Assembly: GCA_028288625.1 (NCBI GenBank)
Contig: JAQBNI010000114.1
Coordinates: 1-57,269, forward strand
Length of the DNA stretch: 57,269 bases
Reading direction: 5' to 3'
Origin: Bacteroidota bacterium
GTDB lineage: Bacteria; Bacteroidota; Bacteroidia; Chitinophagales; JADIYW01
A program made the translations under genes and the position numbers. Under the pieces are notes generated by a model. That model worked only from the letters and a program-made list of their open reading frames with translations, did not search any database and was not told the origin of the DNA. The first letter of the stretch is position 1. Each line of letters opens with the position of its first letter. Of this stretch, positions 1 through 57,269 are shown piece by piece.

Positions 1-370
1 CACCGGTTCTGCCCGCCATAAAGATCGCAGCCAATGTTCTTTTCAGATCTATCCCGGAATGATCGTAAAATCGTTCATCTTCATTTGCAACCAACGCCTT
101 TACGAGAAAGGGCGACAACTGATCGTAAGTGATATTGCTCCGGTTATCAATATAATATTTACCGAGCAAAACGGAATCGGAAGAAAATATTTCTGATGAA
201 AGATTCGCTGTCGGATTTTCCAGCTCATCAAAGCTGGGCAGCCTTCCAAACAAGCCAAAGCGAACCAGCATAAAAAAAAGCACAACACTAAAAACTCCCC
301 ATCCGAAAAGCTTCCACAAATTCCTGGGTTGTGAAAACCAATGGCGTAAACCCTTTTCCTTTCCCTTCAT
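1..370 (-). CDS. Penicillin-binding protein 1A, N-terminal part (cut by window edge)
   Basis: Bifunctional peptidoglycan glycosyltransferase/transpeptidase acting on the outer face of the inner membrane. Only the first ~123 residues lie here. A short basic N-terminus is followed by one membrane anchor (about residues 22-40), then the start of the GT51 glycosyltransferase domain with the diagnostic motif ANEDERFYDHSGID, which contains the catalytic Glu. The start ATG (370-368) overlaps the TAA stop of the upstream porW-like gene (TAATG), so the two are probably translationally coupled. The transpeptidase domain is outside the window. Family call is firm; the 1A versus 1C/2 type is inferred from motif and layout. 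Confidence 0.88.
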   Translation of the reverse strand, partial: MKGKEKGLRHWFSQPRNLWKLFGWGVFSVVLFFMLVRFGLFGRLPSFDELENPTANLSSEIFSSDSVLLGKYYIDNRSNITYDQLSPFLVKALVANEDERFYDHSGIDLKRTLAAIFMAGRTG

Positions 371-3300
371 TACTTTAAATAATTTTTATTGAAAAACTGC
401 TCGTAGGTAGCGAGATCGTCGAGCCGTTTTATTTTTCTGAAATTTGTAGGCGCGATCACAAAATAATCCACGCTGTCCGGATCATCTTTCTTTGTAATTT
501 CCTTCGTAAAAATATGCAATGCATTATAATAGATCAGCGCTTCGGCAATTCCTTCAAAGCGTTTGATGTGTATCACTGCATATCCTTCAAAGAACGCAGG
601 ATTCATTTTATATTTCTGGTCTTTGAAATGTTTTTTATTGAATGCTTCGATATTATCAATGATGTCTGACACCTTCATATACTTATCCTTCAGCTGCACC
701 AGCACAAATAAATTTGTTGTATCGTACTGGAACTGCGCAGTAAGCGTATCTATTATTTTCGGAGTAGTATCCAGCGGCTGAATCTGCGCAGTTGAATCTT
801 TCAACTTGCTTTCAAACTGGATATAAGCGATCAAATACTGCTGTGCCTTTGATTTTATTTCTCCATCCTTATATTTTGTAATAATATCCGACAGCGCTTT
901 TTTATACGCATCAAATTGTTTCGTTTTACCTAAAGAAACAGCTTCGAGGAATTCGAATTGAGGCAGCTCATAAGAAGAAGGATATTTTATCTTAGCGATG
1001 AACCTGTTCTTGATCACCTGGTCATAATTTCCCTCTAAAAACATCCGGTAGGTAGATGCATATAATTTCTCTGCGCTTTCACCGGAAAGGTCAATCACTT
1101 TCTCTTTACCTGCATTCCTTAATACTTCTGCCACTTCGGTTTGCGGATAATTCTGAAGAATGTAATCTGCTTCTTTTTGTGCAAGCCCGGTCAGGCTCTC
1201 ATCAGTATAAATGAGGTATTCATAGTAATGTGCTTTTGCATCATCTTCGCTATTCGGAAATCTGCGCACCAGTTCATCAAATGCCTGCTTTGCCTTCGGT
1301 AAATTATTCAGCTTGTTCTTGAAAATTACACCCGTACCGAATAATGCATTCGCGATCTTTTTATCGGAAGCCATAAACTCTTCAGGTGTTTTCGGGATCT
1401 TCAAAGTATCGGTGAGCGCTGCAGTGATGGTCTTAGTATTTGCTTTTATAGCATCGGTCGTCGTGCTATCAGTATTGTTGTTGTTATTGTTGTCCGAACT
1501 GAATTCTTCAAACCCGCTTCTACTGCTTCGTCGCCAGTTTTCTTCCAGCTTCCGGTCGCCCCAGTTGCGAATGAATTCATTATAACCCTTGCTCTTCGCT
1601 TCCGGATTATAGAAATACCATAGTCCGTTTGAAACAGCATCCTCCGCAATAAAGCCTGTCTGAGCGAAACCATTGTTACTGCCTTCAGAACTAAACCGCG
1701 ATTTTTTCTTGTCCGCTTTCTCTCTTTTCGCCTGTACTTCCGCAAGATATCTTTGAAGATCTCTCTTGCTCATTTTGCCCAGCCGCTGCAAGCTATCCTG
1801 TTCGTAAATCGTTTGCGCATAAGCTGCAAGCGTGCCCAACGTACTCTTGCGCGTCACGATATCCGCATAATTTTCATACGTGTCAGGCAAGTAAGCGATC
1901 GCACTATCATAATACATTGCAGCTTTCGCATACTCTTCTTTATCAAAAGTAATTTCACCTAAACGCAAATAAGATTTTCCTTTTTGCTCCCTGTTGTCAA
2001 TGGATTTTTTTACAGATTTTTCGAGGAACGCAATTGCACTCGTTGTATCCTTTTGATAGTAATAATAATTTGCGATCGTGTACAATACTTCATCCGCGTG
2101 ATCCCTGTTCTTTCCGAAACGGATCAGTTTTGCCAGCATCTTTACAATATCCTGGTCTGCGAGTTCAGGATTCTCACTGTAGAGTTTTGCCAGCTGTATG
2201 TTAGAAAACAAAGCCATCTCTTCCGTCTTTGTATGCTTTCCCGCTTTTACAAAATAATCCACCGCATCAGCAGGCTGATTATTCTTCGCATATAACTGCG
2301 CTAAAATATATTCGTAGTAAGCCCTGTCTTTTTTCTTTTTAAAATACAGCATCGCATTTTCCAGCTCTTCGATCGCCGGAGAATAATCGTTTCTCCTGAT
2401 GTTGTAATATGCATCGATCAAATAAAATTCCCGTCGCTGTGTTTTTGTGAGTTTGTGCAATGCCTTTCCATAAGCGATCATACTTTTCGCATCTGCAAAA
2501 TTGCCGAGCTCTATCAAAGATTTTGCCATCCATACAATTGCTTCAGGACGCGATAGTTTATGTTTTATCTTTTCCCAGAAAGTGAGCTTATCAAACTTTG
2601 CTTCTGCTTTTGCCGTCAAACTATCCAATGGTCTTTGATTTCCACGATCGCCGGTAGAATCTTTGTAGTAAGGATTTTTAACGTACTGATCTCCCATCAT
2701 AACATAAGGAAGCTTGGGATCGTATTTAGGTTTCGGTGCAGCTTTAACCGTAGTCTTTGCATTCAGTGTTGTGGAATCGATCTTACCGGATCTCGCCTTT
2801 GCTTTCGCGATCAGTTCAGGTGGAATTTTTTTCCCTTTCTTTTGAAGTGCGATGATCTTCTTTTTTGCCGCAATGATCTGTTCAATTTCTTTTTTCTTTT
2901 TCGCTATGGCATCCTGCTGTTTTTCCCGCGCCGTTTGCACTTTCTCCTGCGCTTCCTCCTCCTTTTTCTTATACTGGAATTCTATAAATTTTTTCTTCTC
3001 TCCTGCAGCTTTTGCAAGTTCTTTTTGTCGCTTGCGTATATATTTCAACCTGTCTTTGTTACTAAACTCCAGTTTTAAATTCATTTTACCGGGTTTCATC
3101 GTAGTCACGATATACTGGAACGTAATGAGCGAAGTATCATATTGCTTGCGCAAAAACTGTGATTTCCCGAGGAGCAAATATGCATTATCGCGCCATCTGC
3201 TGTAATCATGTAATTGTAATACGATACCTGTCTTTCGTGCTACGGTTTCAAGATCGCCGGTGTTACCGGAAAAATCTGCTTCATCGTGATAATAAAAAGG

Positions 3301-3549
3301 TAGTAATTTATTGTAATCTATAACGCGGTTAAACTGGTAAGTACGAACGATATCCTTATACAGCTCATTCGCATTAAAATAATAATTATTACGTGTGGTC
3401 AGATCTCCCCAGGCACGCTTAATGATGTTGGGTTTTTGATATTCAGCCGCTGTTTTCTTCTTTTTACTCTTACCTGCATAAGAATATACTGAAGAAACAG
3501 AAAGACACAATATGAAGAGTAACAGTTTTTTAGGTGTGGATAGACGCAT
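370..3549 (-). CDS. porW: PorW/SprE-like TPR protein of the type IX secretion system
   Basis: Large (1059 aa) exported protein with many TPR-like helical repeats across residues ~120-620 and ~740-960, a Lys/Glu-rich charged linker (~165-260) and an Asn-rich low-complexity stretch (~690-705). The N-terminal block with NNYYFNANELYKDIV resembles PorW/SprE, which in Porphyromonas and Flavobacterium support T9SS and gliding. Known PorW/SprE are lipoproteins. Here the N-terminus has a signal-like hydrophobic stretch but no clear lipobox: the only Cys is in FILC, without small residues before it. Overlaps the PBP1A gene downstream and is divergent from the LytM-bactofilin genes. A T9SS type B cargo lies at the other end of the window. 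Assignment is by composition, length and context. Confidence 0.62.
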   Translation of the reverse strand: MRLSTPKKLLLFILCLSVSSVYSYAGKSKKKKTAAEYQKPNIIKRAWGDLTTRNNYYFNANELYKDIVRTYQFNRVIDYNKLLPFYYHDEADFSGNTGDLETVARKTGIVLQLHDYSRWRDNAYLLLGKSQFLRKQYDTSLITFQYIVTTMKPGKMNLKLEFSNKDRLKYIRKRQKELAKAAGEKKKFIEFQYKKKEEEAQEKVQTAREKQQDAIAKKKKEIEQIIAAKKKIIALQKKGKKIPPELIAKAKARSGKIDSTTLNAKTTVKAAPKPKYDPKLPYVMMGDQYVKNPYYKDSTGDRGNQRPLDSLTAKAEAKFDKLTFWEKIKHKLSRPEAIVWMAKSLIELGNFADAKSMIAYGKALHKLTKTQRREFYLIDAYYNIRRNDYSPAIEELENAMLYFKKKKDRAYYEYILAQLYAKNNQPADAVDYFVKAGKHTKTEEMALFSNIQLAKLYSENPELADQDIVKMLAKLIRFGKNRDHADEVLYTIANYYYYQKDTTSAIAFLEKSVKKSIDNREQKGKSYLRLGEITFDKEEYAKAAMYYDSAIAYLPDTYENYADIVTRKSTLGTLAAYAQTIYEQDSLQRLGKMSKRDLQRYLAEVQAKREKADKKKSRFSSEGSNNGFAQTGFIAEDAVSNGLWYFYNPEAKSKGYNEFIRNWGDRKLEENWRRSSRSGFEEFSSDNNNNNNTDSTTTDAIKANTKTITAALTDTLKIPKTPEEFMASDKKIANALFGTGVIFKNKLNNLPKAKQAFDELVRRFPNSEDDAKAHYYEYLIYTDESLTGLAQKEADYILQNYPQTEVAEVLRNAGKEKVIDLSGESAEKLYASTYRMFLEGNYDQVIKNRFIAKIKYPSSYELPQFEFLEAVSLGKTKQFDAYKKALSDIITKYKDGEIKSKAQQYLIAYIQFESKLKDSTAQIQPLDTTPKIIDTLTAQFQYDTTNLFVLVQLKDKYMKVSDIIDNIEAFNKKHFKDQKYKMNPAFFEGYAVIHIKRFEGIAEALIYYNALHIFTKEITKKDDPDSVDYFVIAPTNFRKIKRLDDLATYEQFFNKNYLK

Positions 3550-3629
3550 GCTCGTATTAATTCCCTAATTTTAACGCAATTTCCTAAATTTATTTTACTT
3601 ATTCAGTGAAATTTGTTTAATTCCTTCGC

Positions 3630-4493
3630 ATGGCGATAAAAAAACCGGACTGGAATAAGTGGCTTGAAAAATTGAAGAACGTTTATCGTTTTCAGATTGT
3701 AGACGAAAAAAGCTATGATGTGAAAATGGTATTAGAGCTTAACCGGCTGAATGTGATCGTAGTTACGGGCTTGTTACTCACTTTTTTTACCCTCTTAAAT
3801 TTCCTTTTGATCGCATTTACTCCCTTAAAACAATACATTCCGGGCTATGGATCTTCGTCGGGCAGGAAGGAAGCAATAAAGATGAGTTTGAAGGCTGAAG
3901 AACTGGAAGACAAGATGAATGCACAACAAAAATATGTGACCAATCTCCAGAATATACTGAATGATAAAGTGGTGGTGGATGCGGTGAAGACGAAGCTTAA
4001 AAAAACGAAGGTAGATACGGGGATCCTGAGTGTGAAAGCGACCGAAGAATCGCAGTTATTACAAGACTTTGAAACCGGTTTGCAGAATGCCGAACTGATG
4101 AAATCCATCCGCGATTCTAAAACAAATGCGCTGAATAATTTAAGGCTCGGGAAGCCGGTTTCCGGAAAGATGATCTCGGGGTTTGCTGCTAACCATTCGA
4201 ATGTTGTTTATGCCGCCAAGACGGATGAAGAAGTTAGGGCAGTGTTGAGCGGCAGCGTAATCATGACGGGTACTACCGAAACAAACAACGCATACATCGT
4301 TATCCAGTCTGAAAACCAGCTTGTTTACATATTTAAAAATAACAGCAAAATATTAAAGAAAACCGGTAACTTCGTTCATGCAGGGGAAGCGGTTGCGATC
4401 GCAGGAAAAATTCCGGGATCCAATATTTATGCTTCATTGATTGAGCTCTGGTATAAAGGACAAACTTTTGATGCTTCAAAATTCATAAAATAG
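3630..4493 (+). CDS. Membrane-anchored LytM/M23-like protein, probably catalytically inactive
   Basis: 287 aa: cytoplasmic N-terminus (~1-40), one membrane helix (~42-64), a charged coiled-coil-like periplasmic segment (~85-170), then a LytM/M23-like beta domain (~175-285). Active M23 enzymes need an HxxxD motif and a C-terminal HxH. Here only H189 remains of the first (ANHSNVVYAA), and the place of HLHFE is taken by ASLIELWYKG, so zinc binding and hydrolysis look lost. Such domains usually act as activators or scaffolds, as in EnvC/NlpD. The gene ends 5 bp before a bactofilin gene; bactofilin/M23 pairs are known from other phyla (Csd1-CcmA, LmdC-BacA). An envelope-shaping role is inferred. 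Confidence 0.8.
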   Translation: MAIKKPDWNKWLEKLKNVYRFQIVDEKSYDVKMVLELNRLNVIVVTGLLLTFFTLLNFLLIAFTPLKQYIPGYGSSSGRKEAIKMSLKAEELEDKMNAQQKYVTNLQNILNDKVVVDAVKTKLKKTKVDTGILSVKATEESQLLQDFETGLQNAELMKSIRDSKTNALNNLRLGKPVSGKMISGFAANHSNVVYAAKTDEEVRAVLSGSVIMTGTTETNNAYIVIQSENQLVYIFKNNSKILKKTGNFVHAGEAVAIAGKIPGSNIYASLIELWYKGQTFDASKFIK

Positions 4494-4498
4494 TTAAT

Positions 4499-4933
4499 AT
4501 GTTTTCAAAAATTACTTCTAAAAGCAACATCGAAACCATGGTAGCGAACAAAATCAACGAAGGCACAACGATCAGCGGGGATGTATCTGCACAAACTGAC
4601 ATCCGTCTCGACGGAAAAGTTACAGGCAATATCCATTGCTCTTCTAAAGTTGTGATCGGGAATACCGCAAACATCACGGGGCATATTAAATGCAACGACC
4701 TTACCATTGAGGGAAAGGTGAAGGGCAACATTGAAGTGAGCGGTGTTTTGTTTTTCTGTGCCAGTGCAGTTTTTGACGGCGATGTGAAATATAAAAAACT
4801 GATCGTTGAAGAAGGCGCGAACATTACAGGCTCGCTGGTAAATATGGCTGCCGTAAAACCTGTACAACAAATTGTGCAAAATGGACAACAATCCCAAACA
4901 CAACAAACCGCAACCGTCCAAACCGCCGGTTAA
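4499..4933 (+). CDS. Bactofilin family polymer-forming cytoskeletal protein
   Basis: 144 aa. The centre (~20-115) has the regularly spaced Gly/Val/Ile beta-helix repeat of bactofilins, with segments such as TTISGDV, DIRLDGKVTGNI, GNTANITGHIKC and TIEGKVKGNIEV. Termini are short and disordered; the C-terminus is Gln/Thr-rich. Bactofilins form nucleotide-independent filaments under the membrane that position cell-wall enzymes. It is co-directional with the degenerate LytM gene 5 bp upstream, and its 3' end overlaps the AtpZ/AtpI-like gene by ~50 bp in another frame, so the four genes from 3630 to 5461 look like one transcript. Confidence 0.92.
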   Translation: MFSKITSKSNIETMVANKINEGTTISGDVSAQTDIRLDGKVTGNIHCSSKVVIGNTANITGHIKCNDLTIEGKVKGNIEVSGVLFFCASAVFDGDVKYKKLIVEEGANITGSLVNMAAVKPVQQIVQNGQQSQTQQTATVQTAG

Positions 4934-5117
4934 AGACGCAAAGAACTGGTTAGCTTATTCAGGAATGACATTTGAAATGTTTGGCACCATTGGTGTCTGC
5001 GCTGCATTGGGCTATTTCCTCGACAAAAAATTACACACGGCTCCTGTTTTAGTAATCATTTTTTTATTTATAGGATTGATACTTGCATTTTACAGGGTCT
5101 ATAAACAATTAATGTAA
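4881..5117 (+). CDS. AtpZ/AtpI family F1Fo-ATPase accessory membrane protein
   Basis: 78 aa. A polar Pro/Lys-rich N-terminus is followed by two membrane helices with the family signature (YSGMTFEMFGTIGVCAALGY, then FLDKKL, then a second helix ending RVYKQL). AtpI/AtpZ proteins assist c-ring assembly or Mg/Ca transport for F1Fo-ATPase. The ATG at 4881 is chosen over an upstream TTG at 4872. It overlaps the bactofilin 3' end and its TAA shares a base with the next ATG. In other Bacteroidota this gene normally leads into atpB-atpE-atpF; here it does not. Confidence 0.82.
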   Translation: MDNNPKHNKPQPSKPPVKDAKNWLAYSGMTFEMFGTIGVCAALGYFLDKKLHTAPVLVIIFLFIGLILAFYRVYKQLM

Positions 5118-5461
5118 TGAAGTGGTTACTCTCTCTTCTTATCGTCACTGCATTCTTTATCGTTTCCAGTTTTTTTATTTCTGAAAAATATGTTTTATCA
5201 TACCGGTGGATGACACTGGGAATGGCAATTGTTTCCTTTATTTTTTTCCTGGTCATTCTCAGAAATAAAAAGAAGGAAAACAAGCAAGTGTTAGGTGCAA
5301 ATATTTCTGCGATCATCCTGAAATTTATTTTATCCATCGCTGTCGTTATTTCCTATGCTTTCCTTTATGGCATCACGAAGCAGTACGAATTCCTTTTCTT
5401 CTTTATTGCTTATATGGTTTACTCGGTTATTACTTATGTTGGAGCATATACTTATAAATAA
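5117..5461 (+). CDS. Small four-helix membrane protein, ATP synthase operon type
   Basis: 114 aa with four predicted membrane helices (~3-22, 29-48, 62-83, 90-110) and a basic loop RNKKKENK between helices 2 and 3. It occupies the place, directly after AtpZ/AtpI, of the AtpI/AtpR-like subunit that precedes atpB in many Bacteroidota. Sequence identity to a named family cannot be established by eye. Start ATG overlaps the upstream stop by one base. The next 128 bp is non-coding with TAAG-rich direct repeats (5463-5505) and then a promoter for the TonB-like gene, so the ATP synthase core does not follow. Confidence 0.7.
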   Translation: MKWLLSLLIVTAFFIVSSFFISEKYVLSYRWMTLGMAIVSFIFFLVILRNKKKENKQVLGANISAIILKFILSIAVVISYAFLYGITKQYEFLFFFIAYMVYSVITYVGAYTYK

Positions 5462-5544
5462 GGTGTAAGTGATAAGGTATAAGTAATAAGTGATAGAAAC
5501 TGTAAATGATCCTTTCTTTAACTTAATGGCATGGCTTTTGCGCC

Positions 5545-5575
5545 TTTGATTTCTGACGATTTTTCGTTAAGTTTG
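5545..5575 (+). promoter_or_regulatory. Bacteroidota-type promoter of the TonB-like gene
   Basis: TTTG (5545-5548), a 19-bp spacer, then TAAGTTTG (5568-5575). This matches the primary Bacteroidota sigma consensus TTTG-N19-TAnnTTTG exactly. A transcription start near 5580-5583 would give a leader of only ~8-10 nt before the ATG at 5590. Confidence 0.7.
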
Positions 5576-5589
5576 ATAAAACACATTTC

Positions 5590-6129
5590 ATGAAATTCAG
5601 CTCGTTTTTATTTTTATCCGCGATATTTTTTATTGTGATGACGGGCTTTAAGCCTCCGAAAAATACAGACCCGAAAAATGACATCTTATATAAGAAGTAC
5701 GGTGGTGATATTGAAAAAATGATGGCAGGCGAAAGAAGAGAAGATTCACTGGCACATCCATATTTATATGAAGATAAAAAAGAAGCAGTGGATACTTCGC
5801 CGGGCATTGATGATGAATCGCACATTCTTGAACACGCGGAGATCATGCCGCAATTTCCCGACGGTGAAAAAGGATTAAAAGATTACATCGCAAGCGCAAC
5901 CGCATTTATCCCGGATACACTTGTTGGAAAGAAAGCAAACGTTACAATAAAATTTTATATCAATACTTTGGGTGATGCAAAAAATCCGAAGATCATAAAA
6001 ATCGATGACCCTTCTTTTGAATTGCAAACGATCATGATCGTTGACGGCATGCCTAAATGGATCCCGGGAAAACAAAACGGCAAGGAGATCAACTGCTATA
6101 TTACGCTGCCGATAAAATATGGGCAGTAG
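5590..6129 (+). CDS. TonB C-terminal domain protein
   Basis: 179 aa with an N-terminal hydrophobic signal or anchor (~3-20), a charged middle, and a TonB C-terminal domain (~85-179). The end VDGMPKWIPGKQNG...CYITLPIKY is the typical Bacteroidota TonB_C signature (MPxWxPGKQNGK). TonB proteins pass proton-motive energy to outer-membrane receptors. This version is short and lacks the long Pro-rich spacer of canonical TonB, so it may be a dedicated or accessory copy. No exbB/exbD lie nearby. It has its own promoter and marks the left border of the cassette-like region. Confidence 0.8.
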   Translation: MKFSSFLFLSAIFFIVMTGFKPPKNTDPKNDILYKKYGGDIEKMMAGERREDSLAHPYLYEDKKEAVDTSPGIDDESHILEHAEIMPQFPDGEKGLKDYIASATAFIPDTLVGKKANVTIKFYINTLGDAKNPKIIKIDDPSFELQTIMIVDGMPKWIPGKQNGKEINCYITLPIKYGQ

Positions 6130-6154
6130 ATTTAATGTGTTCTTCTATAAGCAA

Positions 6155-6161
6155 GTTAGGT
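6155..6161 (+). other. Possible integron-type core site (GTTAGGT)
   Basis: GTTAGGT in the context GCAAGTTAGGTGCAAG fits the integron recombination core GTTRRRY. It lies between the TonB-like gene and the first of three AT-rich single genes, 30 nt before its ATG, where the left cassette boundary would be expected. A heptamer alone is weak evidence; weight comes only from the palindromic sites downstream. Confidence 0.3.
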
Positions 6162-6190
6162 GCAAGTATTCATCAACAAACACAATAAAT

Positions 6191-6961
6191 ATGGCTGAAA
6201 CATTTTCTCCAAAAACACAAGAAGAATTAAAGTTCTATGTCTATGCACTTATAGATCCACGAGACAATAAAATTTTTTATATAGGCAAAGGTAATACTAA
6301 CCGAATTTTCTCTCATATAAATGAAGCAATCCAAAATCCTAAAGAAACTGAAAAATTAGAAACAATAAGATCAATAAAATCCGATAATCAAAAAGTAAAA
6401 CACTACATAATTCGTCATGGATTAGAAGAAAATGAAGCTATATTATTAGAATCTGTTTTAATAGATTTCTTAACCTACAAAGATTTTATTGAGATAAGTA
6501 AAATTACAAATATTGCATCCGGACACCATTCTTTCAATCTCGGTATCAAGACAGCTGATGAATGCGAATTACTTTATAATTGTGAAGAATTAAAAAAAGA
6601 AGAAATCCAGCATAAAATTTTAGTGATTAACATAAATAAAACGTTTGAAATCGGTAGAAAAAAAAAGAAGATCCTTAATCCTATTTATAACAGGTCAAAT
6701 ATCTATGAAGCAACAAGAGGATGGTGGGTATTAGATAAAAATAGAGCAAAAAAATCAGACTATGTTTTAGCTGAATATAGAGGAATAATTAGGGCTGTAT
6801 TTAAGCCTCAGATTTGGCTTCAAGATATAGAAAACAGAGGGAATAAAAGATGGGGTTTCGAAGGATATGAAGTTAACGAAGAAGAAATTCTTAAAATATA
6901 TTTGAATAAGGAAGTACCAAAAATTAAAGGAATGGCAAATCCTATTCGTTATTTTGAATAA
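6191..6961 (+). CDS. GIY-YIG (LEM-3/COG3680-type) nuclease-domain protein
   Basis: 256 aa from the ATG at 6191. The N-terminal ~120 residues form a GIY-YIG fold variant with YVYALIDPRDNKIFYIGKG (motif Tyr residues at ~16-18 and ~30), followed by conserved His and Glu (ENEAILLESVLIDFL), as in the LEM-3-like subfamily. The C-terminal half (~145-256) has GWWVL, AEYRGIIRAVF and KRWGFEGYEV, which I do not recognise as a named domain, though it recurs in bacterial members by my recollection. Distinctly AT-rich compared with flanking genes. It stands alone and is followed by a palindromic site. Nuclease activity and target are unproven. Confidence 0.75.
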   Translation: MAETFSPKTQEELKFYVYALIDPRDNKIFYIGKGNTNRIFSHINEAIQNPKETEKLETIRSIKSDNQKVKHYIIRHGLEENEAILLESVLIDFLTYKDFIEISKITNIASGHHSFNLGIKTADECELLYNCEELKKEEIQHKILVININKTFEIGRKKKKILNPIYNRSNIYEATRGWWVLDKNRAKKSDYVLAEYRGIIRAVFKPQIWLQDIENRGNKRWGFEGYEVNEEEILKIYLNKEVPKIKGMANPIRYFE

Positions 6962-6984
6962 CTCAAACTACAATATACCTGCCC

Positions 6985-7110
6985 CTAACAGTGGCTGTGT
7001 CGCAATGGCTACAATTTACTTAGTTCAACTTCTTTCCTTTTCAAATCTTTTCACTAATTTCAAAGTTACGGTTATAAACTACGCCACAGCGGCAAGCCAC
7101 AACCGTTACC
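6985..7110 (+). repeat. attC-like imperfect palindrome 1 (126 bp)
   Basis: Starts CTAACAGTGGCT and ends AGCCACAACCGTTACC. The left arm (6986-7010) pairs with the right arm (7082-7108) through TAAC, TGGCT, CGC and TGGC blocks, with a 2-3 base offset between the arms, around a ~70-nt AT-rich loop. Length, TAAC...GTTA ends and extrahelical bases all resemble integron attC sites. The ends depart from strict GTTRRRY (GTTACCA). It directly follows the GIY-YIG gene and precedes the next ATG by 25 nt. Confidence 0.5.
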
Positions 7111-7134
7111 AGCAATGGTTAAAACATCAGCTTA

Positions 7135-7686
7135 ATGGACTTTGAACCGCTAAAAATAGAATTCAAGAATTTTAATAAGGACGAATTCGTTAAAATTCAA
7201 CTTATAAAATTCAAATTGGTGCAAAAAACATCTATTAAATACGCGACGAAGGTAAGTGTGGTTGCTTTTAGTTTGCTCGCTATAGCTCTATTAGTTTATA
7301 GTTCTGATCATAAATTTAATCCTCTTTTCCTTCTAGGAACAGTTGCCGTTTTATTTAGTGTAATTCTAATCTCAGGAATTATAAAGACAAGAAAAAAATA
7401 TCACAACGAAATACTACAACTTGCAAATAAATATCAAGAAATAAATATGGATTGTTGTTACGAAATATCAAATGATTCAATAAAATATACAGACAAAGAA
7501 AAAGTTATGGATTTTAAATGGAGTGTTTTTAAGTTTTTTGCACTTCATCAAGAATATTTAATAATCGCTTTAAATCATAACCTCGCAAGTGCTTATTTCT
7601 TTTCAAAAAAGGACTTAGACGATACTACATTTAATCGTCTTATAGAAATCGTTAAGACGAAACTTCAAGAAGATAAGATTAGATAA
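7135..7686 (+). CDS. YcxB-like membrane protein
   Basis: 183 aa. N-terminal cytoplasmic segment (~1-38), two adjacent membrane helices (~42-60 and ~65-86), then a C-terminal domain with CYEISNDSIKY...MDFKWSVFKFF...FFSKKDL, which fits the YcxB-like family of unknown function. Single AT-rich gene between two palindromic sites, as a gene cassette would be. No neighbour suggests a pathway. Confidence 0.65.
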   Translation: MDFEPLKIEFKNFNKDEFVKIQLIKFKLVQKTSIKYATKVSVVAFSLLAIALLVYSSDHKFNPLFLLGTVAVLFSVILISGIIKTRKKYHNEILQLANKYQEINMDCCYEISNDSIKYTDKEKVMDFKWSVFKFFALHQEYLIIALNHNLASAYFFSKKDLDDTTFNRLIEIVKTKLQEDKIR

Positions 7687-7696
7687 GTCCTCGGGT

Positions 7697-7739
7697 GGTA
7701 ACAGCAGCTAAGCGCAAGCGGCTAGCCGCAACCGTTACC
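7697..7739 (+). repeat. attC-like palindrome 2 (43 bp)
   Basis: Begins GGTAACAGCAGCTAAGCG and ends CGGCTAGCCGCAACCGTTACC-like: GGTAAC pairs with GTTACC, and an inner GCTA pairs with TAGC, with a 3-4 base asymmetry between arms. It follows the YcxB-like gene by 10 bp. The core CTAAGCGCA...GGCTAGCC...AA...GTTA recurs at 23259-23286 upstream of the SDR gene. It is shorter than typical attC sites. Confidence 0.5.
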
Positions 7740-7788
7740 TGTAATCTTTAGATAACAGTCTGCAATAAAAATTATATCTTTATATATA

Positions 7789-8229
7789 ATGATAAAATTT
7801 GCCAAAATATTTCTTTTTAGTCTCTTATTGATTTTATCTCTTTCAAGGTGTACTAAAAATAGTAGTAAGAAAAATTCATATAATCATATCGATACAGTAA
7901 GTCATCATATAGACACATTACCAACTGAAATAAAAAATTATAATCTGTATGATATTGTTACGCAAGTAGCAGATCATTATCCGCCTTACTCAATTCAAAC
8001 AACGCACGATCCAATTGATAGCAATCTTAAAATTACATTTTTTACTACTCTTGATAAATTTGCTATACGACAAGATACTTTTAGTAGAAACACTAACACA
8101 AACGATTTTATGAAAAACTCTGGTAGTTTTCCGATAGTGATATTTTATCATGATAGCATTTCAATGGCATATTTCGGTGGTGGTGTTGGAACGCAAACAT
8201 GGTATTATTTTTTAGGCAAACAATTATAA
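7789..8229 (+). CDS. Small lipoprotein of unknown function
   Basis: 146 aa. Signal peptide II (hydrophobic ~5-19) with lipobox-like LSRC and Cys21, then a Ser/Lys/Asn-rich linker and a compact domain (~50-146) containing DPIDSNLKITFFTTLDKFAIRQDTF and a Gly-rich GGGVGTQTW near the end. I recognise no family. AT-rich, the third single gene in the cassette-like run, with its start 50 nt after palindrome 2. Confidence 0.6.
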   Translation: MIKFAKIFLFSLLLILSLSRCTKNSSKKNSYNHIDTVSHHIDTLPTEIKNYNLYDIVTQVADHYPPYSIQTTHDPIDSNLKITFFTTLDKFAIRQDTFSRNTNTNDFMKNSGSFPIVIFYHDSISMAYFGGGVGTQTWYYFLGKQL

Positions 8230-8250
8230 CAGCACCTACCCGCAATGGCT
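8227..8250 (+). other. Left half of an attC-like site
   Basis: TAACAGCACCTACCCGCAATGGCT overlaps the lipoprotein stop and matches the left arm of palindrome 1 (TAACAG, then CGCAATGGCT) in the same position after the gene. No matching right arm with GTTA follows before the terminator, so the site looks truncated and may mark the right edge of the array. Confidence 0.4.
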
Positions 8251-8283
8251 GACGAATTCTAAAATTCAACAACATCATAATAC

Positions 8284-8318
8284 AAAAAAAAAAGCCGCAA
8301 CATTGCGGCTTTTCTTTT
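8284..8318. terminator. Bidirectional intrinsic terminator
   Basis: Stem GCCGCA/TGCGGC (8294-8309) with a short loop, flanked by a 10-A run on the left and T4CT6 on the right. It sits between convergent genes ending at 8229 (+) and 8335 (-) and can serve both. Confidence 0.85.
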
Positions 8319-8334
8319 TTATAATAGTTGAATC

Positions 8335-9252
8335 TTAATTTACAATCGGGATTAATCCTCTTATACCCATATCTACAACAGAATCTAAAACAGTAACATT
8401 ATCTGCACCATCAACCGGTTCATATAAGCCATCACCGTTCTTATCCTTCCATTCAAAACTTTTGTTGGTAGAAAGTGAAACCGTTATCACGATGTCGTGT
8501 GTTTCCGTTCCTGTGATCGTTAATGATACCGGGAACCTGCCCGTAACCACGCATGAACCTGCCGGAATCGGCGAAGTTAAAGCGATTGGATTAGGCACGG
8601 TCGTAGCGCCTGCAGGCGCCTGCCATACAAAGGGAGGAGGAGGAGATACAGGAATTCCTGAAGTAACTTCCGCACCACCAAAGCCTTGTGCCCTGTTTCC
8701 ATTGACGGCAACAGATTGGTTTTTTACCGTAAAGCTTTGTATGTAGGTATTAAACCCGATAAACGCAGCCACCGTTCCTCCCGGATAAAACGTTCCGTAA
8801 GTTGGATGTACATATTTCATCTTAATATCGAAATTCTGGTAAGCAAGCGAAACGCGTAACCACTTGTATGTGCCAGGCGTAACCTCGCTGATCGGAACAG
8901 AGAAAAATTCCTGTCCGTCACCTGCATTTATAGATTTTGAAAAATCAATTGCATTTGAACCTCCGGCAGTAGTTTCAGGAGCTTTATATAAAATATTTCC
9001 TCCGCCTAAAAACGTTAAGCTATCCGGCGCCAGCTCTATATAGTGCGCAGACATCGCGTTGAATTTCGGCGATTGTCCTGCATGTCCCGCCGGCATCGTG
9101 GCAGGATTTCCGAAATTATTCAACCTTACCTGTGTAGAGTCAAATTTAAATTTGAAGATCAGTTTTGGTCCGCTGGGCGTAACCGGTGTATTTGTTTTGC
9201 ACGAGATCATCAACGTGGAAAACGCTAAAAATAAGAATGATAATTTTTTCAT
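8335..9252 (-). CDS. Secreted lipoprotein of unknown function
   Basis: 305 aa with signal peptide II: lipobox region LMISC, Cys18, followed by Thr/Pro residues. The mature part is rich in beta-type segments, with FKFKFDSTQVRLNNFG near the N-terminus and a C-terminal half containing an ETHDIVITVSLSTNKSFEWKD strand block followed by DKNGDGLYEPVDGADN, a Ca-binding-like DxNxDG segment. No recognised family; probably a surface or periplasmic lipoprotein. Shares the terminator at 8284-8318. Confidence 0.65.
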   Translation of the reverse strand: MKKLSFLFLAFSTLMISCKTNTPVTPSGPKLIFKFKFDSTQVRLNNFGNPATMPAGHAGQSPKFNAMSAHYIELAPDSLTFLGGGNILYKAPETTAGGSNAIDFSKSINAGDGQEFFSVPISEVTPGTYKWLRVSLAYQNFDIKMKYVHPTYGTFYPGGTVAAFIGFNTYIQSFTVKNQSVAVNGNRAQGFGGAEVTSGIPVSPPPPFVWQAPAGATTVPNPIALTSPIPAGSCVVTGRFPVSLTITGTETHDIVITVSLSTNKSFEWKDKNGDGLYEPVDGADNVTVLDSVVDMGIRGLIPIVN

Positions 9253-9305
9253 GAAATTCTGTTAGCAGTGTTAAAAATCGAAGTGTAAAGATACGTCTTT
9301 TAAAC

Positions 9306-10091
9306 CTATATCCTAAACAAATCGCGGGCGTTTTGTGTCGTTATTGCCGCTATTTCGTCCAGGCTTTTTTGATACACTGTACATAACGTTTCGGCAACAA
9401 TTTTAGTATAAGCGCTTTCATTCCGCTTGCCGCGATAAGGCACCGGCGGCAAATAAGGCGAATCGGTTTCTAATACGATCTTCTGTATGGAAACATTCTT
9501 TAATGCGTTGCGTAAATGCGTGTTTTTATAGGTAACCACACCCCCGATCCCCAGGTAAAATCCGAGATCGAGAATTTCTTTTGCTTCTTCCTCTGTTCCT
9601 GTAAAACAATGAAAAACTCCGCTCGGATTTTTACCGCGAGCTTTTAAAATCTGAATTAATTCTGCTGTCGACTCGCGGGAATGTATAGCAACAGGCATAT
9701 CCTTTTCCATTGCCCAATCGCACTGCATTTCAAATGCTTCTTTTTGTATTTCAAAAGTAGTTTTATCCCAATGCAAGTCTATTCCAATTTCTCCTAGGGC
9801 AACGTAGGGATAATAACCCCCGATCCCTGAAGGGGAGAATAGATTTGTTCTTATTATCTCTAATTCACTTTTATAGGTTTCCGGCTTTACATAGCAAGGA
9901 TGCAAGCCCATCATTGGAAAAACATTTTCAGGAAATTGTTTTACTAAACTCAACATACCAACAATACTGTTCGAGTCCACATTCGGAATGATCATTTTTG
10001 TAACTCCTGCATTTATTGCACGTTCAATCATTTCTGTCCGGTCTGCATCAAAAGCTTCTTCATAAAGATGTGTATGTGTATCAATGATCAT
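9306..10091 (-). CDS. tatD: TatD family metal-dependent hydrolase
   Basis: 261 aa, TIM-barrel amidohydrolase family with 3'-5' DNase activity in known members. Metal ligands are visible: DTHTH (His6, His8), GEIGID (Glu101), AIHSRES, FHCFTG and ETDSPYLPP. Length is usual. One oddity: residues ~84-95 (NLFSPSGIGGYYPY) are an insert before VALGEIGID that I do not expect in the family, and the DNA beneath it (about 9808-9845) looks like the palindromic CTCCCCTTCAGGG...GGGGG intergenic repeat. The frame is kept. Followed 24 bp later on the same strand order by the polysaccharide deacetylase gene, which shows the same phenomenon. Confidence 0.92.
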   Translation of the reverse strand: MIIDTHTHLYEEAFDADRTEMIERAINAGVTKMIIPNVDSNSIVGMLSLVKQFPENVFPMMGLHPCYVKPETYKSELEIIRTNLFSPSGIGGYYPYVALGEIGIDLHWDKTTFEIQKEAFEMQCDWAMEKDMPVAIHSRESTAELIQILKARGKNPSGVFHCFTGTEEEAKEILDLGFYLGIGGVVTYKNTHLRNALKNVSIQKIVLETDSPYLPPVPYRGKRNESAYTKIVAETLCTVYQKSLDEIAAITTQNARDLFRI

Positions 10092-10115
10092 GTTGCAAAG
10101 TTATTCAACAAAAAA

Positions 10116-10769
10116 TTACGGCAATACAGAAAATAAAAAATTTCCGGATAAATATTCCAGCCATTTCGGTAGACAATATTCCAAATGCTCCCGGGCTTTT
10201 TCATTATCATGCAAACAAACAATATCTCCGCTTTTAATATTTTTTATAAGTTTGGAATAACATTTTTCGGAAGATATTTTTTGGTCAAAATCCCCGGGCA
10301 TAAGGGAGAAATTATAAATTTTAAATTTTGAATGTTGAATGACATTATCACCCGTGGACCGTGGACCGTCGTCCGTGGACAACATTTTCAACTGGCTTCT
10401 TTTTATCTTTCCATAAGGCGGACGAAATAAATTTGAATTAATATATTGACTAGCTCTTTTTACATCTTCCAAATAAATTTCATTTTTGGTTCTCCATCCA
10501 TTTAAATGCGCATATCCATGACTACCGATCCTATGACCTTCTCCTAAGATCTGCTTCATTATTTGAGGATATTTTTCCACATTTTCACCCAAACAAAAAA
10601 ACGTCGCCTTCGCATTATATTTCTTCAATTGATCCAATATCCATAAAGTGATTTCCGGGTGAGGACCATCATCAAAAGTGAGATAAATTTTGTTCTCCTT
10701 TGCAGGCATATCCCAGACAATGCCCGGATAAAGCCATTGAATAATTTTGGGAGTCCTGACGAAATACAT
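10116..10769 (-). CDS. Polysaccharide deacetylase (NodB homology domain)
   Basis: 217 aa carbohydrate esterase 4. Motif 1 TFDDGP (Asp33, Asp34), metal motif SHGYAH (His84, His88), motif 3 RPPYGK (116-121), then SLMPGDFDQ and a C-terminal DIVCLHDNE. It likely removes N-acetyl groups from a cell-wall or surface glycan. Residues ~131-147 (STDDGPRSTGDNVIQHS) do not belong to the fold and are encoded by a GTCCACGG-type plus ATTCAACATTC-type repeat normally found between genes. The insert is in frame and falls in a loop after motif 3, so activity may be retained. No signal peptide; a hydrophobic N-terminus is weak. Confidence 0.88.
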   Translation of the reverse strand: MYFVRTPKIIQWLYPGIVWDMPAKENKIYLTFDDGPHPEITLWILDQLKKYNAKATFFCLGENVEKYPQIMKQILGEGHRIGSHGYAHLNGWRTKNEIYLEDVKRASQYINSNLFRPPYGKIKRSQLKMLSTDDGPRSTGDNVIQHSKFKIYNFSLMPGDFDQKISSEKCYSKLIKNIKSGDIVCLHDNEKAREHLEYCLPKWLEYLSGNFLFSVLP

Positions 10770-10844
10770 CGTGTTAAAGTTATTAGTTATTGGTTAGAAG
10801 TTATTAGGATACGTAAAATATCATTTTATATTAAAACTGCCTTG

Positions 10845-10875
10845 TTTATAAATAGGCTTTAACTTGTTACCTTTG
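10845..10875 (+). promoter_or_regulatory. Promoter of gltX, possibly leaderless
   Basis: TACCTTTG (10868-10875) fits TAnnTTTG, and a weak -33 element TTTA (10845-10848) lies 19 bp upstream. The ATG at 10880 begins only 5 bases after the -7 element, so transcription would begin at or next to the start codon. No Shine-Dalgarno sequence is seen. Confidence 0.5.
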
Positions 10876-10879
10876 TCAA

Positions 10880-12388
10880 ATGTCTGAAAAAGTACGTGTT
10901 CGTTTCGCGCCCAGCCCCACGGGACCGCTGCATATTGGCGGTGTACGCACGGCTTTGTATAACTATTTATTTGCGAAAAAGTATAACGGCGATTTTATTT
11001 TGCGCGTGGAAGATACCGATCAGAACCGCATGGTGGAAGGTGCAGAGCAATACATTGTTGATTGTCTTAAATGGCTTGGCATTGAACCGAACGAAGGCGT
11101 AAGCTTTGGGGACGGATCTTATACACCATATCGTCAAAGCGAAAGAAAAAACAGTTACCGTCAATACGCAGAAAAACTGGTAGAAGCAGGTCATGCATAT
11201 TATGCATTTGATTCGGAAGCGGAACTGGAACAAAGTAAAGCTGCAAATCCGAATGCAAAATATGATGCGGAAACACGCGAGCATTTTAAAAATTCACTCA
11301 CACTCAACAAGGATGAAGTAACCGATCTTTTGAAAAGCGATGCGCATTATGTTATCCGCATTAAATTACGTGCAAACGAAGATGTAAAATTTTATGACGA
11401 GATACGCGGATGGGTAACGGTGAATACTTCGCAAATGGATGACAAGGTTTTATTGAAAAGCGATGGCATGCCAACGTATCATTTAGCGAATGTCTGCGAT
11501 GATTATGTGATGAAGATCACGCATGTCATACGCGGGGAAGAATGGCTGCCGAGTGCACCGCTTCACGTATTGCTCTACCGTTATTCAGGATGGGAAAATG
11601 AAATGCCGAAATTCGCTCATCTTCCTTTGTTATTAAAACCGGAAGGTAATGGAAAGCTAAGCAAGCGCGATGGCGATCGTCTCGGATTCCCGGTTTTCCT
11701 GCTCGAGTGGACCGATCCGAAAACAAACGAAGTCAGCAGCGGCTACAAAGAAAAAGGATATTTACCGGAAGCGGTTTTAAACATGCTCGCATTCTTAGGA
11801 TGGAATCCGGGGGGAACACAGGAAATATTTTCTAAGGAAGAACTGGTGGATCTTTTCACTATCGAACATATTCATAAAGCCGGCGCGAAATTTGATTTCG
11901 AAAAAGCAAAATGGTTTAATGCAGAGTATATAAAAAGACTGGATGATAAAGTTCTCGCTTCATTGGTGAAAGAAGATGTTGAAGAAAAATTCGGAACAGT
12001 TGATACACAATATTTATGCAGGGCTTGCCGGCTTGTTAAAGAGCGATTAATTTTCTTAAACGATATCACTTCTGCTTACGGCTATTTATTTAAGACACCC
12101 GCAGAATATGAGGAAGCCATTCTCTTCAAAGTAAAAAATATTAAGGAGATATTGATCCTTGATGATTTTATTCAACTCATAGGAACATTTTATGAAAAGG
12201 ATGAAGAAATAGAAAATAAAATAAAAGAGTTTGCAACCACCAATGCGATCAAGGCAGGCGACCTCATGAAATTTATTCGTGTGAGTTTAGTCGGTGAATT
12301 TTCAGGTCCTGCCATACCTGATCTTATTTTGTTACTCGGAAAGGAAGAAGCTGCGAAACGCATTCGCAATTGTTATGACCAGATCTAA
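10880..12388 (+). CDS. gltX: Glutamate--tRNA ligase
   Basis: 502 aa class I aminoacyl-tRNA synthetase charging tRNA-Glu. N-terminal Rossmann domain with RFAPSPTGPLHIGG (HIGH motif) and RVEDTD, the second signature KLSKRDGD (KMSKS), and the all-helical anticodon-binding C-terminal half. Length and motif order are typical. A GlnRS gene follows after 14 bp, so Glu and Gln tRNAs are charged separately, and this enzyme is expected to be tRNA-Glu specific. Likely two-gene operon from the promoter at 10845. Confidence 0.97.
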   Translation: MSEKVRVRFAPSPTGPLHIGGVRTALYNYLFAKKYNGDFILRVEDTDQNRMVEGAEQYIVDCLKWLGIEPNEGVSFGDGSYTPYRQSERKNSYRQYAEKLVEAGHAYYAFDSEAELEQSKAANPNAKYDAETREHFKNSLTLNKDEVTDLLKSDAHYVIRIKLRANEDVKFYDEIRGWVTVNTSQMDDKVLLKSDGMPTYHLANVCDDYVMKITHVIRGEEWLPSAPLHVLLYRYSGWENEMPKFAHLPLLLKPEGNGKLSKRDGDRLGFPVFLLEWTDPKTNEVSSGYKEKGYLPEAVLNMLAFLGWNPGGTQEIFSKEELVDLFTIEHIHKAGAKFDFEKAKWFNAEYIKRLDDKVLASLVKEDVEEKFGTVDTQYLCRACRLVKERLIFLNDITSAYGYLFKTPAEYEEAILFKVKNIKEILILDDFIQLIGTFYEKDEEIENKIKEFATTNAIKAGDLMKFIRVSLVGEFSGPAIPDLILLLGKEEAAKRIRNCYDQI

Positions 12389-12402
12389 AAATTAAAATAA
12401 AA

Positions 12403-14091
12403 ATGGAAGAAAGAAAAGAAGAAGGAAGGTCGCTAAATTTTATTGAGGAAATTATTGACAACGATCTTAAAGCCGGGAAATATACTTCCATATTAACCCG
12501 TTTTCCACCGGAACCCAATGGTTATTTGCATATGGGTCATGCTTCTTCTATTTGTTTAAATTTTGGAGTAGCGCAAAAATTCGGTGGAAAAACAAATCTT
12601 CGTTTTGACGATACAAATCCTGAAACAGAAGATACGGAATATGTTGAAAGCATCAAGGAAGATATCAGGTGGCTGGGTTTCACCTGGGCGAATGAATTTT
12701 ATGCAAGCGATTATTTTGATAAGCTGTATGAATTCGCGGTTCAGTTAATAAAACAAGGTGATGCCTACGTAGATGACCTTACGGCAGATGAAATTGCAGA
12801 ACAAAAAGGCACACCAACGGAAGCGGGAAAAAACAGTTCGTTCCGTGATCGCACAGTGGAAGAAAATCTTGATCTGTTCGCACGAATGAAGAACGGAGAA
12901 TTTGAAGAAGGCAAAAAAACTTTGCGCGCAAAGATCGATATGGCATCACCAAATATGCTGCTGCGTGACCCACTCCTCTACCGCATAAAATTTGTACATC
13001 ATCACCGCACCGGCGATATATGGTGCATTTACCCGATGTATGATTTTGCGCACGGACAAAGCGATTCGATTGAACACATTACACATTCTATTTGTACGCT
13101 TGAGTTTGTGCCGCACCGCGCTTTATACGATTGGTGTATTGAAAAGCTCGGCATTTACCCTTCACATCAATATGAGTTTGCACGACTGAATGTAAATTAT
13201 ACAGTGATGAGCAAGCGAAAATTGTTGCAGCTTGTGAATGAAAAACATGTTACAGGATGGGATGATCCGCGCATGCCTACAATCTCCGGAATGCGTCGAC
13301 GCGGTTTTACTGCAAGCGCGATACGCGAGTTTTGCGACAGGGCGGGAATTGCAAGACGTGAAAAGATAAATGATATTTCGCTGCTGGAGTTTTGTGTGCG
13401 TGAGGAATTAAATAAAATTTCTTTGAGAAGGATGGTGGTGTTTGATCCGTTGAAAGTAGTGATCACAAATTTTAAGGAAGATATTTTTGTTGATATAGAA
13501 AATAATCCGGAAGATGAAAATGCAGGAATGAGATCTGTTCCTTTCAGCAAAGAAATTTATATAGAGCGTGAAGATTTCCTGGAAACCCCGCAAAAAAAAG
13601 CTTTTCGTTTAGCATACGGACAAAGCGTCCGGTTGAAAGGCGCTTATATTATTACCTGCAACGAAGTAGTAAAAGATATTGAAGGAAATGTAATTGAAGT
13701 TCACTGCACCTATCATCCGGATAGCAAGAGCGGACAGGATACTTCCGGAATTAAAGTACATGGCACATTGCATTGGGTAAGTATTCTTCACGCAAAGCAA
13801 GTGGAGATCCGCGAATACGACCGCTTGTTTAAAGTGGAAAATCCAAATAACGAAGAAGGCGATTTCAAAGAATACATTAATGACGACAGTTTACATGTTA
13901 TTCCGAATGCATATGCTGAACCTGCATTGGCGGATGATAAAGCGGGAGAACATTTCCAGTTCCTGCGTAAGGGTTATTTCTTTATGGATAAAGATTCCGG
14001 CGGCGATCAGCTTATCTTTAATAAGACTGTTGGATTGAAAGAAGGCTTTGTGAAAAAGGATGGTGGTTTGGTAACGGAGAAGGTTAAATAA
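12403..14091 (+). CDS. glnS: Glutamine--tRNA ligase
   Basis: 562 aa class I synthetase. RFPPEPNGYLHMGHA carries the HIGH motif, FDDTNPETED follows, and VMSKRKL is the KMSKS motif; the C-terminal half is the two-barrel GlnRS anticodon domain (KRGVYI-type region QSVRLKGAYIITC and ILHAKQVEIREYD). Presence of GlnRS means the amidotransferase route is not needed for Gln-tRNA. 14 bp after gltX. A 29-bp GTCCAC-type intergenic repeat begins immediately after its stop codon. Confidence 0.97.
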   Translation: MEERKEEGRSLNFIEEIIDNDLKAGKYTSILTRFPPEPNGYLHMGHASSICLNFGVAQKFGGKTNLRFDDTNPETEDTEYVESIKEDIRWLGFTWANEFYASDYFDKLYEFAVQLIKQGDAYVDDLTADEIAEQKGTPTEAGKNSSFRDRTVEENLDLFARMKNGEFEEGKKTLRAKIDMASPNMLLRDPLLYRIKFVHHHRTGDIWCIYPMYDFAHGQSDSIEHITHSICTLEFVPHRALYDWCIEKLGIYPSHQYEFARLNVNYTVMSKRKLLQLVNEKHVTGWDDPRMPTISGMRRRGFTASAIREFCDRAGIARREKINDISLLEFCVREELNKISLRRMVVFDPLKVVITNFKEDIFVDIENNPEDENAGMRSVPFSKEIYIEREDFLETPQKKAFRLAYGQSVRLKGAYIITCNEVVKDIEGNVIEVHCTYHPDSKSGQDTSGIKVHGTLHWVSILHAKQVEIREYDRLFKVENPNNEEGDFKEYINDDSLHVIPNAYAEPALADDKAGEHFQFLRKGYFFMDKDSGGDQLIFNKTVGLKEGFVKKDGGLVTEKVK

Positions 14092-14120
14092 GTCCACTGA
14101 CGACAGTCGACAGACCACGG
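14092..14120. repeat. GTCCAC-type intergenic repeat
   Basis: Starts right after the glnS stop (GTCCACTGACGACAGTCGAC, then AGACCACGG). It aligns over ~29 bases, with only a few mismatches, to the complement of 10351-10381 inside the polysaccharide deacetylase gene. Related GTCGA/TCGAC blocks occur at 16508-16600. Confidence 0.55.
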
Positions 14121-14148
14121 TTACAGTTTTTATCTTCAACATTTCTCA

Positions 14149-14541
14149 ATGATCAAAAAAGGCACAAAATTATACAGCATTGTACATCTCAAATGTCCGA
14201 AGTGCCAGGAAGCAAATCTTTTTACAGATCCCAATCCTTATCATTTAAAAAAGGTACTTGACATGCCTCCTTATTGCCCGGTTTGCCGGCAGGATTTTAT
14301 CATGGAGCCGGGATTTTATTCCGGAGCTTTATGGATAAGCTATCCATTTGTAGTTTTCATCCTGATACCGCTTGCAGTGATACAAGTGATCTATTTTAAA
14401 TTCCCTCTGCTGCTGGCATTCTTTATATCACTCTTGATCATGCTGGTGCTGCAGCCGTTGATCATGCGCTATAGCCGCGCAATATGGATCAACATCTTCG
14501 TTAAGTATGATTCTGATAAAATGTGGCTGGATGATTTTTGA
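14149..14541 (+). CDS. DUF983 family membrane protein
   Basis: 130 aa. Zinc-ribbon-like N-terminus with CPKC (Cys16, Cys19) and CPVC (Cys43, Cys46), the DUF983 signature MEPGFYSGALWISY, and two membrane helices (~65-85, ~88-110). Function unknown. Its TGA ends at 14541 and the convergent gene's stop starts at 14542, so no intergenic terminator separates them. Confidence 0.85.
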   Translation: MIKKGTKLYSIVHLKCPKCQEANLFTDPNPYHLKKVLDMPPYCPVCRQDFIMEPGFYSGALWISYPFVVFILIPLAVIQVIYFKFPLLLAFFISLLIMLVLQPLIMRYSRAIWINIFVKYDSDKMWLDDF

Positions 14542-15801
14542 CTACCGCTCCACGATCGCGTAAATCGCATTCATGATCTTCTCGAGGTTTGCCGGATAAT
14601 TTACCCAGTTCTTATCTGTTCTCGGTGCATAAAAAGAAACATGAGTTTTATTTTTTCTTTCACCAACGGTTACGGCAACATCCAATGGAACAGCTTGCGG
14701 CGATCTTTTTAAACGCTCGTTACATGCTGCATCATTATCTCCGCAATCATATTCTTTTTCTAAATCGAAAAAATCCATGTCCACAATATATTGCGCAAGT
14801 TTCGTCAATTCATCTTTCGAAATTTTCTTCTCCGTTCTCTGAACACCTTCACTTTTTGTTTTGTATTCGCGCTGTACCACGCCGGTTTGCGAAATAGCAA
14901 TATGTTCGTACAGCTTAGAATCATTGCTGGTTACAGTACCGCCGCCGCTTACATAAATATCTATATAATCCTGAGGGTTGATGATCACCGGCACTTTTAT
15001 CTTCAGCGTTCTCATCACGCTGTCCAGCACTCTTTTATTTGCGGCATGGATGGAATCGGCTTCCTTCGTATACAATGCATATGTTTCCGTAACAGCAGGG
15101 TTACTCTTGTAAACATTAGTATTATTGGGCTTCCTGTTCACCGGGATCTCATCATCGATTTGCTCCTTTGTTTTCGGCATCGGCTCATTTCGCCTGTTAT
15201 AAGAAGCATTATTGTTGATGACAGGATTACCCTCAAATGTAAAATTCCTAGCGTCCTTGGTAGTATCCAATACAAACTTTTTAGCCGGCGGAGAGCTGCT
15301 TTTTTCTTCCGTATATTTCTTTCCCTTAACAATAGGATGCGTAGAAAAATCCTCATCTGAAAATGGTTTTTTATTTTCAACCTTTGGTTTCTCAGTTTCC
15401 TTTTGCTTTGCAATTTCCTTCGACTTGATTTCTGTTTTTTCAGGAGTGGGAGTATTTACAATTTTTTCCTGTACTTTTTCTTTCTCTTTTGTCGTCTTTG
15501 ATTTTACCGTACTTCCCTTAATGATCGGCTGCGTGGACAAATTTTCCAGGTGGCTTGTATCTACCGGCTTATAATTCGGATTAGAAACATTCTGTTTTTT
15601 CGTATCTACAGATTCTATCTTTTGCTTTTCAATAGCATTCATATCCTTCGTTACATTCCCTGTTTTAACCTGCATCTTTTGTGTGCTGTCTGCGCGGTTC
15701 CATAGCTCATCAAATTCCGTCTTTGAAAATTGTGCGAACGAAATATTATTTGCGTAAATACAAACAATGCAAGTGATAATAATTTTAAACCTGTTTTTCA
15801 T
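14542..15801 (-). CDS. Secreted protein with low-complexity linker, function unknown
   Basis: 419 aa. Signal peptide (cut near SFAQ), then ~220 residues of Lys/Glu/Thr/Pro-rich low complexity containing a repeated motif (STQPIIKGS and STHPIVKGK), then a folded C-terminal domain (~255-419) with DYIDIYVSGGGTVTSNDS, a Cys pair DCGDNDAAC and a final TDKNWVNYPANLEKIM. The C-terminal domain resembles periplasmic domains measuring an output residue by residue, but I cannot name it. Sits 12 bp downstream of pcm on the same strand, so probably co-transcribed. Confidence 0.6.
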   Translation of the reverse strand: MKNRFKIIITCIVCIYANNISFAQFSKTEFDELWNRADSTQKMQVKTGNVTKDMNAIEKQKIESVDTKKQNVSNPNYKPVDTSHLENLSTQPIIKGSTVKSKTTKEKEKVQEKIVNTPTPEKTEIKSKEIAKQKETEKPKVENKKPFSDEDFSTHPIVKGKKYTEEKSSSPPAKKFVLDTTKDARNFTFEGNPVINNNASYNRRNEPMPKTKEQIDDEIPVNRKPNNTNVYKSNPAVTETYALYTKEADSIHAANKRVLDSVMRTLKIKVPVIINPQDYIDIYVSGGGTVTSNDSKLYEHIAISQTGVVQREYKTKSEGVQRTEKKISKDELTKLAQYIVDMDFFDLEKEYDCGDNDAACNERLKRSPQAVPLDVAVTVGERKNKTHVSFYAPRTDKNWVNYPANLEKIMNAIYAIVER

Positions 15802-15813
15802 GGAGCTGTTTTT

Positions 15814-16461
15814 TCAATCTTCAATACCTTTTAACATAGGTACAAAGGTAAAATAATCAAACGTTTCTTTCTCATATTCATTGTTATCCAATCGTTTAAT
15901 CCTCAACATTTGTTGCCTCTCGCCTTCACCAAGCGGAATAACGATAAAGCCATTCACCTTCAGCTGCTGTAATAATTTTTTAGGGATCTCCGGCGCAGCG
16001 GCAGTGATAAGGATCTTATCAAAAGGAGCATGTTCAGGTAAGCCTTTAAAGCCATCGCCAAAAAATGTATGGACATTTGTATATCCGAATTTGTCGAGCA
16101 CTTTCTTTGCCTTTTCCGATAACGGCTGATGCCTTTCTATGGTATACACATCGGCGTGAAGTTCAGCCAGTACCGCGGACTGGTAACCGGAACCTGTACC
16201 GATCTCCAGCACTTTATCACCTTTCTTTAATTCCAGTAAAGCAGTCTGGTAGGCTACTGTAAACGGGTTCGATATCGTTTGTCCGCGACCGATCGGGAAG
16301 GGTTTATTTTCATATGCATTGTCTTCAAATGTACTGTCAATAAAAAAATGACGCGGGATCTTTTCTATCGCTTCGAGCACCTTTTTATCCTTAATATTCA
16401 AGTCCTCCAGTTCTTTAACTAAACGCTTGCGTAATCCCTGGTGTCTGAACGTATCCTGCAT
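15814..16461 (-). CDS. pcm: Protein-L-isoaspartate O-methyltransferase
   Basis: 215 aa from the ATG at 16461; an upstream start would add 28 residues that do not resemble the family. SAM-dependent repair enzyme for isoaspartyl residues. Visible motifs: PRHFFI near the N-terminus, IGRGQTISNPFTVAYQ (family signature with catalytic Ser), VLEIGTGSGYQSAVLAEL (SAM motif I), FGDG, and KILITAAAPEIP (motif post II). Length is usual. It leads a probable two-gene unit with the secreted protein gene downstream. Confidence 0.94.
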   Translation of the reverse strand: MQDTFRHQGLRKRLVKELEDLNIKDKKVLEAIEKIPRHFFIDSTFEDNAYENKPFPIGRGQTISNPFTVAYQTALLELKKGDKVLEIGTGSGYQSAVLAELHADVYTIERHQPLSEKAKKVLDKFGYTNVHTFFGDGFKGLPEHAPFDKILITAAAPEIPKKLLQQLKVNGFIVIPLGEGERQQMLRIKRLDNNEYEKETFDYFTFVPMLKGIED

Positions 16462-16811
16462 ACCTGCAAAATTACTTTCTAATTCGAAAATATAAAGGTT
16501 AAAGTATCGACATTGTTTATAAATAGTCGATAGTTTGATGGTCAATTGTCAATGGTTAAAAGCAAGCACTATGGTCTATCGACCATCGACTATGGACATT
16601 TTTTTTCTTACCTCTCCCCTAGCCCCTTTCCTTATTAAGGAGAGGGGAAGAATCCGCAAGCGGATTCGGGGTGTGGTAGAAAAAAATCAATCTTCTTATA
16701 CAGATCGAGGCAACCCGGAAAGAACACACGTGTCTTTAAACTGTTAATATTTTCCGGCGTGTAATATTTTCGGATAAAAGACTACCAATAAACTTAAACA
16801 ACAAAGTAAAA
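16462..16811. other. Intergenic region made mostly of dispersed repeats
   Basis: No gene. It contains GTCGATAG/CTATCGAC blocks (16508-16600), the GC-rich repeat at 16609-16680, then a ~130-bp AT-rich part with a direct duplication TAATATTTTCCGG / TAATATTTTCGG (16747-16771) just before the outer-membrane protein gene, which may hold its promoter or operator. Confidence 0.5.
16609..16680. repeat. Dispersed GC-rich intergenic repeat, copy A
   Basis: Pattern CCTCTCCCCTAGCCCC, then CCTTATTAAGGAGAGGGG, then ATCCGCAAGCGGATT, then GGGGTGTGGT. Two nested palindromes: CTCCTT/AAGGAG type and ATCCGC/GCGGAT. A near-identical copy is at 40814-40885. Confidence 0.75.
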
Positions 16812-19229
16812 ATGCATAAGTCGGTTATTTACACTTTCCTGATCTTCCTGAATTTTAGCGGGTTTGCAAATTCCATCCGTGGAATTATAACAGATGCAAA
16901 TAAAAAACCGGTTGAGTTTTCAAATATTATTTTACACAAATACGATGCTCCCGCTTACCTCAACGGTACGACGACAGACAGCCTCGGAAATTTTGAGATA
17001 CAAAATATTGATACAGGAAATTATTTTATGGAGATGGTATATGTCGGTTATAAAACGGATACGATAAAAAATATAGCATTACAAAATAATGATACAAAGG
17101 ACCTCGGAATGCTGGTGATGCAAACTGAAGAACATATTCTGAAAGGCGTTGAGATCACAGGGAACAAACCGATCATTGAACGACGTGCAGACCGTATTAT
17201 TTTTAATGCGGAAAACAGCACGGCAGGTACCGGAGAAAATTTACTGGAGCTGTTACGATCGGTGCCGAGCGTTACGGTAAGCGGCAACGATGAGATCCGT
17301 ATCAATGGGAAAAACCAGGTGCAGGTGATGATCAACGGCAAACTGGAAACGATAAACGGCGATCAGCTTGTTACCTTATTAAAATCCATTCAATCCAACA
17401 ATGTAAAAAAGATCGAAGTGATCAGTAACCCTTCTGCAAGATTCGACGCTACGGCAAAGGGCGGCATTCTCGATATTCAGCTGAAAACAAATATGAGATC
17501 GGGCGTCAACGGCAATATTTACACCAGCTATAAGCAAAACAAGCAGGGCAGTACTAACGACGGTTTCACACTGAATATCAATTATAAAAAATTAATCATC
17601 AGTACAACATATAATTTCGGAGTGGAGAATCACACCAACACAAAAGTTTTTATAAGGAATTTCCCAAAGGATACTTTTGTGCAACAGTTCAGGGAAAATA
17701 CAGTCGATAAAAGCAGGTTCATGTATCATTATGCGAACCTCAATGTCAAATACAATATCAATGAAAAAAATATGATCGGTATAGGCGGAGAATTTTTTAC
17801 TTTCCGCAATCCTCGCAACCCAATGTCGAGCCTGGATATTGCAAACCTCTTAACGAACACCATAGATTCTTCTCAAAGTACGTCTATAAAAAGTATGACA
17901 AAGATGTTGAATCCCTCGGTAAATGTAAATTATAAAGGAAATTTAGATACTGCCGGCAGCACGATTGAATTCACTTATGATTATTCTTATTTTAAACTGA
18001 ATACCAACAGTCATTTGAATACTGCATATCTCGATGCCAGTAAAATAGAATATGGAGACCGTCTTGATTTTACCCAGGACAATCCATTCCTCGTGAATTT
18101 ACATACTGCAAAACTGGATTATTATAAACCGCTGAAACATAAACATTCCATTGATTTCGGCGCAAAATTCAGCTGGACAAAAACCCACAATGATATTCAA
18201 TTTAATAATTTATTTGGTGATCAGTATGTAAATGATCTTACAAAATCGAACGAATTCGTATACATGGAAAACACAAATGCATTATACTCTACATGGAGTA
18301 AATCATGGCTGAAAGGCTGGAGTACAAATGTTGGGATGCGTATAGAAGAAACGAATACCAACCAGCATTCCATCACATTAAATACCACGACTAAGAAACA
18401 TTACGTCGATTTTTTCCCGAGTGCATTCATTCAAAAAATCGTTAAGGAAAAACATATTTTCAATTTGAATTACAGCAGGAAAATTCACCGTCCTGACTTC
18501 AAGGATCTCAACCCCTTCAAGTTTTATCAAAGCAAATATTATATATGGACAGGCAATGCAGACCTGAAACCTGAATACATTAACGTATTTGAGTTTACTT
18601 ATACTTATGACAATGCGTACAGTATTGTTATTGGTTATGAAAACAAAAAAAATAATTACACTTACCTCGCCATACAAAATGATAATGACTATGTGACTAC
18701 TTACCAGGCTACGAATTTTAAAGTACGCAACAACCTGAATATTACCGTCACCGTTACAAAAGATCTATTTAAATGGTGGAACATTTCTTATTCCGCAGCG
18801 TTCTCTTATTTCCGTTACAATTCAGTTGTAAATAATACAGATTATAAAGTGAGTTCTAAAAAATATGGATTTTCGATGGAGAACACATTTAATTTACCGA
18901 AAGAATTCAAAATTAATTTATTCGGTTTTTATCAGTCGCCATTCCTCGATGCAACGGATATGATGAGACCGAACGGAGTGGTTAATTTTTCTATCCAGAA
19001 AACATTCCTTAAAAAATCTCTAAAAATAAAATTAGGTGTGAATGATATTTTCAATACGCTGAATAATTCTTACGATACAAGATTTCAGAATATTGATACA
19101 CGCTATAAAGAAACATTCGCTGCAAGATGTCTTCTTGTCGGAATATCTTATAATTTCAATAAAGGAAAAGAATTCAGGAATACACAATCCGATAAAAGCA
19201 ACAGCGACGAAAAGAGCCGTATCCATTGA
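16812..19229 (+). CDS. OMP_b-brl_3 family outer-membrane beta-barrel receptor
   Basis: 805 aa. Signal peptide (~1-20), CarboxypepD_reg-like domain (~22-105, IRGIITDANKKPVEFSNI), a plug-like domain (~110-225, with RADRIIFNAE, LLRSVPSVTV, IRINGKNQVQVMINGK, VKKIEVISNPSARFD), then a 20-plus-strand barrel ending with an aromatic-rich strand and a short charged tail. TonB-dependent-transporter-like but of the OMP_b-brl_3 type, without a SusD partner. Substrate unknown. Terminated by the hairpin at 19252-19271. Confidence 0.88.
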   Translation: MHKSVIYTFLIFLNFSGFANSIRGIITDANKKPVEFSNIILHKYDAPAYLNGTTTDSLGNFEIQNIDTGNYFMEMVYVGYKTDTIKNIALQNNDTKDLGMLVMQTEEHILKGVEITGNKPIIERRADRIIFNAENSTAGTGENLLELLRSVPSVTVSGNDEIRINGKNQVQVMINGKLETINGDQLVTLLKSIQSNNVKKIEVISNPSARFDATAKGGILDIQLKTNMRSGVNGNIYTSYKQNKQGSTNDGFTLNINYKKLIISTTYNFGVENHTNTKVFIRNFPKDTFVQQFRENTVDKSRFMYHYANLNVKYNINEKNMIGIGGEFFTFRNPRNPMSSLDIANLLTNTIDSSQSTSIKSMTKMLNPSVNVNYKGNLDTAGSTIEFTYDYSYFKLNTNSHLNTAYLDASKIEYGDRLDFTQDNPFLVNLHTAKLDYYKPLKHKHSIDFGAKFSWTKTHNDIQFNNLFGDQYVNDLTKSNEFVYMENTNALYSTWSKSWLKGWSTNVGMRIEETNTNQHSITLNTTTKKHYVDFFPSAFIQKIVKEKHIFNLNYSRKIHRPDFKDLNPFKFYQSKYYIWTGNADLKPEYINVFEFTYTYDNAYSIVIGYENKKNNYTYLAIQNDNDYVTTYQATNFKVRNNLNITVTVTKDLFKWWNISYSAAFSYFRYNSVVNNTDYKVSSKKYGFSMENTFNLPKEFKINLFGFYQSPFLDATDMMRPNGVVNFSIQKTFLKKSLKIKLGVNDIFNTLNNSYDTRFQNIDTRYKETFAARCLLVGISYNFNKGKEFRNTQSDKSNSDEKSRIH

Positions 19230-19251
19230 TTCATTTGAAATAGTACGATTC

Positions 19252-19370
19252 TGCCGGATGTTCGTCCGGCAGTTTTATTTTTAACCCCTAGCACACCCCT
19301 GTCGGATATTCTATCCGACAGTTTATTGAACATTAATTTTAATCTAATACGCCGGATAGAACATCCGGCG
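19252..19370. repeat. Three related palindromes, first one a terminator
   Basis: TGCCGGATGTTCGTCCGGCA (19252-19271), followed by GTTTTATTTTT, is an intrinsic terminator for the barrel gene. TGTCGGATATTCTATCCGACA (19300-19320) and CGCCGGATAGAACATCCGGCG (19350-19370) share the same C(C/T)GGAT...ATCCG(G/A) stem with 5-nt loops; the third is followed by CTTTT. Three copies in 120 bp suggests duplication of a terminator-like element. Confidence 0.75.
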
Positions 19371-19418
19371 GCTTTTATCGTTTGTTTTTGTATTTTTAAG
19401 CCCTTAATTGACATAGAG

Positions 19419-20819
19419 ATGCAAATCAAATTTGGTACCGACGGCTGGAGAGCAATTATAGCACAGGAATTTACAACAGATAACGTTGCTCGTGTGGCTT
19501 ATGCTACGGCGCTTTGGGTAAAAGAAGACAATAAAAATCCCGCCGTTACTATTGGTCACGACTGCCGTTTCGGCGGTGAATTATTTATGCAAACAGCAGT
19601 GAAAGTTTTATGCGGACAAGGCGTGAAAGTTTTTATGCATAAAGGTATTTGCTCCACGCCGATGATCTCGCTCGGCTGCAGGAAATTAAAAACAAATGCA
19701 GGTGTTGTGATCACCGCGAGTCACAATCCACCTTCTTATAACGGGTATAAATTAAAATCAAGTTACGGCGGACCAAGCACGCCTGCTGACATTGCAAAAG
19801 TGGAAGCCCTCATTCCGGAAAAGGCAGAAATTCCTGCAACAACAATGGAAGAATATCAGCAGCAGGGCTTGCTGGAAATTGTTGATCTCGAGGAAATGTA
19901 TTTCAAGCATGTGGAATCATCTTTCGACATGAACAGCATACGCAATTGTGGTTTGATCTTTGGATATGATGCGATGTTTGGCGCCGGACAAAATATTACG
20001 CGCCGCTTGCTTCCAAATAATCTCGTGTATCTGCATTGCGATGAAAACCCCGGCTTTCATGGACAAGCGCCGGAACCGCTGCACAAAAATTTGCAGGAAT
20101 TTTCAAAGCTGATCAAACACTCTACAGATATTGAATTTGGCTTTGCAACTGACGGCGATGCCGACCGTATCGGCGCTTACGATCCTGATGGAAATTTTAT
20201 CGATTCGCATCATATCATTTTATTACTGATCCACTATCTCCACAAATATAAAGGCATGAGCGGAAAGGTGGTGATCTCTTTCACTGTTTCTGATAAAGTA
20301 AAAAAACTTTGTGAGCATTATAATATTCCCTGCGTGGTGACGCCGGTCGGATTTAAATATATCTGCGAGATCATGGTGAATGAAGATGTGCTTGTAGGCG
20401 GTGAGGAAAGCGGTGGTATAGCAGTAAAAGGACACATCCCGGAACGCGATGGTGTGTGGATGGCGCTGGTCTTGATGGAATTTATGGCGAAAACAAAACA
20501 ACCTATACGCGAACTCATCGAAGAAGTGTATGCTATTGTAGGCGCATTTGATTACGACCGTTATGATCTGCATATTTCCGAAGAAGTAAAACAAAAAGTG
20601 ATCTCGAATTGCAGGAATGATGTCTATAAAAATTTCGGAAAATTTTCGATAGAGCGAAAAGAAGATATTGACGGGTGGAAATATTTCCTGGGTGACGGCG
20701 CATGGACAATGATCCGTGCGAGCGGCACGGAACCTGTGCTGCGCGTCTATGCTGAAGCGAAGGACAGGGAAAGCGTGATTGATGTGCTCGAAACGGTAAA
20801 GGCAACGCTGCTGAATTAA
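19419..20819 (+). CDS. Phosphoglucomutase/phosphomannomutase family enzyme
   Basis: 466 aa from the ATG at 19419, which gives the canonical start MQIKFGTDGWRAII; an upstream start would add 31 unrelated residues overlapping the palindromes. Alpha-D-phosphohexomutase: catalytic Ser in VITASHNPPSYNGYK, metal loop DGDADRIGAYD, sugar-binding GGEESGG, and phosphate-binding RASGTEPVLRVY. Interconverts hexose 1- and 6-phosphates; glucose versus mannose preference cannot be read by eye. The DUF2279 gene follows after 2 bp. Confidence 0.94.
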   Translation: MQIKFGTDGWRAIIAQEFTTDNVARVAYATALWVKEDNKNPAVTIGHDCRFGGELFMQTAVKVLCGQGVKVFMHKGICSTPMISLGCRKLKTNAGVVITASHNPPSYNGYKLKSSYGGPSTPADIAKVEALIPEKAEIPATTMEEYQQQGLLEIVDLEEMYFKHVESSFDMNSIRNCGLIFGYDAMFGAGQNITRRLLPNNLVYLHCDENPGFHGQAPEPLHKNLQEFSKLIKHSTDIEFGFATDGDADRIGAYDPDGNFIDSHHIILLLIHYLHKYKGMSGKVVISFTVSDKVKKLCEHYNIPCVVTPVGFKYICEIMVNEDVLVGGEESGGIAVKGHIPERDGVWMALVLMEFMAKTKQPIRELIEEVYAIVGAFDYDRYDLHISEEVKQKVISNCRNDVYKNFGKFSIERKEDIDGWKYFLGDGAWTMIRASGTEPVLRVYAEAKDRESVIDVLETVKATLLN

Positions 20820-20821
20820 AT

Positions 20822-22141
20822 ATGCAAATTTCAGAATTAAAAATTATGTTTAAGCGAAACGCTCCTTCGTGCTGCCGAAAGTTTGCATGCATCATTTTTA
20901 TACTCGTCTTATTCCAACATCCTGCTTATTCAAAATGCCATAGAAAAAAAGATCCTGCGGGAAAAAAGCCATACATTATTATACAGGATACTGCAAGTAC
21001 AGGTTCCGGTACGCAAATTCACAGCGATACGATCTTCAACAAAAGTTATCCTATAAAAAAAATTATTACTTCTTATACTTTGGCACCCGACACCATACGG
21101 CAAAATCCAAATGTATATGCAGTTAATTACGATACCGTTTTTCATTATGATTATGTTCCTGTTGATCCGTTATCTGCTTATCCGGGCAAAATAAAAATGA
21201 TTAAACCTTATAAATTTTTTGAACCTTCCCGTGTATTGAATAAGTCACGCGTGGCATTGGTCACAGGTTTGGAAGGCGGCTTGTATGCGATCGCAAATGT
21301 ATGGTGGAGCAGCGCATGGTATTCTAAATACGATAAGGTAAAATTTCATTTTTTTAATGATTGGGGTGAATGGAACCAAATGGATAAAGTAGCGCATGCG
21401 TTCAATTGTTATTTTGAATCGAAGTGGACTTATGATCTGTATAAATGGGCAGGCGTAAAAGAAAAAAATGCGATCTGGATCGGAATGCTTGCAGGAATGG
21501 CGTGGCAATCTTCCATTGAAATCAATGACGGCTTTCAGAAAAAATGGGGTTTCTCCTGGGGAGATATGGGAATGAACGCATCAGGTTCTCTCCTCTTTGG
21601 ATTGCAACAATATTTCTGGCACGATCAAAGGATGCAATTAAAAATTTCCGCTTTCCCCGTAAATTATTCAAAATACAACGACCAGGATCTCAAGGATAGA
21701 ACGGATAAATTATACGGCACATCGTTTACAGAAATTTTATTGAAAGATTATAATGCAGAAACTTTCTGGCTAAGCATTAGTCCAGGATCATTTATAAAAA
21801 ATCCAAATTCTAAATTTCCAAAATGGTTTGAAGTATCATTAGGCTAAGGCTCTTCGGGAATGCTCGGAGGCTATAGAAATGTATGGTCGAAAAACGATCT
21901 CGGCGGCGATGTTGCACTGGAGAATGCAGATCCTGCAGACCTTGTTGACAGAACAGATATCCAGCGTATGCATCGCTTTTATTTTTCTTTTGATATCGAC
22001 TGGACGAAGCTTCCTGTTAAAAGACATTGGGCTAAGGGCTTGATGAAGGTGCTCAACATTATCAAAATTCCTGCTCCTGCTTTGGAGTTCAACGATAATC
22101 ATCATGGTAGCAAGGTTGCGTGGCACTGGTTGAAGTTTTAA
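20822..22141 (+). pseudogene. DUF2279 family membrane-associated protein, interrupted by an in-frame stop
   Basis: The upstream part (20822-21847, 341 codons) carries a signal-like helix (~12-32), then WNQMDKVAHAFNCYFESKWTYDLYKWAG...SSIEINDGFQKKWGFSWGDMGMNASGS, the DUF2279/YfiM-like core. The TAA at 21845-21847 is followed in the same frame by GSSGMLGGYRNVW...FDIDWTKLPVKRHWAKG...EFNDNHHGSKVAWHWLKF to 22141, the expected C-terminal region. Restoring a Tyr codon (TAT/TAC) at 21845 would give one ~440-residue protein. Nonsense mutation, read-through or base-call error are all possible. Likely co-transcribed with the mutase gene. Confidence 0.82.
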
Positions 22142-22298
22142 TGTTGTATGTTGAATGATAAATGATGAATTTAAGGAAAATTTAGTCTCAACAGAATCTC
22201 TTTTGATTTATAACCTATCTTCCTAATAAAATTTTAGTGAAAGTGAAAAACAGAAATATAAAACATACAACATTCAACATACATCATTCAACATTATC
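22142..22298. repeat. Inverted pair of ATTCAACATT-type repeats
   Basis: ATGTTGTATGTTGAATGATAA (22141-22161) and its near complement around 22260-22292 (ACATACAACATTCAACATAC, then ATCATTCAACATT) face each other across ~100 nt. Together they could form a long stem ending the DUF2279 transcript. The same type of inverted pair follows the gene ending at 57074. Confidence 0.55.
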
Positions 22299-22301
22299 AC
22301 C

Positions 22302-22745
22302 ATGATCAAAGAACTCATCAACATTTTCGGAAGAGACCTTGATAAACTCAGGGAAGAGATCAGCTTGTATAAAAATGAAAATGATCTGTGGATCGTGAAG
22401 GACGGCATCAACAACTCAGCAGGGAACTTATGTTTGCACCTTATCGGTAACCTCAGCCATTTTATCGGCGCAACACTTGGAAATTCAGGGTATATCCGGA
22501 ACCGTGATCTTGAATTTTCTTCGAAAAATATTCCCCGTGAGGAAATGATCCGCTCCATAGAAAAAACAATTCTGATTGTAGAAAGTACGTTGAGTAAAAT
22601 ATCTCCGGAAGATCTTCAAAAAAATTTTCCATTGGAAAAACACGGTGGGATCGTCACCATCGAATACATGCTGTTGCATTTAATGACGCATTTAAGCTAT
22701 CATCTCGGACAGATCAACTATCACAGAAGACTGGTTAATGTTTGA
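22302..22745 (+). CDS. DinB/DUF1572 family four-helix protein
   Basis: 147 aa, predicted four-helix bundle. Metal-ligand His residues are placed as in DinB-like proteins: His46 (NLCLHLIGNLSH), and His130/His134 in THLSYHLGQINYHRR. Members include thiol-dependent S-transferases, but most are uncharacterised; catalytic role unknown. The last 11 bases overlap the convergent gene at 22735. Confidence 0.82.
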   Translation: MIKELINIFGRDLDKLREEISLYKNENDLWIVKDGINNSAGNLCLHLIGNLSHFIGATLGNSGYIRNRDLEFSSKNIPREEMIRSIEKTILIVESTLSKISPEDLQKNFPLEKHGGIVTIEYMLLHLMTHLSYHLGQINYHRRLVNV

Positions 22746-23076
22746 AGAACGCAGAATAAAGCAGGAAGACAAATCCTGTTACTGCAATCAAACCATGTCC
22801 GACTGCCAGCCATTTAGGAATTGATTTTCCCGTAACATCTCTCAAAAAAAGATAAGCGCCTCCTGTTGCCGCTACAACAAACAGTACGATGCTTTCCGTA
22901 AAACCCGGACCATTACTTCGCGAGTAAACGATTAGCAATATCAGCGCTGTAGCTACAAATGCGCCATGTATCAATGCAACTGCTTTAGGTGTTTCCTTAT
23001 TTTGCAAAACGAGCGCCAAAAGGTACATACCGCCAATTGCTCCGAGGGCAAATAACCCGATGATTGAATAAAGCAT
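22735..23076 (-). CDS. Four-helix membrane protein, paralogue A
   Basis: 113 aa with four membrane helices (~2-22, 33-50, 60-77, 88-108). Clearly paralogous to the protein at 25821-26159: both start ML/MIYxxIGLFAL, share ALIHG/KYAHG, VLLVIYS, FVxAxxGGxYxFxRD and a C-terminal HxLxAVxGFVxLL. The shared His in helix 2 and the Arg-Asp after helix 3 may be functional. Family unknown. Convergent with the DinB-like gene, overlapping it by 11 bp. Confidence 0.75.
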   Translation of the reverse strand: MLYSIIGLFALGAIGGMYLLALVLQNKETPKAVALIHGAFVATALILLIVYSRSNGPGFTESIVLFVVAATGGAYLFLRDVTGKSIPKWLAVGHGLIAVTGFVFLLYSAFFKH

Positions 23077-23328
23077 GATAATTAATTTATGGTGATTAAT
23101 TTGATCTTTTTTCTATTAATTACGGATCACCACATCTGCCTCAATATTGCCTTTTAAGATCTAAGGCAATTTTTTCTGCTGCTGTTGCTTCCCGGATTGA
23201 AATGACCATCATAGTTTCTTAATGGTAACAATTCGCGAAATCTATTGTTTAGATTTAACTAAGCGCATAAGGCTAGCCATAAGTTAGAAATCCGTTGCGC
23301 ACTACAAAAAAACATCTAAAAAAAAGTT
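23077..23328. other. Intergenic region with a terminator-like hairpin and attC-like palindrome
   Basis: Contains ATTGCCTT...AAGGCAAT followed by T5 (23146-23175), an intrinsic terminator for plus-strand transcription. On the minus strand 23217-23120 reads MMVISIREATAAEKIALD and, after a one-base shift, LKGNIEADVVIRN before a stop: a possible gene remnant, low confidence. The attC-like palindrome lies at 23256-23286. Confidence 0.4.
23256..23286 (+). repeat. attC-like palindrome upstream of the SDR gene
   Basis: TAACTAAGCGCATAAGGCTAGCC followed by ATAAGTTA: TAACT pairs with AGTTA and GGCTAGCC is self-complementary. It shares CTAAGCGCA, GGCTAGCC and GTTA, in order and at similar spacing, with palindrome 2 at 7697-7739. 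The SDR start codon is 43 bp after its GTTAGAA end, a spacing like that of the cassette-like genes at 6.2-8.2 kb. Confidence 0.45.
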
Positions 23329-24168
23329 ATGAAAAATGGATCTGTAAATGTTATTGTCGTCATCGGTGCCGGATCAATAGGTCAGGCGATTGCGCGAAGG
23401 ATTAGCGCAGGCAAGCACATCTTGCTTGCTGATCTTCGACAGGTAAACGCTGATGCGGCTGCAAAAGTACTCAGTGAAGCCGGGTTCGAAGTGAGCACTG
23501 CAATTGTTGATGTCTCTTCACGCGAGTCTGTCCATTCGCTGATTAAGAAAGCGACATCGCTTGGCAGCATCACGGGGCTTATACATGCAGCCGGTGTTTC
23601 TCCATCACAGGCATCACCATCCACGATACTCAAGATTGATCTTTATGGTACAGCACTTGTGCTCGAGGAATTTGGCAACGTCATCGCACACAACGGAGCC
23701 GGTGTGATAATTGCTTCCCAGTCAGGGCACCGACTGCCGGCACTAACGCCTGAGCAAAATAAAGCGCTTGCAACTACCCCCTCCGATGAGTTACTTTCTC
23801 TTTCAATGCTTCAGCCCGATCAGATCAAAGATTCGTTGCAAGCGTATCAGGTTTCCAAACGCGGCAACTCTCTTCGGGTGATGGCAGAAGCAGTGCGATG
23901 GGGAAAGCGCGGCGCACGTGTCAACACGATCAGTCCGGGCATCATCATTACACCTCTTGCCAAGGACGAACTGAGCGGTCCACGCGGCGAGGGATATCGT
24001 AGAATGATCGAGGTGTCCGCAGCCGGGCGCGCCGGAACCCCGGATGAAGTTGCAGCTGTTGGAGCGCTCCTGATGGGCCCGGATGGTGGGTTCATCACCG
24101 GCAGTGATTTCTTAATGGATGGCGGAGTGACGGCAGCCTACTGGTATGGAGATCTCGCTCCGAAATAA
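23329..24168 (+). CDS. SDR family NAD(P)-dependent oxidoreductase, probably acquired
   Basis: 279 aa. Nucleotide-binding motif VVIGAGSIGQAIARRI (glycines shifted from the classical TGxxxGxG), acidic Asp in LLADLRQ, HAAGVSPSQ, catalytic Ser in IIASQSGHR, YQVSK (Tyr/Lys pair), and NTISPGIIITPLA. C-terminal GGFITGSDFLMDGG completes the SDR fold. Substrate unknown. By eye its GC content and codon choice (GCG, CGC, CCG) are higher than neighbours, and related proteins are common in Proteobacteria; with the palindrome upstream this suggests horizontal transfer. Not obviously linked to the ars genes that follow. Confidence 0.88.
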   Translation: MKNGSVNVIVVIGAGSIGQAIARRISAGKHILLADLRQVNADAAAKVLSEAGFEVSTAIVDVSSRESVHSLIKKATSLGSITGLIHAAGVSPSQASPSTILKIDLYGTALVLEEFGNVIAHNGAGVIIASQSGHRLPALTPEQNKALATTPSDELLSLSMLQPDQIKDSLQAYQVSKRGNSLRVMAEAVRWGKRGARVNTISPGIIITPLAKDELSGPRGEGYRRMIEVSAAGRAGTPDEVAAVGALLMGPDGGFITGSDFLMDGGVTAAYWYGDLAPK

Positions 24169-24286
24169 TGCTGGATGGTTACACGTTATAGATATTAGTT
24201 ATTAGTTATTAGTAGGAGCAACTCTTTTTCAAACAACATTTGTTTTTTTAACTAAAATAATTTGATCTTACAGATTCTTTATCGTA

Positions 24287-24298
24287 ATATTGCAATAT
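24287..24298. promoter_or_regulatory. Candidate ArsR operator
   Basis: Perfect 12-bp palindrome ATATTGCAATAT, 11 bp upstream of the arsR ATG within TATCGTAATATTGCAATATAA. Position and AT-rich dyad fit autoregulation by ArsR; binding is inferred. Confidence 0.5.
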
Positions 24299-24309
24299 AA
24301 TAATTAACA

Positions 24310-24639
24310 ATGGGCGCAACTAAAACTGAACATTTTACGGATAGACAAAACGCTATCGCGATATTGATTAAAGCATTAGCACATCCTGCAAGGGTTGCTA
24401 TTGTTGAATATTTAATGAAAGTAAATACCTGTATTTGTGGTGACATTGTTAATGAATTACCACTCTCACAACCTACAGTCTCACAGCATTTAAAGGAGCT
24501 CAAAACCGCCGGGTTGATAAAAGGTACTATTGAAGGAAATGCAATTTGTTATTGCCTGGATGAGAAATCAATTTCTAAGCTTGAAGATTATTTTGCAAAT
24601 ATTTCAACAAGATTAGAAAAGAAAAAGAATTGTTGTTAA
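24310..24639 (+). CDS. arsR: ArsR/SmtB family arsenic-responsive repressor
   Basis: 109 aa winged helix-turn-helix. KALAHPARVAIVEYL opens the domain, NTCICGD (Cys41, Cys43) is the alpha-3 metalloid site of ArsR type, LSQPTVSQHLKELKTAGL is the recognition helix, and the protein ends NCC, which may add a third thiol. Binds the operator in the absence of As(III) or Sb(III). First gene of an arsR-arsI-small peptide-arsC operon. Confidence 0.9.
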   Translation: MGATKTEHFTDRQNAIAILIKALAHPARVAIVEYLMKVNTCICGDIVNELPLSQPTVSQHLKELKTAGLIKGTIEGNAICYCLDEKSISKLEDYFANISTRLEKKKNCC

Positions 24640-24655
24640 ATCTAAAATTAAAAAA

Positions 24656-25168
24656 ATGAACACTTTATTTCCAAGAATGCATGTTAGCTTATATGTAAGC
24701 AACATTCAAAAAACAATTGAGTTCTATACCAATTTCTTTGGTCAGGAACCTATCAAAGTAAAACCCAATTATGCAAAGTATGTATTAGAGAAACCGTCCT
24801 TAATTATCTCCTTTGTAGAAAACAAAGAAAGAGTAAAAGCTAATTTCGGGCATTTGGGTTTTCAGGTGGAAACTCAGGAAGAGTTGGAAAACAAACTTTC
24901 AGAAGCTAAATTGAAAAACCTTCTTATCAAAGAAGAAATGGACACCAACTGCTGTTACGCGAAACAAGATAAATTTTGGGTAAAAGATCCGGACAACTTT
25001 CAATGGGAAGTTTATTTTTTCCATGAAGATGTAGCGTTCAATGATCCGTACTATGAAAATAAGGATGCAACAGGATGTTGTTCAGTTTCCTCAGAAAATG
25101 TAAAATCTGACTGCGGATGTAATGCAAATGTTTCAAGTTCAACTGAAAAAGCTGCCGCGTGTTGTTAA
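24656..25168 (+). CDS. arsI: ArsI/CadI family glyoxalase-fold dioxygenase (C-As lyase type)
   Basis: 170 aa vicinal-oxygen-chelate protein. RMHVSLYV supplies the first metal His, GHLGFQVET the second, and WEVYFF the Glu. The NCCYAKQDKFWVKDPDN block has the Cys99-Cys100 pair that binds trivalent organoarsenicals in ArsI. The C-terminal tail is Cys-rich (CCSVSS, DCGCN, final CC). Known ArsI cleaves the C-As bond of MAs(III) to give As(III). 16 bp after arsR. Alternative annotation CadI shares the same family. Confidence 0.87.
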   Translation: MNTLFPRMHVSLYVSNIQKTIEFYTNFFGQEPIKVKPNYAKYVLEKPSLIISFVENKERVKANFGHLGFQVETQEELENKLSEAKLKNLLIKEEMDTNCCYAKQDKFWVKDPDNFQWEVYFFHEDVAFNDPYYENKDATGCCSVSSENVKSDCGCNANVSSSTEKAAACC

Positions 25169-25293
25169 TAAAAAAGTTTTTTCTCAAATATCGAAAACAT
25201 TTGATCATTATAAGTGCACTTGCCATATTACAATTGATCTTTGGTTTTGATCCAAAATTTTGCATCATAAATATTCTCTGGCTATTTGTATAA
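25162..25293 (+). CDS. 43-residue membrane peptide in the ars operon
   Basis: Missed by usual length limits. The frame opens with GTG (25159) or TTG (25162) inside the arsI 3' end and stops 3 bp before the arsC ATG, giving KKFFLKYRKHLIIISALAIL, then QLIFGFDPKFCIINILWLFV. That is a basic N-terminus, one hydrophobic helix, and a GFDPKF turn before a second hydrophobic stretch. Overlap with arsI and tight spacing to arsC argue for a real, coupled gene. From memory, similar small peptides sit in ars operons of other Bacteroidota. Function unknown. Confidence 0.6.
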   Translation: MLIKKFFLKYRKHLIIISALAILQLIFGFDPKFCIINILWLFV

Positions 25294-25296
25294 AAG

Positions 25297-25740
25297 ATGG
25301 CAATTAAAAAAGTATTAGTGCTTTGCACAGGAAACAGTTGCAGAAGTCAAATTGCAGAAGGTTATATAAAGTATTTTGCCGGAAATACAGTATTAGTTTA
25401 TAGTGCGGGAATAGAAACGCATGGGGTAAATCCCAGGGCAATTGTAACAATGCAGGAAGACGGTATAGATATTTCAAATCAAACATGTAACCATCTGAAT
25501 GAATATAGAAATATTGACTTTGATTTTGTGATCACTGTTTGCGACAATGCAAAAGAACAATGTCCTTATTTTTCAACCAACGTTAAGCTGTTTCATATAA
25601 ATTTTCAGGATCCTGCAAAAGCAATTGGAAGTGAAAAACAGATAAGCGACCAGTTCAGAGAAGTGAGGAAAGCTATCAAAAGCTATTCCCTACAATTTGT
25701 AAAAGAATATATAGCAGAAATAATTCCAAATAATCTATAA
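25297..25740 (+). CDS. arsC: Thioredoxin-coupled arsenate reductase (LMW-PTP fold)
   Basis: 147 aa. P-loop CTGNSCRS (Cys10, Arg16), and the redox cascade cysteines Cys82 and Cys89 in TVCDNAKEQCP, at exactly the Staphylococcus ArsC positions; DPAKA gives the catalytic Asp. Reduces arsenate to arsenite using thioredoxin. Last gene of the ars operon: no ACR3/ArsB permease follows in the window, so export of the arsenite must be encoded elsewhere. Confidence 0.92.
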   Translation: MAIKKVLVLCTGNSCRSQIAEGYIKYFAGNTVLVYSAGIETHGVNPRAIVTMQEDGIDISNQTCNHLNEYRNIDFDFVITVCDNAKEQCPYFSTNVKLFHINFQDPAKAIGSEKQISDQFREVRKAIKSYSLQFVKEYIAEIIPNNL

Positions 25741-25820
25741 CAATTAACTTTTTATCTTTTCCTGTAACCTTTTACATTCACATCACTCTAAATAGTATTA
25801 AACACTAAAAAATTAATACT

Positions 25821-26159
25821 ATGATCTACGCAGCAATCGGACTATTCGCCTTAGCAGCATTACTTGGACTCACGATCTTAATCAAATGGCTTTCAAAAAG
25901 CGACGCATCAAACGCGGTAAAATATGCTCACGGCTTAGCAGCCGCCACAGCATTGGTCTTATTAGTGATTTATTCCGCTAAAAACCAGGACCATTTTCCA
26001 AAGATCAGCATTATTTTGTTTGTCATTGCAGCATTGGGCGGGTTTTATATGTTCATCCGCGATATGAGTACAAAGTACAGATCCATCGGCATTGCAGCTA
26101 TACATGCCTTACTTGCTGTAAGCGGTTTTGTTGCTTTGTTATTGTTTGCATTTGCTTAA
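25821..26159 (+). CDS. Four-helix membrane protein, paralogue B
   Basis: 112 aa, four helices, paralogue of the protein at 22735-23076, sharing MIYAAIGLFAL, KYAHGLAAATALVLLVIYS, FVIAALGGFYMFIRDM and HALLAVSGFVALLLF. The two copies flank the SDR gene and ars operon in opposite orientation. Function unknown. The sigma factor ATG lies 25 bp after its stop. Confidence 0.75.
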   Translation: MIYAAIGLFALAALLGLTILIKWLSKSDASNAVKYAHGLAAATALVLLVIYSAKNQDHFPKISIILFVIAALGGFYMFIRDMSTKYRSIGIAAIHALLAVSGFVALLLFAFA

Positions 26160-26184
26160 TTTTGTAAACTCATTTGCATTGACG

Positions 26185-26838
26185 ATGGAAGTAATCAATA
26201 GAAAAGAATATACGGACACAGAGGTCATCAACAAGATCCTGAACGGAGAATCTGAATTGTATGAGATCCTGATCAGGAGATACAACCCTTTTTTATACAG
26301 AATCGGTAGATCTTACGGTTATTGCCACCAGGACACAGAAGATCTTATGCAGGAAAGTTTTGTGAATGCATATTTTGCTTTATCAAAATTTGAGAACCGT
26401 TCTGCCTTTAAAACATGGCTGACCCGCATCATGCTGAACAATTGCCATACCAAAAAACAGAAATCCAGCTTTAAGAATGAAATTGCGTTTGCAAACGCAG
26501 AAAACTCAGATCTAATGTTTCATCAACACATACAAACAGATAAAACCGTCATCAATAAAGAATTGGGACACGTGATAGAAAATGCACTCCTTGGAATAAA
26601 CGATGAATACAGAATTGTTTTTACCTTGCGTGAATTGAACGGCTTATCTGTTGCCGAAACGGCAAATGTGCTGAATATTACGGAAGGCAATGTAAAAGTG
26701 AGGCTGAACCGCGCGAAATCAATGCTCCGTTCTGAGATCGAAAAAATTTATTCTCCTGAAGATATTTTTGAATTTAATCTTGTGTATTGCAACAGGATAG
26801 TGGAGAAAGTGATGAAAGAAATAAGTCGTGAGTCGTAA
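26185..26838 (+). CDS. ECF-type RNA polymerase sigma-70 factor
   Basis: 217 aa from the ATG at 26185; a longer start would overlap the upstream gene. Region 2 (ELYEILIRRYNPFLYRIGRSYG...DTEDLMQESFVNAYFAL...FKTWLTRIMLNNC) and region 4 (LRELNGLSVAETANVLNITEGNVKVRLNRAKSMLR) are both complete. No anti-sigma factor adjoins it, and the C-terminal ~25 residues are an extension beyond region 4. Target regulon unknown. Confidence 0.92.
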   Translation: MEVINRKEYTDTEVINKILNGESELYEILIRRYNPFLYRIGRSYGYCHQDTEDLMQESFVNAYFALSKFENRSAFKTWLTRIMLNNCHTKKQKSSFKNEIAFANAENSDLMFHQHIQTDKTVINKELGHVIENALLGINDEYRIVFTLRELNGLSVAETANVLNITEGNVKVRLNRAKSMLRSEIEKIYSPEDIFEFNLVYCNRIVEKVMKEISRES

Positions 26839-26904
26839 GTCGTGAGATGTCATAGGTTATTTGTTATTTGGATTAATAATACAACATTCAACATTTATCA
26901 TTCC

Positions 26905-28593
26905 TCACTCCTCATCATCACTGATAAACTCCGTGATCTTCGCTTTGATATAATTTACTGCCTCGCCAATCGTAACATTCGGCGGCATGGTGAGTTCATC
27001 AGGTTTTACAAATACATTCACGATGCAGGGTTCAGCAGCAGACAATGCACTCACCACTGCGCCTTTGAGTTCCGCAGCTTCTCTAACCGTATACCCCGTT
27101 GCACCGCATGCCTCCGCAAATTTTGCATAATCAGGATTAAACAAATGCGTTTCATATTCCGGGTTACCGGATTTTGCTTCTTCTTCCATTTGTATCAATC
27201 CCAACTTTGAATTATTAAAAATGAAAATCTTAACCGGCAGCTTGTAGCGCACAGCAGTAGCAAAATCAGCCATCAGCATCGCAAAGCCACCATCGCCGCA
27301 AAGCGCGATCACCTGTTTACCCGGGTATAAAAGCTGTGCGCCAATTGCGCCCGGTAAACCGTACGCCATAGATGCCAGTCCACCCGAAAGTGTAAACCGC
27401 TGCGTTGCTTTCATATAAAAATGTCGCGCGCCCCATACCGTTACGGTCCCGGTATCACAAACAATAATTGCATCATCCGCTGCGTGATCACTGATCGTCC
27501 TTGTGAGTGTTTGCGGGTGGATCGGTACATCCTTACTCGTTTCCATTTTATTCTGATGCTTTAACCATCCTATCATTTCATCCTGCATGTCCGTTAAAAA
27601 TTTATTATTCTTTTTTTCGGACAGGAGCGGAAGCAGATCATCCAGCGTCAATTTACAATCACCTACAAGCGCAACACTTACAGGATGCCTTCTGCCGATG
27701 TGGCTTGCGTTTTCATCGATCTGAATAACGGGGACATGTTTGCCGGGATAAAATCCGGAGTATGGAAAATCACTTCCTGCGATCATCAACAGGTCGCATT
27801 CCTTCATAGCTTTGTATGCAGGTTCCGTACCAAGCAAGCCAATCCCGCCCAAAGTAAATGCATTCTCATCCGGCAAAATATCTTTGCCGCGCAATGCTTT
27901 TATGATCGGCGCTTTCACATGAGCTGCAACTTTCAATAATTCTTTCACACCATTTCTTGCACCGATTCCCGCGAGGATACAAATTTTTTCCGCATTGTTG
28001 ATCAGTTCTGCTGCATGCTGCAATTCTTCTTTTGATGGACGCAATTCATAATGCTGGCGAAGCACAGGATTTCCTTTTACATATTTACTTACTTTTTGAG
28101 TGGCGATATTTGCGGGAATGGTGAGGTGTGAAACGCCTTTTTGTGCGAGCGCTACCTGGCACGCAAGGGCGGCAATTTCAGGTAATTGCCTTGGATCTAA
28201 TAAAACCTGGTTATAAATCGAAACATCTTCAAACAGCGCTTTTAAAGCAACTTCCTGCTGGTAAGATGTTCCCAAATATTCTGTTTCCACCTGCCCGGTG
28301 ATTGCCAGCACAGGTGCGTGATCAGCCTTCGCATCATATAGTCCATTGAGTAAATGTATAGCGCCCGGTCCAGCAGTTCCTACGCATACCGCCAGTTCTC
28401 CGGTGAGTTTTGCCTGCGCACTTGCAGCAAATGCACCGCTTTCCTCATGCATCACATGAATAAATTTTATAGTATCCTGCTTCCTGATCGATTCAATTAA
28501 TTCGTTGATCGCATCACCGGGAATTCCAAAAATATATTTCACACCATATTGTGTGAGTACATCCAATAAAACGTCACAGACATTCATAACCAT
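26905..28593 (-). CDS. Thiamine-diphosphate-dependent enzyme, pyruvate oxidase/PoxB-like
   Basis: 562 aa from the ATG at 28593 (another ATG is at 28587; an upstream TTG is less likely). Three-domain ThDP fold: N-terminal pyrimidine domain with catalytic Glu in HVMHEESGAFAAS, central FAD/NAD-like domain (~190-340), C-terminal PP domain with GDGGFAMLMADFATAVRY and FNNSKLGLIQME. Best match by eye is pyruvate:quinone oxidoreductase (PoxB); acetolactate synthase-like members are the main alternative. The lipid-binding C-terminal helix of PoxB is not evident. Confidence 0.82.
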   Translation of the reverse strand: MVMNVCDVLLDVLTQYGVKYIFGIPGDAINELIESIRKQDTIKFIHVMHEESGAFAASAQAKLTGELAVCVGTAGPGAIHLLNGLYDAKADHAPVLAITGQVETEYLGTSYQQEVALKALFEDVSIYNQVLLDPRQLPEIAALACQVALAQKGVSHLTIPANIATQKVSKYVKGNPVLRQHYELRPSKEELQHAAELINNAEKICILAGIGARNGVKELLKVAAHVKAPIIKALRGKDILPDENAFTLGGIGLLGTEPAYKAMKECDLLMIAGSDFPYSGFYPGKHVPVIQIDENASHIGRRHPVSVALVGDCKLTLDDLLPLLSEKKNNKFLTDMQDEMIGWLKHQNKMETSKDVPIHPQTLTRTISDHAADDAIIVCDTGTVTVWGARHFYMKATQRFTLSGGLASMAYGLPGAIGAQLLYPGKQVIALCGDGGFAMLMADFATAVRYKLPVKIFIFNNSKLGLIQMEEEAKSGNPEYETHLFNPDYAKFAEACGATGYTVREAAELKGAVVSALSAAEPCIVNVFVKPDELTMPPNVTIGEAVNYIKAKITEFISDDEE

Positions 28594-28745
28594 CGTTTTA
28601 ATTATTCCAATAATTATCTCTACTGATGACAATAATTCTTTGAAAAAGTTTTTGGAAGTGAATGAGAGTGAGGTGATGTCATATCAGTAGTTTGGACACT
28701 AAGCGTGGTCTTATGATTTGCTTAACCATTGTCTTACTTTAAACA

Positions 28746-28771
28746 TAAAAAAGGAGCAACACTGTTGCTCT
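28746..28771 (-). terminator. Intrinsic terminator after the CheB/CheR-kinase gene
   Basis: On the minus strand GAGCAACAGTGTTGCTCC is followed by TTTTTTATG. The same GAGCAAC/GTTGCTC stem is used in the three conserved elements at 38.9, 40.6 and 43.3 kb, but the conserved block of those elements is absent here. Confidence 0.75.
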
Positions 28772-28875
28772 CGTCGGGTTTTTTAGACTTACGCAAAATT
28801 GCGATATACAAAATTGTTATGTATTTATAAATGTGTCAAGATGCAAATTGATAAAATATGAGATGCTAATGGATG

Positions 28876-31800
28876 CTAAATCCTTGGAAAGATCAACAGA
28901 AATTCTGCGCCATCCCCGAGAATGCTTTCTGCAGTAATAAAACCTTTATGGTTATCCATGATCTTCTTACAAATAGCTAAGCCAATACCCGTGCCGTCAA
29001 ATTCATTTCCGTTTAAGCGCTGGAATATTCCGAATATTTTATCCCTGAAATGATTTTCAAATCCAATACCGTTATCCTTTATGGTGATGCATAAATAATT
29101 ATCCGGATTTATCTTTAATACTTCTGCAATTTTATCATCAACAGGCTCCGGCATGATCTCCACCAGGGGTTCAGGCTTGTTATTAAATTTTATAGCATTG
29201 CTGATCAGGTTCTGGAACAACTGATGCATTTGCCCCGGAACGCCATCGATAACCGGTAGTGTACCGATAGACAGCACGGCATTCGTTTCCTTAATGCTGA
29301 TCTCCAGATCATCCTTTATATTATTCAGCAATTTATTGAGATCTACCTTTGAAAATTTTATCGTTTGATTGGACAGTTTCGATAACGTAAGGACATCCTC
29401 GATCAGCAATTGCATACGGTTAGATGATTTGATGATCTTCTCCACATAATTAATTTCTCCATCTTTAAAACGGTCGTTAAGTTTTGCCTGCAGAATATTT
29501 CCAAACGTCTGGATCTTGCGCAACGGCTCTTTCAGATCATGCGATGCGACAGATGCAAATTGCAGCAGATCCATATTCGATCTTTCCAGCTGCGAATTGA
29601 TGTCCGCAAGCTTGCTGGAAGTTTTTTTCAGGTTTTCAAAGCTTTGCGCAATAACATCTTCCGCTTTCTTTTTATCTGTAACATCTGTGGAAATACTCAC
29701 TAATCCATCCATCATTTTTACAAGCACAATTTCAAACCAGCGATGATTTTTTTCGTCAAAATAAAGATATTGATCAGGCTCTCCGGTTTCGACCGTTTTT
29801 TTAAAATGCGCAAACAGATCAGAGCCCCCCGCCGGAATAAACTCCGACACGCGTTTACCAATCAGGCTTCCCGGCGCAGCATTGATCATTCTTTCCTGCA
29901 TCGTGTTTGCCGCAATATATTCAAAGTCTATGATCTCATTGTTCTCATCCCTGATCGCACGCTTAGCATTGATAGCGCTTGGAGAGCTGTTGAATACTGC
30001 CTGTAGCAGACTCGTCAATTTTTTTGTTTCCGTGATGTCTATAAAATTCACGACCACGCCGTCTGTATTTTTATCCTGCTTGAGATAAGGGTTGATCCTG
30101 ATCAGTATGATCGCATCATCACTCAACATAATTTCTTTTTCAAAAGTATTTCCGGAATGCATCACTTCCTTTATAGTCGCAGCGAGGTCGAGGTTTTTTA
30201 TTTTTGTAGTGATGTCATTTATCGAGCGGTTAATATCCGTATCGATTAAGTTGATCATACGTCTTACGGATGGCGTAAATTTCCGGATGATCATTTTACG
30301 GTCGACCAGTATTTGTCCCACATCTGAATTGCTGAAATAATTATTCAGGTCGTCATTCAATTCAGTAAGCTCTTTTATTTTTAACTGGTGTTCAGCGCTC
30401 ACCGTATGTAATTCTTCGTTCAGCGACTGCAGCTCTTCGTTGGTACTTTGCAGTTCCTCGTTTGAAGAAAGCATTTCTTCGTTTGCACTTTGCAGCTCTT
30501 CGTTTGCTGTTTCCACTTCTTCAATCACCAACTGTAGATTCGTACGCGTTTCAATCAGCTCGCGTTCCAGCTCCTGCACATTCAATTCCGAATCGGTGCT
30601 TGGAGTAACTTCACCGGGAACAGCAATATCTTTTTTTTCCTCTTCTTTAAAAACGACAAAAAGAAAGGATTGTAAATATTCTTTCTGCTGCAGGTAAGGC
30701 TTTACAATAATCGTAATGCTTTTAGTGCGGTCTGCCTCATGCAGCTTAATATCTCTGGTAACAACAGGTTTATTATCGCTTATCGCCTTGCGTATCGCAA
30801 TGCTTAATGCAATAGATAATTCCGGCTTCACCATTTTTATTAGATGGAAGTTAAACCCCGTTTCGGGGAAGTCAATAAACTCTTTGTAATTGCCGACAGC
30901 CTGCTTTACTTCAAGATCCATATTGATAAAAACACCCCCAAACTTAAATTCTTCAAGTAAACTCTCCGTAAAAATATCGTGGATATGCAGCAGTGCATTT
31001 TTATTTTTTGGCTTAGGCATGGACACTGTCCTTTTTTGAACTGCCGAAAACATACTGTCGTGATCGCTCAGCTTTATCTTCGTGACACACGTATATATTT
31101 TCCATTTTTTTTCTATTTCGATCACGCCATCTTTAAGCACGCCAATATTTTCGCTCGGACCGAGGAAAAGATAGCCGTTGACGTTCATTGCAAAATATAA
31201 TTTTTTCAGGATCTCTTTCTGATACTCCGGACTTATATAAATCATCATATTCCTGCAGCTGATCAGGTCCATACGGCTGAACGGTGGATCTTTCACAATA
31301 TCGTGATAAGAAAAAACCACCATTTTCCTGATGTCCGGATGAATTTTATAAGTATTTCCTTCTGCTACAAAATATTTTGAAAGATGTTCCGGTGAAACAT
31401 CCTGTGCAATATTTCTTGAATACACGCCGCGTGAAGCAGTATCCAGCGCGTCTTTATCGATGTCTGTTGCAAAGATCTTTATGTTAATGTCCTGCAGGTT
31501 ATTTTTATCGATATATTCTTTGAAAAGTATAGCGACAGAGTAAGCTTCTTCACCAGTGCTGCAGGCAACTGACCACGCTTTCACGTTATCTTCAGGCTGC
31601 TTGTTCTTCATGATCTCCGGGATCACCTTTGTACGCAAAATTTCAAACGCTTCCTGATCACGAAAAAAATTGCTGACGTTGATCAAAAAATCCTGGCTGA
31701 TGATATGAATTTCTTCAGGATGCTCATCAAGATAATCGTGATAATCCTGGATATGCAGTTTGGACAATTCACTCATTCGCTTTGCGAGTCTTCGGAAAAG

Positions 31801-32514
31801 GGTTGGTCTTTTATAATAGCTGAAGTCAAGGTTTATAGCGTTGCGGATCTTTAATAAAATATCGCGCAGGATGAATTCACTCTTTTGAGTTTCCGCATGA
31901 AAAGATTTTACCAGTGGAGATTCGTTCATGTATTGTACAAGTTCTTCTCCTACCACATCCGGTGTAAGAATGAGATCTGCCATTCCTGTTCCTATGGCGC
32001 TGTTCGGCATGCCATCGAAAGCGGCGCTCACAGGATCCTGCACAACAACAATTCCTCCGTGTTTTTTTATTTCACCAATACCTTTTGTTCCATCTGATCC
32101 TGTGCCGGAAAGTACAATGCCGATCGCATGTTCTTTTTTATCTTTTGCCAGCGATTCAAAAAATACATCAACAGCATTATTCGGCATTGGTCCTTTCACT
32201 TTATCCTGTAAAATTATTTTTCCGTATTGGAGTGTAATAAATTTTTTACTCGGAAGAAGGTAAATGTGGTTGGGCTTTAGGACCATCCCATCTTCTGCTT
32301 CAACGGAAGGCATGACCGTATGTTTTGACAACAACTCGGGCATCAAACTTTTATGATCAGGTGAAAGATGTTGAACGATAACGAATGAGAAACCGGTATT
32401 TTCCGGCATATTTTCAAACAGCCCGTTGATGGCATCCAATCCCCCGGCGGAAGCGCCAATGCCTACGACGTATAAGGCGGAATTTGATAAATTTTTTTTG
32501 TCCTGTTCAGGCAT
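28876..32514 (-). CDS. CheB-CheR-PAS-histidine kinase fusion protein
   Basis: 1212 aa from the ATG at 32514 (MPEQDKK). Order: CheB methylesterase (~8-195; catalytic GASAGG Ser, QHLSPDHKS His, GTGSDGT Asp), CheR methyltransferase (~210-480; [18 protein letters not shown]), a long coiled coil with repeated SxNEELQSxNEEL (~650-730), a PAS domain, a second PAS (~860-960), HisKA with phospho-acceptor His in [10 protein letters not shown] (~1000), and HATPase_c ([26 protein letters not shown]). No receiver domain is fused and no che genes adjoin it, so input and partner are unknown. Confidence 0.92.
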
Positions 32515-32759
32515 ACTATTAAATGAATAGTTAAACACTAAAAGTGCCCAAAGGTTATCTGTTGTTTTTCAAGATTTTATTAAATCCTGTGGAAAATCCT
32601 TGCCGGATATTTAGAAAGAAAAAACGATTTATTGGGCTCTCTAAAATAAAAAAATGACTTTAAAATAAAATGCCGGGTGAAACTTTTCAAATTTTTTACT
32701 CCACACTATACTAACTTTCTTTTAAAGAGGCATTGAATTGTTTATCAATTATTTAAATA
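32515..32759. other. Intergenic, no recognised feature
   Basis: AT-rich spacer between the fusion kinase start and the isochorismatase-family gene stop. On the minus strand ATAACCTTTGGGC (near 32550) resembles a -7 promoter element with one extra base, 40 bp before the kinase ATG. Confidence 0.3.
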
Positions 32760-33377
32760 TTATAACTTTAAAAATGCACCGGCATCTGTTAAAGCCTTTA
32801 CCATGATCTTTGCAGTATCGTGCCGGTTCCAGTCGCGCTGCAGTTCACAGGCGAGCTGCGCAATGCTCGTGAGTTTCGCACCTGCCTGTTCGATCCTTCT
32901 CAACGCGGTGTCGTGTGCAAGTAACGAAGTTCCGCCCACTGCGTCAACAACCGGGTATACTTCAAAGCCTTCGCTTAACGCATCAAGTGTTGGAAATGAA
33001 AGACAAGCTTCCGTCCACAGTCCTGTCATCAATAATTTTTTTCTTCCTGTATTTTTTACAGCTTCATAAAATTCTTTGTCTTCCCATGCATTGATCGAAG
33101 TTCTATCAATCGATGGGACACCCGGTAAAACATTTAAGAGCGATGGAATGGTTTCTTTATTGACGCCTGTTGCTACGTTGACTGTTGAAAGTACGATAGG
33201 CATGTTGAATGACTTTATTAATTCTGCAACCGTAACAATATTCGATACCAATTGCTTTCGCGACATGGAATTAATGGAGTTGACTTGTGTCGGTTGATAA
33301 TCGATGATCAGCAGCGCAGCGTTTGCGGGAGTGATCAGCTGATCTTTTTGTGGATCGCGTGTTGGGTAACTGCTCAT
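32760..33377 (-). CDS. Isochorismatase family hydrolase, YcaC-like
   Basis: 205 aa cysteine hydrolase. Asp of the triad in LLIIDYQ, the YcaC-like block RTSINAWEDKEF, and the nucleophile Cys in TGLWTEACLSFPTLDAL. The C-terminal QAGAKLTSIAQLACELQRDW is characteristic of the YcaC branch. Substrate is not known for most members. Separate transcription from the DHFR-like gene upstream is suggested by the hairpin at 33418. Confidence 0.86.
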   Translation of the reverse strand: MSSYPTRDPQKDQLITPANAALLIIDYQPTQVNSINSMSRKQLVSNIVTVAELIKSFNMPIVLSTVNVATGVNKETIPSLLNVLPGVPSIDRTSINAWEDKEFYEAVKNTGRKKLLMTGLWTEACLSFPTLDALSEGFEVYPVVDAVGGTSLLAHDTALRRIEQAGAKLTSIAQLACELQRDWNRHDTAKIMVKALTDAGAFLKL

Positions 33378-33417
33378 AAATAAAATTAATAATACAATTT
33401 ACGTAAATAAAAAATTA

Positions 33418-33453
33418 AACCACATAGAAATTAACTATGTAACCTATGTGGTT
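33418..33453. terminator. Intrinsic terminator hairpin
   Basis: AACCACATAG (33418-33427) pairs with CTATGTGGTT (33444-33453), with A7 on the right and AT-rich/T-rich (minus-strand T6) sequence on the left. It lies just after the stop of the minus-strand DHFR-like gene and could act in both directions. Confidence 0.75.
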
Positions 33454-33460
33454 AAAAAAA

Positions 33461-34018
33461 TTATTTCATAGGCTGATAACACAAGAGTATAACGCCGCTT
33501 TTAAATGTACGTGTTGAAGTAAGTTCGAGATCTATCTTGTGCGTAACATCTTTAAATATCGGTGTGCCGTCGCCAAGTATCACAGGATCTACCATGATTT
33601 GATATTCATCTACCAAGCCGTGCTCTGCAAACTGCGTGACAATACTTCCGCTGCCGAGCACCGACATATTTTTTCCAGGAGATTGTTTCAGCTTCTTCAT
33701 TTCTTCAATAATATTATCGCTGATTATGGTAGAATTATTCCATTCCGTTTTTTGCAATGTTTTTGAAAACACGATCTTTTCCGCGCTGTTCATTCCTTCT
33801 GCCATCACGGGATTATTTTTTTTCGCATCCGGAGATTGCCAGTACCATGCCATCATCTCATAAGTGATCCGTCCGAACAGTAAAATATTTCCTGCTTTCA
33901 ATTTTTCTTCCCCGTATTTATTTTCTTCCTCGCCGTGCCTGTGCCAACTCGTATCTCCGCTTGGTCCTTTGAAAAAACCGTTCAGCGTTACGAAATTAAA
34001 AATGGTGATCTTCCTCAT
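33461..34018 (-). CDS. Dihydrofolate reductase/RibD-like family protein
   Basis: 185 aa. N-terminal ITIFNFVTLNGFFKGPSGD, FGRITYEMM, FSKTL, and VLGSGSIVTQFAEHGLVDEYQIMVDPVILGDG fit the RibD_C/DHFR-like family of NADPH-binding proteins. These are usually orphan reductases; true DHFR activity is unlikely. Stand-alone gene between terminator and SIMPL gene. Confidence 0.85.
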   Translation of the reverse strand: MRKITIFNFVTLNGFFKGPSGDTSWHRHGEEENKYGEEKLKAGNILLFGRITYEMMAWYWQSPDAKKNNPVMAEGMNSAEKIVFSKTLQKTEWNNSTIISDNIIEEMKKLKQSPGKNMSVLGSGSIVTQFAEHGLVDEYQIMVDPVILGDGTPIFKDVTHKIDLELTSTRTFKSGVILLCYQPMK

Positions 34019-34057
34019 AAGAATGAATTGATAATCTGAATTAAAACAGGAGAATAA

Positions 34058-34789
34058 TTATTTTGTTTCGTATGCCAGCTTGACTGTAATTGTTGCGGTC
34101 TTTCTTTTTGAGGATGTATTGAACGAGCCGCCCCATGAATATTCTTCGGATGAATTTTGCGCGACGATCTGGAAGACACCCATATCTGCATTCTTCAGCC
34201 TGCCAACTTCGCTGCCCGCATTTTCCGCAATTTTCTTCGCACGGGTTTGCGCATCCTTTGTAGCTGCCGCGATCATTTCTACTTTGAGTTCGGATAGTTT
34301 TGTATAATAATATTCAGGCGCGTCAGAATAAAACTCAATGCCGGAATTAATGAGCTCAGTTACTTTTCTGGAAAGCTCTTCCACCCGGTCGACATCGTTT
34401 GATTCGATCGTCACCTTTTGACGAAGCTGGTAACCTGAAAAAACCGATCTTATTTTAGTGCCATTGTTGTCATACGCTTCATCGAACGTTTTATCGATGT
34501 CTATCGCGGAAAAAACAATATTCTCGCTTTTTATTCCTTTCGATAAAAGATATTGCTTGATGACTTCTCTATCCTGGTCTACCGCTGCATAAGCGTCTTT
34601 GAGCACTGCATTTTTTTTCGTAAAAGAACCACTCCACACGATGAGATCCGACACAAAATCTTTTTTACCCAGACCTGTTACGGCGATGGTATTGTTCGCC
34701 CGGTTCCTGTTTTTCAAACCGCCGGCGAGAATACAGGCGGTGATCACGATAGCAATGGAAATGATAATAGTATTGAGATGACTTTTCAT
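34058..34789 (-). CDS. SIMPL domain (DUF541) periplasmic protein
   Basis: 243 aa with an N-terminal membrane anchor or signal (~7-24) and a SIMPL domain: NTIAVTGLGKKDFVSDLIVWSGSF, KGIKSENIVFSAIDID, FSGYQLRQKVTIESNDVDRVEEL, and AATKDAQTRAKKIAENAGSEVGRL. Related to BP26/OMP28, which form channel-like assemblies; role here unknown. Lies 17 bp downstream of the SnoaL-like gene. Confidence 0.85.
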   Translation of the reverse strand: MKSHLNTIIISIAIVITACILAGGLKNRNRANNTIAVTGLGKKDFVSDLIVWSGSFTKKNAVLKDAYAAVDQDREVIKQYLLSKGIKSENIVFSAIDIDKTFDEAYDNNGTKIRSVFSGYQLRQKVTIESNDVDRVEELSRKVTELINSGIEFYSDAPEYYYTKLSELKVEMIAAATKDAQTRAKKIAENAGSEVGRLKNADMGVFQIVAQNSSEEYSWGGSFNTSSKRKTATITVKLAYETK

Positions 34790-34806
34790 GTATCAATATT
34801 AATTCT

Positions 34807-35154
34807 TTATTTGGTCATCAGGTACGAAGTGAGATGAAATATTTTTCCGTCGCGCATGTGGAAGACATCGCAAAACACGGCGTCCAGCATTCCGCCGTTC
34901 TTCATTTTGCTTTGTACCGCGCCTTCCGCCATTACTATATTATCTTCTTCCACGAGACGCTTTATTTGTATGGTAGGACTTCCCGTGAAGTTGTCATTTT
35001 CAATTTCCTTATCGAATGCTTCCTTGCCGCTTAAATTAAAGTGACCGGGCATTTCCCAAATAATATCATCTGCCAGGCAGGATAATATTTTTTCATGGTT
35101 GCTTTCGCTAAAGCCTTCCATGTATTTACTTACTGTTCTTTTATTCTCTGACAT
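34807..35154 (-). CDS. SnoaL/NTF2-like family protein
   Basis: 115 aa, alpha+beta cone fold: N-terminal helix YMEGFSESNHEKILSCLADDIIWEMPGHF, then KEAFDKEIENDN, and C-terminal strands FCDVFHMRDGKIFHLTSYLM. Many members are small enzymes or binding proteins of unknown ligand. Probably co-transcribed with the SIMPL gene; divergent from the zinc-ribbon gene at 35242. Confidence 0.85.
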   Translation of the reverse strand: MSENKRTVSKYMEGFSESNHEKILSCLADDIIWEMPGHFNLSGKEAFDKEIENDNFTGSPTIQIKRLVEEDNIVMAEGAVQSKMKNGGMLDAVFCDVFHMRDGKIFHLTSYLMTK

Positions 35155-35241
35155 CAGGCAAAGTTATTGCTTATTTTGAAAATAATATTGCCTTTCTATT
35201 TTTTAGAAAACTATATTTATATTTCACTTTAATATTCCATC

Positions 35242-35574
35242 ATGAAATGCATAAAATGCCAGGATGATTTAAAATGCAAGCTCAGTATTTTTACGGAAGA
35301 AGAAGACCGCCCGATTGAGATATCCTATCAGTGGTGGTTTTGCGAAAATTGCGGTGCCAAATATTATGGTATCCTGGAAGACAGCCATGTAAATATGTTC
35401 GACGACAGGCTATTGCACAAAGGATATTTAATACAAGAAAAAAAATGGCAGGAAAGCCTTAGAGAGGGTTTAAAATGCCCGGACCCACGAAACATTAGCT
35501 GTACATGTGAATTTCACCGGGAAGCTCCGCCTGCAGGTTTTTATGGTGACTCCGCGTGGTATAGTTATGAATAA
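35242..35574 (+). CDS. Small protein with zinc-ribbon-like cysteines
   Basis: 110 aa. CIKC (Cys3, Cys6) and CENC (Cys34, Cys37) would form a zinc ribbon, with further cysteines at 12 and in KCPDPRNISCTCEFH (79-90). No membrane helix. Family unknown; it stands alone between divergent and convergent neighbours. Stop lies 29 bp before the convergent membrane-protein stop. Confidence 0.6.
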   Translation: MKCIKCQDDLKCKLSIFTEEEDRPIEISYQWWFCENCGAKYYGILEDSHVNMFDDRLLHKGYLIQEKKWQESLREGLKCPDPRNISCTCEFHREAPPAGFYGDSAWYSYE

Positions 35575-35603
35575 TTTACTCCTCTTGTTTTCACTGTATG
35601 GAA

Positions 35604-36407
35604 TCATTGTATCTTAATCAGTAAGATCGAAAATAATAAAGAAATAGAATACGCTGATAACGTACCCCAAACAACACCAATCCCCGGAAATAAAACCATC
35701 ACTAATATTGCGTACAGAAAAAGTGATAAAGATCCTATTGGCGCTTTACGCATAAAAAAGAAAAGCTGATCAGGTTCATAGTAATAATGAAAAATAATTA
35801 AGCCTGCAAAAGTTGCCGCCGGGAACATGGTGAAAATTCCACCCCAAAACGGATCAAGTGTTTTGCCTAATAAAACAACTATGGATATAATGGTTCCGAT
35901 AAATAAAGCTCTGAGTAAAATTTGTTTCCTGTTGTATATATTTTTAATAATGGGGTTGATATTTTTCCGCCTGTTTAAAATAAAATGAGCCAATATCATC
36001 AATAAAAAATACCCGGTAGCACCCACAAATAAATTCTTAAACTTCCAAAAAGCAAATGGGGAAGTCAATGCAAACCATATGATACTACTCGTCATTAAAG
36101 TGGCAATGATTTGTCTGATCTTTGATTGAATATTTTTAGCATAATAAAACGCCACATAAATGTATATCACCGAGGAAAAAACCACGATGCCCAATGGAAC
36201 AAGCGTTGCGGGCACAATGGAAGCAACTTTTTCCGGTGAAGTAGCTATACCCAAAAAGAAAAAACCCAACACCATTGTTGTCGGGGACATCATGATGATC
36301 CCTGCAATTTTTTCATTCGTCTTTTCAGCAAGTAAAGAAAGGAAAGTAATCAATGCACCGCCGACAATAAATGAGGTGATGATTTGTATGGAAAGTGTGA
36401 ATGGCAA
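35604..36407 (-). CDS. Ten-helix membrane protein with internal duplication
   Basis: 267 aa, ~9-10 membrane helices. The halves share a pattern: SLLAEKTNEKIAGIIMMSPTTMVLGFFF (~23-50) and VLLGKTLDPFWGGIFTMFPAATFAGLII (~175-202), each a Gly-rich helix entry, a Pro-containing turn and a second helix. Such duplication is usual in transporters, but I cannot name a family or substrate. The only in-frame start before the first helix is TTG (36407). Confidence 0.65.
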   Translation of the reverse strand: MPFTLSIQIITSFIVGGALITFLSLLAEKTNEKIAGIIMMSPTTMVLGFFFLGIATSPEKVASIVPATLVPLGIVVFSSVIYIYVAFYYAKNIQSKIRQIIATLMTSSIIWFALTSPFAFWKFKNLFVGATGYFLLMILAHFILNRRKNINPIIKNIYNRKQILLRALFIGTIISIVVLLGKTLDPFWGGIFTMFPAATFAGLIIFHYYYEPDQLFFFMRKAPIGSLSLFLYAILVMVLFPGIGVVWGTLSAYSISLLFSILLIKIQ

Positions 36408-36474
36408 TAGTGGTATTTTGTTATGAATTTAAAGCCCTCCATGTATTTGCTTATCATTATATTTCAAAAATAAA

Positions 36475-37573
36475 TTATTCTAAAGTTTTTCTTTTTTCAT
36501 TGTCATAATAATATGTAAGTCTAGAATTTTCTCTTTTTTCCTTATCGTAATATCCAATATCTCCACAAAGAATTTCTTCATATGGCATTCCATCCTTTGC
36601 ATATTCAACATATATTGTTGGAACACAATAATAGGCATCCGGATCCATATCATAATCAACAATAAATTCATACGGTATTCTCAAAAAACTTGTAAAATAA
36701 ACTTTCTTATATTTTTCATTACTTTCTCTATTATCTTCTGGCCATTTAAGAATATCCCAACTTCCATCTTTATCAAAAATTGCGTGACCTCCCATAGTTA
36801 CTAGTTCAATCCCATTTTCATAAAAATCCCAAAATTCACCCTTAAACCAAGTACTAATTCTACCCCTCTCTGCCTCATCTACATTAGGCCAATGTGTATC
36901 ATCCACCGATCTTATAATTACATTTCGATAATTAAACCTAAGGCTAGGGTTATATATGGCCTGATCCCAATACTTTTGATCGAGCTCTCTAAGTAAATCT
37001 CTTTTTAGTCTTTTCTTCAATGCTAAATTTCTTTTTATCTTATCAGCATTAGATTTAGTTTTTCTAATTTGTCTTGGAATATTTTCTTGTTCTAAAAGTC
37101 GTAATATTTTTTCTATTCTTAAGGTTGGTAAAAAATTTATTAATTTTAAGATGTCTTTAAAATCTAAAATATGCCGTCCTTCTTCAAAACCAAATCCACT
37201 AATTATTTTTAACTCAGATATTTATTTTGCTTATTTCCTAAAATAATTATAAATAATTCATCATAATCATTTTGAAAATCATTTTCAAAAAATTTATCTA
37301 GAGTATCTTGGATTTTTTTTTCGATTTTGTTGAAGTAATTTGTATTGCAATTCTATTTTCTTTATCCACTAAATCAATTGCTGGATAGTTCTTGATCACA
37401 GAATTTATGTTCATAAACTGATAGTCAAATATTGCATTAAGTATATCACAAATAGATTTTTCTGAGAAAATATTTGCGTCATATAGATTTAATGAACTTA
37501 AGTTTTCAATACTTATTTGCCAACGTGAAAATTCGTTTGATATAGTTTTTAGTATTAATTCTCTTTTATTCAT
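36475..37573 (-). pseudogene. SMEK-domain protein gene with two frameshifts
   Basis: Three pieces in three frames together make one ~365-codon protein. Piece 1 (37573-37298) has SMEK-domain features NLYDANIFSEKS, NINSVIKNYPAIDLVDKENRIAIQIT. At a run of nine A (37313-37321, minus strand) the frame shifts to DTLDKFFENDFQNDYDELFIIILGNKQNKY (to ~37215). A second shift leads to LKIISGFGFEEGRHILDFKDIL...LRIEKILRLLEQE and on without a start codon into the last piece to 36475 (DGMPYEEILCGDIGYYD). SMEK domains occur in bacterial proteins of accessory and defence-type islands; biochemical role unclear. AT-rich. True decay or homopolymer read errors cannot be separated here. Confidence 0.75.
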
Positions 37574-37696
37574 ATCAATTTAAACTTGTTTTTCTAATCT
37601 TGTCAAAAATCCTTCACTTCCGCAAAAACTGTTATAAGCAATGGCTTCTTGTGCTTTCCCAAAGCAGTATGATTTTTAATAATAGTATATAATTTA

Positions 37697-38149
37697 TTAT
37701 ACAGTTGTTAAATAATATACTGAGCAGACAATCATTAGAAAGACTGCAGTACAAAAAATTACAAAGCCAAGAAATGTAAATCTTTTTCTGGACTGTAGTG
37801 TTTTTTTTCGCTCTTTTTCAATTTCTGAGGGAATATCTAAAGATAGATTTCCAATCTGTGGATACAGTCCAACAGTGAAGATTATAGAGGAAATTAAAAA
37901 AAGGAATGCAGGAATTGCGGCAAATGTTCCTTGATTTGAAGATAAAACATAATGATCTGGAATCACAAATTTTAATAACCCTAAATGAACTGGAATTGCG
38001 CTCGTACTGAGAGTTATCATAAACTTACAAAATTCTCTACTTACAGTTATGGACTCAACAAGAAGGGTTTTACCAGCTTCATATAATGCTTCATTATGCG
38101 GCGTTAATATGGATATATCATCAACTTTTGATTTTAATTCTTCACCCAT
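37697..38149 (-). CDS. Membrane protein of unknown function (island gene 3)
   Basis: 150 aa. Soluble N-terminal helix region (~1-40), hydrophobic segments at ~43-62 and ~75-98, a charged loop with EKERKKTLQSRKR, and a last helix (~125-147). No recognised family. Its ATG overlaps the end of the 86-aa gene by 8 bp, so it belongs to the same transcript. Strongly AT-rich, like the two genes upstream and the SMEK gene downstream. Confidence 0.65.
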   Translation of the reverse strand: MGEELKSKVDDISILTPHNEALYEAGKTLLVESITVSREFCKFMITLSTSAIPVHLGLLKFVIPDHYVLSSNQGTFAAIPAFLFLISSIIFTVGLYPQIGNLSLDIPSEIEKERKKTLQSRKRFTFLGFVIFCTAVFLMIVCSVYYLTTV

Positions 38150-38402
38150 TGTTATTTTTTATTTTTGTTGATGTTCCTACAGCATTTATTCTATTACTAG
38201 AGCTATCATATAGAGTCACAGTTGCTTCAAATTTTTCTTTCACTGTGGGACATGAAAATATTCTTCTAACCCGATATGGTCTTTCACGTTCATACAGATC
38301 GTTAGGAGTCAGCATTTTCATTATGATTGACCGGTCAACTTCTAAACTATACTCATGTTTCTGATTGCAAAGTGGGCATTTTTCAATTATAATTGTTTCC
38401 AT
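38142..38402 (-). CDS. Small CxxC protein (island gene 2)
   Basis: 86 aa. CPLC (Cys9, Cys12) followed by a pattern YRVRRIFSCPTVKEKFEATV with a third Cys; it looks like a half zinc ribbon joined to beta strands and a disordered Lys/Asn tail. Five bases separate it from island gene 1 upstream and it overlaps island gene 3 by 8 bp. Function unknown; tight packing argues it works with the two membrane proteins. Confidence 0.6.
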   Translation of the reverse strand: METIIIEKCPLCNQKHEYSLEVDRSIIMKMLTPNDLYERERPYRVRRIFSCPTVKEKFEATVTLYDSSSNRINAVGTSTKIKNNNG

Positions 38403-38407
38403 AGTAT

Positions 38408-38818
38408 TTAGTTATTGTCTTTTTTTTTATCTAGTCCATTCATTATTCCCCCCAAACCTGCGAATGCAAAGAATCCTGTGACGTATGACCAAAATAAATG
38501 ATCGTGGCGGACTAAATAATATGTCCAAAAAGAAAATCCGGACAAAAATAAAATACCGAAAATAAAATCACCAGGACTGTGAATTTTTAAGCCATTTTTA
38601 TTTGAAACACCATATATTTTTTTAATAGATTCATTTATGCTATTTTTTACGATAGAATAATTTGGATCGTCTTCTTGGAGCATTTTTAAAATATCAAGAT
38701 CTGTCTTTAATGAAGATCGAAAAGTCAAACGAAGATTTCTTAATTGGTATATTGAGCCAAAGAGCCCAACAAAAAGAGCAATAATTTTTATTATTAGTTC
38801 GTAGTCAATTACTAACAT
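38408..38818 (-). CDS. Membrane protein of unknown function (island gene 1)
   Basis: 136 aa. N-terminal helix (~6-24), a cytoplasmic helical segment rich in Asp/Lys (LKTDLDILKMLQEDDPNYSIVKNSINESIKKI, ~38-70), then two helices (~86-104, ~108-126) and a basic tail KKKDNN. The topology, membrane anchors flanking a small soluble domain, resembles membrane effector or sensor proteins of small accessory operons, but no family is recognised. Confidence 0.6.
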   Translation of the reverse strand: MLVIDYELIIKIIALFVGLFGSIYQLRNLRLTFRSSLKTDLDILKMLQEDDPNYSIVKNSINESIKKIYGVSNKNGLKIHSPGDFIFGILFLSGFSFWTYYLVRHDHLFWSYVTGFFAFAGLGGIMNGLDKKKDNN

Positions 38819-38937
38819 TGTAGTTGTTTTAAGCGTTGTGTAGTTGCATAACTTGCCTCTGCAAGAATTTCTACTTCACAATATCGCCATCCTCCACCAA
38901 TATCTTTGTAGTAATAAATAAAAAAAGAGCAACACAT
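38812..38937 (-). pseudogene. Possible gene remnant upstream of island gene 1
   Basis: An open frame reads YYKDIGGGWRYCEVEILAEA, then SYATTQRLKQLQC, and stops with TAG overlapping the island gene 1 start (ATGTTAG), as operonic genes do. Its only ATG falls inside the terminator loop of the conserved element at 38916, so the upstream part of the gene was probably replaced by that element. Confidence 0.35.
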
Positions 38938-39110
38938 TTGTTGCTCTTTAGTTAGGGGTTTTTATTAGTGGGGGTCTTTATGTTTCTACGCCTTAGCGTG
39001 ATGTAAAAGTCTGCCTTTTTCTTTAAGGAAGAAACTGCAATTAACGGGAATTGTGACATGCTTATTTTAGTACTGAGTAGTGAGTAGTGAGATATGAGAT
39101 ATGAGAAATG
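38916..39110 (-). repeat. Conserved ~190-bp element with terminator, copy 1
   Basis: Read on the minus strand: a CTCACTACTCACTACT block, AAATAAGCATGTCAC, a variable ~30 nt, an invariant 35-nt block (39011-38977) containing TCACGCTAAGGCGTAG with an ACGC/GCGT mini-hairpin, a C-rich stretch, CTAACTAAA, then stem GAGCAAC/GTTGCTC (38946-38927) and a T-run. Reads like a small RNA, or a leader, ending in an intrinsic terminator. 100 bp upstream of island gene 1. Confidence 0.7.
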
Positions 39111-39243
39111 AGAAATTAAAGTCTGCTCATCCCCCTGCGCCCCTTGATAAGGGGGAAGGCATTCTACTTAATTCAACAATCCAGAGATTATCATTTCACT
39201 TCGCCTCATTCATCATTCATCATTCAACATTCAACATTCAACA
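39111..39243. repeat. Composite of dispersed intergenic repeats
   Basis: TCATCCCCCTGCGCCCCTTG followed by ATAAGGGGGAAGGC (39128-39160) belongs to the GC-rich family found again at 40903-40960 and 43454-43496. It is followed by five ATTCA(T/A)CATT units (39207-39245), directly before the stop of the secreted-protein gene. With copy 1 of the conserved element this accounts for the 38.82-39.24 kb gap. Confidence 0.6.
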
Positions 39244-39801
39244 TTATTCCACGAACAACCGGATCTTATATTTTTTGTCCGCGTTCTTGTTATTAAAAAG
39301 ATGGAACATGATATTAGGATATTTTTTTGAACCGTTGTTCGTCATCTCAGCAGAAAAAATAGAGATTCTTTGCCTGTACATCCTCGGCGCAAAACCATCT
39401 ACCGTTAAAAATTTTACGAGGTCGTTATATGCTTTCACTGCAGTTTCTTTTTGCTCGTACAACAATTCAAGTGTAATATCTTTTAGTCTCTCGTTCGTCC
39501 CGCGTGCGTGTATGAGGATCAATCCTTTGTCGAAAGGAATTGGCATGTACGGCGAATTTGTAAAATTGAAAGTATGCGTCCATACACTTAAAATACCTGT
39601 GGGCATAAAATACGAACTGGTGGCTGCAGGTTTTATGTAGCTTATTTCTTTTACGGAAGCTAATGTATCAATAATTGCTACAGACATGCTTGATACATCC
39701 TTATTGAAAAATAACTGCTCCACTCTTTTTTCAAATGTTCCGCTTTGCGCGAAAGTTATAGTGGAAATAAAAACAGCAAGGATGGTAACAAATATTCTCA
39801 T
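39244..39801 (-). CDS. Secreted protein, tandem paralogue 1
   Basis: 185 aa from the ATG at 39801, which gives a clean signal peptide (MRIFVTILAVFISTITFAQ) like that of its neighbour. Mature part: FEKRVEQLFFNKDVSSMSVAIIDTLASVKEISY, FNFTNSPYMPIPFDKGLILI, and C-terminal SKKYPNIMFHLFNNKNADKKYKIRLF. Roughly 40-45 percent identical by eye to the next gene upstream. Periplasmic or surface protein of unknown function; a conserved helix then beta-sheet pattern. Confidence 0.7.
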   Translation of the reverse strand: MRIFVTILAVFISTITFAQSGTFEKRVEQLFFNKDVSSMSVAIIDTLASVKEISYIKPAATSSYFMPTGILSVWTHTFNFTNSPYMPIPFDKGLILIHARGTNERLKDITLELLYEQKETAVKAYNDLVKFLTVDGFAPRMYRQRISIFSAEMTNNGSKKYPNIMFHLFNNKNADKKYKIRLFVE

Positions 39802-39952
39802 GGCATGTATTTTTTTACTCATTGAGTAAAAATACAGAAGTTTCGTTAATTGTGATTTCTGTGATTACAATAACATAACCAATCCGAGGGAGCTCCTTAA
39901 TATGTAAGCGGAAAAGTGAAACTCCATTCTGACATCTCATCTCTATTTAACA

Positions 39953-40516
39953 TTACTCCGGGAACAGCCGGATTTTATATTTTTTCTCGTCGTTCCTATT
40001 ATTAAGCAGTACGAACATGATGTGAGGATATTGTTTGGAAGAATGATCTGTAAATTCAGCGGTCGAAAGTGATACTCCTGTCTTATATACCTTGTGGGTT
40101 GTACCTGGCACGCTAAAATATTTTTCGAGTTCAGTGAATGCCTGTATCGCGGCTTCCTTATTTTCAAATTCCAATTGCCACGTGATATCTTTTAAGAGCT
40201 TCTCTTTCCCTTTTTCCTGGACTTCCAGGATGATCATTCCTTTATCAAAAACAATCGGAACATAGGGGGATTGTTTAAATTCAAAAACATGCCTGCGTAC
40301 ATTTACTACGCCTATTGGTGTAACGTTATCACTCAATTTTGGCACCCCATAACTTAAATCTTTTACTGCAGCTAATGTATCAATAAGCGACATGGAATTA
40401 TCGTACACGTGTTTATTGTAAAACAATTGTTCCACTTTTTTATCAAATGTTTCACTTTGTCCAAAGATTACGGAGGAAATAAAAAAAACCGGGATGATTG
40501 AGAATATTCTGATCAT
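39953..40516 (-). CDS. Secreted protein, tandem paralogue 2
   Basis: 187 aa from the ATG at 40516; a GTG nine bases upstream is less likely. Signal peptide ends VIFGQ. Shares FDKKVEQLFYNKHVYDNSMSLIDTLAAVKDLSY, KQSPYVPIVFDKG and KQYPHIMFVLLNNRNDEKKYKIRLFPE with paralogue 1, so a tandem duplication. Conserved-element copy 2 lies 90 bp upstream of its start. Confidence 0.7.
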   Translation of the reverse strand: MIRIFSIIPVFFISSVIFGQSETFDKKVEQLFYNKHVYDNSMSLIDTLAAVKDLSYGVPKLSDNVTPIGVVNVRRHVFEFKQSPYVPIVFDKGMIILEVQEKGKEKLLKDITWQLEFENKEAAIQAFTELEKYFSVPGTTHKVYKTGVSLSTAEFTDHSSKQYPHIMFVLLNNRNDEKKYKIRLFPE

Positions 40517-40605
40517 AGGAAGCACAATTTATTTATAACGGATAATATCCTTAATACAACATCCGCATGGTTTAGAAAGTTTTGTGAATCTGTTTTCCTA
40601 TTTCA

Positions 40606-40795
40606 ATAAAAAAAGAGCAACTCGTTGTTGCTCTTTAGTTAGGGTTTTGTTCAGTGGGGTTTTTATGTTTCTACGCCTTAGCGTGATGTAAAAGTCTATC
40701 TTTTTCTTTATGGATTAAATTGCAATAAACAGTAAATGTGACATGCTTATTTAGTACTTAGTAGTGAGTAGTGAGATATGATATGAGACATGAAA
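40606..40795 (-). repeat. Conserved ~190-bp element with terminator, copy 2
   Basis: Same architecture as copy 1: invariant 35-nt block at 40662-40696, terminator stem GAGCAAC (40615-40621)/GTTGCTC (40627-40633) followed on the minus strand by T8, and the GTGACATGCTTATTTAG and TAGTGAGTAGTGAGA blocks at 40738-40779. Lies between the gene ending at 40964 and paralogue 2, all on the minus strand. Confidence 0.7.
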
Positions 40796-40813
40796 GGTAG
40801 GGGTCTCCTCGCG

Positions 40814-40885
40814 ACCTCTCCCCTAACCCCTCTCCTTAATAAGGAGAGGGGAAATAATCCGCAAAGCGGATTATGGGGTGAGGTG
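40814..40885. repeat. Dispersed GC-rich intergenic repeat, copy B
   Basis: CCTCTCCCCTAACCCC, CCTTAATAAGGAGAGGGG, ATCCGCAAAGCGGATT and GGGGTGAGGTGAG in the order of copy A at 16609-16680, differing at only a few positions. A related segment with an inserted GCCTACCGGCGGGCAGGC palindrome follows at 40903-40960. Confidence 0.75.
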
Positions 40886-40963
40886 AGACTTAAAATTCCA
40901 CTCATCCCCCCTTTATACCCTGCCTACCGGCGGGCAGGCTTGATAAAGGAGGAAGGCAGAGTA

Positions 40964-41893
40964 CTAAGGGTTTAGCAATCCTTTTTGCCTGAATTGCTCC
41001 ACGATCCAGGCATCGCAATAGGAAGGATCGATGGTTTTCACTGTGCGGGCGTGGCGCAGCAGGGCGGAAAAATTATCGGGCAGCCGGTTGATATACCGGA
41101 AAGCGGACGGCAGCGTACCGAACATACATTCCGCTAATAAAAAATGCGGGTCGTTGCGCGCGGTACCGGACGCACGGATCATCTGGCGTTCTGCGGGATC
41201 TACACGGTATCTCCTTACATATTCCAGCAGTCGTGCATGATAATTTTTATCTTCCGTGATCGCCGTGATGGAAGAATAGCGCGGATGTGTTTTGTTCAGC
41301 ATCTGTTCAGTTTGCTTTTCCATTTCTTCGAGACCGTCTTCAAACTGATCGAGCAGTTGAAGATCATAAACAGGATTAGCATGCACCACTTCGAGCAAAT
41401 GACAAATAATGGTGTCTCTCGGAACGCGGATGCCGATCGGATCAGAAATGCCGGAAGGATCATTTAAAAAACGCAGCACCTGGTGAAAAGCAAAATTGAT
41501 TTTTTTCGTTTTATAATAACTCGCGGCGCCGGGCGAAATAAAATAGCGCAGCATATCAAACGCACCAAACCATAATTGTTTTTGCGAAGGAATGCGATCG
41601 ATAAAACCGATCTCCTGCAAGCGCATTAAACGCTTTCGCATGGCGGGATAATAAAATGTATTGAACAATGTAGTGGCAAACCTACCCGTTTTATTTACGA
41701 TCACTTTCGGAGAACCGATCGCTCTCACCATTAGCTGCAAAGGATTTTGCTTCATGCGATCTGTCTTCTCCTCACTTTCATTTTCATTCTCACCCTCCCC
41801 TTCACTTCCCAGATAATCATTCAGCGATATTTGTTTATTGTCGGCGATTGCGCGACCATAAATGTCTTTTTGTATCTGAGGTAAAATGTACAT
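40964..41893 (-). CDS. Conserved hypothetical protein, cytoplasmic
   Basis: 309 aa, no signal or membrane helix. An acidic low-complexity patch (GSEGEGENENESEEKTD, ~30-46) is followed by a mainly helical body: ETEKDKN-type charged segments, LWFGAFDMLRYFISPGAASYY, RVPRDTIICHLLEVVHANPVYD and a C-terminal RQMIRASGTARNDPHFLLAECMFG. I do not recognise a family. Stop of the downstream GNAT gene's start is 2-3 bp away, so they are probably co-transcribed. Confidence 0.6.
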   Translation of the reverse strand: MYILPQIQKDIYGRAIADNKQISLNDYLGSEGEGENENESEEKTDRMKQNPLQLMVRAIGSPKVIVNKTGRFATTLFNTFYYPAMRKRLMRLQEIGFIDRIPSQKQLWFGAFDMLRYFISPGAASYYKTKKINFAFHQVLRFLNDPSGISDPIGIRVPRDTIICHLLEVVHANPVYDLQLLDQFEDGLEEMEKQTEQMLNKTHPRYSSITAITEDKNYHARLLEYVRRYRVDPAERQMIRASGTARNDPHFLLAECMFGTLPSAFRYINRLPDNFSALLRHARTVKTIDPSYCDAWIVEQFRQKGLLNP

Positions 41894-41895
41894 AT

Positions 41896-42408
41896 TTAAA
41901 TTGTTTTAGAGTTGCTGAATAACATCAGTTCTTCTTCATTCATCTTTATCATTTTAGAAAATTTCATCCCGATCTTTTCCAAAAGTTTTATTGAACGGAT
42001 ATTATGCGAAACCGTGATCGCAAAAACTTCATCCAGCATTAAAATATCTTTTGCATGCGTCATTGTTGCGCCTGCAATTTCATAAGCATAGCCCTTCCTC
42101 ATAAATTCAGGCAGGAAGGCAAAGCCAATATCCGGTTTTTCAAGATCGGGTCTTTTTAAAATTCCGCACATACCAATCGGTTGCATGGTTTCTTTTAACT
42201 CCACCATTGAAAGACCATAGCCATTGTTTCTGTAGCTGGTGAACATCAAACGTTCGAGATATTCTTCTGCCTGCTCTTCCGTTTTAATTTTTGTAACCCC
42301 GATAAATTCACTCCAGCCGTCACTATTCAGCAATTCAACAATAAATTTTTTATCCCCGGGTGTGAATTCGCGAAGTATTAACCGCTCTGTTTCGAAGATA
42401 TGTGTCAT
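41896..42408 (-). CDS. GNAT family N-acetyltransferase, RimJ/RimL type
   Basis: 170 aa. TERLILREFTPGD at the N-terminus, PIGMCGILKR, DIGFAFLPEFMRKGYAYEIAGAT (acetyl-CoA loop) and VSHNIRSIKLLEKIGMKF are typical of the Acetyltransf_3 branch acting on protein N-termini or small amines. Substrate unknown. Co-directional with the hypothetical gene downstream and the small membrane gene upstream. Confidence 0.88.
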   Translation of the reverse strand: MTHIFETERLILREFTPGDKKFIVELLNSDGWSEFIGVTKIKTEEQAEEYLERLMFTSYRNNGYGLSMVELKETMQPIGMCGILKRPDLEKPDIGFAFLPEFMRKGYAYEIAGATMTHAKDILMLDEVFAITVSHNIRSIKLLEKIGMKFSKMIKMNEEELMLFSNSKTI

Positions 42409-42414
42409 GTGATT

Positions 42415-42708
42415 TTAAGGATTAGGTCTAATTCTCTTTCTGCTAAAAAATTTATCAGCTATATAAACCAGCAAGATCGAAAATATAAAATTAGAAAATA
42501 TTACTGCCCATATTCTTTCATATACTGGGATTCCGAGTTTTAAATAGTATGAAAGCCCGGATGCAATTGCTACAGGCGTTCCGATGAGCGCAGTCGCTGC
42601 TCTTAAAGGTCCTGGAAATGATTCGTGCACATAAAAAAAACAAGACAGTACAGACGTCAACAAAACAATTGCAGAAAATATTTTTATATGCCTGATAGTA
42701 ATGCTCAT
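42415..42708 (-). CDS. Small membrane protein of unknown function
   Basis: 97 aa with three hydrophobic helices (~8-26, ~37-55, ~62-85) and a basic C-terminus FSRKRIRPNP. Its ATG overlaps the stop of the DUF6438 lipoprotein gene by four bases (ATGA type), indicating coupling. No family recognised. Confidence 0.6.
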   Translation of the reverse strand: MSITIRHIKIFSAIVLLTSVLSCFFYVHESFPGPLRAATALIGTPVAIASGLSYYLKLGIPVYERIWAVIFSNFIFSILLVYIADKFFSRKRIRPNP

Positions 42709-43226
42709 TCCTGACCTTCCAGATGAAATGTTTCTGATGTCCTCGTGAAATTGCCTTCAACACAAATTTGATTTAATACTGAAATCAGGTTGTCCGCAAT
42801 TGCCGGAGGGAACATGGATCGCAAAAACTTACGCTTACCATCGTAATAAACAATAATTGTTATTATAGGTGCATCACAGCAATCCTGCCCGTCAAAATTC
42901 AAATTGTCGAGATCGATTTTGGCAAGTTCAATTTTTAGCTTATTGAATAATGTATCGCTGACCGATCCGACAAAGTACCCGGTTTCTGAACTGTCGATTT
43001 CTGTGGAAGCATTTTTATAAACGACCTCTGCAAAAAGGCGCGCAGTTTTGTCGTTGTTTACCTGCAAGTGATAAACAGGGCAATATCCAAAACATGCAGA
43101 AGTATGAAAAATGATCAGCGCCTTTTGTGTTCCGGTAGCAGTTTCCTTACATGAAGAAAGGTTCATTAATACCAGGAATGTAATAACGATTTTATTTATT
43201 GATCGATTTATATTGTTGCGATGCAT
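42705..43226 (-). CDS. DUF6438-like lipoprotein
   Basis: 173 aa. Signal peptide II with lipobox LSSC (Cys26), then IIFHTSACFGYCPVYHLQVNND, the TxCFGxCPxY signature of DUF6438, followed by ETGYFVGSVSDTLFNKLKIEL and a second Cys pair GQDCCDAP. Probably periplasmic-facing. Conserved-element copy 3 lies 40 bp upstream of its start. Confidence 0.75.
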   Translation of the reverse strand: MHRNNINRSINKIVITFLVLMNLSSCKETATGTQKALIIFHTSACFGYCPVYHLQVNNDKTARLFAEVVYKNASTEIDSSETGYFVGSVSDTLFNKLKIELAKIDLDNLNFDGQDCCDAPIITIIVYYDGKRKFLRSMFPPAIADNLISVLNQICVEGNFTRTSETFHLEGQE

Positions 43227-43265
43227 ATCTAAATATCGTTAGAAGTTTTTAATAGCGATATATAG

Positions 43266-43449
43266 AAATAAAAAAGAGCAACTCTTTGTTGCTCTTAATT
43301 GGGGTTAATTGTTCCTTGGGGGCTTTTATGTTTCTACGCCTTAGCGTGATGTAAAAGTCCACTTTTTTCTTTAGCGAATAAATCTGTATAAACAGGAATT
43401 GTGACATGCTTATTTAGTACTTAGTAGTGAGTAATGAGATGTGAGAATG
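43266..43449 (-). repeat. Conserved ~185-bp element with terminator, copy 3
   Basis: Invariant 35-nt block at 43325-43359, terminator stem GAGCAAC (43276-43282)/GTTGCTC (43288-43294) with minus-strand T-run, and GTGACATGCTTATTTAG plus TAGTGAGTAATGAGA at 43400-43440. Sits between the pit gene stop (43501) and the DUF6438 gene start, all minus strand. The rest of the gap to 43500 is a short GC-rich CTCATCCCC...AAGGGGAAGGC repeat. Confidence 0.7.
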
Positions 43450-43500
43450 AAAGTATCGGCTCATCCCCTTAATCCTCTTGATTAAGGGGAAGGCAGTAGA

Positions 43501-45150
43501 TTATAAAATGAGATGTACGATGTAATACGTCAGCGCGGCGAGTAAGCCGCTGATTGGGATAGTTAATATCCACGCCCACAGCAGGTTAACTGTTACGCCC
43601 CATCGCACTGCACTTAATCGTTTCGTTGCGCCAACGCCGATGATCGAGCCGGTGATCGTATGTGTTGTAGATACGGGAATACCCATTTGCTCGGTTAAGA
43701 ACAGGGTTGTTGCACCGGCAGTCTCCGCGCATACGCCTTCGAGTGGCGTCACCTTGGTAATGCGCGTGCCCATGGTTTTTACAATTTTCCACCCGCCGGT
43801 CAGCGTACCCAAGCTGATCGCTGTATAGCAGGCAAGCGGCACCCAATCCGGCATCGATTTAATATCCAAAATAGTACCGTTCGCCACCAGCGCGGCAGCA
43901 ATAATTCCCATGACTTTTTGCGCGTCGTTGCCGCCGTGTCCAATGCTGAACGCAGCGGATGACAACAGTTGCAAGCGCTTGAACATATTCGCCTGCCGCG
44001 ATGCGGAAACTTCTTTTATTTTTTCCGTGTAGATAAACGACAAAATAAAAATCAACAGCATTGCTATCAATCCATATCGGATGATCTTGTTATCCGCCTT
44101 GCTTAATTCCTTCGCGATATCTTTTTTTACATCCACCTTCATCGCTTCCTTAAAATCAATTTTTTGAGATGCAGGAATAAGTTTTGTCGCCAACATATTT
44201 GCCATCATTTTATCATATCCGTCGATGCTGTAATTTTTTGTAAATTGTTTCAGAGAATCCACTGTCATCTGCACATCCTCATATTCATCGAGGCGTGTTG
44301 TGTCCCTCTTTGAAATGATCTTCAGCTGATCTACTTTAAAAAAGTTTTTTAGCTTTTCTTCCGCCTTGCTGTTTTGCGCATCTGTCATTGGGACGTGCGT
44401 AAAAATTTCGTTTGCTACATATTCCCCTCCATTCGCTTCGTAAGCGTGTACATAAGGCTTGCTTGCATCTGCATATGCAACAGCTTTTGCAAGTTTATCT
44501 TTTTTTGAAGGATCTTTTTCAACGTCAATTTTTAATTTATCGACCTTGAAAAATTTCTCAATGTTCTCATCCATTTTTACTTCCTGGAAATGACGGAAAC
44601 TGAACCAGAATACAACACACGTTGCTAATAAAATTGCGCATTTGATCCAGGTATTCCGAGCAATCGTAACGAATGTAAAGAACATCGCCATCACCATGCC
44701 GATGAGCGGTGCCAGTAAAATAAAGGAAATAGTTTTCAATACTTTTCCGCTGTCGATAATATCTTTTAGAGGCATATATCCTCCATGCTGTATGAACGCG
44801 TGCGCGATCGCTGCCCCTGCAAATCCCCCGATGAGCGTGTGTGAAGAGGAAGAAGGTATGCCATACCACCACGTCAATAAATTCCAGAAAATGGAAGCGA
44901 TCAGCCCGGAAAAAATAACGGGAAGTGTAATGAAATCTTTGTTCACGGTTTTAGCGATAGTATTCGCCACCGCGTGGTCCTTAAAAATTAAATATGCCAC
45001 AAAATTGAAGAACGCTGCCCACAATACTGCCTGGAACGGCGTTAAAACCTTGGTGGAGACGACTGTTGCAATGGAATTTGCCGCATCGTGGAAACCGTTT
45101 ATATAATCAAAAATTAAAGCTAAAAGAATAATTACTATTACAAAGGTCAT
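43501..45150 (-). CDS. pit: Inorganic phosphate transporter of the PiT family
   Basis: 549 aa low-affinity phosphate/cation symporter. Both inverted PiT signatures are present: FDYINGFHDAANSIATVVSTK (about 14-34) and SIGHGGNDAQKVMGIIAAAL. The ~8-10 helices are split by an unusually long soluble insert, residues ~187-356, with a repeated motif KFFKVDKLKIDVEKD (199-213) and NFFKVDQLKIISKRD (269-283). Bacterial Pit proteins are often ~420-500 aa, so the loop is the main extra. Co-transcribed with the DUF47 gene 30 bp upstream. Confidence 0.93.
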   Translation of the reverse strand: MTFVIVIILLALIFDYINGFHDAANSIATVVSTKVLTPFQAVLWAAFFNFVAYLIFKDHAVANTIAKTVNKDFITLPVIFSGLIASIFWNLLTWWYGIPSSSSHTLIGGFAGAAIAHAFIQHGGYMPLKDIIDSGKVLKTISFILLAPLIGMVMAMFFTFVTIARNTWIKCAILLATCVVFWFSFRHFQEVKMDENIEKFFKVDKLKIDVEKDPSKKDKLAKAVAYADASKPYVHAYEANGGEYVANEIFTHVPMTDAQNSKAEEKLKNFFKVDQLKIISKRDTTRLDEYEDVQMTVDSLKQFTKNYSIDGYDKMMANMLATKLIPASQKIDFKEAMKVDVKKDIAKELSKADNKIIRYGLIAMLLIFILSFIYTEKIKEVSASRQANMFKRLQLLSSAAFSIGHGGNDAQKVMGIIAAALVANGTILDIKSMPDWVPLACYTAISLGTLTGGWKIVKTMGTRITKVTPLEGVCAETAGATTLFLTEQMGIPVSTTHTITGSIIGVGATKRLSAVRWGVTVNLLWAWILTIPISGLLAALTYYIVHLIL

Positions 45151-45180
45151 AGTGATAGTTTTTGTTTTATGGTGTGCAGT

Positions 45181-45828
45181 TTATGCATATTTAATAACGA
45201 TGGATTCAATTGCGTTTGCTGCATCTTCGCATTTGTCAGTCGCCTTTTCCATCACCTGGTAAACTTCCTTCATCTTGATGACTTCTTTCGCATCAGGCTG
45301 CGTTTCAAATAAAATATGTACGCTCATATCATAAATATCATCTGCCTGGTTTTCGAGACTGTTTACTTTTACCAATGCAGCCTTTATCTTGTCAACGTTC
45401 TTCATATTGCGCAATTCAAACACCGCGAGCTTTACCGTTTCCACGCTTTCCTCGATACATTCTGCAAGCTTGTGTATCCCGGGATCATTAGGATTCACTT
45501 TATAAAAGTTGATCTTTTTCGCAGTGGCATAAATATAATCTGCAATATCGTCTAACGAAGACGCGAGGTAGTGAATATCTTCGCGGTCGAACGGTGTGAT
45601 GAAGTTTTTTCCCAGCTCTGTAAATATTTTATGCGTGAGATCGTCGTTCTTGTGTTCGAGATCTTCTACCTGGGAGATCAATGTTGCACGCTTGTCAAAA
45701 TCGTTTGTATGCACGATCTCCTTTAACAATTTTGCCATGACATTTACCGCCTCTGCGACTTCTTCAAAGAGACTGAAAAATATTTTGTCTTTGGGTTGGA
45801 AAAATTTTAAAATAGTTTGAAAAGGCAT
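45181..45828 (-). CDS. DUF47/PhoU-like Pit accessory protein
   Basis: 215 aa, all-helical PhoU-type fold: FFSLFEEVAEAVNVMAKLLKEIV, EDLEHKNDDLTHKIFTELGKNFITPFDREDIHYLASSLDDIADYIY, and a C-terminal MEKATDKCEDAANAIESIVIKYA with conserved ExxxD metal-binding motifs. DUF47 proteins pair with Pit transporters and modulate phosphate uptake. It precedes pit in the same operon. Confidence 0.92.
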   Translation of the reverse strand: MPFQTILKFFQPKDKIFFSLFEEVAEAVNVMAKLLKEIVHTNDFDKRATLISQVEDLEHKNDDLTHKIFTELGKNFITPFDREDIHYLASSLDDIADYIYATAKKINFYKVNPNDPGIHKLAECIEESVETVKLAVFELRNMKNVDKIKAALVKVNSLENQADDIYDMSVHILFETQPDAKEVIKMKEVYQVMEKATDKCEDAANAIESIVIKYA

Positions 45829-46071
45829 GTTGTTTATTTTAGTTTTTAAGAATGCTTATAGAATAGAATAAAATTTGAAGGAAAAATAAATTTCAGATTA
45901 TAGATGGGAGAGAAGAAATAAGAGCATGCGTTCATAGTAATTGGTGGGACAAATTTACGGATAATAGTGAAAGAATAACGAATATTTTAGGCATCCGGAA
46001 TGCTGCATGTTATTAATTAAATGAGATTGACACAGTAATAAATGAGAGAAATTAGCTATAACAAGTGAGAC

Positions 46072-46746
46072 CTACGGTTTTTGCTTCGCCGGCTTGGTAT
46101 GCTTTAGCACCTGAGCTTCGATGTGGAAGATGATCTCTTCTGCAATATTTTCGGACATATCGCCGAAGCGTTCCAGTTTTTTAATGATGGAAAAAAGAAA
46201 AAGATTAGTGCGGATCTTTTCAGGGTTTTTTTGTGAATGTTCAGCAATGAGCGTATTGCTTAAAATATTTATTTCATCTACAAGTTCATCCTGGTAAAAT
46301 ATTTTCCTGGCAACAGCAGTATCCTGGTTGCTGAATGCGTCGATTGCATTTTCCAGCATACTCAAACAGGTTTGAAACATTTCGTCTGTTCGTGCCTGCT
46401 TCATTAATTCAGGATCAAAACTTTCTTTCAGCTGCTTTATATATTTTGCTATGCTTACTGAAAGATCGCCCATTCTCTCAAGGTTATAATTTATACGTGA
46501 AACCGATAACACAAATCTCAGGTCAACTGCAACGGGATTATATAGAGCGATGATGTTTTCGCATTCCGCATCGATCAGCAATTCCAGTGCGTTCACACGA
46601 TTTTCTTTATGAATGATATCTTCAACTATAGTGAGATCATTTGTTTTTACTGCGGTATACGCGGAAGAGAACATGCTTTTCACCATTTCCATCATGGTGG
46701 TTAGATTCTCTCTCAATTGTGTTAATGCCGGAAGAAGATTGCTCAT
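46072..46746 (-). CDS. phoU: Phosphate signalling complex protein PhoU
   Basis: 224 aa with two three-helix PhoU repeats (about 5-95 and 105-205), including NRVNALELLIDAECENIIALYNPVAVDLRFVLSVSRINYNLERMGDLSVSI and LERFGDMSENIAEEIIF. Damps Pst transport and PhoR signalling when phosphate is plentiful. Last gene of the porin-pstSCAB-phoU series, 24 bp after pstB. No phoR/phoB pair is present in the window. Confidence 0.93.
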   Translation of the reverse strand: MSNLLPALTQLRENLTTMMEMVKSMFSSAYTAVKTNDLTIVEDIIHKENRVNALELLIDAECENIIALYNPVAVDLRFVLSVSRINYNLERMGDLSVSIAKYIKQLKESFDPELMKQARTDEMFQTCLSMLENAIDAFSNQDTAVARKIFYQDELVDEINILSNTLIAEHSQKNPEKIRTNLFLFSIIKKLERFGDMSENIAEEIIFHIEAQVLKHTKPAKQKP

Positions 46747-46770
46747 TTTATTTCTTTAATTTATCAAAAA

Positions 46771-47538
46771 TTATCCAAACCTGCCTGTAATATAATTTTG
46801 TGTGAGTTCTTTTTGAGGATTTGTAAACAGTGTTTGCGTTTTTTCAAACTCCACCATATCACCCAAATAAAAAAATGCGGTTTTATCGCTCACGCGCGCT
46901 GCCTGCTGCATGTTGTGTGTTACGATCACGATCGTATAATCTTTCTTTAAAACGGTGATGAGATCTTCGATCTTTGAAGTAGAGATCGGATCTAATGCAG
47001 ATGCAGGTTCATCCATTAATATTATAGAAGGTTTCACTGCAAGTGTTCGTGCAATACACAATCTTTGCTGTTGCCCGCCGGACAATTCCAATGCGGATTT
47101 ATTCAGGTCGTCCTTCACTTCATCCCATAAAGCGGCATCGCGCAAACATTTTTCCGCGGTTTCACGTAATGTCTTTTTATTATTTTCGCCCTGGATCCGC
47201 AAACCGTACACTACATTTTCAAAGATGGTTTTAGGAAACGGATTTGGTTTCTGAAAAACCATGCCCACTTCTTTTCTCAACTCTTCGACTTGTATCGATC
47301 TGTCATAAATTTCTTTATTGTTGATGATAATATCGCCTTCCTTTCTAAATGATTCGATGAAATCATTCATCCTGTTAAAGCAGCGGATAAATGTGGATTT
47401 GCCACAACCGGATGGACCGATAAAAGCAACAACAGAATTTTTTTCTATCGCGATATTGATATCCTTCAGCACGTGTTTTGTACCGTAGTACACATTTACA
47501 TTCTTTGCTTCGATGGCTATATTTTTTTCGTTTGTCAT
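46771..47538 (-). CDS. pstB: Phosphate ABC transporter ATP-binding protein
   Basis: 255 aa ABC ATPase. Walker [11 protein letters not shown]-loop [10 protein letters not shown], signature LSGGQQQRL, Walker [13 protein letters not shown], and H-loop [17 protein letters not shown] and the KPNPFPKTI region are typical of PstB. 27 bp after pstA. Confidence 0.97.
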
Positions 47539-47565
47539 TTCTTTTCTAAATTATTTCTCATCACT

Positions 47566-48420
47566 TTACCATTTCACTTTTTGCTGCCATTTGTTTCTTA
47601 AAAAAACTGCGAAGCCGTTTAATATAAAAGTGATCACGAGCAGCACAATAATTGCAGCTGCCGCATTTACGGTAAATTCTTTTTGCGGACGCGAGACCCA
47701 GTTGAAAATTTGCATCGGCAGCACTGAAAAATTATCGAACGGCGATTTTGGAACAAATGGAACATAAGCCAATGCGCCCACAACAATCAACGGCGCCGTT
47801 TCGCCTATAGCTCGCGCCAATGCAAGGATCATACCGGTCAATATTCCGCCGGCTGATGCGGGCAATACCTGTGTGCGGATCACCTGCCATTTTGTAGCGC
47901 CTAATCCGTAAGCGGCTTCGCGAATAGTTTTTGGAACTGCTTTCAATGCTTCACGCGTTGACACAATAATGATCGGCAGGATCAGCAATGCGAGCGTTAA
48001 TGCGCCGGCTAAAATAACCGGACCGAATTTTAATGCATGTACAAAAATTCCCAATCCAAGTAATCCATAAATAATAGAAGGTACTCCTGCTAAATTTGAA
48101 ATATTAATTTCTATAAATCCCCCGAGTTTATTTTTCTTTCCATATTCTTCTAAATACACAGCAGCACCAATCCCCACAGGTATTGCAAAAAGAGCGGTTA
48201 ATCCGAATATCCATAAAGTACCTGACAGCGCTGAAAGTATGCCCGCTTTTGCGGCAAACCTCGACGGAAGACTGGATAAAAATTGAAAGTTTAAACGTGT
48301 AACGCCCTTGATGAGGATCGATCCCAAAAGAATAATTAATACGAAAACGCCAAAACACGTCGCCAGCAATCCCGTTATCCGGAATGCTTTATCAATGCGT
48401 CTGTTTCTTTTGTTTGCCAT
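47566..48420 (-). CDS. pstA: Phosphate ABC transporter permease PstA
   Basis: 284 aa, six membrane helices, with the EAA-loop STREALKAVPKTIREAAYGLGATKWQVI and IGETAPLIVVGAL. Its ATG shares a base with the pstC stop (TAATG), typical coupling of the two permease halves. Confidence 0.96.
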   Translation of the reverse strand: MANKRNRRIDKAFRITGLLATCFGVFVLIILLGSILIKGVTRLNFQFLSSLPSRFAAKAGILSALSGTLWIFGLTALFAIPVGIGAAVYLEEYGKKNKLGGFIEINISNLAGVPSIIYGLLGLGIFVHALKFGPVILAGALTLALLILPIIIVSTREALKAVPKTIREAAYGLGATKWQVIRTQVLPASAGGILTGMILALARAIGETAPLIVVGALAYVPFVPKSPFDNFSVLPMQIFNWVSRPQKEFTVNAAAAIIVLLVITFILNGFAVFLRNKWQQKVKW

Positions 48421-49295
48421 TATTCGTATTGCTGTTTAAAACGTTTCCTTACAAAGTGACTAACGTTATTCAGTAAAAAAGTAAAAATAAATAAGGTGAT
48501 GCCCGCCGCAAAGATCGTTCGATATTCTACTGAGCCATTTACTACATCCCCAGAACTTACCTGCACAATATATGTAGTGATGGTTTCAATCGGCACTAAA
48601 GGATTTGCCGTTAAGCGCGGTTGCTGACCGGCAGCTATAGCTACGATCATCGTTTCTCCCACCGCTCTTGATATTGCCAGAATAAAAGAAACAATTATAC
48701 CTGAAGATGCAGCTGGAACAAGCACTCGGAACGAAGTCTGGAATTTTGTAGCGCCCATTCCGTACGATGCTTCGCGCAATGATTTCGGAACGGCGTACAA
48801 TGCATCTTCACTTAAAGAAGAAACTAACGGGATGATCATCACACCCATCACCAACCCTGCTGACAATGCATTGAAACCGGAGATTTCCGGAAACAACAAT
48901 TTTAAAAATGGCGTAACCACCATCAATGCAAAAAATCCGTACACGACTGTTGGAATAGCTGCGAGTATTTCTAATACCGGTTTCAGGTAATTCCGCACTG
49001 TTTTATGTGCGTATTCGTTGAGATATACTGCGATGATAATTCCCAACGGCAACGCCACAACCATTGCAATTGCTGAGGTGAGCAGTGTACCTGACAACAA
49101 TGCCATGATGCCGTATTGCTTGTCGGCGAACAACGGCGTCCATTCTTTATCGGTTATAAATCTCACAATGGAAACTTCCTTAAAGAACCGGTAGCTTTCT
49201 GAAAATAAAATATAAACAATACCAAACGTGGTAAGCACTGTGATAAATGCACAGAAGCCCAGCAGCATTTCAATTATTTTTTCTTTTATTTTCAT
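48420..49295 (-). CDS. pstC: Phosphate ABC transporter permease PstC
   Basis: 291 aa, six membrane helices. EAA-loop LSEDALYAVPKSLREASYGMGATKFQ and SRAVGETMIVAIAAGQQP mark PstC. A substrate-facing periplasmic loop follows helix 1. A perfect 24-bp palindrome separates it from pstS upstream. Confidence 0.96.
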   Translation of the reverse strand: MKIKEKIIEMLLGFCAFITVLTTFGIVYILFSESYRFFKEVSIVRFITDKEWTPLFADKQYGIMALLSGTLLTSAIAMVVALPLGIIIAVYLNEYAHKTVRNYLKPVLEILAAIPTVVYGFFALMVVTPFLKLLFPEISGFNALSAGLVMGVMIIPLVSSLSEDALYAVPKSLREASYGMGATKFQTSFRVLVPAASSGIIVSFILAISRAVGETMIVAIAAGQQPRLTANPLVPIETITTYIVQVSSGDVVNGSVEYRTIFAAGITLFIFTFLLNNVSHFVRKRFKQQYE

Positions 49296-49308
49296 TTACA
49301 TTATTATA

Positions 49309-49332
49309 ACAGCAAGGAAATTTCCTTGCTGT
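49309..49332. promoter_or_regulatory. Palindrome between pstS and pstC
   Basis: Perfect inverted repeat ACAGCAAGGAAA/TTTCCTTGCTGT with no T-run after it. In an operon this can stabilise the upstream pstS message 3' end so that the binding protein is made in excess over the permease. It lacks the features of a full terminator. Confidence 0.6.
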
Positions 49333-49346
49333 ATTTATCTTATTAA

Positions 49347-50282
49347 TTATTTTGTTGCGTCTTCAAATACTTTTTGTGTTTTCGCATATTCATCATCATG
49401 AAGCGGTATATAACCAACATCACCGACAATACTTTTTACATTATCGATATAATATTTCACGAATGCTTTTACACCCGGCTTCGCGAACGATGCCTTGTTA
49501 ACGTAAATAAATAAAGGGCGAGACAGCGGCTTGTATGTTCCGTTCATCACCGTTTCTTTTGAAGGTGCAATGCCGTTTACTTTTACATTCTTCAGTTTAT
49601 CCTTATTATTTTCAAAATATGCAAGACCAAAATATCCCAATGCATTTTTATCTCCTGCAACTCCCTGTACAAGTACATTATCATCTTCGGAAGCTGTATA
49701 ATCACCTCGCGATTTTCCTTTTGCGCCAACAATTTCTTCTGTGAAATAATCGAACGTACCTGACGCAGTTCCCGGTCCGAATAAATGTACTTCCTCTGCA
49801 GACCATGCAGCATTTACCTGGTTCCATTTTTTTACTTTTCCCTGCGCTTCCGGTTCCCAGAGTTTTTTCAATTCTTCTGTTGTAATGTTATCAAGGAATT
49901 TGTTTGCAGGATTTACGACAATACACAAGCCGTCAAAAGCGATCTTCAATTCAACATAATCGATCTTGTTTGCTTTTGCGAGAGAATCTTCAGCCGGTTT
50001 AATTGTACGCGAAGCATCGCAGATATCAATCTCACCCACGGTAAATTTTTTCATTCCGCCGCCGGTGCCTGATTCACCTGCAGTTACTTTTACATCCGGC
50101 TGTTCTTTGCGGTATTCTTCCGCAATAGCTTCGGTGATCGGGTACACCGTACTTGAGCCATCAATTTTAACTTCACCTTTTTCTTTTTCAGCGCTTCCGG
50201 TGTCCGTAGTGCTGCTGTTCTTGCATGCAGTAAATCCTATGATCACTGCTGCTATCCATCCGATAATTTTTGTCTTTTTCAT
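49347..50282 (-). CDS. pstS: Phosphate-binding protein PstS (lipoprotein)
   Basis: 311 aa. Signal peptide II with GFTAC lipobox (Cys20), linker, then a type II periplasmic binding protein: DGSSTVYPITEAIAEEY, the phosphate-binding ESGTGGGMKKF, DICDASRTIKP, PGTASGTFDYF and GVAGDKNALGYFGLAYF. Captures phosphate for PstCAB. Follows the porin gene by 31 bp. Confidence 0.96.
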   Translation of the reverse strand: MKKTKIIGWIAAVIIGFTACKNSSTTDTGSAEKEKGEVKIDGSSTVYPITEAIAEEYRKEQPDVKVTAGESGTGGGMKKFTVGEIDICDASRTIKPAEDSLAKANKIDYVELKIAFDGLCIVVNPANKFLDNITTEELKKLWEPEAQGKVKKWNQVNAAWSAEEVHLFGPGTASGTFDYFTEEIVGAKGKSRGDYTASEDDNVLVQGVAGDKNALGYFGLAYFENNKDKLKNVKVNGIAPSKETVMNGTYKPLSRPLFIYVNKASFAKPGVKAFVKYYIDNVKSIVGDVGYIPLHDDEYAKTQKVFEDATK

Positions 50283-50313
50283 GTTGTTTAATTTAATTTC
50301 TGTTTTAATATTT

Positions 50314-51465
50314 TTAAATCACTATTTGAACCTGTAATCGCCATAAGCCGCTTTTCTTCTTCGTTACTTTGTCATCGATCAGTGTATAATCCGTTTGAAT
50401 TTTCAGGCTATGCGCGTAAATGTATTTTGAGAAACCGAATGTATACTCATTCGTTGTTCCGATATTTCCTTTCTTCCCGGGAAAGCTTCGTGTGAAACGA
50501 AATGCAGTTTCATAATTCTTTTTAAAATTATAACCTCCTGCAATCCAGAACGACTGACCTGTTACATATTTAAATCTCGTGGTGTTATCTTTTACAAAGC
50601 GGTTTGCATATTCCCCCGATAAGGACACTCCTTTTATTTTGAAATTCAAGTCCGCAAAAATCGTTTGAATATTTCTTTGAAAAGTATCTATGACTGCATC
50701 TCCGCCGAGTTGACCCTTCGTAGTTCCTGCTTTGTTGTTGAAATCGTAAGCGACTGCAAATGCGAGCTTTGGTTTTTGTTCTCTCACAAGATCGCCGTAA
50801 GAATAATCACCCTTGTTTGTAAACTCTCCTAACGGCTGCAACTCTGCACGAAATGTATAATCAAAGTGCTGCCAGCTTGCGGTTACAAAATTTCTTCCTT
50901 CACCTGTTGCCATACTTGCAGTTGGCTTAAATATTACTTTGTTTCCAATTTTTCCCTGCAACTGCAATCCAAAATCGCGATCTAATTTGAACAGGCTTGC
51001 AGTTGTGCTCCTGTCGACAAACTGCAAATAATTATCCGATGTCATTTCTTCCCTGTTACCCGGTAATTTTCCCTGACCGAATTGAATTGCAAATTGTTTC
51101 ACCGGGCTGTATCTCAGGAATCCATCATATACAATTCCGGCTTTAATATCTGCCGGAGAAAATCCAAGCTGAATGACATATTCTAACTTTGGCGTAAATG
51201 CAAATCCTTTGAATGACAAGCGCAGCCTTCTCACTTGTGCTGTAGTCTGCGGTTTCAAACTTTTATCAAATACCTTGAAAACATCCAGCCTGTTTTGCAT
51301 GAAAAGTGAAATGTTCATCGAAACGGTGGAATCTTCATTTGTTACAGTAAATCCTTTTCCAAGTTTAAATGAAAGCTGTGGAGTTCCTGCGTACATTTTT
51401 TGTTGACTTAAAAAAAAGAGTACTGCGCAAAGCAACAACGTCTTGATTAAAAATATTTTTTTCAT
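50314..51465 (-). CDS. OprP/OprO-like phosphate-selective porin
   Basis: 383 aa outer-membrane protein. Signal peptide ends near MYAG; the rest alternates as beta strands with an aromatic girdle and ends with the C-terminal strand WRLQVQIVI. The FKGFAFTPKLEYVIQLGFSPAD and QFAIQFGQGKLPGNREEMTSDNYLQFVDRST blocks are typical of the Porin_O_P family. First gene of the pst operon, consistent with supply of phosphate to PstS. Confidence 0.9.
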   Translation of the reverse strand: MKKIFLIKTLLLCAVLFFLSQQKMYAGTPQLSFKLGKGFTVTNEDSTVSMNISLFMQNRLDVFKVFDKSLKPQTTAQVRRLRLSFKGFAFTPKLEYVIQLGFSPADIKAGIVYDGFLRYSPVKQFAIQFGQGKLPGNREEMTSDNYLQFVDRSTTASLFKLDRDFGLQLQGKIGNKVIFKPTASMATGEGRNFVTASWQHFDYTFRAELQPLGEFTNKGDYSYGDLVREQKPKLAFAVAYDFNNKAGTTKGQLGGDAVIDTFQRNIQTIFADLNFKIKGVSLSGEYANRFVKDNTTRFKYVTGQSFWIAGGYNFKKNYETAFRFTRSFPGKKGNIGTTNEYTFGFSKYIYAHSLKIQTDYTLIDDKVTKKKSGLWRLQVQIVI

Positions 51466-51879
51466 CTGTGTGTGTTTTATTTTGGTGTGTGTGAAAACCT
51501 GATTGGTGTGTTGTAAGCGTTAAAGTTGAATTGCCTTGAAGCGCTTTAGAAGTAAGTAAGATGTAATTCGTGTGTGTATCAAAATTCATCGATGCAAAGT
51601 TGGATAAAACTTTACCACGATTTACACATGCGAAATGTCGCATAGTTGTTCACAATAAAAAACGGCAATATGATTCTATTGTTAAGTAGCTAATTAACAG
51701 CGTTTTGAGAGGAGAAGTTTGAACAAACCAAATCGAATCTTCATGTTGGAGTGAATGTTGTTCACCAAAAATTCACAGAAAGAATAGGATAAAAACTTAA
51801 AGTAATTTTTGCTGTGGAAAAGGTAAAATTAAGGCAATCTTTTGATTCACTCTCATTCTCACTTTCCATTTCACTTTTA
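51466..51879. other. Promoter region of the porin-pst operon
   Basis: No gene. Nearest the porin is a GTGTGTG-rich run (51468-51515). A dyad ATGCGA/TCGCAT with 4-nt loop at 51628-51643, and two TTGTTCAC copies (51646-51653, 51759-51766), are candidate regulator sites for phosphate control. I see no clear Pho box with the E. coli spacing. Confidence 0.35.
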
Positions 51880-52065
51880 TTAAGAAGATTTCTTAGGAGG
51901 ACGTTTATCTTTCAATTTTTTATCATCAGTTTTCTCATTTAAAAACTCATTCAGCTTATCAATCGGGAAAGTTGATTTAATTTCTCCGAATTCATTTACA
52001 GAAATGGAAAACCCTTCCAGTTCTTTATGCAATTTCGGCTTGTCTGATTTTTTCTTCTTGCTCAC
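51880..52065 (-). CDS. Small Lys-rich protein conserved in Bacteroidota
   Basis: 61 aa from a GTG at 52065. Lys-rich ends flank a middle FSISVNEFGEIKSTFPIDKLNEFLN that reads like a small folded unit. Divergent from meaB, which also starts with GTG 69 bp away. Function unknown; I recall similar proteins beside other Bacteroidota housekeeping genes but cannot place it. Confidence 0.6.
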   Translation of the reverse strand: MSKKKKSDKPKLHKELEGFSISVNEFGEIKSTFPIDKLNEFLNEKTDDKKLKDKRPPKKSS

Positions 52066-52134
52066 GTTAGTTATTATATATCGAAATTACTATTCCCCTG
52101 CCATATTCTACCAATATTTTTTATAAATTTAATC

Positions 52135-53133
52135 GTGCAACAAAAATCAATTCCCTCCGCAGACTATTACATTAACGGCATCCTGAACAAAGACCGTATC
52201 ATTTTAAGTAAAGCCATCACCGTTATTGAAAGCACTAAGCCGGAAGATGAATCGCTGGCGGAAAAAATTGTACATGCCTGCCTGCAAACAGAAAATATCA
52301 GCAAGCGCATTGCGATCACCGGAGCTCCCGGTGCCGGAAAAAGTACGTTTATAAATGCATTTGGAAAATTATTGCTGGATGAAAAAAAATCGCTTGCAGT
52401 TTTAGCGGTAGATCCTTCAAGCACGATCAGCAGGGGAAGTATTTTAGGTGATAAGACGCGCATGGAGGATCTCGTGAATGATCAGAATGCTTTTATTCGT
52501 CCTACCGCGAACAGCAGTAATCCCGGCGGCGTGGCGCGCAACACGCGGGAAAGTATTTTGCTGTGCGAAGCATTTGGCTTTGATTATATTTTTATTGAAA
52601 CGGTGGGCGTCGGGCAATCGGAAACGATGGTGAAGAATATGTCGGACCTGTTTTTGTTATTGCTGCTGCCGAATTCAGGCGATGAGTTGCAGGGCATCAA
52701 GCGCGGCATTATGGAAATGGCGGATATTATTCTCATTAATAAATCCGAAAAAGAAAATGCGGTTGCTGCGAAAACTGCTGCAGCACAAGTAAAGCTCGCC
52801 TTGCATTTGTATGCGTCAGATGAAAAAGAAATGACGGAAGTACTCAATATTTCTTCCACGGAAAAAACAGGCTTGACCGATTTAAAAAATATTATTGATT
52901 TGCGTTTTTTAAAAATGGAAACCACCGGTTACTTAACGAGTAACAGGAAGGAGCAGGAATTAAAATGGCTGGATGATACGCTGATGTCTTTTATAAAAGA
53001 TCACTTAAATAAAGATGAGCGGATAAAAACATTTCGCGCGGAACTGGAACAAAAAATACGAGCATACGAGATCGATGCGTATCACGCGGCAAAATTATTA
53101 GTGCAAAAATTATGGGGAAAAGATATTACTTAA
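52135..53133 (+). CDS. meaB: Methylmalonyl-CoA mutase-associated GTPase MeaB
   Basis: 332 aa G3E-family GTPase guarding cobalamin loading of methylmalonyl-CoA mutase. Walker A TGAPGAGKST, VLAVDPSSTISRGSILGDKTRM, FIETVGVGQSE, LLLPNSGDELQGIKRGIMEMADIILINKSE (base recognition NKxE-like). C-terminal helix pair for dimerisation is present. Starts with GTG. The last 8 bases overlap the convergent gene. No mutase genes in the window. Confidence 0.94.
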   Translation: MQQKSIPSADYYINGILNKDRIILSKAITVIESTKPEDESLAEKIVHACLQTENISKRIAITGAPGAGKSTFINAFGKLLLDEKKSLAVLAVDPSSTISRGSILGDKTRMEDLVNDQNAFIRPTANSSNPGGVARNTRESILLCEAFGFDYIFIETVGVGQSETMVKNMSDLFLLLLLPNSGDELQGIKRGIMEMADIILINKSEKENAVAAKTAAAQVKLALHLYASDEKEMTEVLNISSTEKTGLTDLKNIIDLRFLKMETTGYLTSNRKEQELKWLDDTLMSFIKDHLNKDERIKTFRAELEQKIRAYEIDAYHAAKLLVQKLWGKDIT

Positions 53134-53560
53134 CGACTTCGGCTTCATCCACAAAATAATTTGTCTCACCTTGCCAGAAAAAACTTTTTACCTTTTCCTT
53201 ATAGTGAACGCGTATCGTCTTTCCTTCCAATCCCATTAATTTCTGAGCTACGGAGTCTTCGCGGACGGAAAATTTCCAGATATTATTTGCAATTGTATTT
53301 CCAGGCATAGGATTTATTCCGCCTAAATTTAATTCGCCTTCATATGTTTTTACAAAACCTTTGTGCGAAAACTTCAGCAGCATTCCCGCCCGGTAGCCTT
53401 CGCTATAGGTATAGTTATAATACAGGTACGTTCCGATTCCCGCAAGAAAAAACAGTATGATAAAGAACAATAACACTCGCCTGAAGAATTTTTTCACCGG
53501 GTGCATTTTTTTCTTTTCGCCGGTTTGTCCCGGGTTATTTTGCATATCATTCTGTGCCAT
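53126..53560 (-). CDS. Single-helix membrane protein of unknown function
   Basis: 144 aa from the ATG at 53560; an earlier start would add a leucine-rich 28 residues not needed for topology. Polar N-terminus, one membrane helix (~31-52), then a periplasmic domain with YSEGYRAGMLLKFSHKGFVKTYEGEL and a C-terminal VREDSVAQKLMGLEGKTIRVHYKEKV. The same architecture is common in Bacteroidota; no function known. Divergent from the hydroxylase-family gene. Confidence 0.7.
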   Translation of the reverse strand: MAQNDMQNNPGQTGEKKKMHPVKKFFRRVLLFFIILFFLAGIGTYLYYNYTYSEGYRAGMLLKFSHKGFVKTYEGELNLGGINPMPGNTIANNIWKFSVREDSVAQKLMGLEGKTIRVHYKEKVKSFFWQGETNYFVDEAEVVK

Positions 53561-53609
53561 ACAATTAATTTTTACTAAATTAAGCATAAATTTGAATAGT
53601 ATCGCCTTA

Positions 53610-54296
53610 ATGATGGATATTGAAAACACGATAGCTTTCCGCAATGAATACCGCGAACTGGAAGTTGGAAAAAACTATTCCGGAAGATTTCATTTCTGGT
53701 TTACCACGATCTGGTGTCTTGCATTGATCATCACCTGCATTGTTTTTCTTCATCAGCCCACATGGAAGGAATTATTAATTCTACCTATCGGTTTCCTCTA
53801 TATCAATTTTGCGGAATACATCGCGCATCGCGGACCTATGCATCACCGGAAGAAAAATTTTGATAAGGTTTTTAAGCGGCATAGTTTGCAGCATCACCGC
53901 TTCTTCACCAAGGAACATTTCAGCTTTGATTCTGCTAAAGATGTAAAGGCAGTCTTATTTCCTCCTGTGTTGCTGCTGTTTTTCTTTTTTGCTTTCGCGC
54001 TGCCTGCCGGTTTGCTGTTTTATTTTTTCTGGTCGGCAAACGCGGCATTGCTGTTTATCATCATTGCATTTTCTTACTACCTGAATTATGAATGGCTGCA
54101 TTTTGCTTATCATCTGCCGCAGGAACATTTTGTTGCACGGCTACCTTTTATCAGCACACTCAGAAAGCTGCATCTTACCCATCACGACCCGCAAATGATG
54201 ACGAAATATAATTTCAATATTACCTACCCGATCTTCGATGTTCTTTTCGGCACTTATTATAAAGACACCGTTAAGAACCCGGTTACGCAGTTATAA
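53610..54296 (+). CDS. Fatty acid hydroxylase superfamily membrane protein
   Basis: 228 aa from the ATG at 53610, preceded by TAAATTTG (53587-53594), a good -7 promoter element. Four membrane helices and the conserved di-iron His motifs: HRGPMHHRKK, HSLQHHRFF, HFAYHLPQEH, HLTHHDPQM. Members hydroxylate or desaturate lipids, sterols or carotenoids; the substrate here is unknown. Complete-looking core for this family's smaller bacterial members. Confidence 0.86.
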   Translation: MMDIENTIAFRNEYRELEVGKNYSGRFHFWFTTIWCLALIITCIVFLHQPTWKELLILPIGFLYINFAEYIAHRGPMHHRKKNFDKVFKRHSLQHHRFFTKEHFSFDSAKDVKAVLFPPVLLLFFFFAFALPAGLLFYFFWSANAALLFIIIAFSYYLNYEWLHFAYHLPQEHFVARLPFISTLRKLHLTHHDPQMMTKYNFNITYPIFDVLFGTYYKDTVKNPVTQL

Positions 54297-54374
54297 AACA
54301 TTTAATATTACTTTCTTTTTCGATCTTCTCTTTATATTTACCGTGCAAATAAAATAAGCCTTATCTTTAACCAT

Positions 54375-57074
54375 ATGCGATCATATTATAAAATACTGTT
54401 CTCATCCCTTCTTTCCTTTCTCGCATTTTCCGGTTTTGCAACGCATAATCGCGCAGGCGAGATCACCTATACGCATGTTTCCGGTTTTACTTACGAATTT
54501 ACGATCTCCACTTATACCAAAAAAAGTGGAGTGAGCGCTGAAGCCGACAGACCGCGATTAGGAATTTCATGGGGAGACGGCTCTTTTGATTCAATCGAAA
54601 GAGTATCACAGGTGTTACTTTCAGGCATATCTCCTTTCGACGTATATCAAAACAAATATGTGGGCAGACATACCTATCCCGGAGCATTTACTTATATCGT
54701 TGGTGTGTCAGATCCGAACCGTATTGATAACATCATCAATATTAATAATTCGGTGAACACACTTTTTTATCTTGAAGACACGGTAAAAATTCTTGATCCG
54801 AATATTATTGGTTACAACAACTCGCCGCAGTTGCTGAATCCTCCTATTTCTTATGGAAATGTAGGACAGATCTTTGTACATAATCCGAATGCTTTTGATC
54901 CTGATGGCGATAGCTTGTCATTTTCAATTATGGCGCCCTTACAGGCGAGCGGATTACCGGTGAGCGGATACTCTTCTCCCGACCAGATCGGTCCCGGACC
55001 GAATAACCAGATCTCTATCAACCAGAAAACGGGAGAGTTTACATGGAATGCTCCGCAGCTCGCAGGCATTTATAATATTGTGATCCTGATCAGGGAATAT
55101 CGCGGCGGCGTATTGATCGGAACCGTGATCAGGGATCTGCAGATCATTATTGATGCGACGAATAATTCACCTCCTATATTAAACGTACCGCTGCAGATCT
55201 GTAAAATTGTTGGCGATACGATCCGCTTCACTGCTTCAGCATTTGATCCGAATGCGGGTGATAAAGTTACACTCAGTGCGAATGGCGCTCCGTTTATTGT
55301 GCCGGTGAATCCTGCAACCTTTGTAGCGGGTACGCCTGCAAATCCTGTAAGCGGCGTGTTTAACTGGAATACCATCTGTGATCACCTTATAAAAAATGAT
55401 TACCTCGTTGTGTTCAATGCGGTAGATGATTTTGACAGTCCGAACTTAACGGATTCAAAAACTTTATCGATTAAACTTCTTGCACCGCCACCAAAAAATT
55501 TTACGGCTACACTGAATGTCATTAATAAAACCGTTGCCTTAAGATGGGATAGTTTATACTTCTGTGCGGGCAATTCTAAATTTTTAAATTTTTCAGTTTG
55601 GAGAAAGAAAGGCTGCAACACGCCGTTGGATACCTGCAATCCTGATCTTGCAGCGTTAGGTTATACTCAGATCGGTACAACAAATAATTATTCCTTTATT
55701 GATAATACCATCAGGTCGGGAAATCAATATAGTTACAGGGTGGTTGCTGAGTTTGCCACACGTACGAATGCCGGACTTTTATTGAATAGATTCCAGGGTT
55801 TGGCTTCAACGGAAGCCTGTATAATAATTCCCGCGGATCTTCCGCTCATGTATAATGTGGATGTAAGAAATACAGATCTGATCAACGGGCAAATTTATGT
55901 AGAGTGGTCAAGACCGTTTGCTGAAAGACTTGATACGATCATCAATCCCGGACCATATGTATTTAAATTATACAGGGGTACCGGAATGAACGGCACGGAT
56001 TATATCTTGGTGAAGACAGTGAACTCTGCAACATTCTCCGGTATTACAGATACTACATTTTTAGATACCGGTTTGAATACTGAAGGCAATTCCTATAATT
56101 ATAAGATCGTATTTTTTGCAAGAACTACAGATAGCTTAGGCAGCAGCGAGACTGCATCTTCTGTTTTTCTGAATGTCGGACCTGCATTTCAGGCATTGAA
56201 TTTATCGTGGAATTTTTCCGTTCCTTGGGTAAATAGCTCTTATGTGATTTTCAGGAAACTGCCGAATGGTACTACGTTTGATTCGTTAACTACAGTAACT
56301 ACTACTTCTTACCAGGACATTAACCTGAGCAACGACAGCTTATATTGTTATAAAATAAAAGCGATCGGAAGTTATTCTATTCCGGGATTAAAAACACCGC
56401 TGATCAATTTTTCACAGGAAGTTTGTGCACGACCAAGTGATACCACGCTGCCTTGTACGCCGGTTTTGAAGATTGAGAATTTCTGTACAAATAGCAATCT
56501 CGACACTTCTCAATATATAAATTATTTAACCTGGGTAATCACGCAAACAAGTGGTTGTATTACAAATGATATCATTACTGTCAGGATATTGTACGGGCAC
56601 CTGACTACAGATTCTTTAAATCAAATTGACAGTGTTACCCCGCACGGACTTAATGGCGGCTATCCGCACATCTTAAACAGCAGGAGTCTCGCGGGATGTT
56701 ATGCAGTACAGGCAGTGCGCAAAAATGGAAATGCAAGCCCTCTTTCTAATAAAATATGTATAGATAATTGTCCGCTGTATAATTTACCGAATACGTTTAC
56801 GCCAAACGGCGATGGACAAAACGATCTGTATACACCGATACATCCGTACAGGTTTGTAGATAAGATCGATATGAAGATCTACAACCGCTGGGGAAATCTT
56901 GTTTTTCAAACGAGCGATCCGGAGATCAGCTGGAACGGAAATGATTATAAGACCGGTAAGCCTTTATTTACAGGGGTTTACTATTATGTCTGCGATGTTT
57001 ACTATCAGACTATTGAAGGTTCAAAGAAAACCGATAAACCGTTGAGCGGCTACATACATTTATTCAGGGAATAG
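54375..57074 (+). CDS. T9SS type B sorted protein with gliding-motility C-terminal domain
   Basis: 899 aa. Signal peptide (cut after SGFA), an N-terminal domain starting THNRAGEITYTH that is common in Bacteroidota adhesin-like proteins, ~500 residues of Ig/fibronectin-III-like strand repeats (DPDGDSLSFSI; VDVRNTDLINGQIYVEWSRP; YRVVAEF), and the CHU_C/gliding-motility domain at the end: NTFTPNGDGQNDLY, MKIYNRWGNLVFQT, WNGNDYKTGKPLFTGVYYY. This domain directs export by the type IX system to the cell surface. TATCTTTAACC just upstream of the ATG is a weak -7 element. Confidence 0.9.
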   Translation: MRSYYKILFSSLLSFLAFSGFATHNRAGEITYTHVSGFTYEFTISTYTKKSGVSAEADRPRLGISWGDGSFDSIERVSQVLLSGISPFDVYQNKYVGRHTYPGAFTYIVGVSDPNRIDNIININNSVNTLFYLEDTVKILDPNIIGYNNSPQLLNPPISYGNVGQIFVHNPNAFDPDGDSLSFSIMAPLQASGLPVSGYSSPDQIGPGPNNQISINQKTGEFTWNAPQLAGIYNIVILIREYRGGVLIGTVIRDLQIIIDATNNSPPILNVPLQICKIVGDTIRFTASAFDPNAGDKVTLSANGAPFIVPVNPATFVAGTPANPVSGVFNWNTICDHLIKNDYLVVFNAVDDFDSPNLTDSKTLSIKLLAPPPKNFTATLNVINKTVALRWDSLYFCAGNSKFLNFSVWRKKGCNTPLDTCNPDLAALGYTQIGTTNNYSFIDNTIRSGNQYSYRVVAEFATRTNAGLLLNRFQGLASTEACIIIPADLPLMYNVDVRNTDLINGQIYVEWSRPFAERLDTIINPGPYVFKLYRGTGMNGTDYILVKTVNSATFSGITDTTFLDTGLNTEGNSYNYKIVFFARTTDSLGSSETASSVFLNVGPAFQALNLSWNFSVPWVNSSYVIFRKLPNGTTFDSLTTVTTTSYQDINLSNDSLYCYKIKAIGSYSIPGLKTPLINFSQEVCARPSDTTLPCTPVLKIENFCTNSNLDTSQYINYLTWVITQTSGCITNDIITVRILYGHLTTDSLNQIDSVTPHGLNGGYPHILNSRSLAGCYAVQAVRKNGNASPLSNKICIDNCPLYNLPNTFTPNGDGQNDLYTPIHPYRFVDKIDMKIYNRWGNLVFQTSDPEISWNGNDYKTGKPLFTGVYYYVCDVYYQTIEGSKKTDKPLSGYIHLFRE

Positions 57075-57078
57075 AAAA

Positions 57079-57160
57079 ATGATGAATGTTGAATGATGAA
57101 TGTTGAATGAAAAAATGCTGCAATATTTCTACACTTATTTATCATTCATCATTAAACATT
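57079..57160. repeat. Inverted pair of TTGAATGATGAA-type repeats
   Basis: GATGAATGTTGAATGATGAA then TGTTGAATG (57081-57109) faces TATTTATCATTCATCATTAA then ACATT (57137-57160). The arms are largely complementary, so a long stem is possible between the surface-protein stop and ribE. Confidence 0.6.
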
Positions 57161-57168
57161 AAAAAATT

Positions 57169-57269
57169 ATGTTCACAGGTATTGTTGAGGAAACAGGAGA
57201 AATTATTGCTGTCAAAAAAGATGGGAGCAACATTAATCTTACTGTAAAAAGCAAGCTCTCCCAAACATT
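57169..57269 (+). CDS. ribE: Riboflavin synthase alpha subunit, N-terminal part (cut by window edge)
   Basis: First 33 residues only. MFTGIVEETGEIIAV is the unmistakable start of riboflavin synthase, which dismutates two 6,7-dimethyl-8-ribityllumazine molecules to riboflavin. The next KKDGSNINLTVKSK continues the first lumazine-binding barrel. No FMN riboswitch is visible in the ~90 bp before it. Confidence 0.93.
   Translation, partial: MFTGIVEETGEIIAVKKDGSNINLTVKSKLSQT

Follow-up and report, generated by a model that had tools for sequence, protein, structure and literature searches.

Bacteria are well known to collect genes by means of integrons, and in canonical attC sites the R boxes read GTTRRRY and RYYYAAC. 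IMEX elements and the CTX phage mimic dif and use the host XerCD, and we know of no cassette arrays and no dedicated attI in either. The sections of PMC7790495 that deal with these elements describe their integration by Xer as a single-strand hairpin, and IntI is said there to have gained its I2 helix for the use of single-stranded hairpins. An 'Integron-like' subgroup of tyrosine recombinases, in which conservation of the IntI insertion is incomplete, is described in the relevant parts of PMC8138268, which also call this insertion essential for integron function. For Bacteroidetes proper, the passage of the IntegronFinder 2 paper on this group gives only In0 at first and later a single complete integron, from Salinibacter (PMC9024848). 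Across the phylum as GTDB draws it we found canonical IntI in 84 of 296 genomes, with 83 of the 84 lying outside the class of the genome studied here. We analysed a stretch of 57,269 nucleotides (the window) from that genome, and our comparisons suggest that three of its genes are very probably cassettes of an integron-like system spread across Bacteroidota, with a recombinase that lacks the IntI insertion, an attI of its own, folded sites and a presumed crossover inside GTT. Among the matches listed in the open-access literature without preprints, we found no earlier description of such a system.

The array in the window

Read directly from the sequence, the cassette array spans positions 6140-8250 of the window, with three genes on the same strand 3' of an attI-like core (Table 1), and the open reading frames and sites, all on the + strand, bear out the same-strand cassette array that a sequence-only reading had reported. 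The last 14 nt of the attI-like site are identical to the attI behind a recombinase on contig C55 of the same genome. The naming of the first gene as a GIY-YIG protein holds, the domain being LEM-3-like, while the 'YcxB-like' label of the second is unconfirmed, because no family lies above cut-off in Pfam or in NCBIfam at E 0.01; the cassette 3 protein gave the same negative result in both collections. Among the collected loci the cassette 2 and 3 proteins found only themselves. At locus L187 a protein 31% identical to the GIY-YIG protein is flanked by two sites, and a search of viral_contigs gave the GIY-YIG protein a single relative, over 31 residues.

Table 1. Coordinates of the array, its flanks and the recombinase (window positions unless a contig is named)
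Feature	Position	Strand	Description
Left flanking gene, outside array	5590..6129	+	TonB C-terminal domain, Pfam PF03544 2.1e-8
attI-like site	6140..6158	+	TTCTTCTATAAGCAAGTTA; array head; GTTA core at 6155-6158
Cassette 1	6156..7105	+	core to core; crossover assumed G^TT
Cassette 1 gene	6191..6961	+	LEM-3-like GIY-YIG protein, 256 aa, Pfam PF22945 9.8e-18
Recombination site 1 (attC-like)	6986..7108	+	123 nt, TAACAG...CAACCGTTA; R2 E 6.4e-12; member of alignment A2
Cassette 2	7106..7734	+	core to core
Cassette 2 gene	7135..7686	+	183 aa, no family above cut-off
Recombination site 2, minimal	7699..7737	+	39 nt; R2 E 7.3e-5
Cassette 3, site truncated	7735..8249	+	ORF and half-site
Cassette 3 gene	7789..8229	+	146 aa, lipoprotein-like by reading of N-terminus
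Third site, left half	8227..8249	+	sequence reading
Right flanking gene, outside array	8335..9252	-	ORF list
Tyrosine recombinase	C55:12746-13816		357 aa, PF00589 3.8e-42

Both paired sites described earlier are present, although their extents in Table 1 replace the 126 and 43 bp first claimed, and the third is, as had been said, a left half only, with no right half seen and no match to the site model R2. Site 2 keeps its basal stem and lacks the apical part (inner stem and loop); its right arm resembles that of site 1 (77% over 43 nt). The nucleotides that follow GTT agree with the complement of the left flank of the cassette's own site at 3/4 positions in cassette 1 and at 4/4 in cassette 2, and the start of cassette 3 shows no agreement with the flank of its half-site. 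In the one comparison available, the same-genus genome G001, homologues of both flanking genes abut with 0 bp between them (L292 3095-4021 and 4022-4570), and because they touch there we regard the window array as an insertion. Elsewhere in the genus the anchor genes lie on different contigs (G002-G006) or one of them is absent (G007). Gene order at the locus is not conserved in G001, the one comparable relative. Considering that the array has an attI core and no recombinase, and carries one minimal and one truncated site, it may represent a detached platform or an insertion at a secondary attI-like place.

The site family and its cassettes

A right-arm pattern allowing up to 3 mismatches matched 16 times in the 3.7 Mb genome and once as a reversed control, so the sites recur beyond chance. 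Our first covariance model (R1, with site 1 among its sources) gave 26 matches at 21 distinct places in the window genome, mostly in arrays; R2, the stronger of the two models, was built from sites of other genomes that R1 had found beside the recombinases described below. The genome search proposed with the sequence-only reading therefore returned the same sites, together with a tyrosine recombinase on C55, but no protein that passes the IntI cut-off. The folding check proposed alongside it failed for sites 1 and 2 taken alone, which fold no better than shuffles on either strand (z on the + and - strands: -1.18/-1.06 for site 1, -0.28/-0.93 for site 2); the stretch with the half-site reached -2.29 on the + strand. 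The evidence for a fold rests on the site family, not on these two sites singly. In 17 sites of the window genome both sides changed in 15 of 25 stem pairs, and in 67 other sites, in an alignment fitted to the model, in 21 of 25, with 361 both-side changes that keep the pairing while the stem sequence varies widely. The sites are in this way conserved as an imperfect palindromic fold, with loops of varying length and a consistent length difference between the two arms. Against Rfam, the sites of five loci matched no family at gathering level (only three tRNAs reached it), and in the window stretch none of eleven matches came up to the gathering score; an RNA family of that collection was rejected on this ground. 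Site 1 had no match among plasmids by distant blastn.

The core reads GTTR in 164/172 sites, with GTTRRRY in 7/172 and RYYYAAC in 11/174. The departures from the integron pattern listed earlier (GTTACC ends, a short second site, no integrase in the window) do not count against the reading, being properties of the wider system, in which recombinase-less arrays occur on several contigs.

Additional support comes through the cassettes themselves. In 108 of 122 cases the cassette start complements the left flank of its own site (shuffled mean 6.9, maximum 14), a test made on 174 of the 180 R2 matches, with four partial ones (L128, L153, L172, L188) and two on the + strand (L194, L195) set aside. 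A 1,441-bp cassette common to Flavobacterium denitrificans and Pelobium manganitolerans (93% identity) ends at cores, as does a 442-bp cassette present threefold in one F. paronense array (99%). Homology ends at cores on both sides in 3 of 18 listed pairs, one between genera and two within F. paronense; the others have a core at one side at most, overlap with these three or are diverged homologues. These cases suggest mobile cassettes that are exchanged at their cores. A scan of cargo covered 103 of 110 cassette ORFs.

Recombinase, attI and linkage

The C55 recombinase has an array site downstream and an attI core of 14 nt identical to that of the window. When as many as 2 mismatches were allowed, the attI pattern showed no enrichment in the genome (24 matches versus 42 in the control), and we give weight solely to the two perfect copies of CTATAAGCAAGTTA. 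The protein resembles XerA and Xer enzymes, and the catalytic R, K, H, R and Y are present in 51/51 aligned relatives, with H/W in 50/51. Against the IntI model it scores 184.9 bits, below the cut-off of 265, with a match that splits around positions 202-239. Moreover, KDR and HxLRH stand 58-59 aa apart in 79 of the 80 relatives (one unreadable), versus 100 aa in 27 of 30 IntI proteins (three unreadable); among 29 order-level relatives one has an odd spacing of 303 and one has none. The IntI-specific additional domain (I2 region) is thus absent. In three relatives, the N-terminal 60-70 residues matched no Pfam family above cut-off. Our recombinase tree, which was built quickly and has long branches to the outgroup, holds 63 of 146 recombinases (23/80 named, 15/30 IntI).

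For linkage we used the best 80 of 586 candidate loci, from Flavobacterium, Pedobacter and others, which were fetched by the recombinase protein alone. All 69 R1 matches in these named loci lie downstream of the recombinase and in its orientation, as do 177 of 180 R2 matches, the exceptions being L194 (upstream, opposite), L195 (one site read on the other strand) and L143 8636-8755 (upstream); a further 20 R2 matches occur in seven sources of the window genome. A site is present in 39 of the 44 loci that have at least 1.5 kb downstream, the contig ending within 1.5 kb downstream in 36/80 loci and upstream in 3/80. The attI motif lies downstream of the recombinase in 55/80 loci and was not found in the other 25, several of which are cut short by the contig end. 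With recombinase, adjacent attachment site and array, these loci show an integron-like organisation. In G001, G017 and G057 recombinase and attI are present with no R1 match.

R2 sites are present in 132 of the 296 genomes, and appear to go with this recombinase rather than with IntI: site-recombinase co-occurrence is 29/30 versus 103/266, a comparison that is partly circular because R2 derives from recombinase-adjacent sites and at least two of the genomes (G316/L125 and G221/L131) appear to be among its sources, and whose Fisher tests ignore relatedness. With R1, 17 of 35 order-level relatives with the recombinase (E 1e-40) have sites, versus 5 of 25 without. Where the recombinase is absent at E 1e-60, 62/215 genomes still have sites, as do 54/155 with neither recombinase nor IntI, which suggests that some sites are orphans or are used by a different recombinase.

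Proposed mechanism, rival readings and known systems

We propose that the C55 enzyme, a tyrosine recombinase of the Xer/IntI type that lacks the insertion specific to IntI, is probably the catalyst and would act on attI and on the cassette sites. The attI, which follows closely downstream of the recombinase gene, consists of inverted repeats and then TATAWACAAG^TTR, and the bottom strand of the site at each cassette's 3' end is predicted to form a long hairpin whose short bulge (GTT in the window genome) lies beside the GTTR/YAAC core. Presumed free circular cassettes would enter at attI or between cassettes by a crossover inside GTT, the likely position being G^TT, and insertion of this kind would yield same-strand arrays downstream of the recombinase. 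That the substrate is a folded single strand is the least certain step of the scheme. It is tempting to speculate that the N-terminal domain, some 60 residues long, helps to handle hairpins without an I2 helix.

This step is where the strongest competitor differs. Ordinary double-strand tyrosine recombination at the core, with the palindrome serving as a protein-binding feature and no single strand used, would suit a recombinase that resembles XerA/Xer enzymes and lacks the insertion, and the energy bias between strands is weak outside the window genome (the bottom strand is favoured in 17 of 18 sites there, and elsewhere in 110/174, with 62 for the top). However, pairing kept through the 361 both-side changes while the stem sequence varies points to recognition of the folded form, the loops vary where the arm-length difference is fixed, and wobble pairs favour one strand by 185 to 47 (119 to 47 once an invariant pair is left out; a single pair accounts for 41 of the 47). 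We therefore consider the double-strand reading unlikely, though it deserves more credence than the others.

Much less probable is a canonical integron remnant (CALIN), in which the attC sites would belong to an IntI system that has lost its IntI or whose IntI the assembly lacks. Its layout would be alike in core, folded site and same-strand cassettes, and IntI over the cut-off does exist in the phylum, but the sites do not follow it: R2 sites occur in 28/84 IntI genomes versus 104/212 others, and in 8/60 IntI genomes without this recombinase. The surroundings (about 1.5 kb each side) of 30 IntI genes, those returned out of the 84 genomes, gave 3 weak R2 matches in 2 loci, of at most 26 bits, and G065 has 4 matches beside this recombinase and none in 6.6 kb around its IntI. 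With both R boxes rare, no protein of the window genome over the IntI cut-off, and the short KDR-HxLRH spacing, we rejected this candidate. Terminators, REP-like repeats or RNA motifs that lie 3' of genes by chance, in an ordinary island, would account for palindromes downstream of genes, and AT-rich accessory genes are common, yet this can hardly explain the orientation and recombinase linkage, the attI, the start-to-site agreement, the homology ending at cores and the Rfam result; terminators and REP repeats were likewise rejected.

The earlier interpretation is thus supported in part. The integron-like reading of the window array is supported, and more strongly than the sequence alone could show the earlier reader: the recombinase with its own attI and array elsewhere in the genome, the empty site in a relative and the cassettes common to genera, with ends at the cores, all speak for it, whereas canonical membership falls with the absent insertion. 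We lean towards the further view that Bacteroidota have a second integron lineage, evolved separately and equipped with a recombinase, an attI and hairpin sites of its own. This lineage would recombine folded single-stranded cassettes without an I2 helix, and would have been missed so far because intI and attC were searched by IntI-type definitions. A Bacteroidota gene-exchange network, with exchange between families (Flavobacterium, Pelobium), may then have been overlooked, and R1, R2 and the attI motif offer a means to annotate it. If true, an I2-less relative working on hairpin cassettes would be another solution or an earlier stage, and the debated I2-helix step becomes testable.

Among described systems, IMEX elements and the CTX phage offer, in the sections cited, a precedent for a Xer enzyme without I2 that uses a folded single strand (PMC7790495), while the parts of PMC8138268 cited above link no insertion-less member of the 'Integron-like' subgroup to cassettes. 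The C55 protein passes the cut-off of NCBIfam NF040815 (recomb_XerA_Arch, 'site-specific tyrosine recombinase/integron integrase'; 223.6 vs 220), but this is a broad protein family to which we found no site, attI or cassette function attached. Canonical integrons share with the Bacteroidota system an attI next to the gene for a tyrosine recombinase, arrays on one strand whose cassettes mostly hold a single gene, a folded site at the 3' end of each cassette, cassette starts complementary to their own site, and recombinase-less clusters elsewhere. They differ in that IntI has an insertion of about 41 residues between KDR and HxLRH, which the Bacteroidota recombinase lacks. In the Bacteroidota system, moreover, the core is GTTR without RRY, the site stem is different, with a short bulge, attI lies downstream of the recombinase gene and the array runs the same way, and the sites do not track IntI. 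Because the IntI insertion is absent, the system falls outside canonical integrons as usually defined, and is best read as a distinct integron-like lineage.

Cassette limits and the site family

The features listed below bear out the integron-like cassette array proposed in the sequence-only reading, as GTTA cores form the limits of its cassettes, and two boundary sites and a left half-site are in place. In the same-genus genome G001, the one relative in which this locus could be compared, homologues of the two flanking genes adjoin with 0 bp separating their stop codons (4021/4022 of locus L292), so that this relative has an empty site. An additional TAACAG at window positions 7755-7760, about 20 nt past the start of cassette 3, is possibly the relic of a deleted cassette, or chance.

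Features of the window array and the recombinase on another contig (C55) of the same genome
Feature	Position or sequence	Strand	Remark
Three unrelated genes	6140-8250	+	within a 2,205-bp stretch (6130-8334) flanked by two convergent genes
Array head, attI-like	TTCTTCTATAAGCAAGTTA		start of window array
Site 1	window 6986-7108		cassette boundary site
Site 2, minimal	window 7699-7737		cassette boundary site
Left half-site (third)	window 8227-8249
Tyrosine recombinase, 357 aa	C55 (L025 3747-4820)		sites follow downstream

More such palindromes were sought in the 3.7 Mb genome, which its relatives would place in Bacteroidota, and the right-arm pattern was found at 16 places versus 1 for the control. 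The site model R1 gave 26 matches at 21 places, of which 17 are the sites from which it was built; most R1 places lie in arrays on four contigs (C55, C139, C148 and C64), each reaching within about 200 nt of the contig end. Lone or paired sites also occur off the large arrays (R1 matches on C46, C39 and C116, a right-arm match on C83), which would fit the entry of individual cassettes at secondary positions.

The hairpins expected of sites 1 and 2 were unremarkable when each was folded singly, yet the 17 sites of this genome, aligned as bottom strands, form one long hairpin in which TAACG pairs with TGTTA. Next come a bulge (GTT), some 20 stem pairs and a loop that varies, and the sites fall into two size classes, 77-82 nt and about 123 nt. 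In this alignment 92.5% of cells pair and both-side changes occur in 15 of 25 pairs, a result matched by 0/500 shuffles; one of five covariation measures (further pair types) was equalled by 35/500. Among 67 distinct sites of other genomes, in an alignment fitted to the model, covariation is seen in 21/25 pairs, with 93.4% of cells paired. Single bottom-strand folds of four sites gave z of -4.8 to -5.1 for three of the short class and -2.7 for one of the long class, the top strands giving -2.7 to -3.8 and -0.6, respectively.

The recombinase, its attI and linked sites

In the search for intI, no protein of the genome reached the cut-off of the model for IntI, the canonical integron integrase; a tyrosine recombinase below that cut-off is present on C55. 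Between this recombinase and its sites stands an inverted repeat, then TATAAGCAAGTTA, and the 14-mer CTATAAGCAAGTTA has two exact copies in the genome, at the adjacent attachment site (attI) on C55 and at the head of the window array. The first C55 cassette begins GTTATGTGCAACAATA, near the reverse complement of its own site's left flank. Scanning species-representative genomes with the recombinase alignment gave 80 loci (the best 80 of 586) in Flavobacterium, Pedobacter, Pelobium, Kaistella, other Bacteroidota and one MAG labelled Ignavibacteria. An attI, consisting of two short inverted repeats and then TATAWACAAGTTR, lies 3' of the gene in 55/80; some of the other 25 loci stop within a few hundred nt.

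At the N-terminus of these recombinases is a domain of about 60 residues with the motif ARWS...WHLPD (L025 3747-3960 and relatives), for which Pfam gave nothing above cut-off, and NCBI labels some relatives 'site-specific tyrosine recombinase/integron integrase'. A sister group of the same genus (loci L046, L048 and L053, from G005, G004 and G006) also has an inverted repeat downstream of the gene; in two of these three loci a different core, GAGTTA, comes next, and the group possibly represents a further subtype having an attI of its own.

Loci were fetched by protein search only, not by sites, and all 69 R1 matches in them (E 0.01) lie downstream of the recombinase in the same orientation, as do 177/180 matches to R2, the model made from other genomes' sites. 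At least 1.5 kb of downstream sequence is available in 44 loci, and 39 of these contain a site. Contigs end <1.5 kb downstream in 36/80 loci versus upstream in 3/80, as expected for repetitive arrays. The single-contig G112 has 15 sites across about 27 kb. On the Chryseobacterium plasmid NZ_CP041688.1, recombinase and attI are accompanied by four full sites and a cut one; a second plasmid, NZ_CP094530.1, has recombinase and attI, with no R2 match in the stretch read. The array on the plasmid of Chryseobacterium sp. SNU WT5 contains, at L295 15765-17081, ltrA, the reverse transcriptase of a group II intron, and an IS110 transposase; integron attC sites are homing targets of some introns, which this ltrA recalls.

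In a sample of 296 genomes of the phylum, 29/30 with a close recombinase (E <=1e-100) have sites versus 103/266 others, and 70/81 versus 62/215 at E <=1e-60. This co-occurrence is not fully independent, since the R2 source sites neighbour these recombinases and apparently come in part from at least 2 of the 296 genomes. For IntI the counts are 28/84 with it and 104/212 without, and 8/60 where IntI stands without this recombinase. Against a distinct integron-like lineage, however, sites occur without a recognised recombinase (the 62/215) and with neither recombinase nor IntI in 54/155; among 60 order-level relatives, R1 sites occur in 17/35 with the recombinase and 5/25 without; and G001, G017 and G057, each with recombinase and attI, gave no R1 match. 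In eight of the 296 genomes (G060, G065, G074, G152, G211, G316, G337 and G347) a canonical IntI over cut-off is found together with a close recombinase relative, which suits these genomes to asking whether the two systems share sites.

Cassette mobility and cargo

The sequences indicate that the cassettes move. In 108 of the 122 cassettes with detected sites on both sides, the 4 nt following the starting GTT agree, as complement, with the 4 nt preceding AAC in the cassette's own site (200 shuffles: mean 6.9, maximum 14), which is predicted if cassettes are circles in which the site closes on itself. Moreover, a 1,441-bp cassette is common to Flavobacterium denitrificans, where it is first after attI, and Pelobium manganitolerans, where it lies inside the array, at 93% identity and with homology stopping at the cores at both ends; one F. 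paronense array holds a 442-bp cassette three times (99%) with differing neighbours. In 108/122 cassettes the longest ORF is on the array strand; in 10 it is on the opposite one, and 4 have no ORF of 50 aa. The cargo is diverse, with matches among 103 ORFs to 76 Pfam families, 69 of them found in one ORF only (examples are EcoRI methylase, SLATT, GmrSD, RES and a GIY-YIG relative), and some ORFs are similar to defence proteins.

Comparison with canonical integrons

We infer integron-type chemistry for this recombinase, in which insertion would pair attI with a site and excision one site with another, each with crossover in the GTT. The substrate would be the folded bottom strand, strand choice being the least certain step: this strand is more stable in 17/18 sites of the window genome and in 110/174 elsewhere, and wobble pairs favour it 185 to 47 (119 to 47 minus the invariant G.T pair). 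In canonical integrases the extra helix I2 is described as docking the bases that stick out of attC and as preventing exchange of the second strand, and Xer proteins are described as lacking this helix (PMC7790495).

Related proteins have been seen before, as a tyrosine-recombinase survey notes incomplete conservation of the IntI insertion within an 'integron-like' subgroup (PMC8138268). An earlier intI survey chose its proteins by the presence of the additional domain or the intI patch (PMC2426708), IntegronFinder 2 gives a single complete integron for Bacteroidetes proper (PMC9024848), and a taxon-specific attC model set has none for Bacteroidetes (PMC8352920). Among the open-access matches listed, we found no paper joining these recombinases to cassette arrays.

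In a quick tree the relatives and IntIs form separate clades, with the deep branching order not settled by it. The F. paronense recombinase as modelled by AlphaFold2 (mean pLDDT 84.6, pTM 0.54) has no helix at the place of the IntI insertion, between two flanking helices, and Foldseek matches the model best to XerA, an archaeal Xer and the integron integrase 2a3v. A canonical integron was rejected. Sites track the recombinase rather than IntI; the KDR-to-HxLRH distance is 58-59 aa in 79/80 relatives (1 unreadable) versus 100 aa in 27/30 IntIs (3 unreadable); and the C55 recombinase, although above the NF040815 cut-off (223.6 vs 220), fails the IntI model (184.9 vs 265), its match being split around positions 202-239.
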